Shown: positions 1-42,708 of the stretch, piece by piece | Layout of the letters: each line of letters opens with the position of its first letter | Position numbering within the stretch: position 1 is the stretch's first letter | NCBI GenBank assembly: GCA_031266515.1 | Contig: JAISAW010000087.1 | Span: 1 to 42,708 of the forward strand | Source of the DNA: Eubacteriales Family XIII. Incertae Sedis bacterium | GTDB taxonomy: Bacteria > Bacillota > Clostridia > Peptostreptococcales > Anaerovoracaceae | DNA: 42,708 nucleotides | Reading direction: 5' to 3' | Program-made: the position numbers and the translations under genes | The notes under the pieces: generated by a model | Seen by the model: the letters and a program-made list of their open reading frames with translations, nothing else | What the model was told of the DNA's origin: nothing | Databases searched by the model: none

Positions 1-2754
1 TCTCGAATCCGTTCAAGTTTTGAAAGCCATGAGAAAGAAGCGGCTGAGGAACAGAAAAGCCGCTTGATGCCGAGGCGAAAACCGAAAGCCATCGTCGAGG
101 AAGAAAAGAGGCAGGCTGAAGAGTCGGAAGAGCCCGAAGTTGAAGCCTCTGAGAGCGGAGGCGGAGAAGCCATTCCCGCGCCTGTCCTCGAAGCGGCCGC
201 CGCTTCGGAGGACGAGCCCCTGGCACAGGAACCAGTGCCTGCGGATAGTGGGCCCGAAACCGCCGAGACGAAATTGGAAATGCCTGAACAGGAAATCGCC
301 GCCTTGCCTGAAGACAAAACGGAAGAGCCTGCGGCGGATATCACGATGGGCGAAACTACGGCAGAAACGGTGGCGGAAGGGCTTCCCCTTGCCACAGGCA
401 AGCCGGAGGGGCAACCCGTCTCAGAGACGCCCACGCCTGTGTCCGCGCAGCCTGATGTGAAAGCGGCTGGAGATGGGCAGCCGACGGCACCCGAAACGCC
501 CGGGGCTGCGGCCGCCGAACCGAGAGCGCCTGAGGCCACTGCCGATCCTTCGGGCGGTGGTGATGCCGCTTCGGGCAAAAATGAAAAGCCCGAAACTGCT
601 GTGTCAGATCCGGTGTCCGCGGATATTCCAGTTGAAGCTTCAATGCCTGTTGCATCTTCAGCGTCCACAGCATCCGCAACGCCTGCAGAGCCGGGGAAAA
701 AGCCCGCGCCCGCACAGGATGCAAAATCCGAAAAGGCCCATAAATCAGGCAAACCAAAGGACAAGAAAGGCGGCAAGGGGAAAGAAGCCGCAAAGAAACC
801 GGAAGACCAAAAATCCCGTCCGCACAAGAAGGGCGGCAAGCCCGACAGGAAAGGCGGCGCGGTTACGGACTCCAGAGGCGGCAAAAGAGCGCCTATACTG
901 GAATCCCGTTCGCTCGAAAAAAAGCCTCTCAGGTCGGCGCACAGGCACAGGCCTCAGCAGAAACCCGATCAGGGAGCCGATTCAAGGTTTGAAAACCTCG
1001 AACCCGGCACTGTAATAGTAAACGTGCCTATCACTGTGGCCGGTCTGGCTGAGCAAATCGAAGTGACGACGTCAGAGATAATCCTCGCGCTGATGAAGAT
1101 GGGCATTATGGCGAATATCAACCAAAACCTAGATGAAGAGACGGTGGAGCTTCTCGCAATCGAGCTTGATGTGAAAGTGGTGATCGGAGTAGACGAAGGC
1201 GAGATCATCGAAGAGGGGCTCGACGAGTTCGAAGACGATCCGGAAGACCTCGTCGCAAGGCCTCCGATCGTGACGGTCATGGGGCACGTCGACCATGGCA
1301 AGACCTCCCTGCTTGACGCCATCCGGAAGACGAACGTGACGGACAGGGAAGCGGGAGGCATCACTCAGCATATAGGTGCTTCTGAAGTCTATATCAATGA
1401 ACACAAGATAGTTTTCCTGGACACGCCTGGCCACGAAGCTTTCACGGCCATGAGGGCGAGAGGCGCGCACGTCACCGATATAGCCGTGCTCGTGGTGGCG
1501 GCGGACGACGGAGTCATGCCGCAGACGCTCGAATCCGTGAGCCACGCGAAAGCTGCCGGCGTCCCCATCATTGTGGCTATAAACAAGATCGACAAACCTG
1601 GCGCGAACCCCGAGAGGGTGAAGCAGGAGCTGTCGCAGCACGGAGTGGTGGTGGAAGACTACGGCGGGGAGACCATCTCCGTGCCCGTCAGCGCGAAGAC
1701 CGGCGACGGGATCACAGAACTGCTCGAAATGATCCTGCTCCAGGCGGACGTCCTGGAGCTGACGGCAAACCCGGACAGGCTTGCAGTGGGGACCGTGATT
1801 GAGGCCCGTCTCGACCGCAACAAGGGCCCGATATCCACAGTCCTTGTCCTCAATGGCACACTGACCAGGGATCTCAGCATAGTGGCCGGCGTCACAAGCG
1901 CAAAGATCAGGACGATGACCGACTACAAAGGAAAGCCCATAAAGAAAGCGGGGCCCGCCACAGCCGTGGAGATAACAGGATTTTCCGACGTGCCTCAGGC
2001 TGGCGACAAATTCAATGCCCTCGACGACGACAGGCTGGCCCGCGAGATAGCGGAGAAGAGGCGTATCAGGCAACGCGAACAGGTGATGGCGAAGACATCC
2101 GGCGCAAGCCTTGAAAACCTGTTTTCGAGGATACAGGAGGGCGAGACCAAAGAACTGAATGTGGTGCTGAAAGCTGATGTGATAGGATCCGTCGGCGCCA
2201 TTGCCGCTTCGCTCGAACAAATCGATATCGAAGGGGTGAAGGTACACATCATCCACAGGGGCGTAGGCACCGTCACAGAATCCGACGTCATGCTCGCGGG
2301 GACGGCGGGCGCGATCATCATAGGGTTCAATGTGAGGCCTTCGACTACCGTGATGTCCCTCTCCGAAACGGAAGGGGTGGAAATCCGCCTGTACAGGGTC
2401 ATATATGACGTGATCGATGAAGTCACTTCCGCAATGAAAGGCATGCTCGATCCGGAGTACAGGGAAGTGGTGCTCGGCAAGGCTGAAGTCCGAGAGACCT
2501 TCAAAGTCCCGAACATCGGTCTGGTGGCGGGCTGTTACGTCCAGGAAGGGAAGATACTGAGGAACACGGAAATAAGATTGGTCCGTGATGGCATAGTCAT
2601 ACACGAGGGAAAGATATCCTCTCTCAGAAGGTTTAAGGACGATGTGAGGGAAGTCGCACAGGGTTACGAATGCGGCATAGGAATCGAGAATTTCAATGAC
2701 ATCAAGATAGCCGACGTCATTGAAGCTTTCATGATGGAAGAAATAGAAAGGTAG
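1..2754 (+). CDS. infB: Translation initiation factor IF-2 (5' end lies outside the window)
   Basis: The frame is open from base 1 ([29 protein letters not shown]...). Low-complexity A/E/P/K-rich N-terminus, then the GTPase core [41 protein letters not shown] and IF-2 C-terminal domains. Confidence 0.97.
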
Positions 2755-2755
2755 C

Positions 2756-4102
2756 ATGAGAAAGAACCACAGGGGCGAACGCCTTGGCGAAGAAATCCGC
2801 AAGATAGTAAGCGAGCTTGTCGTGAGGGGCGAATTGAAATACGCTTCGCCCGGGGACATGCTGAGCGTCACCCACGTCAAAGCTGCAGACGACGGCAGCT
2901 TTGCGACGGTTTACTATACTTCCCTGAACCACGATGCCGATTCATCCCTTCTCGCGTTTGAGAAGGCAAAGGGCTTCATCAGGACGGAAGTGGCAGGCAA
3001 GCTGCGCCTGAGACACGCCCCCGAGCTCAGATTCAAACGGGACGAGGCGCTTGAGTACGGCATGAAAATCGACAGACTCCTGGATACCCTCGATATCAGG
3101 AAAGACGAAGAGGTTCCCGTCGGCGATACTGTTGATTACAACGCCATGTTTGAAATCATCGACGATCATGAGCTTATTTTCGCTGTCCCGCATATACGCG
3201 TCGATGGAGACACCCTGGGGTCAGCCGTGGCTCTCGCCCTCACCTTGAGGGAACTCGGAAAAGAAGTATATGTGGTCATAGACGAGGAGATCCCCCGCAA
3301 CCTGAGGATAGTGGATACGAGGGTGTGCATCACTTCAGAGAAGGCTGATATGATCATTTCGGAGAAGCCGGAGTATTTGGCTGTCGCGGTCGACTACGCG
3401 GAAAAAACACGCACTGAAGGGCGCGAGAAATACTTCGATGGCGCAAAGGCAACGGTTTGTTTCGATCACCATGCTACATCAAGCCCGGTATGTGATTTCA
3501 ATATCATTGAAGCGGATTCAGGCTCGACCGCCGAAGTGGTATTTCATTTCATTGAGGCAAATGACCTGCCGTTTACCGAGGAAATAGCTGTGGCGCTCTA
3601 CGTGGGGATTGTGACGGACACTGGCAAATTCCAGTATTCCTCAGTCACGGCCGAAACCCACCGGATCGCCGGCGCGCTGATAGGCCTGGGTGCCGACGTC
3701 GCCGAAATAAACAACTGCGTCTACGACAATGTCGCCATGGGCCAGATCCTCCTGGAAAGGTCGCTGCTCGATTCCCTGGAGTTTGAAGCCGAAGGGAAGA
3801 TCGCGGTGGGCATCGTCACGAGGGCCGACTTTGAGAAGACGGGAGCAGGTGACAGCGATACAGAAGGCCTGGTGGAAAAGCTCCGTAGCATAGAGGGTGT
3901 GGAAGTCGCGGTATTTCTGCGCGAAACGAAAGACGGCAAAGTGAAGGCTTCGCTGAGATCGAAAGGCAGCTTCGACGTGTCATCTCTGTCGGCGGGGTAC
4001 GGCGGTGGCGGGCATGAGCGTGCTGCGGGCTTTACAGTTGACGAGGGTATTGAAAGTATCCGCAGCAAGCTGGTCGCGGAAGTGAAGGCAGGCCTTGGAT
4101 AG
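2756..4102 (+). CDS. Fusion protein: ribosome-binding factor A domain + DHH/DHHA1 phosphoesterase (NrnA-like oligoribonuclease/pAp phosphatase)
   Basis: N-terminal ~120 aa are RbfA-like (RGERLGEEIRKIVSELVVRGELK...SVTHVKAADDGSFATVYYT). The C-terminal part has the DHH-family motifs HIRVDGDTLGS, CFDHHATS, DTGKFQYSS and GGGHERAAGF. One uninterrupted frame. Confidence 0.9.
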   Translation: MRKNHRGERLGEEIRKIVSELVVRGELKYASPGDMLSVTHVKAADDGSFATVYYTSLNHDADSSLLAFEKAKGFIRTEVAGKLRLRHAPELRFKRDEALEYGMKIDRLLDTLDIRKDEEVPVGDTVDYNAMFEIIDDHELIFAVPHIRVDGDTLGSAVALALTLRELGKEVYVVIDEEIPRNLRIVDTRVCITSEKADMIISEKPEYLAVAVDYAEKTRTEGREKYFDGAKATVCFDHHATSSPVCDFNIIEADSGSTAEVVFHFIEANDLPFTEEIAVALYVGIVTDTGKFQYSSVTAETHRIAGALIGLGADVAEINNCVYDNVAMGQILLERSLLDSLEFEAEGKIAVGIVTRADFEKTGAGDSDTEGLVEKLRSIEGVEVAVFLRETKDGKVKASLRSKGSFDVSSLSAGYGGGGHERAAGFTVDEGIESIRSKLVAEVKAGLG

Positions 4103-4216
4103 AAGCGCGGTATGCTCTGGAGTGCGAAAAAGTATCTGTGCCAACTCAAATTGCAAAGAGACGAGTCTGAAATATATGCGAGACGCATGCGAGGGAAGGG
4201 CGCGATAGCTTACTGA

Positions 4217-5173
4217 ATGAATGAAATCAACGGCATCATCATAGTCGACAAACCCTCGGGGATCACATCACACGACGTGGTCTACCGCCTCAGAAAAGCG
4301 TCAGGAATAAAACGGGTGGGGCATTCGGGGACTCTTGACCCGATGGCGACGGGAGTCCTTCCCGTATTCTTCGGCAAAGCCACAAGGATAATAGAATACC
4401 TCAGCCCGCCGGATGACGACGCGGCAAAAGTATATGAATGCACCATGCTTCTCGGCAGCGAGTATGACACCCTGGATACGACCGGGACATTGACCGCCGT
4501 TCATGCCGGGAGCTTCCCCGGCGACAGTGAGATAGAGGAAGTCTTGCTTGGAATGGCAGGAGAGAGTGAGCAGTACCCGCCGGCTTACAGCGCGGTAAGC
4601 GTGGACGGCAAAAGGCTCTATACCTATGCGCGGCGCGGGGAGGAGATCCCAAAGGAGAAACTGCGCCCGCGGAAAATCCGCATTAAAAGCATTGAGTCTG
4701 TCAGTGTGAACCGTTTCGGGGACGCGCCCGAGGCGAGCTTCACCGTCACCTGTTCGAAAGGGGTCTATATCCGGACGCTTTGCTCCGACGCCGGGCGACT
4801 GCTCGGTTGCGGTGGGGCTATGAGCGCCCTCAGGCGGACGGCGAGTGACGGCTTTTCGATAGAAAATGCCGTGGTGCCCGACAACTTGAAATCTCCCGAA
4901 GATGTGCACCGCGCGCTTATGCCGATTGACAGTGCGCTGGCCCATATGCCGAAAGTGGAGCTTGACGCCGCAAGTGCGGCGAAATTTGCTAACGGGCTTG
5001 CTGTGAATGTGCGTCTTGCCTGCGGCGCTTCTGAAGGAACGCGGGCGGGTGACCGTGAAAGCCCTGGGCCAAAAGCAGCCGCCCGAACGGTCAGGGTTTA
5101 TTCCGGCGAAGTGCTGACAGGGATTGGAACCCTCTGTTCCGGCCAGGTGCGGCCGAAAAAGGTATTGCGCTGA
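4217..5173 (+). CDS. truB: tRNA pseudouridine(55) synthase TruB
   Basis: GIIIVDKPSGITSHDVV...RVGHSGTLDPMATGVLPV; YPPAYSAVSVDGKRLYTYARRGEEI. Confidence 0.97.
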   Translation: MNEINGIIIVDKPSGITSHDVVYRLRKASGIKRVGHSGTLDPMATGVLPVFFGKATRIIEYLSPPDDDAAKVYECTMLLGSEYDTLDTTGTLTAVHAGSFPGDSEIEEVLLGMAGESEQYPPAYSAVSVDGKRLYTYARRGEEIPKEKLRPRKIRIKSIESVSVNRFGDAPEASFTVTCSKGVYIRTLCSDAGRLLGCGGAMSALRRTASDGFSIENAVVPDNLKSPEDVHRALMPIDSALAHMPKVELDAASAAKFANGLAVNVRLACGASEGTRAGDRESPGPKAAARTVRVYSGEVLTGIGTLCSGQVRPKKVLR

Positions 5174-5182
5174 TTCTTCTGT

Positions 5183-5322
5183 TACGCCTAAGCGGAGTCG
5201 CCTTTTTGCCCCGAAGCTCTGCTTCGGCTGGCAAAACGGACAGCGAAGCGAGCAAAGCGAGCGTAGGAGTGAACGAAGCGAACGTTGCAGCAAGCGAGAT
5301 GCAATTGCCCCGCTTAGGCGTA
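5183..5322. repeat. Nested inverted-repeat element between convergent truB and ribF
   Basis: Outer perfect 13-bp inverted repeat tacgcctaagcgg (5183-5195) / ccgcttaggcgta (5310-5322). Inner hairpin ttttgccccgaagc-tct-gcttcgg-ct-ggcaaaa (5204-5236). Interior rich in gcgaagcgagc-type short repeats. Confidence 0.75.
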
Positions 5323-5339
5323 TGTGTGAACTCTTCTTT

Positions 5340-6353
5340 TTAACATCGAGCAATAAACCAGCTTGTCGCCGTATCTATATCAGCATGGATACCGCGTTTG
5401 AGTTCGTCCAGGCCCGCGTACTTTTTTTCGCCTCTTATCATTGACAGGAAATCCACCGTCAGGCACTTCCCGTAGATATTTGCGTCAAAGCCTATGATAT
5501 GGCTTTCCACTGTTATTGACTTGCCACCGACAGTGGGATTCATCCCGACATTTGTCACCGCAGGAAGCCTCGTGGGGACATCCGCATCCCAGGCGGCCGG
5601 GTTCGTCCTGTCGTTTGTCATCGCCGGCCGTTCAGTCGAAGCTGAATCTCCAATTATAACTTCCGTGACATACACACCGGGCTTCGGGATAGTCATCCCG
5701 GGATCCGGCAGGATGTTTGCTGTCGGTGCGCCCAGGGTCTTCCCCAGCTGTTTGCCCTTCACTATTTGCCCGGACATGGAGTAAGGCCTGCCAAGCATAG
5801 CCGCCGCGTCCTCTGCAAGGCCTTCTCCGAGCAGGCTTCTGATAGCTGTGCTGCTGACTTCCATACCGTCGACTTTCACGGCTTCCACGATAGTGATTCC
5901 AATGCTGAGTTCCACGCCGAGTGTTCGCAGCAGAGCTGCATCGCCTCTCGCCCGTGCTCCGAAGCGATGGTCCGGCCCCGTCACTATATGTGCCGCGTGA
6001 AGGCGTGAAGCCAGTACATCCCGTACATATTCTTCGGCGAGGATATTCATGAAGTCCTTCGAAAACGGAACGTTGAAAACCCGGTCGATCCCGAGGGCGG
6101 AAATCAATTCGATTTTCTGCTCTTCGGTGATGAGCCTTGAAGGTTCTCTGTCCGGGGCGATCAGCGAGAGCGGGTTTTTTGTAAATGTGAGCACTGCGGA
6201 AAGAAGCCCGTTTTTCTCGGCGATTTCTCTTGCGGCCTTTATGACCTTGACGTGCCCGAGATGCATTCCGTCAAACAGCCCGAGCGCGACGGCAATCGGC
6301 TCGCAGGCCGCGGCGACGCCGTCAATATTTCTGATTATCTCTATATTTCCCAT
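5340..6353 (-). CDS. ribF: Bifunctional riboflavin kinase/FAD synthetase RibF
   Basis: VALGLFDGMHLGHVKVI...; TGPDHRFGARARGD; SSTAIRSLL; riboflavin kinase part GRPYSMSGQIVKGKQLGKTLGAPTANI...PGVYVTEV. Confidence 0.95.
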   Translation of the reverse strand: MGNIEIIRNIDGVAAACEPIAVALGLFDGMHLGHVKVIKAAREIAEKNGLLSAVLTFTKNPLSLIAPDREPSRLITEEQKIELISALGIDRVFNVPFSKDFMNILAEEYVRDVLASRLHAAHIVTGPDHRFGARARGDAALLRTLGVELSIGITIVEAVKVDGMEVSSTAIRSLLGEGLAEDAAAMLGRPYSMSGQIVKGKQLGKTLGAPTANILPDPGMTIPKPGVYVTEVIIGDSASTERPAMTNDRTNPAAWDADVPTRLPAVTNVGMNPTVGGKSITVESHIIGFDANIYGKCLTVDFLSMIRGEKKYAGLDELKRGIHADIDTATSWFIARC

Positions 6354-6503
6354 AGAGGTGAGTATAACAGTTTCGTACCGGCTTATGCCAGAGTCTCAGA
6401 GATGCGGATAGCGCGGAAAGTATCCCATAACCTGCTTTTATATATTATTTTTCCGAAAGAAAAGCCAATATGTGTAAACTGTGACTAAGTATATACAGGC
6501 AGG

Positions 6504-6837
6504 GAAATTATTACCCCGGCAGCAAATAGCAGGAAGTCGCGCCGGTCTTTCCGCTAATCTGCTTTGTTGGCGAAATCCTTACATACTGCCCGCTTAGGAT
6601 GAGACTCGTCTTCGACTCGCAGCTGCTTAGGATGAGACTCGTCTTCGACTCGCAGCTGCTTAGGATGAGACTCGTCTTCGACTCGCAGCTGCTTAGGATG
6701 AGACTCGTCTTCGACTCGCAGCTGCTTAGGATGAGACTCACTTCGTTCGCAGCTATATGCGCGGTTTCGCCGCCGCGCATATCAGCTGAAACCCTCGGCA
6801 CTTTATTCCTGCTATTTGTTGCCGGGGTAATAACTTT
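6504..6837. mobile_element. MITE-like element with ~32-bp near-perfect terminal inverted repeats
   Basis: Left end gaaattattaccccggcagcaaatagcaggaa (6504-6535) against right end ttcctgctatttgttgccggggtaataacttt (6806-6837), inverted with about 2 mismatches. No transposase inside. Confidence 0.6.
6592..6754. repeat. 33-bp tandem repeat, 4 perfect copies + 1 degenerate copy
   Basis: Unit gcttaggatgagactcgtcttcgactcgcagct at 6592, 6625, 6658 and 6691; fifth degenerate copy 6724-6754. Confidence 0.95.
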
Positions 6838-6847
6838 CTTTAGACAA

Positions 6848-6877
6848 TTGACCTTTATAGCTGAATTATGCTATGAT
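6848..6877 (+). promoter_or_regulatory. Putative sigma-A promoter of the toxin-antitoxin operon
   Basis: TTGACC (6848-6853), 18-bp spacer, TATGAT (6872-6877), just upstream of tggaggtg-atg. Confidence 0.55.
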
Positions 6878-6897
6878 ACGACTATGGAGGTGTTTAC

Positions 6898-7197
6898 ATG
6901 AAAATACAGTCATCTGCTGAACTTAGAAATAACTACCGCAAGGTCGCCGACGAGTGCATCAGGAGCGGGGAGCCAATCTATATCACAAACAACGGAGAGG
7001 GCGAACTCGTCGTCATGTCGATACAGGCATACAGCGAAGAGCAGACCCGGTTGAAAATCAAGAAGGAATTGCTGCGTATCCAAGTTGAAAAGGCTGCCGG
7101 CAAATTCGAGTATATCCCGTATGATGAATTCAAGGAACGTCTCGGCAAATCCTCCCGGGTAGCCGAAGATTTTGACATCGTAAAAGACTATGAGTAG
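6898..7197 (+). CDS. Antitoxin, Phd/YefM family
   Basis: MKIQSSAELRNNYRKVADECIRSGEPIYITNNGEGELVVMSIQAYSE is the typical Phd/YefM N-terminus. Overlaps the downstream toxin start by 8 nt. Confidence 0.85.
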   Translation: MKIQSSAELRNNYRKVADECIRSGEPIYITNNGEGELVVMSIQAYSEEQTRLKIKKELLRIQVEKAAGKFEYIPYDEFKERLGKSSRVAEDFDIVKDYE

Positions 7198-7495
7198 TGG
7201 TATTTATAAGGTCAGGGTCAGCACTCAGGCGTATTACGCTCTTGACGCGCACATAGAGTTCCTCTCTCGCGTCAGCCCGAAAGCCGCCGCCACGCAAAAG
7301 AAAAAGTTGTTTGCGAAGATTTCGAATCTTGGACTCAACCCATACCGCCACCCTGTTTTCGATGCCGATCCAGATATGCCCGAATACCGGAAGATGGTCA
7401 TAGACCGTTACATTATCCTCTACCTCATCAACGAAAAAGATAAAGCCGTCGAGGTGGATCTGGTATGGGACTCGCGCATGGACAACCTTCTCTAG
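7190..7495 (+). CDS. RelE/ParE-family toxin
   Basis: Short basic protein YKVRVSTQAYYALDAHIEFLSRVSPKAAATQKKKLFAKISNLGLNPYRHP...YRKMVIDRYIILYLI, paired with the antitoxin. Confidence 0.85.
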   Translation: MSSGIYKVRVSTQAYYALDAHIEFLSRVSPKAAATQKKKLFAKISNLGLNPYRHPVFDADPDMPEYRKMVIDRYIILYLINEKDKAVEVDLVWDSRMDNLL

Positions 7496-7671
7496 CGTAT
7501 CAATGCAATGAAGTTTAGAAAAGGAGCCTTAAAGAAACTCAAAACCAACATTTTGTTTGCCATATAGGAAATTGATTTTTACTTGAAAAACCGTAACGCG
7601 CAGAGTATTATAACGAAGCACGTTAAAATCGTTGAAGACGTAGTAAATGCAGTGAAGGAGGTGACGAAGTA

Positions 7672-7851
7672 ATGGCGCAGGTGATAGTTCGCGAGAATGA
7701 AAGCCTCGAGAGCGCTCTCAAAAGGTTCAAACGCTCTTGTGCAAGAGACGGAGTTATGTCCGAGCTGCGAAAGAGAGAGCACTACGAGAAGCCGAGCGTA
7801 CGCAGGAAGAAAAAGTCCGAGGCGGCGCGCAAGAAGGCAAGAAAATATTAA
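7672..7851 (+). CDS. rpsU: Small ribosomal subunit protein bS21 (59 aa, absent from the ORF track)
   Basis: Read directly: [59 protein letters not shown]; aaggaggtg upstream. Confidence 0.95.
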
Positions 7852-7861
7852 GGGCAAGATG

Positions 7862-7894
7862 AAAAGGGCGGTGGAGACACCGCTCTTTTTTAAA
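7862..7894 (+). terminator. Rho-independent terminator after rpsU
   Basis: agggcggtg-gaga-caccgctcttttttaaaa: GC-rich stem followed by a T run. Confidence 0.75.
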
Positions 7895-7924
7895 ACAGGC
7901 GGCAAATATGGTATAATCCGACCG

Positions 7925-8893
7925 ATGGAAAAAGACACTGCAGAAATCATCCGCATACCACTTAATTCACAAACGGACGCCGGCGCGGTTTTCGGCGCTC
8001 ACGATACCAACCTCAGGCTTATAGAGAACGCTTTTGGCGTGGATGTCGTCCTTCGAAGGGATGAACTCGTCGTCAGCGGCGGGAGAGCCGCCCTCGCCGC
8101 AGGCGCTATTGAAGACATCATCTGGATCACCGGCGCGGGGGAGAGCATTGACGAACAAAAACTCGACTACGTGATTGACCTGGCCCAGGGCGGTTCGTCC
8201 TATCGTGAGAGCGGGGTGAACAAGGATATCGTGGCTTTTTCCCACAAAGGGAAGCCCGTCAAGGCGAAGACCCTTGGGCAAACCAAATACGTCGAAGCCA
8301 TCAAAGGCCGGGACATCGTGTTTGGCATAGGCCCCGCAGGGACAGGAAAGACCTACCTCGCCGTGGCTATGGCGGTGAGCGCCTTTAAAGGAAGAAGCGT
8401 TGAGAAGATCATCCTTGCAAGGCCAGCCGTCGAAGCGGGCGAAAGGCTCGGCTTCCTTCCCGGCGACCTGCAGGAAAAAGTCGATCCCTACCTGAGGCCT
8501 CTCTACGACGCCCTCTACGATATCATGGGCAGGGACCAGACATTGCGGCTAAAGGAAAAGGAAGCGATCGAGGTAGTGCCACTCGCTTATATGAGAGGCC
8601 GGACTCTGGACAATTCTTTTATCATCCTCGATGAAGCGCAAAACACCACGAGGGAACAGATGAAGATGTTTTTGACGAGGATGGGCTTCGGGTCAAAGAT
8701 GGTGATCAACGGGGACGTCACGCAGATCGACCTCCCGGAGGGCAGGCAGTCCGGATTGCTCCACGCCGGGAAGGTGCTTGAAGGTGTACGGGAAATATCA
8801 TTTTGCACACTCAGTGAAAGCGATGTCGTCCGCCATAAACTCGTGAAGAAAATAATCGGCGCTTACGAAAAATACGAAAAGAAAAACAGATGA
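7925..8893 (+). CDS. phoH: PhoH-family ATPase
   Basis: GIGPAGTGKTYLAVAMAV; LARPAVEAGERLGFLPGDLQEKVDPYLRPLYDAL; FIILDEAQNTTREQMKMFLTRMG. Start set at MEKDTAE; the upstream extension of the 7697 ORF overlaps rpsU. Confidence 0.95.
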   Translation: MEKDTAEIIRIPLNSQTDAGAVFGAHDTNLRLIENAFGVDVVLRRDELVVSGGRAALAAGAIEDIIWITGAGESIDEQKLDYVIDLAQGGSSYRESGVNKDIVAFSHKGKPVKAKTLGQTKYVEAIKGRDIVFGIGPAGTGKTYLAVAMAVSAFKGRSVEKIILARPAVEAGERLGFLPGDLQEKVDPYLRPLYDALYDIMGRDQTLRLKEKEAIEVVPLAYMRGRTLDNSFIILDEAQNTTREQMKMFLTRMGFGSKMVINGDVTQIDLPEGRQSGLLHAGKVLEGVREISFCTLSESDVVRHKLVKKIIGAYEKYEKKNR

Positions 8894-9564
8894 ATTTGAT
8901 TGTTGACGACGAGAAAGGGCTGCTTCGGCTTGACCGGGCGCTTTTGACACGCATGGCGGAGACAGCCGTCCGCGCAGAGATTGCCGCCGCAAAAACCGCC
9001 ACAGCCACAACCATCGCTGTAGCCGCAGAGATCGCCGCCGAAGCAACAGAAGCCGCCGCAGTCGCTACAGAAGCCACAACAGCATCCTCCACAAAAACCG
9101 CCGCCGCCGAAATCAGCCTTTCAGTCGTCACCCCCGAAGAAATGCGCGAGTTGAACAAAACCCACAGAGGCATTGACGAGTCCACGGACGTTCTCTCCTT
9201 CCCGCAGTTTGAAAGCGCAGGCGAGGTGAGGGCTGCGGCCGAAGCAGGGCGGGCGTTTTCCCTCGGCGACATTGTGATAAATACCGAAGCGGCCGAAGCC
9301 CAGGCCGAGGACTACGGGCATTCGGCGGAGCGTGAGCAAGCCTACCTGTTCATACACGGTTTGCTCCACCTGCTCGGCCATGACCATGAAGATGAGGCGG
9401 GCAAAGCCGCTATGCGCGAAGCGGAGGAGTCAGCCCTTTCGGAAGCCGGCCTCGGAGACCGGAATCCATTATTTAACACGGGGCTCAAAAAGCCCGGATT
9501 TCACCCGGAGCCCAAAGGGCCAAAAGAACTCAAAGAGTCCAAAGAACGCGAAGAGAAGGGATGA
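8890..9564 (+). CDS. ybeY: Endoribonuclease YbeY with an Ala/Thr-rich insertion
   Basis: HRGIDESTDVLSFPQFE; metal motif HGLLHLLGHDHE; low-complexity segment of about 50 aa (AEIAAAKTATATTIAVAAEIAAEATEAAAVATEATTASSTKTAAAE). Confidence 0.93.
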   Translation: MNLIVDDEKGLLRLDRALLTRMAETAVRAEIAAAKTATATTIAVAAEIAAEATEAAAVATEATTASSTKTAAAEISLSVVTPEEMRELNKTHRGIDESTDVLSFPQFESAGEVRAAAEAGRAFSLGDIVINTEAAEAQAEDYGHSAEREQAYLFIHGLLHLLGHDHEDEAGKAAMREAEESALSEAGLGDRNPLFNTGLKKPGFHPEPKGPKELKESKEREEKG

Positions 9565-9574
9565 GGAAACAGCG

Positions 9575-10459
9575 ATGAGAAGCGGATTTGTCTGTATAGC
9601 CGGCAGGCCGAATGTCGGGAAATCAACCCTGCTGAACAGCCTGATAGGAGAGAAGGTCGCCATCACTGCGGACAAGCCCCAGACCACACGGAACAGGATC
9701 AGGGGTATTTACAGCGGCGAAGGCATCCAGGTGGTCTTTATAGACACCCCGGGTATCACGCGCGCAAAGAACAAGCTCGGCGAATATATGGCGGAAGCGG
9801 CGCTCGGAGCCTTTGCGGACGTGGACCTCATCCTCTTCATCACCTGCGAGAAACCGGGCGAAAAGGGCGGGGACAGGTTCATCCTGGATCGGCTTGCGGG
9901 CACAAAGATCCCCAAAATCGCCGTCATAAACAAAATCGACACGATGTCCCCGGATGAATTTCGCGACGTCTACGAAGCATACGAAGAGACAGGGCTCTTC
10001 AATGAAGTGGCCGGCATTTCGGCTTTGACCGGCCATGGAGTGGAGAGGTTGATGGAAAATATCAGTGCTTATATTGGCGAAGGCCCCGCTTTTTTCCCGG
10101 AGGGCATGATCACCGACAGGCCGGAGAGGTTTCTCGCGTCCGAGATCATCCGCGAAAAGGCGCTGCGCTATCTCGGCGACGAAGTCCCACACGGGGTCGC
10201 GATAGAGATAGAGAGCTTTGAAGAAAAGCCTTCCCTGACCCGGATTTCGGCGGTGATATATATAGAGAAGAAGTCCCACAAAGCCATAGTCATAGGAAAA
10301 GGCGGGCGCAAGCTCAAAGGCATAGGAAAGGCTGCAAGGGAGGAAATAGAAGACCTGCTCGGCTGCAAAGTCTACCTGAGCCTATGGGTCAAGGTCCGCG
10401 AGAAATGGCGCGACAGCGACCTGGCTCTTGCTTCGCTCGGATACGGTGGCAGGGATTGA
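9575..10459 (+). CDS. era: GTPase Era
   Basis: MRSGFVCIAGRPNVGKSTLLNSLIGEKVAITADKPQTTRNRIRGI; DTPGITRAKNKLGEYM; KH domain VIGKGGRKLKGIGKAAREEIE. Start placed at 9575 rather than 9332. Confidence 0.96.
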   Translation: MRSGFVCIAGRPNVGKSTLLNSLIGEKVAITADKPQTTRNRIRGIYSGEGIQVVFIDTPGITRAKNKLGEYMAEAALGAFADVDLILFITCEKPGEKGGDRFILDRLAGTKIPKIAVINKIDTMSPDEFRDVYEAYEETGLFNEVAGISALTGHGVERLMENISAYIGEGPAFFPEGMITDRPERFLASEIIREKALRYLGDEVPHGVAIEIESFEEKPSLTRISAVIYIEKKSHKAIVIGKGGRKLKGIGKAAREEIEDLLGCKVYLSLWVKVREKWRDSDLALASLGYGGRD

Positions 10460-11121
10460 CAGAGAGTTGCCGCGGAGTGGTAGTCCGTCTTGTCAAGACT
10501 ACCGGCGGCCGGCGGATGGTCACCATCATCACGCGTGAGGCGGGCAAAATAGGTGCGGGCTCATCGATTTCAGAAAAAGGGAAATCAAAATCCGCGCTTG
10601 CGGTCAGGCCGTTTTCCCTCTCGCTGTTCAGGCTCGAAGAAAAAAGAAAAGGTTTTGTGTGGATCAAATCCGCAGAGGTCATCGACAGCCATTTCGCCCT
10701 CGCTGAGGATGCCGACAGGTACGCCGAAGCAGCGTTCGCCCTGGAGTTTACAGACAGGCTCCTTCCCGAAGGCATTGCCGCTGAGGGGATATTCGATTTG
10801 CTCACCGCACATCTTTCGCTGCTGTCGTCAAGAAAACGGAATTTCAGATTGGCTACTGTAGCGTTTTTAATAAAAGTATTTGACATATCGGGTATAATGC
10901 CTGACGAGGGCAGTATCAGAAGCGCCTTGTTGCCATCAAATGGCGATTTTGATATATTTGCAATAGTGGAGTTTATCAGGAATAACCCGCTCGACAGATT
11001 GTCAGGCCTCACGCTCGAACCGGCAAAGTGCAATGCGATATATTCGTTCCTCAGGGGATTTGCCGAAGAGCATCTGGAAATTGGGAAACTGAAGAGCGAC
11101 GTATTGTCAAAGCGAACGTAA
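10456..11121 (+). CDS. recO: DNA repair protein RecO
   Basis: TTG start overlapping the era stop: LTESCRGVVVRLVKTTGGRRMVTIITREAGKIGAGSS...VRPFSLSLFRLEEK...WIKSAEVIDSHFAL; RecO position after era. Confidence 0.8.
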   Translation: MTESCRGVVVRLVKTTGGRRMVTIITREAGKIGAGSSISEKGKSKSALAVRPFSLSLFRLEEKRKGFVWIKSAEVIDSHFALAEDADRYAEAAFALEFTDRLLPEGIAAEGIFDLLTAHLSLLSSRKRNFRLATVAFLIKVFDISGIMPDEGSIRSALLPSNGDFDIFAIVEFIRNNPLDRLSGLTLEPAKCNAIYSFLRGFAEEHLEIGKLKSDVLSKRT

Positions 11122-11131
11122 GGAGGGCGCC

Positions 11132-11746
11132 ATGGAAATCACACTTGAAAAGATCGAATTGGTAAAAGACCGGACAGGAGTCAGCTATAAGGAAGCAAAG
11201 GACGCTCTTGAAGCGACCGAAGGCAATGTTGTAGATGCCATAATCAAGATCGAAGAGGAAATCAATGAAAAGGTCGGGAAAAGGGTCACCGACAAAGGAG
11301 AGGCCCTCGTCGCAAAGATCAAGGAGTATATCAAGAAAGGCAATATCTCCAAGATAGTTGTGAAAAAAGACGATGAAGTATTCCTAAGGGTCCCCGTCAC
11401 CGTCGGGGTAGTCGGCACTGTCCTCGCGCCATGGGTGACGGCGATCGGCGCTATTGCCGCGCTCGGCGCCAAGTGCACTGTGGTGCTCATCAAAGACGAC
11501 GGCGATATCATTGACCTCTCAGGCCTTGCAAACGACACCATCGACGACGTCAAAGACAGCGTCAAGGATGCCGCAGGGAAAGCAGGCGCCGTAAAGGACG
11601 GGGTCGCCGACAACATAGACGATATCAAAGATATCGTGAAGGACGCGGCAAGCCAGATCAAGGATACCGTAGCGAAGGGCAGGGAAGAATCCGCAGATGT
11701 CGTGGCTGAAGCGGGCGACGAGCCCGAAGAAGAGCCGAACGACTGA
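11132..11746 (+). CDS. DUF4342-like protein with UBA-like N-terminus
   Basis: ITLEKIELVKDRTGVSYKEAKDALEATEGNVVDAII (UBA-like), hydrophobic VPVTVGVVGTVLAPWVTAIGAIAALG, acidic tail. Confidence 0.7.
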   Translation: MEITLEKIELVKDRTGVSYKEAKDALEATEGNVVDAIIKIEEEINEKVGKRVTDKGEALVAKIKEYIKKGNISKIVVKKDDEVFLRVPVTVGVVGTVLAPWVTAIGAIAALGAKCTVVLIKDDGDIIDLSGLANDTIDDVKDSVKDAAGKAGAVKDGVADNIDDIKDIVKDAASQIKDTVAKGREESADVVAEAGDEPEEEPND

Positions 11747-11802
11747 CCCGGGATCCCCTGCAATATGGTTCGCCATAACATAAATTAGAAAGCAGCAAAA
11801 TA

Positions 11803-13203
11803 ATGACAGAAGTGAGTATGGAGAAAGTCGTGGCTCTTTGCAAGAGCCGCGGCTTCATATATCCGGGTTCGGATATTTATGGCGGGCTGGCCAACAGCTG
11901 GGACTACGGCCCGCTCGGAGTGGAGCTGAAAAACAACATCAAAAAAGCGTGGTGGAAAAAATTCGTGCAGGAGAGCCCGTACAATGTGGGGCTTGACGCC
12001 GCGATTTTGATGAACAAAGAAGTCTGGGTGGCGTCCGGCCATGCTGCAGGGTTTTCCGACCCGCTTGTCGACTGCCGGTCATGCAAGAGCAGGTTCCGCG
12101 CGGACAAGCTGATTGAAGGCCATATGGCGAAAGCGGGGGAAGAATCTGTCGCCGTTGACGGATGGCCGAATGAAAAGATGGAATCGTACCTGGAAGAACA
12201 TGCAGTGAAATGCCCTGAGTGCGGCAAGAGCGATTTCACTGGCATCCGGCAGTTCAATCTGATGTTCCGCACCCATGCGGGGGTCACTGAAGACAGCGCA
12301 AACGAACTTTATCTGCGCCCTGAAACGGCGCAGGGGATCTTTGTAAACTTCGCAAACGTGCAGCGGACTTCGCGAAAAAAAATCCCTTTTGGGATAGGCC
12401 AGATAGGCAAGTCGTTCCGAAATGAGATCACGCCGGGCAACTTCATATTCAGGACCCGTGAGTTCGAACAGATGGAGCTTGAGTTTTTCTGCAAGCCGGG
12501 GACTGATCTCGAATGGTTTTCATACTGGAAAAATTTCTGTGCGGACTTCCTCAGGGCGCTCGGCATCAAAGACGAAAGGTTCAGGCTTCGCGACCACGGC
12601 GAGGAAGAGCTCTCGCACTACAGCGCGGCTACCACGGACATAGAGTTCCTCTTCCCATTCGGGTGGGGGGAGCTGTGGGGGATCGCCGACCGTACTGACT
12701 TTGATTTGAAGAGCCATATGGAACATTCAAAAAAGGATCTTTCATACAGGGATCCCGAGACAAATGAAAAATACATCCCTTACTGCATCGAGCCTTCCCT
12801 CGGCGCGGACAGGGTGCTGCTCGCATTCCTCGTAAACGCTTACGGCGAAGAAGAGTTGCTTGATGAAAAAAGTACCGACGATGCGAGGACTGTGCTTCAC
12901 CTGCACCCGGCGCTTGCGCCTTTCAAAGCCGCAGTGCTGCCGCTTACGAAAAAGCAAGCCGCCAAAGCTGAAGAGGTATACGCGGATTTGTCGAAGCATT
13001 TCATTATCGACTACGACGCTTCGGGAAATATCGGCAAGCGCTACCGCAGGGAAGACGAGATCGGGACACCCTTCTGTATCACGATAGACTTTGATACCGA
13101 GACGGATGAAACCGTCACAATAAGGGACCGCGATACCATGGAGCAGGAGAGAGTCGGCATATCCGGGCTGAAAGAGTATATTGAAAGCAAATTGGAGTTT
13201 TAG
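11803..13203 (+). CDS. glyS: Glycyl-tRNA synthetase (single-chain type)
   Basis: [82 protein letters not shown]. Confidence 0.97.
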
Positions 13204-13210
13204 TGACGGG

Positions 13211-14173
13211 ATGAATTACGACATAGGTGTGGACATAGGCGGTACGAAAATAGCTATCGCCCTTGTCGAGGACGGACGCTCGATAGCGTCAAAGACTTCA
13301 TTTCCTACATATGAATATATTGACCCGGCAAAGGCTGTGGAGCGCATAGCCGACGCCGTCCGCCTGCTCGTTTCGGCGGCGGAGCTCGAAATGAAGGATA
13401 TCAGGTCCGTAGGGATCGGGACGGCGGGCCTTGCGAACAGGAGGGACGGAATACTTGAGACGTCTCCAAACCTCGGATGGAAGGACGTGCCGCTGACGGC
13501 GATGCTTGAAGCGAAGCTTGGCATCATGGCCATCATCGAGAACGATGCGAACGCCGCTGCCCTGGGGGAGCATTTGGCTGGCGCTGCGACGGATGCGCAC
13601 ACGAGCCTTATGGTGACCCTCGGCACAGGTATCGGCGGTGGCTTCGTGATAGGTGACTACCTGCACAAAGGGATTAATTTCGCCGAGCTTGAAGTCGGGC
13701 ACATGGTCATCAAACAGGGCGGCAGGCATTGCCGTTGCGGCAGGAACGGTTGCTTCGAGAGATACGCCAGTGCCACCGGGCTGAACATCACCACCCGCCA
13801 CATCATGAAAAAATACCCGGAGTCAGCGATGTGGGAGGCTGTGGGCGGAGACGTCAAAAAAATAACGACATTCACGGCCTTCGACGCGGCGGCAAAGGGG
13901 GACGAGGCTGCAACAGTCGTGATAGACAAATTTTTGACGGACCTCTCTACAGGGATCACGAATTTGATAAACATCTTTCAGCCCGACGTACTCTGCATAG
14001 GAGGCGGGTTGGCGGCGAGAGACGACGAATTGTTAGTCCCTCTCAAAAGAAAGGCCGCAGAAGAGGTCTACAGCAGAGCGAGCGCTGTGAACACTGTCAT
14101 CAAAAAAGCGAAGCTGGGAAATGATGCAGGATTGATAGGCGCGGCGAACCTGGTTGGATTGAAAACATTTTGA
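13211..14173 (+). CDS. ROK-family kinase (glucokinase-like)
   Basis: MNYDIGVDIGGTKIAIALVEDG; VTLGTGIGGGFVIG; GHMVIKQGGRHCRCGRNGCFERYAS (ROK zinc motif). Confidence 0.92.
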   Translation: MNYDIGVDIGGTKIAIALVEDGRSIASKTSFPTYEYIDPAKAVERIADAVRLLVSAAELEMKDIRSVGIGTAGLANRRDGILETSPNLGWKDVPLTAMLEAKLGIMAIIENDANAAALGEHLAGAATDAHTSLMVTLGTGIGGGFVIGDYLHKGINFAELEVGHMVIKQGGRHCRCGRNGCFERYASATGLNITTRHIMKKYPESAMWEAVGGDVKKITTFTAFDAAAKGDEAATVVIDKFLTDLSTGITNLINIFQPDVLCIGGGLAARDDELLVPLKRKAAEEVYSRASAVNTVIKKAKLGNDAGLIGAANLVGLKTF

Positions 14174-14264
14174 CCCGTGGCTGCAGCGGGGTCCAGGGAA
14201 ACCCGGCTACCGGGGTTTGGCGGCAGGGATCCCCGGACAAGCCCCAAACAGAGGATATGGCTTT

Positions 14265-14402
14265 ATGAACGAACTCAGGATAATACTTTTGGCGGTGCTC
14301 TGCCTTCCCATACTGGTGTTGGCTGTGGTATTTTTCGTCAGCGCGCTCAGGCAGAGGCTTCCCGGGGAGAAGCAGAAACAGAAAAAGGAGAAGAGACGAT
14401 GA
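14265..14402 (+). CDS. Small single-pass membrane protein (45 aa)
   Basis: MNELRIILLAVLCLPILVLAVVFFVSALRQRLPGEKQKQKKEKRR: one hydrophobic segment plus basic tail, overlapping the tmk start by 4 nt. Confidence 0.5.
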   Translation: MNELRIILLAVLCLPILVLAVVFFVSALRQRLPGEKQKQKKEKRR

Positions 14403-15037
14403 CAGGCGCTGGCGCGTTCATTACATTTGAGGGCGGGGACGGATCAGGGAAGTCCACCCAGATAAAGCTGCTGCACGACAGGCTTGTCGCCGAAAATATA
14501 GGCGTCGTAATCACAAGAGAGCCTGGCGGCACACTGATAGGGGAGCAGATAAGGAAGGTCATCCTTGATCCGCAGAATATTGAGATGACGTCAAAGACGG
14601 AGATGTTCCTCTATGCGGCTGCGCGGGCACAGATAGCTGATGAGGTCATATGGCCCGCGCTTCGAGAAGGGAAGGTCGTGATCTGTGACCGCTTCCTTGA
14701 TTCGAGCGTGGCTTACCAGGGCGTGGCAAGAGGCCTGGGGCGCATGGTGGAAGAAGTGAATATCCCCGCTGCGGGAGGTTTGGTCCCGGATCTGACCATT
14801 TACCTGAAGATAGAGCCCGACGAGGGGCTGGACCGGACTGGGAACAGGAAAGACCGCATGGAACTCCAGGATATCATGTACCACCGGTCTGTCGCGGAAG
14901 GCTACCGTATGATAGCGGAAAGAAACCCACTGCGTGTGAAAGTCCTCGATGCGACCGAGTCCATCACCCTGCTGAGAAACAAAATATGGGATACGGTGGC
15001 TGTACGTTTGGCGAAGAAAGGGTACAGTGTCAGATGA
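14399..15037 (+). CDS. tmk: Thymidylate kinase
   Basis: FITFEGGDGSGKSTQIKLL; ITREPGGTLIGEQIR; VICDRFLDSSVAYQG. Confidence 0.96.
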   Translation: MTGAGAFITFEGGDGSGKSTQIKLLHDRLVAENIGVVITREPGGTLIGEQIRKVILDPQNIEMTSKTEMFLYAAARAQIADEVIWPALREGKVVICDRFLDSSVAYQGVARGLGRMVEEVNIPAAGGLVPDLTIYLKIEPDEGLDRTGNRKDRMELQDIMYHRSVAEGYRMIAERNPLRVKVLDATESITLLRNKIWDTVAVRLAKKGYSVR

Positions 15038-15837
15038 CAGGTGCCTTTCACGCGCAGCTCCTTTGCGGCGGCAGCCATGAATCAAGGTTGGACGCAGCAA
15101 AAGCCATCCTCAAAGAGCATTTTGCGGGCGACGGGCAGGCCGCAGCGCGGATAGATGCGGATGCCTTCGAGGATCTGCTCATCATCTCCGTAGACGACGA
15201 CAGGCGGGAGATCACCGTCGACAAGATAGCGCGGCTCACAGAGTTTCTGGCGACAAAGCCGTTCGCCTCCACATCGAGGGCGGCCCTCATCACAGACGGG
15301 GGCGCCATGAACGAGAGCGCGCAGAACAAACTGCTGAAAGTGCTCGAAGAGCCAGCCCTCGGAGACCTGATAATCATCCTCGTCGAAAATCCGGAAAAAC
15401 TGCTGCCAACGGTGAGGTCGCGGACGATCTTGAAGCGGGTCGCTGAGACGGAAACTATAATGGGGTATTCCGAGTCCGAGGAAGATGTGAGGAAAGTCCT
15501 CAGGGCGCTCATCTTCGGGGCAGGTTCGGCGGCAGAAGCCCTGCGGGTCATTGACAGCTACGATGCGAGGGGTGAGACCGTCGCATTTCTCGATGCCACA
15601 CTGCGTTTTCTAAGGGACTTGGCCGTAGGCGGGTATTCGGCGGAATTGCTGGAAAACGCCGGGCTTGGCGAAGCTTCGGGCAAGCTGAGGGCGCCCGAGA
15701 AAAAACTTGTCATTCAAGGTATAATACTTATTGAGTCCGCTATAGGCGATATCAACAGAGGATTCAGGGCAAAAAACGCCGCCCATAATGCGGCGTTAAA
15801 CATAGTGCGGGAAAGAGAAGCCGCAAAAAAGGAATGA
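15034..15837 (+). CDS. holB: DNA polymerase III delta' subunit-like protein
   Basis: Follows tmk with overlap; ITVDKIARLTEFLATKPFAS...ALITDGGAMNESAQNKLLKVLEEPALGDLIIILVENPEKLLPTVRSR. Confidence 0.88.
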   Translation: MTGAFHAQLLCGGSHESRLDAAKAILKEHFAGDGQAAARIDADAFEDLLIISVDDDRREITVDKIARLTEFLATKPFASTSRAALITDGGAMNESAQNKLLKVLEEPALGDLIIILVENPEKLLPTVRSRTILKRVAETETIMGYSESEEDVRKVLRALIFGAGSAAEALRVIDSYDARGETVAFLDATLRFLRDLAVGGYSAELLENAGLGEASGKLRAPEKKLVIQGIILIESAIGDINRGFRAKNAAHNAALNIVREREAAKKE

Positions 15838-15844
15838 GGAAAGA

Positions 15845-16732
15845 ATGCAAAAGACAGTAGCGGTCAGATTCAGATCGGCACCGCGTCATTATTATTTTGA
15901 TCCACTCGATGAGGATCTGAAGAGCGGCGACAAGGTCATAGTAGAGACATCAATGGGAAAGGACATCGGCATCGTAGCAGGCACCCCTTCGGAAAAAGAC
16001 GAAAACGAGATCCCGGGGCCGCTTAAACCGATCATCAGAAAAGCGACCGAAGACGACCTTGAGACCGAAAAAGCAAATTCTGAAAAGAAAGCGGAAACAG
16101 TGGCGACGTGCAAGGAGATCATCAAGTCGAGAGGGCTTGATATGAAACTGATTGACGCAGAGTACACATTTGGCGACAACAAACTGATTTTCTATTTCAC
16201 ATCAGAAGAGAGGGTCGATTTCCGGGAGCTCGTCAAGGATCTTGCAAGCCGCTTCAGGACGAGGATCGAGTTGAGGCAGATCGGGGTCAGAGACGAGGCG
16301 AGGATGCTCGGCGGCCTGGGCGCCTGTGGCAGAGAGCTTTGCTGCAAGCGGTGGCTGCGCGACTTTGAGCCGGTTTCCATCAAGATGGCCAAGGTCCAGA
16401 ACCTGTCTCTGAATCCAACTAAGATCTCGGGTTGCTGCGGCAGGCTGATGTGCTGCCTCAAGTTCGAGAACGATATCTACAACGAGCTGAAGAAGGATAT
16501 GCCTTCAGCCGGGGAGATAGTCGAAACGACAAACGGCGCAGCCAAGATCACGGATGTGAATATATTGACCGGAATAATCAGAGCCAGATACTTTGACAGC
16601 GAAGGGGATTGGGACAATCCTGACAACCTGTCAGACGAACTCGTCGAAATAGACAAATCCGAGATAGTAAAAAAGCTCAGAAATGTGAAGAAGAATTCCG
16701 GGCGTAAATCACGCTCAGGAAACAAGTCCTGA
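15845..16732 (+). CDS. ricT: PSP1/RicT (YaaT) family protein
   Basis: FRTRIELRQIGVRDEARMLGGLGACGRELCCKRWLRDFEPVSIKMAKVQNLSLNPTKISGCCGRLMCCLKFE. Confidence 0.93.
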   Translation: MQKTVAVRFRSAPRHYYFDPLDEDLKSGDKVIVETSMGKDIGIVAGTPSEKDENEIPGPLKPIIRKATEDDLETEKANSEKKAETVATCKEIIKSRGLDMKLIDAEYTFGDNKLIFYFTSEERVDFRELVKDLASRFRTRIELRQIGVRDEARMLGGLGACGRELCCKRWLRDFEPVSIKMAKVQNLSLNPTKISGCCGRLMCCLKFENDIYNELKKDMPSAGEIVETTNGAAKITDVNILTGIIRARYFDSEGDWDNPDNLSDELVEIDKSEIVKKLRNVKKNSGRKSRSGNKS

Positions 16733-16737
16733 GCGTG
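16710..16737. terminator. Perfect 11-bp stem-loop overlapping the ricT stop, between convergent ricT and abrB-like genes
   Basis: cacgctcagga-aacaag-tcctgagcgtg. No T-tract follows on +, so termination is uncertain. Confidence 0.4.
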
Positions 16738-16788
16738 AAAAACAGCTTAGGGCTTGCCAAACACTAACTTGCGATTTTCCACTTGCCC

Positions 16789-17043
16789 TTACAGTTCTTT
16801 CAGCTCGCTGATGCACTTGCTGCATATGTTTTTGCCGCGTATGTTTGTGATGTCGTCCGCGTTTCCGCAGAAGATGCATGAAGGCTCATACTTTTTCAGC
16901 ATGATCGTATCCTTTTCGACGAATATTTCGAGGGGATCTTCTTTGCCTATGCCGAGCGTTCTCCTGAGTTCCATCGGGAGGACTATCCTGCCCAGTTCAT
17001 CAACTTTTCTTACTATACCAGTCGCTTTCATTGTCTGCCTCAT
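16789..17043 (-). CDS. AbrB/SpoVT-family transition-state regulator with C-terminal Cys motifs
   Basis: MKATGIVRKVDELGRIVLPMELRRTLGIGKEDPLEIFVEKDTIMLKKYEPSCIFCGN...CSKC; likely start at 17031. Confidence 0.92.
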   Translation of the reverse strand: MRQTMKATGIVRKVDELGRIVLPMELRRTLGIGKEDPLEIFVEKDTIMLKKYEPSCIFCGNADDITNIRGKNICSKCISELKEL

Positions 17044-17169
17044 TTCTTCTACCTTAGTTATAAAATATTAAATACATACGAATTATGGCAATAATACCAT
17101 TTCTTGCCAGTTAATGCAAGCCCTCCCCAACATATAGTTGCATTTTTTTAAAGCCGCACAGCTGTTTGC

Positions 17170-17616
17170 TCAATTTCCGGAAGCTTTCTTTGAGGCTTTC
17201 TTCGGGGTTTCGCCGGAACTCTTCTTGCCCTCTTTCTCTTTCAGCCCTTCCGGCGCTTTCTCTTTTTCCTCCCCTGCCTCTTCTTCGGCTTTTTCCTTTT
17301 CCGCAGCCGCTGCAATATTCTTTATCGCCATGATAAGGCTTCCAACGGAAGAGGCAGCTTTGATTATGTTCTTGTTCCCTCTGATCTTGACGTTTGTCTC
17401 TTTGATCGTCTCCACCACGTCGTCGACCACTTCGTTGACCTGTTTGCTTCGCTCTGCGGCAATGTCCGTCATGACTTGCACGTCTGCGAGGATCCCGTTG
17501 ACGCCTTTCAGCGTCTTGATCATATTCGCAACCGCTACGGTGATAAACACGATAAGCACGACGCCTGCGATTATGAGAAGTGACAGTAATAAAAGTTTCA
17601 AATCCAATGTGACCAT
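17170..17616 (-). CDS. Membrane-anchored coiled-coil protein (DUF948-like)
   Basis: N-terminal TM helix LLLLSLLIIAGVVLIVFITVAVANMI, helical region, K/E-rich tail. Confidence 0.6.
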   Translation of the reverse strand: MVTLDLKLLLLSLLIIAGVVLIVFITVAVANMIKTLKGVNGILADVQVMTDIAAERSKQVNEVVDDVVETIKETNVKIRGNKNIIKAASSVGSLIMAIKNIAAAAEKEKAEEEAGEEKEKAPEGLKEKEGKKSSGETPKKASKKASGN

Positions 17617-17981
17617 TGCGCTACCTCCGTGTCAGTCAAATATTACCAATTGCTACATTATGGCAAGTAATGGAAGCTACTTCAATCAGAAAATCGATTT
17701 TGTTAAATCAATGTTACCCTTTTGGCATATTCGAAGGGGTATTGGCTTCATGTAGTAAAATTGGAAACGCTTTTATTGCACCTGTGCTTGCCAGACAATG
17801 CGATGCGATAGTTTCATGCCGCAATTTGGCCGGAAGGTTTCATTGCTTTGGCACGTGCAGTGAAATGCGTCCAGACAGGCGGGTCTATAAGCAGGAAATA
17901 TCTTTGAGGCCGTTTCAGGGATCAGTGGGCGCTTGCCGTGCAGACGGAAACGGACAGCAGAATTTGAAAGTGAAAAACAAT

Positions 17982-19265
17982 ATGTCGCAGAGCAGGATCG
18001 TCGTTGAAGGAGGCATTAGCCTGGCGGGAAAAGTTGGTATTTCCGGTTCGAAAAATGCGGTGTTGCCATTGCTTGCAGCCACAGTACTCACCGACGCGCC
18101 ATGCCTGGTCTCAAGTGTACCCGGGCTCAAGGACGTTGAAGTGATGAGCGAGATCCTGCGAAACCTCGGCTCGGAAGTCCACTTTGACGCAGAGGCTGGA
18201 GAGATAAGGACCCTGGCTACAGACATAGCGACGAGCGAAGCCCCCGCACACCTGGTCAAATCCATGAGGGCGTCAGTCGTCTGTATGGGCCCGATGCTTG
18301 CTCGCACAGGTGCCGCTTCTTTCCCTTTGCCGGGAGGCTGCGCCATAGGCGAGAGGCCGATAGACCTGCATATAAAGGGCTTCATGGCGCTGGGTGCGGA
18401 CATAGAGGTGAAGAGCGATGACAGCGGCGACGGCTTCGTGGAAGCGCGCTGCAAGAAACTGAAAGGTGCGGAAGTCTATCTCGACTTCGCGAGTGTGGGC
18501 GCCACCCAAAATATCATGATGGCCGCTTCTCTCGCCGAAGGGTTCACGATTATCGAAAATGCCGCGCAGGAACCCGAGGTGGTCGACCTCGCAAATTTTC
18601 TGCGGAAAATGGGCGCGAGGATCAAAGGCGCGGGGACCGATGTGATCAAGATAAAAGGGGTCGAAAAACTGCACGGCGCAGAGCACCACGTCATCCCCGA
18701 CAGGATAGAAGCAGGGACTTATATGCTTGCCGCCGCCATAAGCAGAGGCAATGTGCTGATCGACAATATGGTGCCGGACCACGTAGTGCCCATCACGGCC
18801 AAGCTAAGGGAGACGGGCGTCAGGATATCTGAAGAGAACGGGGGCGTCAGGGTAAAGGCGGACGAAGCCCTGCTGAGGATGACGGACATCAAGACGCTTC
18901 CTTATCCGGGATTCCCGACGGATATCCAGCCGCAATTCATGGCGTTCCTGTCGACGGTCAACGGCCCCAGCGCTGTGATTGAGACTGTATTTGAAAACAG
19001 GTTCATGCATGTCGCCGAGCTGAACAAGATGAACGCGAACATCATTGACGACGGGCGCAGGGCGATAGTAAAAGGAAACGCGAAGCTGAAGGGGGCAAAG
19101 GTGAGGGCGACAGACCTCAGGGCCGGCGCGGCGCTTGTAATAGCGGGGCTTGCGGCTGAGGGGACGACAGAGGTTTCCGATATATACCACATAGACCGCG
19201 GATATGAAGATATCGTCGGCAAACTGCGTTCGCTTGGTGCCTCAATAGAGAGGATCGATACCTGA
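17982..19265 (+). CDS. murA: UDP-N-acetylglucosamine 1-carboxyvinyltransferase MurA
   Basis: GISGSKNAVLPLLAATVLTD; PLPGGCAIGERPIDLHI (catalytic Cys present); FPTDIQPQFMAFL. Start set at MSQSRIVVEGG. Confidence 0.95.
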   Translation: MSQSRIVVEGGISLAGKVGISGSKNAVLPLLAATVLTDAPCLVSSVPGLKDVEVMSEILRNLGSEVHFDAEAGEIRTLATDIATSEAPAHLVKSMRASVVCMGPMLARTGAASFPLPGGCAIGERPIDLHIKGFMALGADIEVKSDDSGDGFVEARCKKLKGAEVYLDFASVGATQNIMMAASLAEGFTIIENAAQEPEVVDLANFLRKMGARIKGAGTDVIKIKGVEKLHGAEHHVIPDRIEAGTYMLAAAISRGNVLIDNMVPDHVVPITAKLRETGVRISEENGGVRVKADEALLRMTDIKTLPYPGFPTDIQPQFMAFLSTVNGPSAVIETVFENRFMHVAELNKMNANIIDDGRRAIVKGNAKLKGAKVRATDLRAGAALVIAGLAAEGTTEVSDIYHIDRGYEDIVGKLRSLGASIERIDT

Positions 19266-19313
19266 GGATCCGCCGTAGAGGCTTGGATGTGGTTTCAGCC
19301 CTGGATTTTGGCC

Positions 19314-19619
19314 CTATGCGGGCTCGGAATCATATACGGGTTCTTCAGTCTCTTCCTCAAGCCCCGAAAGCTGTTTTTCGTACTCTGAAAAGATGGCGTC
19401 CCTTATACGGCTTCTCATCTCGGAGCAGAGGGGATGCGCTACGTCGCGGTATTCACCTTCGCCAATTTTCCTGCTGGGCATCGCCAGGAAGGTCCCGTTT
19501 TGCCCTTCGATGATCTTGATGTCGTGAACGACGAACTCTCCGTCAAATGTGACTGACGCCACCGCTTTCATCTTGCGGTCGTCATCTGTGATGCGAAGCC
19601 TGACATCTGTTATATTCAT
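19314..19619 (-). CDS. spoVG: SpoVG family regulator
   Basis: [64 protein letters not shown]. Confidence 0.96.
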
Positions 19620-19691
19620 GATAATATCCCCTTGCGGTCAAAACCGCCTCCTTGCGTCTCGCCCCCTGTAGATGCATTAGCGAGTTGCTTC

Positions 19692-19717
19692 ATTATAGCA
19701 TTCTCTTATGCTATAAT
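19692..19717. promoter_or_regulatory. Overlapping divergent promoters between spoVG and murC, built on a 10-bp inverted repeat
   Basis: attatagcat-tctctt-atgctataat. Minus strand reads TTGATT-17 bp-TATAAT; plus strand TTCATT-17 bp-TATAAT. Confidence 0.6.
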
Positions 19718-19782
19718 CAAAGCAATGTGAAATCCCTTTCACACATCACGTCGGCAAAAATGAGGCAGGAAATGAGAAAAGA

Positions 19783-21174
19783 ATGATCGAATTATCGAAC
19801 ATACGTCACGTTCATTGCGTGGGAATAGGCGGTATCGGGTTATCCGCAATCGCAGAGATACTGCTAAGCAGAGGATACGAAGTATCAGGCTCGGACATGA
19901 AGGCGAGCGATACCACAAGCAGGCTGAAAGGCAAGGGCGCGACGGTATTCCTGGGACATGACAAGATGAACGTCGGCGATGCAGACCTGCTCGTCTATAC
20001 ATCGGCAGCATCGCGCGACAACCCCGAAATAACAGAAGCCATTGATAGAAATATTCCCGCAGTCAGCCGCGCCGAGCTGCTCGGGACGCTGATGGAAGGC
20101 GCGAAAAACAGCATTGCCGTTGCGGGCACGCACGGAAAGACCACGACAACCTCGATGGTTTCCCTGATACTCAACGATGCGGGTTTCGACCCGACCATAC
20201 TTGTAGGGGGGAACCTGGCGCAGATCGAAGGCAATGTCCGCTCCGGCGGAAACGAATATTTCGTCACTGAAGCGTGCGAGTACATGGACAGTTTCCTTGA
20301 ATTACGTCCCAAATATGCCATAGTCCTGAATATCGATACAGACCATCTTGACTATTTCAAGGACCTCGACCATATCGTAAATTCATTCATGCGTTTCATC
20401 GATCTTGTGCCGAAGGACGGCGCGATATTTGCGTATGACTCAAACCCTCTTGTCAGCAGCCTCATAAAGGGCATAGACAAGAGGGTCGTCACGTTCGGTT
20501 TCCATGATGACTGCGACGTCTACGCGTCAAACATCAAATTCAGCGAGGAAGGCATGCCCGGGTTTGACCTGCACTCCGGCGGCCTCGGCCTCGGCCGTAT
20601 AGAATTGAAGATACCCGGCGAGCACAACATAGCGAATGCGCTTGCGGCTTTTTCATGCTGTGCGCATATAGGCGTCGCGGACGAAAAGATAAAAGAGACG
20701 CTGGAGGGCTTCACCGGCACGCAGAGGCGCTTCGATATCCAGGGCTACACCAGGGGAGGCGTCAAGATCGTCGACGACTATGCCCATCACCCTGCTGAGA
20801 TCACAGCGACCATCAAAGCTGCAAAAAACGTCCCTCATGAGAAGATGTGGGTGCTCTTTCAGCCGCATACATACACGAGGACTATCGCGCTCCACGATGA
20901 TTTTGCCGAAGCCCTGCTGCAAAGCGACCGTGTGGTGCTGGCCGAGATATATGCTGCGAGGGAAAAGAATATCCACAAGATAAGCTCAAGGTCCCTTGTC
21001 GACAAAATCAGGAAACTCGACCCCTCCAAAGAGGTGTATTACTTCAATGATTTCAGCGACATCGCAGCCTTCGTTCTGAACAATGCGGGAGAGGGCGACC
21101 TTGTCATCACCATGGGCGCGGGTGACATATATAAGGTAGGGGAGACGATACTTGAAATCGACGGCGGCACCTGA
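19783..21174 (+). CDS. murC: UDP-N-acetylmuramate--L-alanine ligase MurC
   Basis: [58 protein letters not shown]. Confidence 0.96.
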
Positions 21175-21257
21175 GGCGGATCCGGCATCGGCCGGAAAAG
21201 GCAGGTGCCCAGTGGCGCCAGGGAGTTATCAGATCATCGAACCAGAGGAAAGCGGTT

Positions 21258-21917
21258 ATGGACAGGCAGAAAGAAATAAATTTGTCGTTTGCGGAAAAAG
21301 GCGTGATTTTTGAGGATATACACAATGCTTATATAGAAGAAGGCGTGACTATAGGGAGCGGGACGTACATCGGGCCCGGCGTCATCATCAAAGGCGGGAC
21401 GGCTATAGGGAAAGGCTGCCGTTTCCCGCAAGGCGGCAGGATAGAGGGCTCCGAGATAGGCGATGGCGTCACCATCGACAATTCAGTGGTGCTTGAAAGC
21501 AGCATAGGCGACGGTACAGGAATAGGCCCGTTCGCGTACGTCAGGCCCGGGAGCAGGATCGGCGGAAATGTGAGGATTGGAGACTTCGTAGAAATAAAAA
21601 ACTCCACGATCGGGGACGGCTCCAAGGCGAGCCACCTCACTTATGTGGGCGATGCGGACCTTGGGCAAAATGTGAACCTCGGCTGTGGCGTGGTGTTTGT
21701 GAATTACGACGGCAGGGAGAAACACCGCTCGGCCGTCGGCGACGGGGCGTTCATAGGATGCAATGTGAATATCATCTCCCCGGTGCATATCGGCGAAGGC
21801 GCATACATTGCGGCAGGTACGACAGTGACGCGCGATGTCCCCGCAGGGGCGCTTGCGATAGCGAGAAGCGAGATGGTGGTAAAAGAAGGCTGGACTGCAA
21901 GGAAAGGCTATCGGTAG
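21258..21917 (+). CDS. Left-handed beta-helix acyltransferase resembling the GlmU C-terminal domain only
   Basis: Hexapeptide repeats; [80 protein letters not shown] is GlmU-C-like. No nucleotidyltransferase domain; located directly upstream of prs. Confidence 0.85.
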
Positions 21918-21944
21918 TAAAGAGTAAGGAGATTATGATCTGAG

Positions 21945-22895
21945 ATGAAAATGAACAATGCTCCCGAGTACAAGATTTTCACAGGTAACTCAAACAAGAA
22001 GCTGGCGGATGAGATAGCTTCCGAGATAGGGAAACCGCTTGGGAGGGTGGTCATTGACAGGTTCAAAGACGGTGAGATTTCAGTAAGTATTTTCGAAACA
22101 GTCAGAGGCAAAGATGTTTACCTCATCCAATCGACAAGCGAGCCCGTAAACGAAAACCTCATGGAGCTCCTCATCCTCATCGATGCTATGAAGAGGGCTT
22201 CCGCAAACAAGATCAACGCGGTGATACCGTATTTCGGCTATGCGAGGCAGGATAGAAAGGCGAAGGCCAGGGATCCCATCACAGCGAAGCTCGTGGCGAA
22301 CCTGCTGACCGCGGCGGGGGCTGACCGGGTGGTGACCATGGATCTCCACGCCGACCAGATACAGGGGTTTTTCGACATCCCGATAGACAACCTCCAGGGG
22401 CTTCCCATCCTCATCAAATACTTCAAAAGGAAAAAAATAAAAGACCTGGTGGTCGTTTCGCCGGACCACGGCAGCGTGAAACGCGCGCGCGCGATGGCCC
22501 TGCCGTTTGAAGCCCCTATCGCCATCATCGACAAGAGGCGCCCGAAAGCAAATGCCGTCGAGATAATGAACGTGGTCGGGGAGATCAAAGGCAAAAACTG
22601 CATACTTGTAGACGATATGATAGACACCGCCGGCACGATAACCGCAGCCGCCAACCAGCTCATAAAGATGGGTGCGAAGGATGTCTACGCCTGCGCCTCC
22701 CATGGAGTGCTTTCAGGGCCCGCGATCAAGAGCATCAAAAAATGCGCCATCAAAGAGATGGTGCTGCTCGACACCATCCAGATCCCCGAAAAGAAATTGA
22801 TCGACAAGATAACAGTGCTCTCGGTAGCACGGCTGTTTTCGGATGCGATGACGAATATCCTGAACAACGAATCTGTGAGCAAGCTGTTTGTATGA
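21945..22895 (+). CDS. prs: Ribose-phosphate pyrophosphokinase
   Basis: KIFTGNSNKKLADEIASEIG; PYFGYARQDRKAKARDPITAKLVANLL; ILVDDMIDTAGTITAAANQL. Confidence 0.96.
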   Translation: MKMNNAPEYKIFTGNSNKKLADEIASEIGKPLGRVVIDRFKDGEISVSIFETVRGKDVYLIQSTSEPVNENLMELLILIDAMKRASANKINAVIPYFGYARQDRKAKARDPITAKLVANLLTAAGADRVVTMDLHADQIQGFFDIPIDNLQGLPILIKYFKRKKIKDLVVVSPDHGSVKRARAMALPFEAPIAIIDKRRPKANAVEIMNVVGEIKGKNCILVDDMIDTAGTITAAANQLIKMGAKDVYACASHGVLSGPAIKSIKKCAIKEMVLLDTIQIPEKKLIDKITVLSVARLFSDAMTNILNNESVSKLFV

Positions 22896-22914
22896 GGCGT
22901 CCTGAAGCAGGCAT

Positions 22915-23478
22915 ATGATATTTGTGATTGGCCTTGGAAACCCAGGCAGAGAATATGAAAACACCAGGCACAACCTCGGCTTCATTACGATAGACCGTCT
23001 GGCTGAACGGCATGATATCAAGGTATCAAAGCTGAAGCACAAGGCACTCACAGGGACAGGGATGATATCCGGAAGCAAGGCCATGCTTGTAAAACCGCAG
23101 ACTTACATGAACCTTTCAGGCGAGACGGTGAGATCCCTCATCCATTACTATGGCGCGCGGCCCGAAGACATCATCATCATCTACGACGATGTGGACATTC
23201 CCACAGGATCCCTTCGGATCCGGAAAAAGGGCAGCGCAGGCTCACACAACGGGATGAAAAGCGTGATCTACCATATAGGCGACGATTCGTTCGCAAGGTA
23301 CCGCATAGGGATAGGAAAACAGGACAGAGGCCGGCAGCCGCTGAGGGACTATGTCCTGGGCGGGTTTTCGCCGGATGATACGGTGCCGTTGAGGGACGCT
23401 GTGGACAGGTGCGCCCGCGCGATAGAGGAACAGATCGCGAACGGTGTGGACGCCGCTATGCAAAAGTACAATGGGTGA
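22915..23478 (+). CDS. pth: Peptidyl-tRNA hydrolase
   Basis: MIFVIGLGNPGREYENTRHNLGF; LVKPQTYMNLSGETV; GSAGSHNGMKSV. Confidence 0.95.
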   Translation: MIFVIGLGNPGREYENTRHNLGFITIDRLAERHDIKVSKLKHKALTGTGMISGSKAMLVKPQTYMNLSGETVRSLIHYYGARPEDIIIIYDDVDIPTGSLRIRKKGSAGSHNGMKSVIYHIGDDSFARYRIGIGKQDRGRQPLRDYVLGGFSPDDTVPLRDAVDRCARAIEEQIANGVDAAMQKYNG

Positions 23479-26400
23479 AAAAACCAGGCTCACAGGCCTT
23501 TCAGATCTTCAATCCGTCCCCGTCATCGCAGAAATGGCCAGGGAATTGGTGCAGGCCCGTGAAGAGGGCGTGTCGGTGCCCCCAAATATACTCATCGTGA
23601 CTGCGACTGCGGCAGCAGCGGCTTCTTTCGCGAAAAACTACGAGTACTTTTCCGGCCAAAGCGCAGTGGCGCTGCCCGAAGACGACGCTCCGTTTCAAAG
23701 ATATGAGGCGAAGAGCAGCGAGCTTGCGGTCGCCACTCTTGCCGCAGAGTCAACCTTTGCGTCAATGAGCGGCGTACCTGTGATAGCGCCGGTTTCCGCC
23801 GCCATCAAACTCACTGAAACCCCGGATGCATACAGAGAAGGAGAGGTCAAAATAACGGTTGGCGACGGCCTTAGCATTGAAAGACTCAGGGAAAGGCTTG
23901 CCGCAGCCGGCTACAGGGGAGAACATTTCACGGAAAATCCGGGCGAAGCAAGCACAAGGGGCGGGATAGTTGATATCTTTCCCATGCAGGCGGACAGCCC
24001 ATACAGGATAGAGTTTTTCGGGAACGTGGTCGACAGTATCAGAAGCTATGACCCTGAAACCCAACTTGCCACTGGGAAGGTTGAGTCGGTGACTGTCTCT
24101 GCAGCGTTTCAGAAAGGGCTCGGGGCAGAGGCTGGACCTCGCGGAAAGGGCGTCCCGCTTTTTTATCACGCAGGAAGCGATGCGATTGTTTTTGTCATCG
24201 ACCCGACCCGTATCGAATCCGTGCTCGACATGAGGAGGCGCGAGGCGGAAGACGATTTCCTCATGCTGCTTGAGAAGGGCGAGGTGGACAGTGAGGACCT
24301 GGAAATGCTCCCGGGCAAGGACGAATACGATGAGTTGCTTGGCTTTGCGGGGACCCTTACGGTGGTCGAGCCTTACACAAACCTCCCGGAGAACCGCTAC
24401 CCCGGCTTTGCCGCCACCCGCGAATACAGGGCAAGCACACCGGCACCGCTCTTCGGACAGATGGATCTCCTTGCTGCGGAACTGAAAAGATACCGAAGGC
24501 TTCACTATGATACGGTGCTTGTCTGCGGGACGCCCGGCCGCGCGGAGAAACTAAAAGATTTTCTCGACCAGAAAAATTTGTCCGGTGCGGCCGCAGTGGC
24601 CCTCGGCGAGATATCGGGCAGCATCGAAATAGAAAGCCTGAAAAAAGTATGGCTCAGCGATGCGGATATCTACGCGACAGGCAAGAAGGCCCGGCGACCG
24701 CGCATCAGGGACGGGGAAAAGATCAAGGCCTTTTCGGATATATCCCATGGGGACTACGTCGTCCACGAGAGATACGGGATAGGCGTATACCGGGGGCTCA
24801 GGACGATAACGGCGGACGGCAAAGACAAGGATTTTTTGACTATAGCCTACACGGGCACTGATGTGCTCTATATACCCGTGGACCAGATTTCCGAGGTGCA
24901 GAGATATATCGGCAGCGGCGAGAGGAAACCGAAAATCAGCCGTCTCGGCACGGACGAGTGGGTGAACACAAAGAAGAGGGTGCAGCGTGAGATCGAGGAG
25001 TACGCCACGGAGCTTTTGGCTGTTGCGGCGCGAAGGAAGCTGGCGAAGGGTTTTTCTTTCGAGGAAAGCTCACCGTGGCAGGGGGAGTTTGAGGACCGTT
25101 TCCCATACGAGCCGACCCCCGACCAGCAGAGATGCTTTGAGTCCGTCGCCAGGGCCATGGCCCAGGAATACCCGATGGACATGCTTATCTGTGGGGATGT
25201 CGGCTATGGCAAAACGGAGGTCGCGCTTAGAGCCGCATTCAGGGCGGTGATGAACGGGAAGCAGGTCGCGATGCTCGTACCGACTACGATACTTGCCGCG
25301 CAGCACGGAAGGACTTTCGAAGAACGGTTCAAAGGGTTTCCCGCAAAGGTGAAGACCCTCTCGAGGTTCCTCTCTTTTTCGGAAAAAAAGGTGCTTATCG
25401 CCGGATTGAAAACAGGCGAAATCGACGTGGTGATAGGGACTCATGCCCTGCTCGGCAAAAATGTCGGGTTCAAAGACCTCGGGCTGCTGGTCATAGATGA
25501 GGAGCAGCGCTTCGGCGTGAAGCACAAAGAAAAGGTCAAAGCCCTGAAAGCGGGGGTCGATGTCATCACGCTCACGGCGACGCCCATCCCCAGGACGCTT
25601 CAGATGTCGCTGACGGGGATGAGGGATATGGAGCTTATCGCCGACCCGCCGGACGAGCGCCTTCCTGTGAGGACGTATGTGGCAGAGGAGAATGAGGAAA
25701 CCATGGCAGAGAGCATCCGCCGTGAGCTTGACAGGGGCGGCCAGGCATATGTGGTCTTCAACAGGATAAGCGGCATTGACAGGGTGGCGGGAAGGCTCTC
25801 GGAGCTCGTTCCCGAAGCGCGTTTCGGAGTCTGCCACGCGGCTATGCACAGCCGTGAGATCGAGAGGCTAATGCTTGATTTCCTGGCGGGCGATTTCGAT
25901 GTGCTTGTTTCGACTTCGATCATCGAGTCCGGCCTTGACATCCCGAATGTGAACACAATATTGATAATGGATTCTGACAGGTTCGGCCTCACCCAGCTCT
26001 ACCAACTGCGGGGCAGGGTCGGCAGGATGAACAGGACAGCTTTCGCCTGGCTGCTTTACAGGAGAGACAAGATCCTGACCGAGAGTGCGGAGAAAAGGCT
26101 CAAAGCCATCAGGGAATTCACTGAATTTGGAGCCGGATTCAAGATCGCGATGAAGGACCTTGAGATGCGCGGCGCAGGAAACCTGCTCGGGGTCAGCCAG
26201 AGCGGGCATATGGTTTCTGTCGGCTTCGAGTACTACTGCAAGATGCTCGACGAAGCAGTCAGGATCCTCGGAGGGGAAAATGCGGAAGGGCTGCCGCCGG
26301 GCGACAAGAGGGATATGAAAGTCCGGTTTGACCTGCCGGCGTCAATTCCCGAAAGCTATGTGGACGACGAAGTGGTGAAGCTGCTTCTGTACAACAAAAT

Positions 26401-26755
26401 AGCGGCGCTGGGCGACGAGGCGGAAGCCGGTGGACTGAAGAGGGAGCTCGAAGACAGGTTCGGCCCCATCCCCGAGGAAGTGGATGTCCTCATATTGTCG
26501 GCGCTCGTCAAAAATACAGCTTTTGCGGCGGGGGCCTCGTCGATATCCGTTGACAGCGAATCCTCAGAGGTGCTGTTTGACGAACCGCCGGAGGGGTTTG
26601 CGGAGGCTGCCTTCAAAGCTTCGGAAGCCTTTGGCGAAAGGGTCGCAATATTCGCGGCGGGCAGGACAGGGATAAGCCTTTTCCCGGATATCCGCAAATA
26701 TACGAATACATTACAGGAAACGTTGGAATTGCTGAAAATTATCGCGGCGTGTTAA
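23471..26755 (+). CDS. mfd: Transcription-repair coupling factor Mfd
   Basis: CarD-like GDYVVHERYGIGVYRGL; helicase motifs ICGDVGYGKTEVALRAAF, VIDEEQRFGVKHKE, TATPIPRTLQMSLTGMRDMELI. ORF opens at 23444; MGEKTRL start preferred. Confidence 0.96.
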   Translation: MGEKTRLTGLSDLQSVPVIAEMARELVQAREEGVSVPPNILIVTATAAAAASFAKNYEYFSGQSAVALPEDDAPFQRYEAKSSELAVATLAAESTFASMSGVPVIAPVSAAIKLTETPDAYREGEVKITVGDGLSIERLRERLAAAGYRGEHFTENPGEASTRGGIVDIFPMQADSPYRIEFFGNVVDSIRSYDPETQLATGKVESVTVSAAFQKGLGAEAGPRGKGVPLFYHAGSDAIVFVIDPTRIESVLDMRRREAEDDFLMLLEKGEVDSEDLEMLPGKDEYDELLGFAGTLTVVEPYTNLPENRYPGFAATREYRASTPAPLFGQMDLLAAELKRYRRLHYDTVLVCGTPGRAEKLKDFLDQKNLSGAAAVALGEISGSIEIESLKKVWLSDADIYATGKKARRPRIRDGEKIKAFSDISHGDYVVHERYGIGVYRGLRTITADGKDKDFLTIAYTGTDVLYIPVDQISEVQRYIGSGERKPKISRLGTDEWVNTKKRVQREIEEYATELLAVAARRKLAKGFSFEESSPWQGEFEDRFPYEPTPDQQRCFESVARAMAQEYPMDMLICGDVGYGKTEVALRAAFRAVMNGKQVAMLVPTTILAAQHGRTFEERFKGFPAKVKTLSRFLSFSEKKVLIAGLKTGEIDVVIGTHALLGKNVGFKDLGLLVIDEEQRFGVKHKEKVKALKAGVDVITLTATPIPRTLQMSLTGMRDMELIADPPDERLPVRTYVAEENEETMAESIRRELDRGGQAYVVFNRISGIDRVAGRLSELVPEARFGVCHAAMHSREIERLMLDFLAGDFDVLVSTSIIESGLDIPNVNTILIMDSDRFGLTQLYQLRGRVGRMNRTAFAWLLYRRDKILTESAEKRLKAIREFTEFGAGFKIAMKDLEMRGAGNLLGVSQSGHMVSVGFEYYCKMLDEAVRILGGENAEGLPPGDKRDMKVRFDLPASIPESYVDDEVVKLLLYNKIAALGDEAEAGGLKRELEDRFGPIPEEVDVLILSALVKNTAFAAGASSISVDSESSEVLFDEPPEGFAEAAFKASEAFGERVAIFAAGRTGISLFPDIRKYTNTLQETLELLKIIAAC

Positions 26756-26861
26756 AATGGCGAAGGCTGAGATTAGAAATGTGTTCAGTGAAACGGGGAA
26801 CGCGAGGGCAAGTGATGGATATTTCCAAACGGCTCTTGCGGAAGTGAAGGAAAAGGGAAAA

Positions 26862-27920
26862 ATGAGACGTAGAAGTATCATGGCAACAATCCTGTGTATC
26901 GTGATGGTGTTTTCGTTTGCTGCCTGCAGCGGAAGCGACGCTCTGGCGACGGTGGGAAGCTCAAAAATTACGGACAAAGAGATTGAGACGTATTCCGCAA
27001 TGGTTGCGATAATGAGCGGGGCCACTTATGAAGAGCTTGACGAAACCACCAAGGCGTACCTGAGCAACAGTGTTTTGCTCTGGCTTGCCGACAAAGCCTG
27101 TATCGAAGAGCATTTCAAAAACGAAGGCAAGGATGTCATCACGGAAGAAGACCAGAAAGAGATCGATACGAATTCGGGCGACATGCTTGAAAGCCTCAAG
27201 TCCATGGCCGGCGAGAATGAATTGTCGAGATACGGAATCACTGAGAAACTGCTGAAAAGCTACATCGAAGCCCAGTATTACGACGACGCTTTCAGAGAAG
27301 AAATCCTTGAAGCTGACCCCGTGACGGATGAAGAAGCCGAAAAATATTACGAGGAGAACAAAGACTCATACGTGAGGACGAGCAAGAGCGTGACGACGAG
27401 CCACGTCCTGATCGGAGACTCGGAACACAAAGCCGAAGACCTTGAGCTTGCGGAGCAAATCAAAGCCAGGGCCCTCGCTGGCGAAGACTTTGCGGCTTTG
27501 GCGACGGAGTACAGCAAGGATGCCGGAAGCGCGGCAAACGGCGGCGACATAGGCGAGAATGACGAGACGAGCAGCCTGGTGGATCCGTACAAAAATGCCA
27601 TGCTTGCATTGGCTGAAGGGCAGATATCTGATGTGGTGGAATCGGAATTTGGATACCACATCATCAAGGCTACCAAGGTGAATGAGCCCGGGCAGAAAGC
27701 ATTTGACGAAGTAAAGGATGAAATAGTAGCGCAGCTTGAACAGCAGCGTGTGCTTGACGCATACCCGGGGCTCCGCGAGGAGACCTCACTTAAATGGAGC
27801 GACAAGCTGAAGCTCAATGAGGAGACGGGATTGCCGGAGCCTGTGCTTCCCGAAGAAGAGCCTGCGCCGGAAACCGACGACAGCGCCAGTGCTGACGATG
27901 GCTCAGGAAGCGAAGAATAA
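26862..27920 (+). CDS. Parvulin-type peptidyl-prolyl isomerase lipoprotein (PrsA/foldase-like)
   Basis: Signal with lipobox FSFAACSG; SVTTSHVLIGD...GEDFAALATEYSKDAGSAANGGDIGE...SEFGYHIIKATKV. Confidence 0.88.
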   Translation: MRRRSIMATILCIVMVFSFAACSGSDALATVGSSKITDKEIETYSAMVAIMSGATYEELDETTKAYLSNSVLLWLADKACIEEHFKNEGKDVITEEDQKEIDTNSGDMLESLKSMAGENELSRYGITEKLLKSYIEAQYYDDAFREEILEADPVTDEEAEKYYEENKDSYVRTSKSVTTSHVLIGDSEHKAEDLELAEQIKARALAGEDFAALATEYSKDAGSAANGGDIGENDETSSLVDPYKNAMLALAEGQISDVVESEFGYHIIKATKVNEPGQKAFDEVKDEIVAQLEQQRVLDAYPGLREETSLKWSDKLKLNEETGLPEPVLPEEEPAPETDDSASADDGSGSEE

Positions 27921-27929
27921 CAAACAGCA

Positions 27930-29012
27930 ATGGATTGCGGGACATGGGAAAGAAGGCTGTATGACGGTGAGCCGTATATCAGCGGGGAACAGCCGGATGC
28001 GGAGGTGCTCACAAAACTGAACTCCAACGAAAATCCGTATCCGCCGTCGGCTGCGGTGTTGGCGGCGATAGCTGGTTTTGACGGCGGTCAGCTGAGGCTG
28101 TATCCCCGTAGTGACGGCGGAACGCTGAGGGCTGCGCTCGCAGACCTTCATGGGGTGCCGCGCGAACGCGTATTTGTCGGCAACGGATCAGACGAAGTGC
28201 TTGCGCTTGCGTTCAGGGCCTGTTTCGGAGGGGAAGGCGGCATACTCTTTCCTGACATCACGTATTCCTTTTATCCCGTGTGGTGCGATTTTTTTGGAAT
28301 CGGGTTTGAAACGCGGCCTTTGGATGGGGCGTACAGGATAAATGCGGACGACTACGCCGGAGAGAAGCGCGGCGTAGTGATAGCAAACCCGAACGCGCCG
28401 ACGGGTATAGGCGAAGGCGAGGGCTTCATCAAAAAGATAATGGAGGCGAGCCCGGGCTGCGTCGTGATCGTAGATGAAGCTTATGCCGATTTCTCGGAAT
28501 ACTCGGCGGTGCCGCTCGTGGACAGATATCCGAATCTGCTCGTGACGAGGACATTTTCGAAGTCAAGGTCGCTCGCAGGGATGAGGATCGGATACGCTGT
28601 CGGAAGCCCTCGTACCATCGAGGCCCTCAAAGCCGCAAAGGATTCTTTCAATTCCTATCCGATAGACAGCGTTGCGATAGCCGCCGGCGTCGCAGCCCTT
28701 GGAGACAGCGGCTATTATTCGGACAGGATCGGGGAGCTTAAGCAGACGAGGGATTTGTCGGTGGAAAAGCTTTCGCGGCTCGGGTTCAAAGTCCTCCCGT
28801 CGCAGGCAAACTTCATCATGGTTTCCCCGCCGGCCGGCAGCGCCGAAGGCCTGTTTCTCCATCTCAGGGAAAAGAGGATATTCGTCCGCTATTTCGCCGG
28901 GGAACGGCTGAAAGATTTTCTAAGGATAACCATAGGAACGCCGGAGCAGATGGACGCTTTGATATCGGAAGCGGAGGGCTACGTCTCGGGCGGACGGAGC
29001 GCCGGCACTTGA
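27930..29012 (+). CDS. hisC: Histidinol-phosphate aminotransferase-like PLP enzyme
   Basis: LNSNENPYPPS; VGNGSDEVLALAFRA; NPNAPTG; VDEAYADFSE; TFSKSRSLAGMRIGYA. Confidence 0.85.
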   Translation: MDCGTWERRLYDGEPYISGEQPDAEVLTKLNSNENPYPPSAAVLAAIAGFDGGQLRLYPRSDGGTLRAALADLHGVPRERVFVGNGSDEVLALAFRACFGGEGGILFPDITYSFYPVWCDFFGIGFETRPLDGAYRINADDYAGEKRGVVIANPNAPTGIGEGEGFIKKIMEASPGCVVIVDEAYADFSEYSAVPLVDRYPNLLVTRTFSKSRSLAGMRIGYAVGSPRTIEALKAAKDSFNSYPIDSVAIAAGVAALGDSGYYSDRIGELKQTRDLSVEKLSRLGFKVLPSQANFIMVSPPAGSAEGLFLHLREKRIFVRYFAGERLKDFLRITIGTPEQMDALISEAEGYVSGGRSAGT

Positions 29013-29037
29013 GCCTTCCGGCAGTGGAGTCGTTCAC

Positions 29038-30681
29038 TTGAAAAGAAAAACGGTAATGCACGGTGCGATAATACTCAGTGTCGCGGGCATATTTTCCAAA
29101 GTGCTTGGTGCCTGTTTCAGGATACCTCTGGGAAACATGATCGGCGCGGACGGCATGGGCTACTATCAGGCTGTCTACCCGATCTACATACTTCTGCTCA
29201 CAATAGCGACTACAGGCATACCCGTCGCGATTTCGCGGATGGTCTCGGAACGGCTTGTCGCGGGGGACCGCGGCGGGGCACAGAGGGTATTTCGGGTGAC
29301 CCTCGTCATAATGTCCATACTGGGCGCGGCACTGTTTGCTGTCATGTTCATAGGCGCGGAATACATCACTTCGAACATAAAAGACATGGAGGGGTCGGTA
29401 TACGCGATGAAAGCCATCGCCCCGGCTCTCCTCATCGTCCCTGTCATGGCGACATTCAGGGGATACTTCCAGGGCTCGCAAAACATGAAGCCCACTGCCG
29501 TATCCCAGATCACAGAGCAGCTTTTCAGGGTCACTATAGGCTTGATAGCCGCCTATGCGCTCCTTTCGGCGGGAAAGAATTTTGCCGCAGCGGGCGCTAC
29601 GTTCGGGGCTACCGCCGGCTCGCTGGCCGGGCTTGCGGCCATTTTCTTTATTTATAAAAGGTACAGGAGCAGCGTGAATTTTCGCGGCAGGCGCGAAGAG
29701 ACAAGACAGGCAAAAAACCTTCGCCGCGAGAGTACCGGCAATATCATCGCCACGCTGTTTGTGATCGCCGCGCCCATCACCCTCGGAGCAGCCATCATGC
29801 CCGTGATGAACTTCATCGACGTGCACATAGTCACGAACCGCCTTGCGAACTCAGGGCTGGATGCCCTGCAGGTCAGGACTCTGTACGGCCAGTTGACGGG
29901 CTTTGCGCAGCCTATAGTGAACCTCCCTGATTTCCTGACGCAGGCTGTGGCCGTGAGTATGGTGCCGGCTGTGGTCAGGGCCTACAAGGCAAGGGACAGG
30001 GAGTTCCTTCACCTCAATGTCCAGCTTGGGCTCAGGTTTGCGATGATCGTAGGGCTGCCGTGCTCAGTCGGACTGATGCTTCTGTCCGAACCGATAATGA
30101 AGCTTATATATTTCAGGCAGCCGGCTGACGCCGCAGGCGCTGCGCCGAGCATGACGATACTCGCCGTGGGCATAGTATTCCTCTCCACTTATGAGACCAC
30201 GTCAGGGGCGCTGCAAGGGGTCGGAAAACAGATGATCCCTGTGCTGAACCTCGTCATCGGGGCCCTTGTAAAAATAATGCTGACGTATACGCTGACGAGC
30301 GTGAAAGCCCTGAACATCAAAGGCGCTGCCATCGGGACGGTGGCGGCCTTCATCGTGGCTATGGCGCTGAATTACAGGGCGGTGAAGATTTACACCGGGA
30401 CGCGTTTCGATATCTCAAAAACATTCCTGCGGCCGTTGCTGTCTGTCGCTGTCATGGGCATCGTGTGCAAGGGTGTGCACCTGCTTATGTCTCAATTTGT
30501 CGGAAGCCATATTGCGACTTTCATAGCGATCCTCCTGGCGGCCGTCGTATATTTCGTCATGATCTTCGCCACGAAGTCGATCCATATAAATGAGCTCAGG
30601 TATCTGCCCAAAGGGGATAAACTGACCAGGCTGTATCTGCGGACCCGAAGGAAATTCAAGAGGCGCAGGACCCGCCTGTAG
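29038..30681 (+). CDS. Polysaccharide biosynthesis/flippase protein of the SpoVB (YabM) family
   Basis: Multiple TM segments; GAIILSVAGIFSKVLGACFRIPLGNMIGADGMGYYQAVYPIYILLLTIATTGIPVAISRMVSE; follows mfd as in many Firmicutes. Confidence 0.88.
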   Translation: MKRKTVMHGAIILSVAGIFSKVLGACFRIPLGNMIGADGMGYYQAVYPIYILLLTIATTGIPVAISRMVSERLVAGDRGGAQRVFRVTLVIMSILGAALFAVMFIGAEYITSNIKDMEGSVYAMKAIAPALLIVPVMATFRGYFQGSQNMKPTAVSQITEQLFRVTIGLIAAYALLSAGKNFAAAGATFGATAGSLAGLAAIFFIYKRYRSSVNFRGRREETRQAKNLRRESTGNIIATLFVIAAPITLGAAIMPVMNFIDVHIVTNRLANSGLDALQVRTLYGQLTGFAQPIVNLPDFLTQAVAVSMVPAVVRAYKARDREFLHLNVQLGLRFAMIVGLPCSVGLMLLSEPIMKLIYFRQPADAAGAAPSMTILAVGIVFLSTYETTSGALQGVGKQMIPVLNLVIGALVKIMLTYTLTSVKALNIKGAAIGTVAAFIVAMALNYRAVKIYTGTRFDISKTFLRPLLSVAVMGIVCKGVHLLMSQFVGSHIATFIAILLAAVVYFVMIFATKSIHINELRYLPKGDKLTRLYLRTRRKFKRRRTRL

Positions 30682-30847
30682 CCTGGCCGCCATCTCATTC
30701 TCGCGAGCGGGGAATCGATAATCGATTGACGAATGGCAAAATTTGGGGGATTTCGATATAAGTTCAGTTGACAGCGCCATGTTTCAATGAGAGAATAGGT
30801 TGGAATTTGAATACGATTCATCTCGTAGAGAAATAAGGAGGAATCAC

Positions 30848-31132
30848 GTGAATAAACAAGAACTGATTGCAGAGGTAGCCGCGAAATCGAGTGTCAGCAA
30901 AAAGGATGCCGAGACAGTGGTCAACAATACCATAGCCACGATCACAAAAACGCTCAAGAAGGGCGATAAAGTGCAGTTGATAGGGTTCGGGACATTTGAG
31001 ACTCGCAAGAGGAAGGCAAGGAAAGGAAGGAACCCGAGGAAACCTGAAGAGCTTATCAGTATCCCCGCATCGACAGCGCCTGTCTTCAAAGCGGGAAAAG
31101 CCCTCAAGGATGCAGTCAGCAAGAAAAAGTAA
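30848..31132 (+). CDS. hup: DNA-binding protein HU
   Basis: VNKQELIAEVAAKSSVSKKDAETVVNNTIATITKTLKKGDKVQLIGFGTFETRKRKARKGRNPRKPEE; GTG start. Confidence 0.96.
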   Translation: MNKQELIAEVAAKSSVSKKDAETVVNNTIATITKTLKKGDKVQLIGFGTFETRKRKARKGRNPRKPEELISIPASTAPVFKAGKALKDAVSKKK

Positions 31133-31155
31133 TATTTTCTGCAATAGTGATGATA

Positions 31156-31189
31156 TGCGCAGCGCGGGCAAAAACCGCGCTGCGTTTTT
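31156..31189 (+). terminator. Rho-independent terminator after hup
   Basis: gcgcagcgcgggcaaaaaccgcgctgcgttttttt: strong stem plus T run. Confidence 0.85.
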
Positions 31190-31210
31190 TTGGCTCAAGG
31201 CGTATGGACC

Positions 31211-31471
31211 ATGAGATTGGATAAATATTTAAAAGCATCGAGACTTATAAAGAGGCGTACCCTGGCAAAGAGCGCGTGTGACTCCGGCAGGGTACTCATA
31301 GGAGGCCGTGCCGCCAAGGCCGGCGCAGATGTAAAAGAAGGGGATGAGATCACGGTGCTTTTCGGCAACGGCGAGCTCGTGGCAAAGGTGCTTTCTCTGC
31401 GGGAAAGCGTCCGTAAAGAGGATGCGGCGCTGATGTATGAGATCATCTCCGGACGGAGGAATAGTAATTGA
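31211..31471 (+). CDS. S4-domain RNA-binding protein (YabO/RqcP/HslR family)
   Basis: MRLDKYLKASRLIKRRTLAKSACDSGRVLIGGRAAKAGADVKEGDEITVLFGNGELVAKV. Confidence 0.93.
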   Translation: MRLDKYLKASRLIKRRTLAKSACDSGRVLIGGRAAKAGADVKEGDEITVLFGNGELVAKVLSLRESVRKEDAALMYEIISGRRNSN

Positions 31472-32001
31472 AAAGCAGGTTTTCAGTGAAAAGTTTGGCC
31501 GTACTTGCGGTCTTGCTGGCGGTCAGGGTCGTGCTGAATATGCCGTTTCTGACCATCTATCTCACACCCCAGTTCAAGCTGATCACTTTCGCATATTTAG
31601 CGGACGCGATGGCGGCGATGCTCTTCGGGCCGTTTGCAGCCCTTGCTTTTGGCTTTGCAGGGGATTTTCTCGGTTTTCTCGTGAGCGGAGGGGGAGGTGC
31701 CTATTTCCCCGGCTTTGCCCTCAGCGAAATGATAACCTGCCTCATTTTCGCACTGTTCTTCCACAAGAGGGAGATCACCCTGCCAAAGATAGCGGCGGCG
31801 TGGTTCATAGACCTCGGCGTGGTATTGCTCGGGCTCAATTCGCTGTGGCTCATCGTCATGTATGGCATGGAAGCCGGAAGCGTGTTTACCTTCGCGAGGT
31901 TTGTCAGTAATATCGTCCAGTCGCCTGTACATATCATGATACTGTGGCTCGTGCTGGCAAAGGTCATGAACAGGGACAGCATCAAACGGCTCCTGCCCTG
32001 A
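31468..32001 (+). CDS. ECF transporter S component, folate (FolT)-like
   Basis: Hydrophobic ECF S component: NMPFLTIYLTPQFKLITFAYLADAMAAMLFGPFAALAFGFAGDFLGFLVSGGGGAYFPGFALSEM. Confidence 0.8.
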   Translation: MKSRFSVKSLAVLAVLLAVRVVLNMPFLTIYLTPQFKLITFAYLADAMAAMLFGPFAALAFGFAGDFLGFLVSGGGGAYFPGFALSEMITCLIFALFFHKREITLPKIAAAWFIDLGVVLLGLNSLWLIVMYGMEAGSVFTFARFVSNIVQSPVHIMILWLVLAKVMNRDSIKRLLP

Positions 32002-32021
32002 CAGCCTGAATAGAAATTACC

Positions 32022-32054
32022 GTATGTTGCAGTTCAAGCATACGTGTTTTTTTC
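32022..32054 (+). terminator. Likely terminator after the folT-like gene
   Basis: cgtatg...catacg stem followed by tgttttttt. Confidence 0.55.
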
Positions 32055-32206
32055 AGAACTTTATTGCATCGAGGTTGTAGAAGTCCACTGAGCGCGTGAC
32101 CTCGCGGCTGCCCTCGGTTTGAACTCTTTCCTTTATGGAAGGTATTCTCTCATACTGCTTAATTTGAAACGAGACGTGATTGCCTTGACGCTTACCTTTT
32201 TGTCCC
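32055..32206 (-). pseudogene. RhuM-family N-terminal fragment joined to the 73-bp repeat
   Basis: Minus-strand translation GQKGKRQGNHVSFQIKQYERIPSI-KERVQTEGSREVTRSVDFYNLDAIKF; the VQTEGSREVTRSVDFYNLDAI part is RhuM-like and then breaks off. Confidence 0.7.
32134..32206. repeat. 73-bp perfect direct repeat, left copy
   Basis: tatggaaggtattctctcatactgcttaatttgaaacgagacgtgattgccttgacgcttacctttttgtccc, identical to 41707-41779. Confidence 0.97.
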
Positions 32207-32216
32207 GCAGATATAT

Positions 32217-32306
32217 ACGGCAAGACAAAATAGAACCGTCCCATTTTTGTCGACGGCAAGACAAAATAGAACCGTCCCATTTTTGTCGAACCGTCCCATT
32301 TTTGTC
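32217..32306. repeat. REP-like array, 36-bp period (2 full units + partial)
   Basis: acggcaagacaaaatagaaccgtcccatttttgtcg twice, then aaccgtcccatttttgtc. Confidence 0.93.
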
Positions 32307-32356
32307 CTATCTGATCGACCTTATTTTTTTACTGGAAGTGTTTAAAACCCGGGCGG

Positions 32357-32941
32357 TTAACGCAGACCGTCAAACACGATATCGAGCATCCGGCCGACGC
32401 GCTTCCTGCACGCTTCTTCATCGTTTGGTTCAGTGAGCGGCGTTTCGTACAGTACGGAATAATAGACCCCGAGCAGACTGTCAACCGCTGTGTCGATCTC
32501 GATGTCCGCGCGGATGCTGCCCTCGGATTTTGCCTGTACGACAAGACAGATCAGCATGGAGCGGATACGCGCCTGCGTCTTGCCTGGTTCTTCCTCAAAG
32601 CTGTTGATCAGGAATACAATACGCCGCGTCAACACAAGGTAGGAAACGGCGTCAAGAATATAGGATTCAAGCAGCAGGCGGATACGTTCCGTTGCGCTCG
32701 CGTCCGTATCCACTGTCTCGGTGAACATCTTTTCGAGCGAAACCATTTCTTCCTCGGCGATACCGACGAGCAGGCTTCCCTTACTGGGGAAATAGTTATA
32801 GAGGGTCTGCCGCGCGACATGGGCGCTGTCAGCGATATCGTTCACCATCGTTTCTTCATAGCCGTTCTCGCGGAACATGTGGCGCGCCGTTTTCAGGATG
32901 CGTTCCCTCGTTCTGATTTTATTTCTTTCTCGCAATACCAT
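32357..32941 (-). CDS. TetR/AcrR-family transcriptional regulator
   Basis: RTRERILKTARHMFRENGYEETMVNDIADSAHVARQTLYNYFPSKGSLLVGI is a TetR HTH. Confidence 0.94.
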   Translation of the reverse strand: MVLRERNKIRTRERILKTARHMFRENGYEETMVNDIADSAHVARQTLYNYFPSKGSLLVGIAEEEMVSLEKMFTETVDTDASATERIRLLLESYILDAVSYLVLTRRIVFLINSFEEEPGKTQARIRSMLICLVVQAKSEGSIRADIEIDTAVDSLLGVYYSVLYETPLTEPNDEEACRKRVGRMLDIVFDGLR

Positions 32942-32989
32942 ACAGATAGTTTATAGAAAAGTGGATATCTGCACAAGCGGTTTTTGTTC

Positions 32990-33018
32990 TTGACTACATC
33001 TTTGGACTTGAGTATAGT
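32990..33018 (+). promoter_or_regulatory. Predicted sigma-A promoter of the RLP operon
   Basis: TTGACT (32990-32995), 17-bp spacer, TATAGT (33013-33018), in the TetR/aminotransferase divergent intergenic region. Confidence 0.65.
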
Positions 33019-33060
33019 AATCGTAACAAATTGAACTACTCTGACAACAGGGAGGTATAT

Positions 33061-34518
33061 ATGATTGACTTGACTAAAAAAGGGTATTCGATATCCTGTT
33101 GGCCTGATGAGAAAGCCATTTACGAGAAGATGGGCCTTTTGGTAAACGGGGCCGATTACCATCTCAAGCCGGAGGCTTTACGGGAATACATGGGATATTT
33201 TGAGATCAAATGTGCCGGCTCCAAAAAATTGAACGAAGAAGCGAAACAGTATATTCCAGGCGGCGTTCAGCACAATCTCGCGTTCAATACGCCGTTTCCG
33301 CTCGCGGCGGCCAAGGCGGAGGGCGCTTATCTTTACGACGTGGACGGCAACCGGTATGTTGATTATCTGCAAGCCGGCGGTCCGACGCTGCTCGGCAGCA
33401 ATTACGCGCCTGTGCGCGAAAAAGCTATCGAGGTCATCAGCGAGAGTTCGCCGTGCACGGGTCTTTTCCATGAATATGAGATGAAACTCGCGCAGGAAAT
33501 TAATAAGCATATGCCGTGGGTCGAACAATTCCGCGCGTTGGCGAGCGGCACGGAATCCGACATGCTCGCGCTCAGGGTCGCGCGTTGTTATACCGGCAAG
33601 AAGAAGATAATCAAGGCGGGTGGCGCCTATCACGGTTGGAGCGACCAGCTCGTCTACGGATTGCACATTCCGTTTACGGGCAATTTTGAATCGCACGGTA
33701 TCCCGGGAGAGTGCTATGCCAACACGCAGGAGTTTTTCCCGAACGACATCGAAGGACTTCGCAAACTTTTCGAAAAGAACGAAGCCGATGGCGGCACTGC
33801 GGCTGTTATCCTTGAACCGTTTGGTCCGGAAAGCGGCACGAGGCCGGTTACACAGACGTTCAATTATGAGGTGAGAAAGCTGTGCGACGAGTTCGGCGCA
33901 TTGCTCATCTTCGATGAAGTCGTCACCGGTTTCCGCGTGGGGCCGGGCGGCGCGGCCGGGTTCTTTGACATCAAGCCGGATCTTGTCGTCTTTGGCAAAA
34001 TCGTCGCGGGGGGCTATCCGGCGGCAGGCGGCATCGGCGGCAGCAAAGACGTTATGAGCGTGGTCGCGGCGGGCGTCGATACGAGCAAGCCGCGCGCATA
34101 TTGCGGAGGCACCCTTTCAGCCAACCCCTTGAGCTGCGCAGCCGGATATTACGCGATAAAGGAGATCGTGGAGCGTGACGCCGCGGCTAAGGCGGGCAAG
34201 GCCGGCGACAGGCTTACGGAAGGCATCAACAAACTGATCGACAAGTACGATCTGCCGTTTGTGGCATGGAATACGGGATCCATTGTGCATTTTGAAGTTT
34301 CCGGGATGATGTATGTCGATGTGCGCAGGGAGGATGCAATGCAGCAGCTTCACCTGAAACGCAAGCGTGTCGAGGAGTTCGGCGCCGCGCTCACCGCGAA
34401 TGGCGTCATCACTCTTGCCGGCAGCCGCATCTATACGAGTATGGCCGATGATGACGAAACGCTTCAGCTCACGCTTCGGGCGTTTGACGATGTCATGGGC
34501 AATCTGACGTTGAGTTAA
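33061..34518 (+). CDS. Class III PLP-dependent aminotransferase (glutamate-1-semialdehyde aminomutase-like)
   Basis: YIPGGVQHNLAFNTPFPLAAAKAEGAYLYDVDGNRYVDYLQAGGPTLLG; LASGTESDMLALRVARCYTGKKKIIKAGGAYHGWSD; LLIFDEVVTGFRVG; PDLVVFGKIVAGGYPAAGGIGG. Confidence 0.92.
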   Translation: MIDLTKKGYSISCWPDEKAIYEKMGLLVNGADYHLKPEALREYMGYFEIKCAGSKKLNEEAKQYIPGGVQHNLAFNTPFPLAAAKAEGAYLYDVDGNRYVDYLQAGGPTLLGSNYAPVREKAIEVISESSPCTGLFHEYEMKLAQEINKHMPWVEQFRALASGTESDMLALRVARCYTGKKKIIKAGGAYHGWSDQLVYGLHIPFTGNFESHGIPGECYANTQEFFPNDIEGLRKLFEKNEADGGTAAVILEPFGPESGTRPVTQTFNYEVRKLCDEFGALLIFDEVVTGFRVGPGGAAGFFDIKPDLVVFGKIVAGGYPAAGGIGGSKDVMSVVAAGVDTSKPRAYCGGTLSANPLSCAAGYYAIKEIVERDAAAKAGKAGDRLTEGINKLIDKYDLPFVAWNTGSIVHFEVSGMMYVDVRREDAMQQLHLKRKRVEEFGAALTANGVITLAGSRIYTSMADDDETLQLTLRAFDDVMGNLTLS

Positions 34519-34547
34519 TTGTATTTATTAGAGAAATGAGGTAAAAA

Positions 34548-35864
34548 ATGATCAGAAGACTTGAAGATGTGAACATGATGTACGCCTTTCCCGAGGTGGC
34601 GCTGGACGAAGGCTACGCGATCGGCACCTTCCAGGCCAAGGTGAAAACGAAGGACATCGAGAAGCTCGCAATGGCGATCGCCGATGAACAGACCACGGGT
34701 ACGTGGATAAAGGTCGGCGGCAGCTCGGATGAAAAGAACAAGATTTTCGGCGCGAAGGTCGTTTCGGTCTACGAGGTCCCGGACACCGCATCCGATTATA
34801 TGGCGGACGAACCGCCGATGTACCTCATACAAGTCGCCTTCCCCGTCAAGAATTTCGGAACCAGCATCCCGATGATGCTCTCAACAGTATTCGGCAACAT
34901 CTCCGCTTCGGGCATGCTCAAGTGGATTGACTGCGCGTTTCCGAAAAGCTATGTGGAGCAGTTCAAAGGACCGCAGTTTGGCGTGCAGGGCTTGCGCGAC
35001 GTGCTCAACATACCAGACCGACCGCTGCTCAACGCGATGATAAAACCCAATATCGGCTGGACGCCGGACGAGGGCGCGCAGATATTCTACGACACGGCGC
35101 GGGGCGGCGTGGACGTTATCAAAGATGACGAATTGTTGCCCGCAGACGAATCGTTCTGCCCGCTTAAAGAGCGTGTCACGAAATTCATGGCAATGGAAAA
35201 GAGAGCGTTTGAGGAGACAGGCGAACACACACTCTACGCGACAAACATCACGGACGATGTCGCGAAGATTCGCGATAACGCGCTCAGAGCTATCGAGTAC
35301 GGCACGAACTGCCTGATGATCAACGCGTACACGGCCGGGTTCAGCGCGCTGAAGATGCTTGCGGACGATCCCGACATCAACGTGCCGATTCTCGCGCATA
35401 TCGATTTTGTCGGCGCGATGGCCGGCAGCACGTACACCGGAATATCCGCGCCTCTGCTTATCGGAAAACTCGTGCGCCTCTCCGGCGGCGATTTCCAGAT
35501 CAACGGTCATCCGTGGGGCAAATTCCCCGTGCCGAATAAAATGTTCTTCCGCTCATTCAAATTCTTCACCCAGCCGTGGTGGAATATAAAGCCGATGATG
35601 TACGCGGCTTCGGGCGGCACGACGCAGCTTGCCGTACCACATATCATGAAGGCCGCGGGCACGGACGTCATTCTCGCCGCAGGCGGCGCTGTTCACGGGC
35701 ATCCGGACGGAAGTTTCGCGGGCGCTCGCTCGATGCGTCAAGCGATCGACGCGACGATGGACGGTATTTCTCTGCCGGAGGCGGCGAAGAAATACGAGGA
35801 GCTGGGCCGCATGGTCGCGTTCCTCGATCCGGATATTTTGAAGAACTTCGATCTGATGAATTAA
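34548..35864 (+). CDS. RuBisCO-like protein (form IV type)
   Basis: DEQTTGTW; FGNISASGMLKWIDCAFP; IKPNIGWTPDE; GGVDVIKDDELL; ASGGTTQLAVPHIMKAAGTDVILAAGGAVHGHPDG. Confidence 0.93.
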   Translation: MIRRLEDVNMMYAFPEVALDEGYAIGTFQAKVKTKDIEKLAMAIADEQTTGTWIKVGGSSDEKNKIFGAKVVSVYEVPDTASDYMADEPPMYLIQVAFPVKNFGTSIPMMLSTVFGNISASGMLKWIDCAFPKSYVEQFKGPQFGVQGLRDVLNIPDRPLLNAMIKPNIGWTPDEGAQIFYDTARGGVDVIKDDELLPADESFCPLKERVTKFMAMEKRAFEETGEHTLYATNITDDVAKIRDNALRAIEYGTNCLMINAYTAGFSALKMLADDPDINVPILAHIDFVGAMAGSTYTGISAPLLIGKLVRLSGGDFQINGHPWGKFPVPNKMFFRSFKFFTQPWWNIKPMMYAASGGTTQLAVPHIMKAAGTDVILAAGGAVHGHPDGSFAGARSMRQAIDATMDGISLPEAAKKYEELGRMVAFLDPDILKNFDLMN

Positions 35865-36508
35865 TGGCTATGTACGACACTATTGTATTTATAGACTTCG
35901 ATGGCACCGTGACGTCCGAGGAGACGCTCACGGGGTCATTGAAGCACCTCGATCCGCCGCCCGAAGGTGCGGCGGAAATCGAGCGCAAACTTACCGCGGG
36001 CGAATTGACGCTGAAAGAAGCGGTGACTTCCGTCTTTTCGTCCGTGCGGTCGGATCGGGTCGGCGAATTTACGCGATATATCAATTCCGTGCCGCTGCGG
36101 GCGGGATTCGGTGCGCTTTTGGACGCGCTTTGGTCGCGCGGTATCCCCGTCGTCATCGTGAGCGGCGGGCTTGACATTATGGTGAAGGAAAAACTCGCGC
36201 CGTACCGTGAGAAGCTGACGGATATTTGGGACGTTAAAGTCGATCTCTCCGAAGCGTATTTCAAGCTCGTCGCGGAACCGGAAGGGGAACTGGAGCTTAT
36301 CGACAAGGTCGCGGTTATGGGCAGATACACATACCGGCGCGCAGTCTGCATCGGCGACGGTTATACGGACATCCTGATGGCGCGAAACGCGGATGTGGTG
36401 TACGCGCGGGATGCGCTGGAGGTCTATCTCAAAGCGCATGACATACCGTATCGTCCATGGGAAGATTTCCGTGATATTTTGAAAGACGTTGAAAACAAAA
36501 ATGTTTGA
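35864..36508 (+). CDS. HAD-superfamily phosphatase, MtnX-like
   Basis: IVFIDFDGTVTSEETLTGSLKHLDPP; IPVVIVSGGLDIMVKEKLAP; CIGDGYTDILMARNADVVYARDALEVYL. Start overlaps the RLP stop (TAATG). Confidence 0.85.
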   Translation: MAMYDTIVFIDFDGTVTSEETLTGSLKHLDPPPEGAAEIERKLTAGELTLKEAVTSVFSSVRSDRVGEFTRYINSVPLRAGFGALLDALWSRGIPVVIVSGGLDIMVKEKLAPYREKLTDIWDVKVDLSEAYFKLVAEPEGELELIDKVAVMGRYTYRRAVCIGDGYTDILMARNADVVYARDALEVYLKAHDIPYRPWEDFRDILKDVENKNV

Positions 36509-36604
36509 AGTGTGATGAAATATAATATAATGTGACATATATGGAATAATTGTTTTGGCTGTCGGCGGCAGTTCATATGCCGTGACAGCGGAAATGAGGT
36601 AAAG

Positions 36605-37180
36605 GTGCGTGAAGTCGAACGAAAACTGAGAGTTGGAACGGCGGAGCAGGCACATATCGTCGATTTTTGTATGCGCGAAGGATTTACGGCTTTGGGCGAA
36701 ACTTCGCAGACAGACCTATATTTTACACCGTCAAACCGCAATATCTACGAGGAGGATATGGCTCTGAGGCTGCGTACCGATCGGATCTTCGGCGGGAAAG
36801 AAGAGTCAACGATAACATTCAAAGGGAAAGGACGCGATGACTCCTTTCACGACAGAACAGAAATCGAAACGGGCGTAGAGGACGGCAACGCGTTTGCCGG
36901 TATTCTGCGCTCGCTTGCATTTCAAGAGGTATTAACGGTCAGAAAGAAAAGGAGGTCTTATACAAAGGGCCCCGCCACGGTTTCGCTTGACGAAGTGGAG
37001 GGGCTCGGTTTTTTTGTTGAGGTGGAATATGTGGCGGAGGATACGGAAGCGGGTAAGGAACAGGCTGTCTCGGTGATCAACGGGCTGATCGAAAAGATGG
37101 ATATGGAATCTGCAGTGAACGAGCCGAAGAATTATCTGCAGCTTCTTGCTGCGAAAAAGATTGCGGAAGGGCGTGAATGA
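36605..37180 (+). CDS. CYTH-domain protein (CyaB/ThTPase-like)
   Basis: VREVERKLRVG (ExExK-type start); TDLYFTPSNRNIYEEDMALRLRTDRIFGGKEESTITFKGKG; VSLDEVEGLGFFVEVEYV. GTG start. Confidence 0.85.
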   Translation: MREVERKLRVGTAEQAHIVDFCMREGFTALGETSQTDLYFTPSNRNIYEEDMALRLRTDRIFGGKEESTITFKGKGRDDSFHDRTEIETGVEDGNAFAGILRSLAFQEVLTVRKKRRSYTKGPATVSLDEVEGLGFFVEVEYVAEDTEAGKEQAVSVINGLIEKMDMESAVNEPKNYLQLLAAKKIAEGRE

Positions 37181-38755
37181 ATGGAAGAACGATTAATAAT
37201 TGCCTATGATATGGGAACGACGGGCAATAAGGCATGCCTGTATTCACTCAGGGCTGGCGGCATTGAAAAGGTCGCCGAAAAACAGGTTCGGTATGGCGTG
37301 TCAATCCGTCCCGGAGGCGGCGTCGAGCAGAATCCTGAGGAACTTTGGGGCAGCATCCGCGGGGTGAGCAAAGCTTTGCTTTCGGAAACGGGGACTCGGC
37401 CCGAAGATATTGCGATGGTCTCATTTTGCACACAGATGCAGGCTGTCGTGCTTCTGGACAAGAACGGGAAACCCCTTCGCCCCATTATGAACTATATGGA
37501 TGAACGGGCCGCCGGCCAGTTTGAAAAATTCAACGAGGGGCCGATTCGAGTCGACGGGTTGAACGCGGTCAAAAACCTCGCGGCGATTCGCGAAAACGGC
37601 ATTACGGCCGCCAGCGCGAAAGACCCCGTTTACAAATACAAGTGGGTGCGTGAAAACGAGCCGGAAATTTTCTCGAAAATCTATAAATACGTGGATGTCG
37701 GAGGGTGGGTGTTGCATCGCTGTACCGGCAGGTATGTGACGACCGAGGACGTCGCGTATACCGCGCTCGTCTACGATGCCCGAGGGCATCATTGGAGTGA
37801 AAAGCTCTGCCGGATGCATCAGGTCGAGATGAGCCATCTGCCCGAAATCGTCGGCTCTACGGAATGCGTCGGAACCCTTACGGAAGCAGCGGCGGCGGAT
37901 ATGGGACTGACGACAAACTGCAAGGTCATAGGCGGCGGAGGCGATGTCGCGATGATCGCGCTTGGCGCCGGCTGCACGAAACTGGGCGACACGCTCGCCT
38001 ATATTGGGACTTCGGGCTGGGTGACGACGTGCGTCGACAAACTCGGCATTGACCTCGCCAACAGCATCGGTTCGACGGTGGGCGCGCAGCAGGGCGTTTA
38101 CCTGTATTTCGCCGAAATGGAACTCGCGGGCAAGAATATCGAATGGGCCAGAGATAATCTCATGCTCGACGGGGAAGGGGTTTACGCGGCAAAAGAATTA
38201 TCCGACGAGGATGTTATGCATAGAATCGGCGAGATCGCCGGCAGATCTTCTCCCGGCGCGGGCGGCGTCATTTTCATGCCGTATCTGCTCGGTAACAGAT
38301 GCCCTTTTGAGGATGTTTTCAGCCGCGCATCGTTCTACAACATCAGTTTGACGAACACCAAGGCGGATTTAATGCGCAGCGTTATTGAGAGCATAGCATA
38401 CCATATGTATTGGATGATCGAGCTGATTGAGAAGAAGAAACCGATGAATAACACCTTGCGGATTATCGGGGGAGGAGCGAAATCGGATCTTCTGTGTCAG
38501 ATACTCGCCGATATGAGCGGTCGCACCACAGAGCGTACAAGAGAACCACAGAACGCCGGTGTGCTTGGTGCGGGAATTCTTGCCGCAAATCATTTCGGGT
38601 ATCTCGATTCGCTTGAGGATGCCAAACGTCTCGCGCAGGTAGGGGATGTATTCGTGCCTGATCCTGAAACGAGAGGCCACTATATGAAAAACTATCAGAT
38701 CTATAAGCAGTGGCCAGCGCAAAACAAGAAAAATTTCAGATTTTTGAATAAATAA
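37181..38755 (+). CDS. FGGY-family carbohydrate kinase
   Basis: LIIAYDMGTTGNKACLYSL; GGGVEQNPEELWGSI; LRPIMNYMDERA; AYIGTSGWVTT; LRIIGGGAKSDLLCQILADMSG. Start abuts the CYTH stop. Confidence 0.92.
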   Translation: MEERLIIAYDMGTTGNKACLYSLRAGGIEKVAEKQVRYGVSIRPGGGVEQNPEELWGSIRGVSKALLSETGTRPEDIAMVSFCTQMQAVVLLDKNGKPLRPIMNYMDERAAGQFEKFNEGPIRVDGLNAVKNLAAIRENGITAASAKDPVYKYKWVRENEPEIFSKIYKYVDVGGWVLHRCTGRYVTTEDVAYTALVYDARGHHWSEKLCRMHQVEMSHLPEIVGSTECVGTLTEAAAADMGLTTNCKVIGGGGDVAMIALGAGCTKLGDTLAYIGTSGWVTTCVDKLGIDLANSIGSTVGAQQGVYLYFAEMELAGKNIEWARDNLMLDGEGVYAAKELSDEDVMHRIGEIAGRSSPGAGGVIFMPYLLGNRCPFEDVFSRASFYNISLTNTKADLMRSVIESIAYHMYWMIELIEKKKPMNNTLRIIGGGAKSDLLCQILADMSGRTTERTREPQNAGVLGAGILAANHFGYLDSLEDAKRLAQVGDVFVPDPETRGHYMKNYQIYKQWPAQNKKNFRFLNK

Positions 38756-38790
38756 GATACAGCAAAACGGGGGAAGACGGCCGGGAAACG

Positions 38791-39855
38791 GTGAAAAGCA
38801 AAATGGATAAGAATACGGCAAAAGAGCAAGTAGTTCGCGCGGGACGCGAGCTTGTGGCGAAAAGGCTTGTGGCTCGTACCTGGGGCAATGTGAGTTGCCG
38901 CTGCGATGAGCATATGTTTGTCATCACGCCGAGCGGCATTGGTTATGAGCGTCTAACGCCCGATTTGATCGTGGCTGTAGACACGCGGGATGGATCTTAT
39001 CAGGGTGATGTCGCTCCTTCTTCGGAATACAAGATGCATACTGCGATTTATAGCGCCCGTCCGGATGTCGGCTTTATTATCCATACGCACCAAACTTATG
39101 CGACGTGCATAGGCCTTGCGGATCTTGAAAGGCTTGCGCCGACGCCGGAAGAGACGAAACGGCTTGGCGGATCGATCGGTATTGCTGAATATGCTTTCCC
39201 CGGCACCAACAAACTCAAAGAGAACGTGAAAAAGGAGATTGCAGTGAGAGGCGGCGTTGTACTCATGAAGCGACATGGCGCAATCGCTGTCGGTGATACC
39301 TCTGATAAAGCATTCGGCCGCGCCAATCTGCTCGAAGAAGTGGCAAAGCGTGCGATGCCGGGTATTGTCTATGCCGCAGACGAGCCTGCGGCTACAGCTT
39401 CGCGCCCTTCCGGCGGAAACGGTCATTGCGGCGCTGAGGCCGAAGATCATATCGCTCCATACGCGGCGGCAATTTTCGCGCGACACGCCGATGTTTCGCA
39501 GATACTGCTTTTGAATTCACCGTCAACCGTGGCGGTGATGGATCGGAGGCGCGCAATTCCCGCGCTGATAGATGATTACGCGTTCATTGTCGGGACGGAC
39601 GCGAAGGTAGTTGATCCGATTCCCGAAAAGGCTGCTGCCGCGCTTTCAAGCAGATCCGCAGTTTTCGTCCGAGGTCTTGGCGCACTCTGCTGCGCCGCAG
39701 AACTTTCTGACGCGGAGGCCGTCATGATGTTGGTCGAAAAGAACGTGATGGCTCTGCGCGCGGCCGAACAATACGGAAAAATCAAGGCAATCCCGTATTG
39801 GGAGCGGCTGCTGTTAAGGCAGGTATACGTATCGAAATACTCAAAGAAGAAGTAG
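38791..39855 (+). CDS. Class II aldolase/adducin-family protein with a degenerate second domain
   Basis: LVARTWGNVSCRC; ITPSGIGYERLTPD; IIHTHQTYAT; VLMKRHGAIAVGDT (metal His present). The C-terminal half repeats the fold pattern without them (ILLLNSPSTVAV; VFVRGLGALCCAAELSD). Confidence 0.87.
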   Translation: MKSKMDKNTAKEQVVRAGRELVAKRLVARTWGNVSCRCDEHMFVITPSGIGYERLTPDLIVAVDTRDGSYQGDVAPSSEYKMHTAIYSARPDVGFIIHTHQTYATCIGLADLERLAPTPEETKRLGGSIGIAEYAFPGTNKLKENVKKEIAVRGGVVLMKRHGAIAVGDTSDKAFGRANLLEEVAKRAMPGIVYAADEPAATASRPSGGNGHCGAEAEDHIAPYAAAIFARHADVSQILLLNSPSTVAVMDRRRAIPALIDDYAFIVGTDAKVVDPIPEKAAAALSSRSAVFVRGLGALCCAAELSDAEAVMMLVEKNVMALRAAEQYGKIKAIPYWERLLLRQVYVSKYSKKK

Positions 39856-39913
39856 CAGGTGGTTCCATTTAATTAGGACTTGAGCTAAAGAAGTCTGAAG
39901 GAAGGCGAGTACG

Positions 39914-41152
39914 ATGAAACAGCAGGATGATTATAAGGTATACGGTTATCGTTGGGTGGTATTAGCGCTTTATGTCGCAGTCGCAACCATGATTCAGATT
40001 ATGTGGGCCACTTTTTTCGCCATTACGCTTGAAGCGGGCGCCTATTACGGCTTTGCGGCAGACGAGGCGGAATCGGCAATCAGTCTCTTTTCGATTATCT
40101 TCATGATTGGAATGATTGTGGTCTCCATACCATCTTTCGCGATGTTTGAGAAGTGGGGTTACAAAAAATCCGTCGGTTTCGGTGTGATACTCATGACAAT
40201 CGGAGCTATGTTGCGAGGCATCTTCGGGCATAATTATACGATTGTCCTGATTTGCACCATCCTGTTTGCTATTGCGCAACCCTTCATATTGAACGCGGTC
40301 GGTCTTGTCGCGGGCAAATGGTTCCCCGCAAAAGAACGTGCTACCGCGAACGGACTGGGACTGCTTTCAAATTATGTAGGCATCATGATAGGCCTGATCC
40401 TTGTACCGGTGATTCTGTCCGGAGGCACGGATATCCAGGGTATGCTAATGATCCTTGGCATTGTCGCCGCGATCTTTTCAGCGTTGTTTTGCATATTCAC
40501 CAAAGAGGCACCACCTACGCCACCATGTGCTGATGAGGACTATGTACGCGAAAAGTTTCTCAGCGGTATGAAGCAGTTGTTCAAGAAAAAAGATTTCATC
40601 AAAATAATGCTCGCGTTCTTTCTGACACTCGGTGTGTTTAACGTGTTTTTCACTCTCATCGAGCCGATTCTCCAATCTTTCGGAGGGAGCGTGATCAACT
40701 CCGTACAGGTCGGAATTATCGGAGTCATTATGCTTATCATGGCAATCGTTGGCAGCGTTGTGATTCCGATGCTGTCGGATAAAGACAGGCATCAGCGAAG
40801 AAAGCCATACATGGTACTCGGTATGGCTCTTGGGACATTGGGTCTCGGCTTTATGATAGTGTCACACAGCTTCGGTATGTTGACCACGTTCGCTATAGTC
40901 TATGGCTTGTTTGGTATCGGCGCCGGTCCAATCACTATGACGCTCGCGGCGGAGATAGGGTATCCTACAAGCGAGGGAACCTCGGAAGGTTTACTGTTGC
41001 TCGCGGGCAATATCGCGGGCGCGGTTTTCCTGATTGCTGCCGATGTTTTCAGCGGGAACTATACCGCGCTGATGATTGCGCTGACCGCGATGGATCTGAT
41101 TGCACTCGCGCTCATGATCGCTACAAGAGAAAAGAAAAAAGATGTAGCATAA
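39914..41152 (+). CDS. MFS transporter
   Basis: About 12 hydrophobic segments; YRWVVLALYVAVATMIQIMWATFFAITLEAGAYYG; FEKWGYKKSVGFGVILMTIGAMLRG; KWFPAKERATANGLGLLSNYVG. Confidence 0.92.
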   Translation: MKQQDDYKVYGYRWVVLALYVAVATMIQIMWATFFAITLEAGAYYGFAADEAESAISLFSIIFMIGMIVVSIPSFAMFEKWGYKKSVGFGVILMTIGAMLRGIFGHNYTIVLICTILFAIAQPFILNAVGLVAGKWFPAKERATANGLGLLSNYVGIMIGLILVPVILSGGTDIQGMLMILGIVAAIFSALFCIFTKEAPPTPPCADEDYVREKFLSGMKQLFKKKDFIKIMLAFFLTLGVFNVFFTLIEPILQSFGGSVINSVQVGIIGVIMLIMAIVGSVVIPMLSDKDRHQRRKPYMVLGMALGTLGLGFMIVSHSFGMLTTFAIVYGLFGIGAGPITMTLAAEIGYPTSEGTSEGLLLLAGNIAGAVFLIAADVFSGNYTALMIALTAMDLIALALMIATREKKKDVA

Positions 41153-41179
41153 TCTCGTTTTCGACACTTGCAAAACTAA

Positions 41180-41222
41180 AGACAGGCACAAACCCACTAA
41201 AATAGCGGGTTTGTGCCTGTCT
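41180..41222. repeat. Perfect 16-bp stem inverted repeat
   Basis: agacaggcacaaaccc - actaaaatagc - gggtttgtgcctgtct. No T-tract follows. Confidence 0.9.
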
Positions 41223-41365
41223 GAGACATTACAGAATGTTGTATAAAAATCCTGTTTCGAAAGTTTTTTAATTTTTTTATTCAACTCCTTCGGAAGGTAA
41301 TATTTCTTGTCCAGACCAAGGGCATAAACACTGTTGATCGCCGTGCATACCTGGCTCCCCTTGTC

Positions 41366-41442
41366 TGCCCTTTTTGTCTATTAAGGGCGTCCCAACAAGC
41401 CAAAATAGAACCGTCCCATTTTTGTCTCCCTTTTTGTCTGCA
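41366..41442. repeat. REP-like sequences inside the rhuM remnant
   Basis: gccaaaatagaaccgtcccatttttgtctccctttttgtc, matching the core of the 32217 array. Confidence 0.8.
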
Positions 41443-41805
41443 CGCTGTGTCTGACAAAGCCTGTTCGGAGCGGGAAACGCGCCCCTTGCCCTCAAAAACC
41501 TTACGGCGGTTGTTAGTGAGGAAGCGGTCAGTCTCACTGAGCCAGTCCGCCATGCTCATCAGCACCTCATCCTCCGCCATCAGTTCCGCGTAGTAGATGA
41601 ACATTGTAACAATGCGGTTCAAGCGGTAAAGTTCCTTCTCGTTGAGGTAGTTCTTTGCCACGGATACGTCCCGTTTGATGATTTTACTATCCGGAGCGGC
41701 CTTCCATATGGAAGGTATTCTCTCATACTGCTTAATTTGAAACGAGACGTGATTGCCTTGACGCTTACCTTTTTGTCCCAAATAAAAAATCATGTTCCAA
41801 CTCAT
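41440..41805 (-). pseudogene. RhuM-family C-terminal fragment joined to the 73-bp repeat
   Basis: IPSI-WKAAPDSKIIKRDVSVAKNYLNEKELYRLNRIVTMFIYYAELMAEDEVLMSMADWLSETDRFLTNNRRKVFEGKGRVS; the frame then runs into REP-like sequence. Confidence 0.72.
41707..41779. repeat. 73-bp perfect direct repeat, right copy
   Basis: Identical to 32134-32206. Confidence 0.97.
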
Positions 41806-42188
41806 TTTCCCGCCATGGTTTTGTCCGGTGGGGATCCGGCCTTGAATTTCGCGTTCTTATTGACGTATCGCAGCCACTTGGCCACACCGAGCAGATAGAA
41901 GGTGAGAACCGCCAGAATTATACCCAATCGCGCACGATCGCTTATCGCAGGAGGCGTAAAGAACGCGAAAAAAAATACTGCGAGCAAAAAAATGCCCGTC
42001 ACAATACAGAATATGCCCGACGAGCGAAACAGCGCATCCCGGTTCCATACCGCCCGTTCCTGTTCATTCATGGTGTTCCATCCCGAAAGCAGCTTATCGC
42101 CGCGCCCGGTGTAGAATGCCACGCCCATCGCGAGGCAAAGTGCGCAGCACAGAAAGGCAATTATGATTCCCGCTATCATTGCTTTCAC
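41802..42188 (-). CDS. DUF3784-like membrane protein
   Basis: Three hydrophobic segments; LLSGWNTMNEQERAVWNRDALFRSSGIFCIVTGIFLL. Confidence 0.7.
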   Translation of the reverse strand: MKAMIAGIIIAFLCCALCLAMGVAFYTGRGDKLLSGWNTMNEQERAVWNRDALFRSSGIFCIVTGIFLLAVFFFAFFTPPAISDRARLGIILAVLTFYLLGVAKWLRYVNKNAKFKAGSPPDKTMAGK

Positions 42189-42237
42189 GTTCCTTTATCC
42201 ATACGTTACGCCTCTTATCGCTTGATTTTATCACAAA

Positions 42238-42408
42238 TGGCAGGATTTCATCTTTGCCTGCAATCCCTATCCGCTGTATGACCAAAGTTTTTTAGACAAT
42301 GTGCGCGCCGAAGCAGAGGACAATATTCGCCGTCTGCGCCATCGGGCGAGCCTTGCGCCGTGGTGCGGGAACAATGAAGCGGAGGTCTGCGTCAGGTCCT
42401 GGCAATAA
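42238..42408 (+). pseudogene. GH2 beta-mannosidase internal fragment
   Basis: Read directly, no start codon: WQDFIFACNPYPLYDQSFLDNVRAEAEDNIRRLRHRASLAPWCGNNEAEVCVRSWQ*; matches the conserved KWQDF.FA..YP...F...V..EAE.N..RLRHH.SLALWCGNNE region. Confidence 0.75.
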
Positions 42409-42446
42409 TATATCAATTGGCAAAATACGAAAGCTCAAGGATTTTC

Positions 42447-42540
42447 GGGACAAAAAGGGGACGACAAAAAGGGGACGGTTCAAAGGGGACAAAAAGGGGA
42501 CGGTTCGACAAAAAGGGGACGGTTCTATTTTGTCTTGCCG
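42447..42540. repeat. REP-like array in inverted orientation relative to the 32217 array
   Basis: gggacaaaaaggggacgacaaaaaggggacggttc...gacaaaaaggggacggttctattttgtcttgccg; its reverse complement matches cggcaagacaaaatagaaccgtccc. Confidence 0.92.
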
Positions 42541-42708
42541 TTCATCATGTCATATTTTATTTTTGCCCCAACTCTCAACAACCCCCTTGCCTAAACCCGT
42601 CACCCTTGCGATTTGGCGGATTGGTATAAGGCTCCCCCTCATTTCCATTGCGATTCGTCGTTGCTCCCCTATCGGCATCTTTTGAAAATCGCTTGTGTTC
42701 CGGGCCCC

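Follow-up and report, generated by a model that had tools for sequence, protein, structure and literature searches.

The perfect 73-bp direct repeat (R) that brackets a RuBisCO-like-protein gene cluster in the window (the whole stretch of 42,708 nucleotides that was analyzed) is probably debris and not the edge of acquired DNA. The cluster itself, from a TetR-family regulator gene to an MFS transporter gene (termed the islet; Table 1), is probably a horizontally acquired catabolic cluster, based on sequence comparison. In the reading that we prefer, and to which we assign an even chance of being correct, R is the remnant of a duplicated and decayed junction between a RhuM gene and REP-like sequence, with the acquired islet located at a junction of host and foreign DNA. 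Repeat-flanked acquired gene clusters are a known kind of structure. In the present case a whole RuBisCO-like-protein catabolic cluster was apparently transferred between genera of one family, and the landing place keeps a readable scar consisting of RhuM relics, REP-like units and R. Because composition and gene relics indicate a foreign block that reaches past one copy of R, the true edges of a cluster need not lie at the perfect direct repeats that enclose it.

Table 1. Features of the islet and its borders, in order of position in the window.
Feature	Position	Strand	Remarks
Folate-family ECF transporter S component, host-side left flank	31468..32001	+	TIGR04518; host-like composition
RhuM relic, N-terminal piece, directly adjoining R copy 1	32062..32133	-	VQTEGSREVTRSVDFYNLDAI, then stop; PF13310 positions 7-29
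R copy 1, 73 bp	32134..32206		Exact identity with copy 2; two copies in genome
Three REP-like units, inner side of R copy 1	32217..32306
TetR-family regulator	32357..32941	-	PF00440
Class III aminotransferase (GSA-aminomutase-like)	33031..34518	+	PF00202
RuBisCO-like protein	34548..35864	+	PF00016, PF02788
HAD phosphatase, MtnX-like but sub-cutoff	35840..36508	+	PF12710 (on longer frame from 35576)
CYTH-domain protein (class IV adenylate cyclase model)	36605..37180	+	PF01928; TIGR00318 above cut-off
FGGY carbohydrate kinase	37181..38755	+	PF00370, PF02782
Class II aldolase-family protein	38791..39855	+	PF00596
MFS transporter	39914..41152	+	PF07690
REP-like unit, sub-variant AGAACCGTCCCATTTTTGTC, between MFS gene and RhuM relic	41396..41439
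RhuM relic, C-terminal piece, directly adjoining R copy 2	41461..41706	-	PF13310 positions 155-233
R copy 2, 73 bp	41707..41779		Exact identity with copy 1; two copies in genome
DUF3784 gene, right flank	41802..42188	-	PF12650; rare in family, foreign-like composition
Beta-mannosidase gene fragment, right flank	42237..42385	+	80.5% nt to G001:C95 (region likely conserved)
Inverted REP-like array, outside R copy 2	42444..42537

Comparison of the two copies of R revealed no mismatch, and identity ended at the first base beyond the 73 bp on both sides. The copies are 9573 bp apart, start to start, with the TetR-to-MFS genes in between; on position, identity and spacing the initial annotation was thus borne out. 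Chance was rejected as an explanation, since about 2e-35 exact 73-mer repeats would be expected in 42.7 kb. R occurs twice in the host assembly (G000; a metagenome-assembled genome, MAG, of 1.79 Mb in 147 contigs, 82% complete). No match of note was found among 98 relatives and none in plasmids and phages, and exact sub-patterns of R were absent from viral contigs and from approximately 85,000 species genomes. These counts show that R is no high-copy sequence dispersed over the genome, the kind of sequence which, according to the initial annotation, would speak against a role in acquisition. A search of positions 31900-42708 against Rfam gave no match, and R translated in three readings gave no meaningful match in Pfam.

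Judged by its matches, R is a composite of 12 bp of REP-like sequence, some 54 bp for which the searches returned no source and about 7 bp matching RhuM. The outer 12 bp (CCTTTTTGTCCC) resemble a REP-like motif dispersed in the host genome; on the minus strand R starts with GGGACAAAAAGG, 12 bases which are also present in the REP-like array at 42486-42497. The final seven bases (TTCCATA) extend the RhuM homology of the fragment adjoining copy 1 with six of seven matching, an overlap which is short (estimated chance about 0.001). Comparison of R with RhuM homologue loci, at the nucleotide and the peptide level, gave a match limited to this 7-bp edge, so the core of R is not RhuM. Nor is R itself a REP or REPIN, which are defined by high copy number and a palindromic unit: it has two copies, and no inverted repeat was detected inside it at the settings of the scan. 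The longest palindrome of the window, with 16 bp (CCTTCCATATGGAAGG), spans the junction at copy 2 (41700-41715); it was dropped as a meaningful feature because about 0.65 palindromes of such length are expected by chance (estimate).

The two copies of R are joined to different pieces of a RhuM gene. The relic at copy 1 is weak by profile and below cut-off (PF13310, E 0.056), with 92% amino acid and 85% nucleotide identity to the RhuM-gene homologues L068/L070 (the amino acid value being that for L068). The relic at copy 2 is above the curated cut-off (PF13310, E 5e-22) and has 81-85% nucleotide identity to L068-L070. L068 and L070 are the top homologues common to both relics. Assignment to PF13310 was thus by profile at copy 2 and through the RhuM homologues at copy 1; the likeness to this family lies in the matches of both relics, and the difference is that two short fragments remain here and no working gene. 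Both relics share one frame relative to R, read through R on the minus strand. Their profile positions do not overlap (Table 1), so that a full duplicate of the RhuM gene is not proven. The fusion of R to two different pieces points to duplication and decay, and not to the clean footprint of recombination that had been proposed at first. The minus strand has a 174-codon open frame (41281-41805) in which R and a RhuM fragment are combined and which extends into REP-like sequence; this chimera should not be taken for an intact gene in annotation. Host contig C78 (L060; 1226-2298 and 9832-10569) bears both a complete RhuM gene, of another subtype, and a second homologue of the class III aminotransferase gene, 66-81% identical at the nucleotide level in patches. 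Literature searches on RhuM with repeat-flanked islands and on recombination repeat-length limits gave no directly relevant result.

REP-like units lie immediately inside both copies of R, and the exact form AGAACCGTCCCATTTTTGTC was found solely at the islet ends (32232, 32268 and 41407). The dispersed motif (GAACCGTCCC[A/C]TTTTTGTC) occurs 30 times in the host genome at two or fewer mismatches, and on host contig C67 inverted arrays of this motif stand on either side of a Y1-transposase gene of the RAYT type. REP/RAYT systems are repetitive extragenic palindromes with REP-associated tyrosine transposases (e.g. PMC2817692, PMC8266576). The host resembles them in having its Y1-transposase gene between inverted arrays of GGACGGTTC-type units, which also stand beside both copies of R; it differs in the low dispersed copy number of the units, and in that R is REP-like in 12 bp only and is two-copy. 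Units with one mismatch at most are present in G000 and absent from G001, the nearest relative in the comparison set, and the islet and its right flank therefore sit in a G000-type genome. Given the RhuM relics and REP-like units at R, the islet borders are gene debris and not orderly element ends.

From the observed repeat, the two fragments of one RhuM gene type, the REP context and the foreign character of the DNA, we infer the following mechanism and order of events. The islet would be a horizontally acquired catabolic cluster at a host/foreign junction beside the host HU-S4-ECF genes, and R would be the stretch that two copies of one RhuM-gene/REP junction, both decayed, still have in common. 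The duplicated segment would have run from a REP-like motif through the approximately 54 bp of the R core into the RhuM gene, and may have been copied without inversion from the side of copy 2 to the host junction, during or after acquisition. Possible routes are template switching, or recombination between REP-like motifs giving a tandem duplication that later collapsed. Subsequent deletions would have removed RhuM positions 5-154 (approximately) at copy 2 and everything beyond position 29 at copy 1. The copies of R are identical despite the heavy decay of both flanks, so this mechanism needs a recent duplication.

Acquisition of the islet is suggested by three lines of evidence, namely its identity to G001, its composition and the gene order shared with relatives that lack it, and to this extent the initial annotation of R as an acquisition footprint is supported. 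G001, which served as the composition reference, belongs to another genus and is a single 72%-complete MAG. Islet proteins are 76-96% identical to those of G001, compared to 32-64% for seven backbone proteins; for DNA the corresponding values are 82% for the islet and 65-70% for the few alignable backbone stretches. In a fourth-order Markov comparison of G001 against G000 with same-size host controls, the islet scored -0.8, while 17 host controls of 9.5 kb had a mean of -22.1 (sd 2.9) and a maximum of -16.3. The murJ-HU-S4-ECF block is without the islet in four relatives at genus-level distance (G001, G012, G014 and G030), in three of which the contig stops soon after the block. In G001 the TetR end of the islet adjoins other genes, an MFS and a TRAP-type transporter, based on a reading of translations. 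The two islet contigs of G001 are short and mis-binning is possible; in composition they are closer to G001 than to G000. A glyS query gave no match in G001 and is uninformative.

The ECF gene has the same orientation as the HU and S4 genes here and is inverted in the four relatives, which means that rearrangement also affected the host side. Three relatives (L187, L188 and L189) have an amidohydrolase-like gene between hisC and murJ that is missing here (29012-29038). In G014 a gene pair read from its translations as IS21-like is located between murJ and HU (L187, 5316-7324), near the position where the host genome bears its insertion.

The outer sides of the two copies of R are not alike. 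Composition is host-like in the left flank as far as the ECF gene (-25.3) and foreign-like in the right flank past copy 2 (41780-42440; +0.6, a value matched or exceeded by 0.7% of same-size host controls). The DUF3784 gene on this side has two other matches, 25-27% identical, among 349 genomes of the family. The beta-mannosidase fragment matches part of an 871-codon open frame in G001, which was read from its sequence as a glycoside hydrolase family 2 enzyme. The contig stops at 42,708, about 0.9 kb to the right of copy 2, so the foreign character there rests on one short stretch. With foreign-like DNA outside copy 2, the acquired block seems to extend rightward past R, which is probably not its right edge. 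The proposal that R brackets the whole acquired unit was accordingly not upheld, on the grounds of the composition of this flank, the rarity of its DUF3784 gene and the similarity of its beta-mannosidase fragment to G001. The islet resembles direct-repeat-flanked islets formed by homologous or illegitimate recombination in its foreign-like cluster, in the short direct repeats near its ends and in the absence of an integrase of its own. It differs in the apparent continuation of foreign DNA beyond one repeat and in the fusion of each repeat to a different fragment of one dead gene.

These edges bear directly on a Campbell-type acquisition, in which a circle with both the islet and R would have recombined at a lone R in the chromosome to leave R-islet-R, with RecA-dependent loss possible. 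Such a route would account for perfect repeats in the same orientation around a complete-looking cluster, for an acquired cluster coinciding with a two-copy R, and for the order of the RhuM pieces, which is that expected if two different RhuM relics had crossed over at R. The route predicts, however, that host DNA lies outside each repeat, and with foreign-like DNA and a DUF3784 gene rare in the family past copy 2, this copy is not evidently a boundary between host and insert. The route also needs R in both donor and recipient, and R was found in no other genome searched. We consider this route possible but doubtful.

An assembly artefact, with host DNA mis-joined at a short repeat to a contig of a G001-like organism, was judged quite unlikely. 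The host assembly is an incomplete MAG in many contigs, and the composition step near R copy 1 persists almost to the contig end, as a mis-join would predict. On the foreign-like side, however, a REP-like unit (42507-42526) is identical to units on host contigs C64, C76 and C103, and G001 has no REP-like unit at fewer than two mismatches. Moreover, the islet DNA, being just 82% identical to G001, is not from a contig of that organism.

We consider very unlikely an undescribed small mobile element, for instance one mobilized by REP/RAYT, that has R as its conserved end and inserted twice in a RhuM gene region. The REP-like 12-mer at one end of R and the RAYT-type gene with matching REP arrays in the genome fit such an element. 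Two copies in the genome and none elsewhere in the searches do not, and neither a terminal inverted repeat nor a target-site duplication was seen around R. A composite transposon or transposon end was rejected, as no transposase was found among the genes identified at the ends and R is two-copy; an integrase-driven island or ICE with an attachment site was likewise rejected, with no tRNA in the window and no integrase found. The genes identified in the islet are those for a regulator, enzymes and a transporter only.

Whatever its origin, R is a direct repeat 9.6 kb apart, and homologous, RecA-dependent loop-out between its copies is possible in principle. A length of 73 bp is near the lower limit of those that RecA uses efficiently. 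That R is a functional recombination unit, through which the cluster is integrated, tandemly amplified or lost by way of R and REP-like motifs, seems to us highly improbable; if true, these bacteria would have in REP/RAYT debris a platform on which metabolic clusters are exchanged as cassettes.

Within the islet, the best NCBIfam match of the RuBisCO-like protein is the MtnW enolase, below cut-off. Across the family its gene (34548-35864; relatives L055-L059 and L148-L153) co-occurs with that for an MtnX-like phosphatase. The usual further partner is a class III aminotransferase; TetR, FGGY kinase and MFS transporter genes are frequent partners, and the order varies. From this gene context it seems likely that the RuBisCO-like gene and its partners form a pathway of their own; literature searches on RuBisCO-like clusters gave no directly relevant result. 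Directly 3' of the MFS gene (41180-41222) there is a 20-bp inverted repeat (AGACAGGCACAAACCCACTA...) with 95% complementarity and no T run after it. Elsewhere in the window, an intergenic 33-bp unit is repeated about four times head-to-tail at 6592-6740, and its surroundings (6508-6590 and 6756-6834) are 95-96% identical to contig C78 (L060) near 11655-11819.

Follow-up and report, generated by a model that had tools for sequence, protein, structure and literature searches.

A hybrid gene islet places a RuBisCO-like protein in a putative amino-alcohol breakdown pathway of an Anaerovoracaceae bacterium

Few functions of RuBisCO-like proteins (RLPs) are known. What reaction, then, does an RLP perform when its gene lies among those of a class III aminotransferase, an FGGY-family kinase, a HAD phosphatase and a class II aldolase? 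Such an islet is found in positions 1 to 42,708 of contig JAISAW010000087.1 (hereafter the window) from an Eubacteriales Family XIII bacterium. The eight genes named in the original prediction are all present and arranged as described, with short gaps and with every gene except the divergent TetR on the + strand:

32134..32206, +: left copy of a 73-bp direct repeat, 100% identical to 41707-41779
32357..32941, -: TetR-family regulator, divergent from the operon (PF00440 54.1 bits, cut-off 24)
32990..33018, +: predicted sigma-70-like promoter TTGACT-N17-TATAGT, matching the consensus at 10/12 positions
33061..34518, +: class III aminotransferase AT3, GGVQHNL subfamily (PF00202 174.8 bits)
34548..35864, +: RLP (PF00016 171.2 bits)
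35864..36508, +: MtnX-like HAD-IB phosphatase (best NCBIfam match MtnX PRK09552)
36605..37180, +: CYTH (CyaB-type) protein (TIGR00318 110.9 bits, cut-off 57.95)
37181..38755, +: FGGY-family carbohydrate kinase (PF00370/PF02782)
38791..39855, +: two-domain class II aldolase (PF00596 175.3 bits, residues 12-187)
39914..41152, +: MFS transporter (PF07690 120.7 bits)
41180..41222, no strand assigned: terminator-like stem-loop of 20 bp, 3' of the MFS gene
41707..41779, +: right copy of the 73-bp direct repeat, inside a piece of a RhuM-like gene (PF13310)

The start of AT3 was moved from TTG 33031 to ATG 33061, behind a GGAGG at 33051, giving a protein of about 485 aa; its orthologs have 480 aa. The RLP stop and the HAD start overlap in TAATG at 35862-35866. 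HAD may begin there, at 35864, or at the ATG at 35870; for the aldolase, GTG 38791 and ATG 38803 are the two possible starts. The promoter sits between TetR and AT3, where such matches are no commoner than in the shuffled region, and a search of the same interval for a TetR operator palindrome found none. The stem-loop is the strongest hairpin in the scan, with its T-tail reported on the - strand. The two copies of the direct repeat bracket the islet and are the only ones in the whole assembly.

Ten orthologs of the RLP (67-77% identity) share the company of TetR, FGGY, AT3 and HAD, often together with MFS and CYTH. HAD lies immediately 3' of the RLP in all ten, and RLP, AT3, HAD and FGGY occur together in nine of the ten found. 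TetR holds the equivalent place in eight at the threshold used; in the remaining two, the TetR-like genes are weaker matches. MFS is present in five. CYTH, near the RLP in six and in other orientations, is probably not a bystander of the set. The company of FGGY and an enzyme that turns an amine into a carbonyl extends to more distant RLPs (41-50% identity) of Chloroflexi, archaea and other Clostridia; the amine enzyme is AT3, a different class III aminotransferase or one resembling saccharopine dehydrogenase. In a Bathyarchaeota locus, an MFS gene (176 bits) lies beside a saccharopine-dehydrogenase-like enzyme, FGGY and the RLP. FGGY and an amine-to-carbonyl enzyme lie within 6 kb of the RLP at 31 of 80 related loci (9/10 close orthologs, then 12/28 and 10/42 in the more distant score bands). 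At L094, L101, L106, L109, L114 and L155, longer antisense frames overlie the RLP or kinase, and these loci were read from unfiltered open reading frames.

Since the four genes stay together in nine of ten orthologs, and sets of RLP, FGGY and an amine enzyme recur in Chloroflexi and archaea, the association of the islet genes is not due to chance. The conservation of the neighbourhood on which the original prediction had staked itself is thus found, and because the same partnership returns in other Clostridia, Chloroflexi and archaea, the gene set very probably represents a real breakdown pathway. Emergencia timonensis and Sinanaerobacter chloroacetimidivorans are among its cultured carriers. 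No account of this RLP neighbourhood was found in the literature. Its signature of kinase plus deaminase extends from Clostridia to archaea, and its function is directly testable with a few purified enzymes. Other RLP contexts contain PTS, glycerol kinase-like or GlpA-like enzymes, which likewise lead to 2-keto-phosphates.

The aminotransferase had been regarded as a merely possible step. Instead, it is a core partner of the set, and the substrate appears to bear an amine, as is indicated by the replacement of AT3 elsewhere with other amine-to-carbonyl enzymes. Within one 32-row RLP clade, AT3, the other class III aminotransferase and the saccharopine-dehydrogenase-like enzyme interchange, so that their shared job would be the conversion of amine to carbonyl. 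The PLP lysine of AT3 and its Asp are invariant (alignment A4), and the protein reaches the curated cut-off of none of the NCBIfam matches listed. These include the glutamate-1-semialdehyde aminomutase (GSAM) models, on which it scores 306.2 bits against a cut-off of 398 and 281.6 against 527.3. GGVQHNL stands at the site of GGVNSPVR, the motif that holds the GSAM substrate arginine. Relatives of AT3 include aminomutases and, in the PDB, beta-phenylalanine and D-phenylglycine aminotransferases. An aminomutase role was considered and downgraded: dehydrogenase-type enzymes replace AT3 within the same RLP clade. L222, a relative of AT3, has NagA and an aldolase of the fructose-bisphosphate type as neighbours, a context that suggests amino sugars for its branch.

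The RLP belongs to the RuBisCO superfamily, as seen from PF00016, PF02788 (40.2 bits) and the carbamylation motif K192-D-D-E195. Had it fallen inside a characterised clade with the same neighbours, this would have counted against the original prediction; it passes no cut-off among the curated models for MtnW (DK-MTP-1-P enolase; 286.8 bits against 513.6 for TIGR03332 and 320.5 against 409 for NF007095), OiaX (182.7 against 700) and form III RuBisCO (266.8 against 497.45). In a tree built without a DeepYkr (R. rubrum type) reference sequence, it falls in a 12-member clade of its own (SH-aLRT 100), inside a broad group to which MtnW belongs as well. Fifteen of 19 RuBisCO active-site residues are kept, the substitutions being K177N, R295I, H298V and H327I. 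The C1-phosphate residues (T65, W66, G381, G403, G404, K334) are retained, whereas on the C5-phosphate side R295, H298 and H327 have given way, in the amine-linked RLP clades, to mostly hydrophobic residues. The 12-member clade shows no variation at E60, N123, K175, K201, D203, E204, H294, K334, S379 or the glycines of the C1-phosphate site, and this retained active site bears on how the chemistries of RuBisCO and RLPs are related. At least one DUF1537-linked RLP retains equally many active-site residues. A Variovorax RLP (L224) is followed, by our reading, by a DUF1537-type kinase gene, and a Sinorhizobium RLP (L225) has the residue pattern of OiaX.

The kinase ties the RLP to a second type of module. 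FGGY reaches 259.8 bits on the XylB model (cut-off 380) and falls in an 18-row clade (SH-aLRT 100) where the kinases of the two module types, with RLP or with aldolase, are intermingled, which argues that one kinase product feeds either enzyme. The sister module lacks an RLP and consists of TetR, FGGY, AT3 and aldolase, often with an ALDH3-type dehydrogenase. Among 15 loci with AT3 homologs but no RLP, FGGY is nearby in 13 and the aldolase in 13, with the dehydrogenase also in six. The islet aldolase is homologous to that of the RLP-less module. Its Aldolase_II match is confined to the first 187 aa, and the FucA metal and catalytic positions E79, H98, H100 and H162 are invariant in six homologs; with this catalytic Glu and three metal His, it is predicted to be a FucA-type class II aldolase. 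A class II aldolase is absent near the RLP at all RLP orthologs. The islet is thus a hybrid of an RLP module and an aldolase module, and the aldolase step that had been predicted would belong to the sister module, where the aldolase stands in place of the RLP, and not to the RLP branch. This natural swap restricts the reaction to a single intermediate common to both modules.

From the observed gene content, conservation, module swapping and active-site residues, we infer a substrate class, an order of steps and an RLP reaction. The islet may be an inducible operon for the uptake and breakdown of a small amino alcohol, with a ketose-1-phosphate intermediate whose fate is decided by RLP or aldolase; we put this forward tentatively, as somewhat short of an even chance. 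A 2-amino-1,3-diol or amino-polyol, R-CHOH-CH(NH2)-CH2OH, would be imported by the MFS transporter under the control of TetR, and AT3 would turn its amine into a ketone, yielding a dihydroxyketone. FGGY would then phosphorylate the end hydroxyl to give the ketose-1-phosphate R-CHOH-CO-CH2-OPO3, the C1 position being assumed from the family. Two alternative fates, both encoded in the host genome, could follow. With its carbamylated lysine and metal, the RLP would form a 2,3-enediolate, most likely for a carbonyl shift (1,3-proton shift), and HAD would remove the phosphate from the product; alternatively, the two-domain aldolase would cleave the ketose-1-phosphate to DHAP and an aldehyde R-CHO. 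The predicted order of kinase, RLP and HAD phosphatase remains the best reading, with an amine-bearing substrate indicated. A sphingoid base is a candidate substrate, in view of the ALDH3 neighbours and the hydrophobic pocket; the literature found describes no bacterial sphingoid-base pathway of this kind.

Several observations count against the amino-alcohol model. One ortholog (L100) keeps TetR, MFS, RLP and HAD but has neither AT3 nor FGGY in its vicinity. L053, a 52% relative, is located among pyrimidine genes. The isomerised, dephosphorylated product would be no obvious energy source, a simple isomerase would not need the retained E60 and K334, and the relatives of AT3 include aminomutases and beta-amino-acid transaminases. 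An ALDH3 was not found in the host assembly, in an uncontrolled search of an incomplete assembly, and the L222 context hints at amino sugars.

The relatives of AT3 could also point to a beta-amino acid. AT3 would convert a 3-amino-4-hydroxy acid to the 3-oxo-4-hydroxy acid, FGGY would make the 3-oxo-4-phospho acid, an OiaX-like RLP or an OtnC-like aldolase-fold enzyme would decarboxylate it, and HAD would dephosphorylate the product. In known acid-sugar pathways, decarboxylases of the RLP type and of the aldolase fold fill parallel positions, K334 is kept as in OiaX, and the aldolase scores 86.6 bits on the 3-oxo-tetronate-4-phosphate decarboxylase model, albeit with a cut-off of 250. We nevertheless consider this route unlikely, given the distance from the OiaX model, the N123 that is Gly in OiaX, the ALDH3 of the aldolase module left without a role, and the OiaX-type loci read, which adjoin a DUF1537-type acid-sugar kinase rather than FGGY. 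A variant of methionine or 5-deoxy-sugar salvage, with FGGY, aldolase, RLP, HAD and AT3 in the roles of MtnK, MtnB, MtnW, MtnX and MtnE, would explain why the best NCBIfam matches are the MtnW and MtnX models and why the set of folds and the RLP-HAD adjacency resemble the Priestia mtnW-mtnX-mtnB operon. This reading was dropped as quite improbable. The scores fall short for MtnW and for HAD (98.7 bits against 292 for PRK09552, 45 against 81.55 for subfamily TIGR01489, and 26% identity to the Priestia MtnX-type phosphatase); RuBisCO position 123, Lys in two MtnW references, is Asn throughout the 12-member RLP clade; the kinase is of the FGGY family; and no MtnB-like gene lies near the RLP orthologs. 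MtnA (TIGR00512) and MtnK (TIGR01767) gave no match in the host assembly, which is 81.6% complete, while control genomes did, and for these two the contrast with Bacillus salvage drawn in the original prediction is thereby extended to the whole assembly.

The RLP might also still perform C-C chemistry of the RuBisCO type in place of aldolase and aldehyde dehydrogenase, which we judge very improbable. The enediolate of a ketose with one phosphate, derived from an amino alcohol, would be carboxylated or oxygenated and then hydrolysed, or the reaction would run in reverse as a decarboxylation. A specific form of this reading, in which the enediolate of a ketose-1-phosphate is carboxylated and hydrolysed to 3-phosphoglycerate and R-COOH, is a long shot. 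It would fit the invariant active-site residues and an RLP module lacking the sister module's aldolase and aldehyde dehydrogenase. Yet K177 and the C5-phosphate residues are gone, HAD is left without an obvious role, and the DUF1537-linked RLP mentioned above keeps as many residues. RLPs from the related clades are not known to fix external CO2.

The favoured amino-alcohol model has partial counterparts in known systems. L-fuculose and L-rhamnulose pathways similarly combine an FGGY kinase with a fuculose-1-phosphate-type aldolase in one operon; the islet has no sugar isomerase, its keto group is proposed to come from the aminotransferase, and an RLP branch is added. With the Bacillus methionine salvage set (MtnK-A-B-W-X-D-E) it shares an MtnX-like HAD immediately after the RLP, as well as an aminotransferase and a gene of the aldolase fold, although FGGY replaces MtnK, AT3 is GSA-aminotransferase-like and the islet lacks MtnD. 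In D-apionate and 3-oxo-isoapionate breakdown, OiaX also follows a kinase, but this is of the DUF1537 type (four-carbon acid sugar), and OiaX lacks the E60 and N123 that the islet RLP keeps. The 15 residues shared with archaeal form III RuBisCO do not extend to K177, R295, H298 and H327, and in five of the archaeal genomes searched the present RLP type occurs side by side with a form III enzyme that exceeds the cut-off. The MTA-isoprenoid and DHAP shunts of R. rubrum and R. palustris resemble the proposal in that a single ketose-1-phosphate serves both an RLP and a class II aldolase (PMC5893883). Their MtnP and MtnA make it from MTA, whereas the islet has AT3 and FGGY upstream, and a cupin (methylsulfurylase) follows their RLP where HAD follows in the islet, among whose eight genes no cupin match was found. 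The compound shared in R. palustris by Ald2, the class II aldolase, and the DeepYkr RLP, a 1,3-isomerase, is 5-methylthioribulose-1-phosphate, whose tail is nonpolar (PMC5893883).

All eight genes of the original prediction, between 32357 and 41152, are confirmed by open reading frames, Pfam and NCBIfam, and no gene of the assembly other than that of the RuBisCO-like protein (RLP) matches the RuBisCO large-subunit family. The class III aminotransferase should start at ATG 33061, with GGAGG upstream, rather than at TTG 33031, as the resulting length agrees with 480-aa orthologs. Neither score nor motif makes it a glutamate-1-semialdehyde aminomutase.

Scanning one genome per GTDB species recovers ten RLPs at 67-77% identity, the next lower match being 50%; an eleventh close RLP (73% identity, genome G378) comes from a class sample. 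Within 6 kb of the ten orthologs lie genes for the MtnX-like HAD phosphatase (10), the aminotransferase (9), FGGY kinase (9), TetR (8), CYTH (6) and MFS (5), although the contigs of many loci end inside this span, so that genes are truly missing at most as often as these counts imply. The window alone among them possesses a class II aldolase. The usual order is TetR on the opposite strand, then FGGY, MFS, aminotransferase, RLP and HAD reading the same way, with CYTH often convergent; the window order is rearranged relative to these orthologs. RLPs at 41-50% from Chloroflexi, archaea and other Clostridia again neighbour FGGY and an amine-to-carbonyl enzyme, namely this aminotransferase, a second class III aminotransferase or a saccharopine/carboxyspermidine-dehydrogenase-like enzyme. 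Both partners are present at 31 of 80 loci, and as loci were picked by RLP similarity, not at random, such context counts describe the RLP clade studied. The CYTH gene (window 36605-37180; loci L093, L095, L096, L098, L099, L101) accompanies the module in several orientations. In genome G019, Amidohydro_3 amidohydrolase and nitroreductase-family genes (locus L054, 1465-3132) stand beside FGGY-RLP-aminotransferase and could release the amine from an N-acyl form.

With the aminotransferase as query, homologs occur in 13/388 class genomes and 6/398 phylum genomes, the window's genome being counted in each. Those without a nearby RLP belong to a different conserved set, a sister module of TetR, FGGY, aminotransferase and two-domain aldolase, with kinase and aldolase each in 13 of 15 loci. 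Six of these loci encode an ALDH3-type dehydrogenase, and fatty aldehyde dehydrogenase is among its nearest relatives of solved structure. G019 carries both modules in separate places (L054 and L215). In trees built by quick searches, with SH-aLRT as the sole support measure, the window kinase falls into a single clade with the kinases of both modules (SH-aLRT 100), but the window aminotransferase groups with those of the RLP module. The window is therefore a hybrid, joining the aminotransferase, RLP and HAD of the RLP module to the aldolase of its sister. A second such aminotransferase in this assembly (53%; locus L236, 1034-2572, contig C78) has TetR nearby and is followed by a short piece of an aldolase gene; this looks like the remnant of a sister module. 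At locus L222 (genome G373), an aminotransferase homolog occurs with NagA, FGGY, a zinc alcohol dehydrogenase and a class II aldolase of the fructose-bisphosphate type, a set that may serve an N-acetylated amino sugar.

One kinase lineage serves either aldolase or RLP, and an amine-to-carbonyl enzyme is the constant partner, which limits the possible intermediates. Fuculose-phosphate-type aldolases cleave a beta-hydroxy ketose-1-phosphate, the same group that RuBisCO-type enzymes enolise. In R. palustris, 5-methylthioribulose-1-phosphate is isomerised by the DeepYkr RLP and cleaved by Ald2 (PMC5893883), and this sharing of one ketose-1-phosphate is a close precedent for the RLP-or-aldolase model. 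Together these points suggest that an amino alcohol would be deaminated by the aminotransferase, phosphorylated by FGGY and then handled either by RLP and HAD or by the aldolase, a model based on which genes occur together and which residues are conserved. Candidate substrates include sphingoid-like amines as well as amino-sugar alcohols. Formation of a beta-keto acid followed by its decarboxylation is unlikely, as the kinase family speaks against it.

An alignment with form I and form III RuBisCO shows 15 of 19 active-site residues retained in the window RLP, compared with 10 in MtnW (methionine salvage) and 11 in OiaX (apionate pathway).

Retained residues (window numbering): E47, T52, W53, N117, K166, K192, D194, E195, H284, K325, S355, G356, G357, G379, G380

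K177 is replaced by Asn, and R295, H298 and H327 on the C5-phosphate side by Ile, Val and Ile. Amine-linked RLPs mostly have V, I or M at positions 295 and 327, while S, C, T or P predominate at position 295 of SorC/PTS/GlpA-linked RLPs. Given the lost C5-phosphate residues and nonpolar replacements, the substrate is expected to bear a single phosphate, on its C1 side, and to be largely nonpolar at the opposite end. The E60/K334 pair, which handles CO2 in RuBisCO, is invariant in the window RLP clade and would favour RuBisCO-type C-C chemistry on a mono-phosphorylated ketose. Just as many active-site residues survive in a Variovorax RLP linked to DUF1537, so that retention alone is weak evidence for such chemistry, which is highly improbable.

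The assembly comprises 1.79 Mb in 147 contigs and is 81.6% complete; the window is its contig C131, and repeats surround the islet.

32134-32206, left copy of an exact 73-bp direct repeat, flanking the islet
41707-41779, right copy, within a RhuM-like gene piece
32217-32307, 41392-41427 and 42480-42541, repeats of the GGGGACGGTTCTATTTTGTC type close to the islet

The 73-bp repeat has these two identical copies and no others in the assembly, a possible excision or insertion boundary. A comparable RLP is found in none of seven sampled same-family genomes. Together with the flanking repeats, this fits acquisition or relocation of the islet as a unit, despite a G+C content equal to that of its surroundings. 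The GGGGACGGTTCTATTTTGTC-type repeats number 19 in the assembly at up to 2 mismatches (reversed control, 0).

On the RLP tree, a quick search made without the DeepYkr reference sequence, the amine context requires at least five changes, and the three amine enzymes alternate within one 32-row clade. Other RLPs of the wider group neighbour PEP_hydrolase and UPF0261, or SorC, PTS or GlpA-like genes; the wider group therefore serves several pathways. The PEP_hydrolase-UPF0261 arrangement forms a conserved Clostridia cluster (loci L072-L084, L102, L108, L111, L113-L115, L119, L127, L133). More divergent RLPs (L060, L064, L065, L089) adjoin triosephosphate-isomerase-like and RpiB-like genes, in sequence reminiscent of erythrulose-phosphate isomerases. 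Five archaeal genomes encode an RLP of the window type alongside a form III RuBisCO that scores above the cut-off (L176-L180 vs L193, L189, L192, L190, L196).
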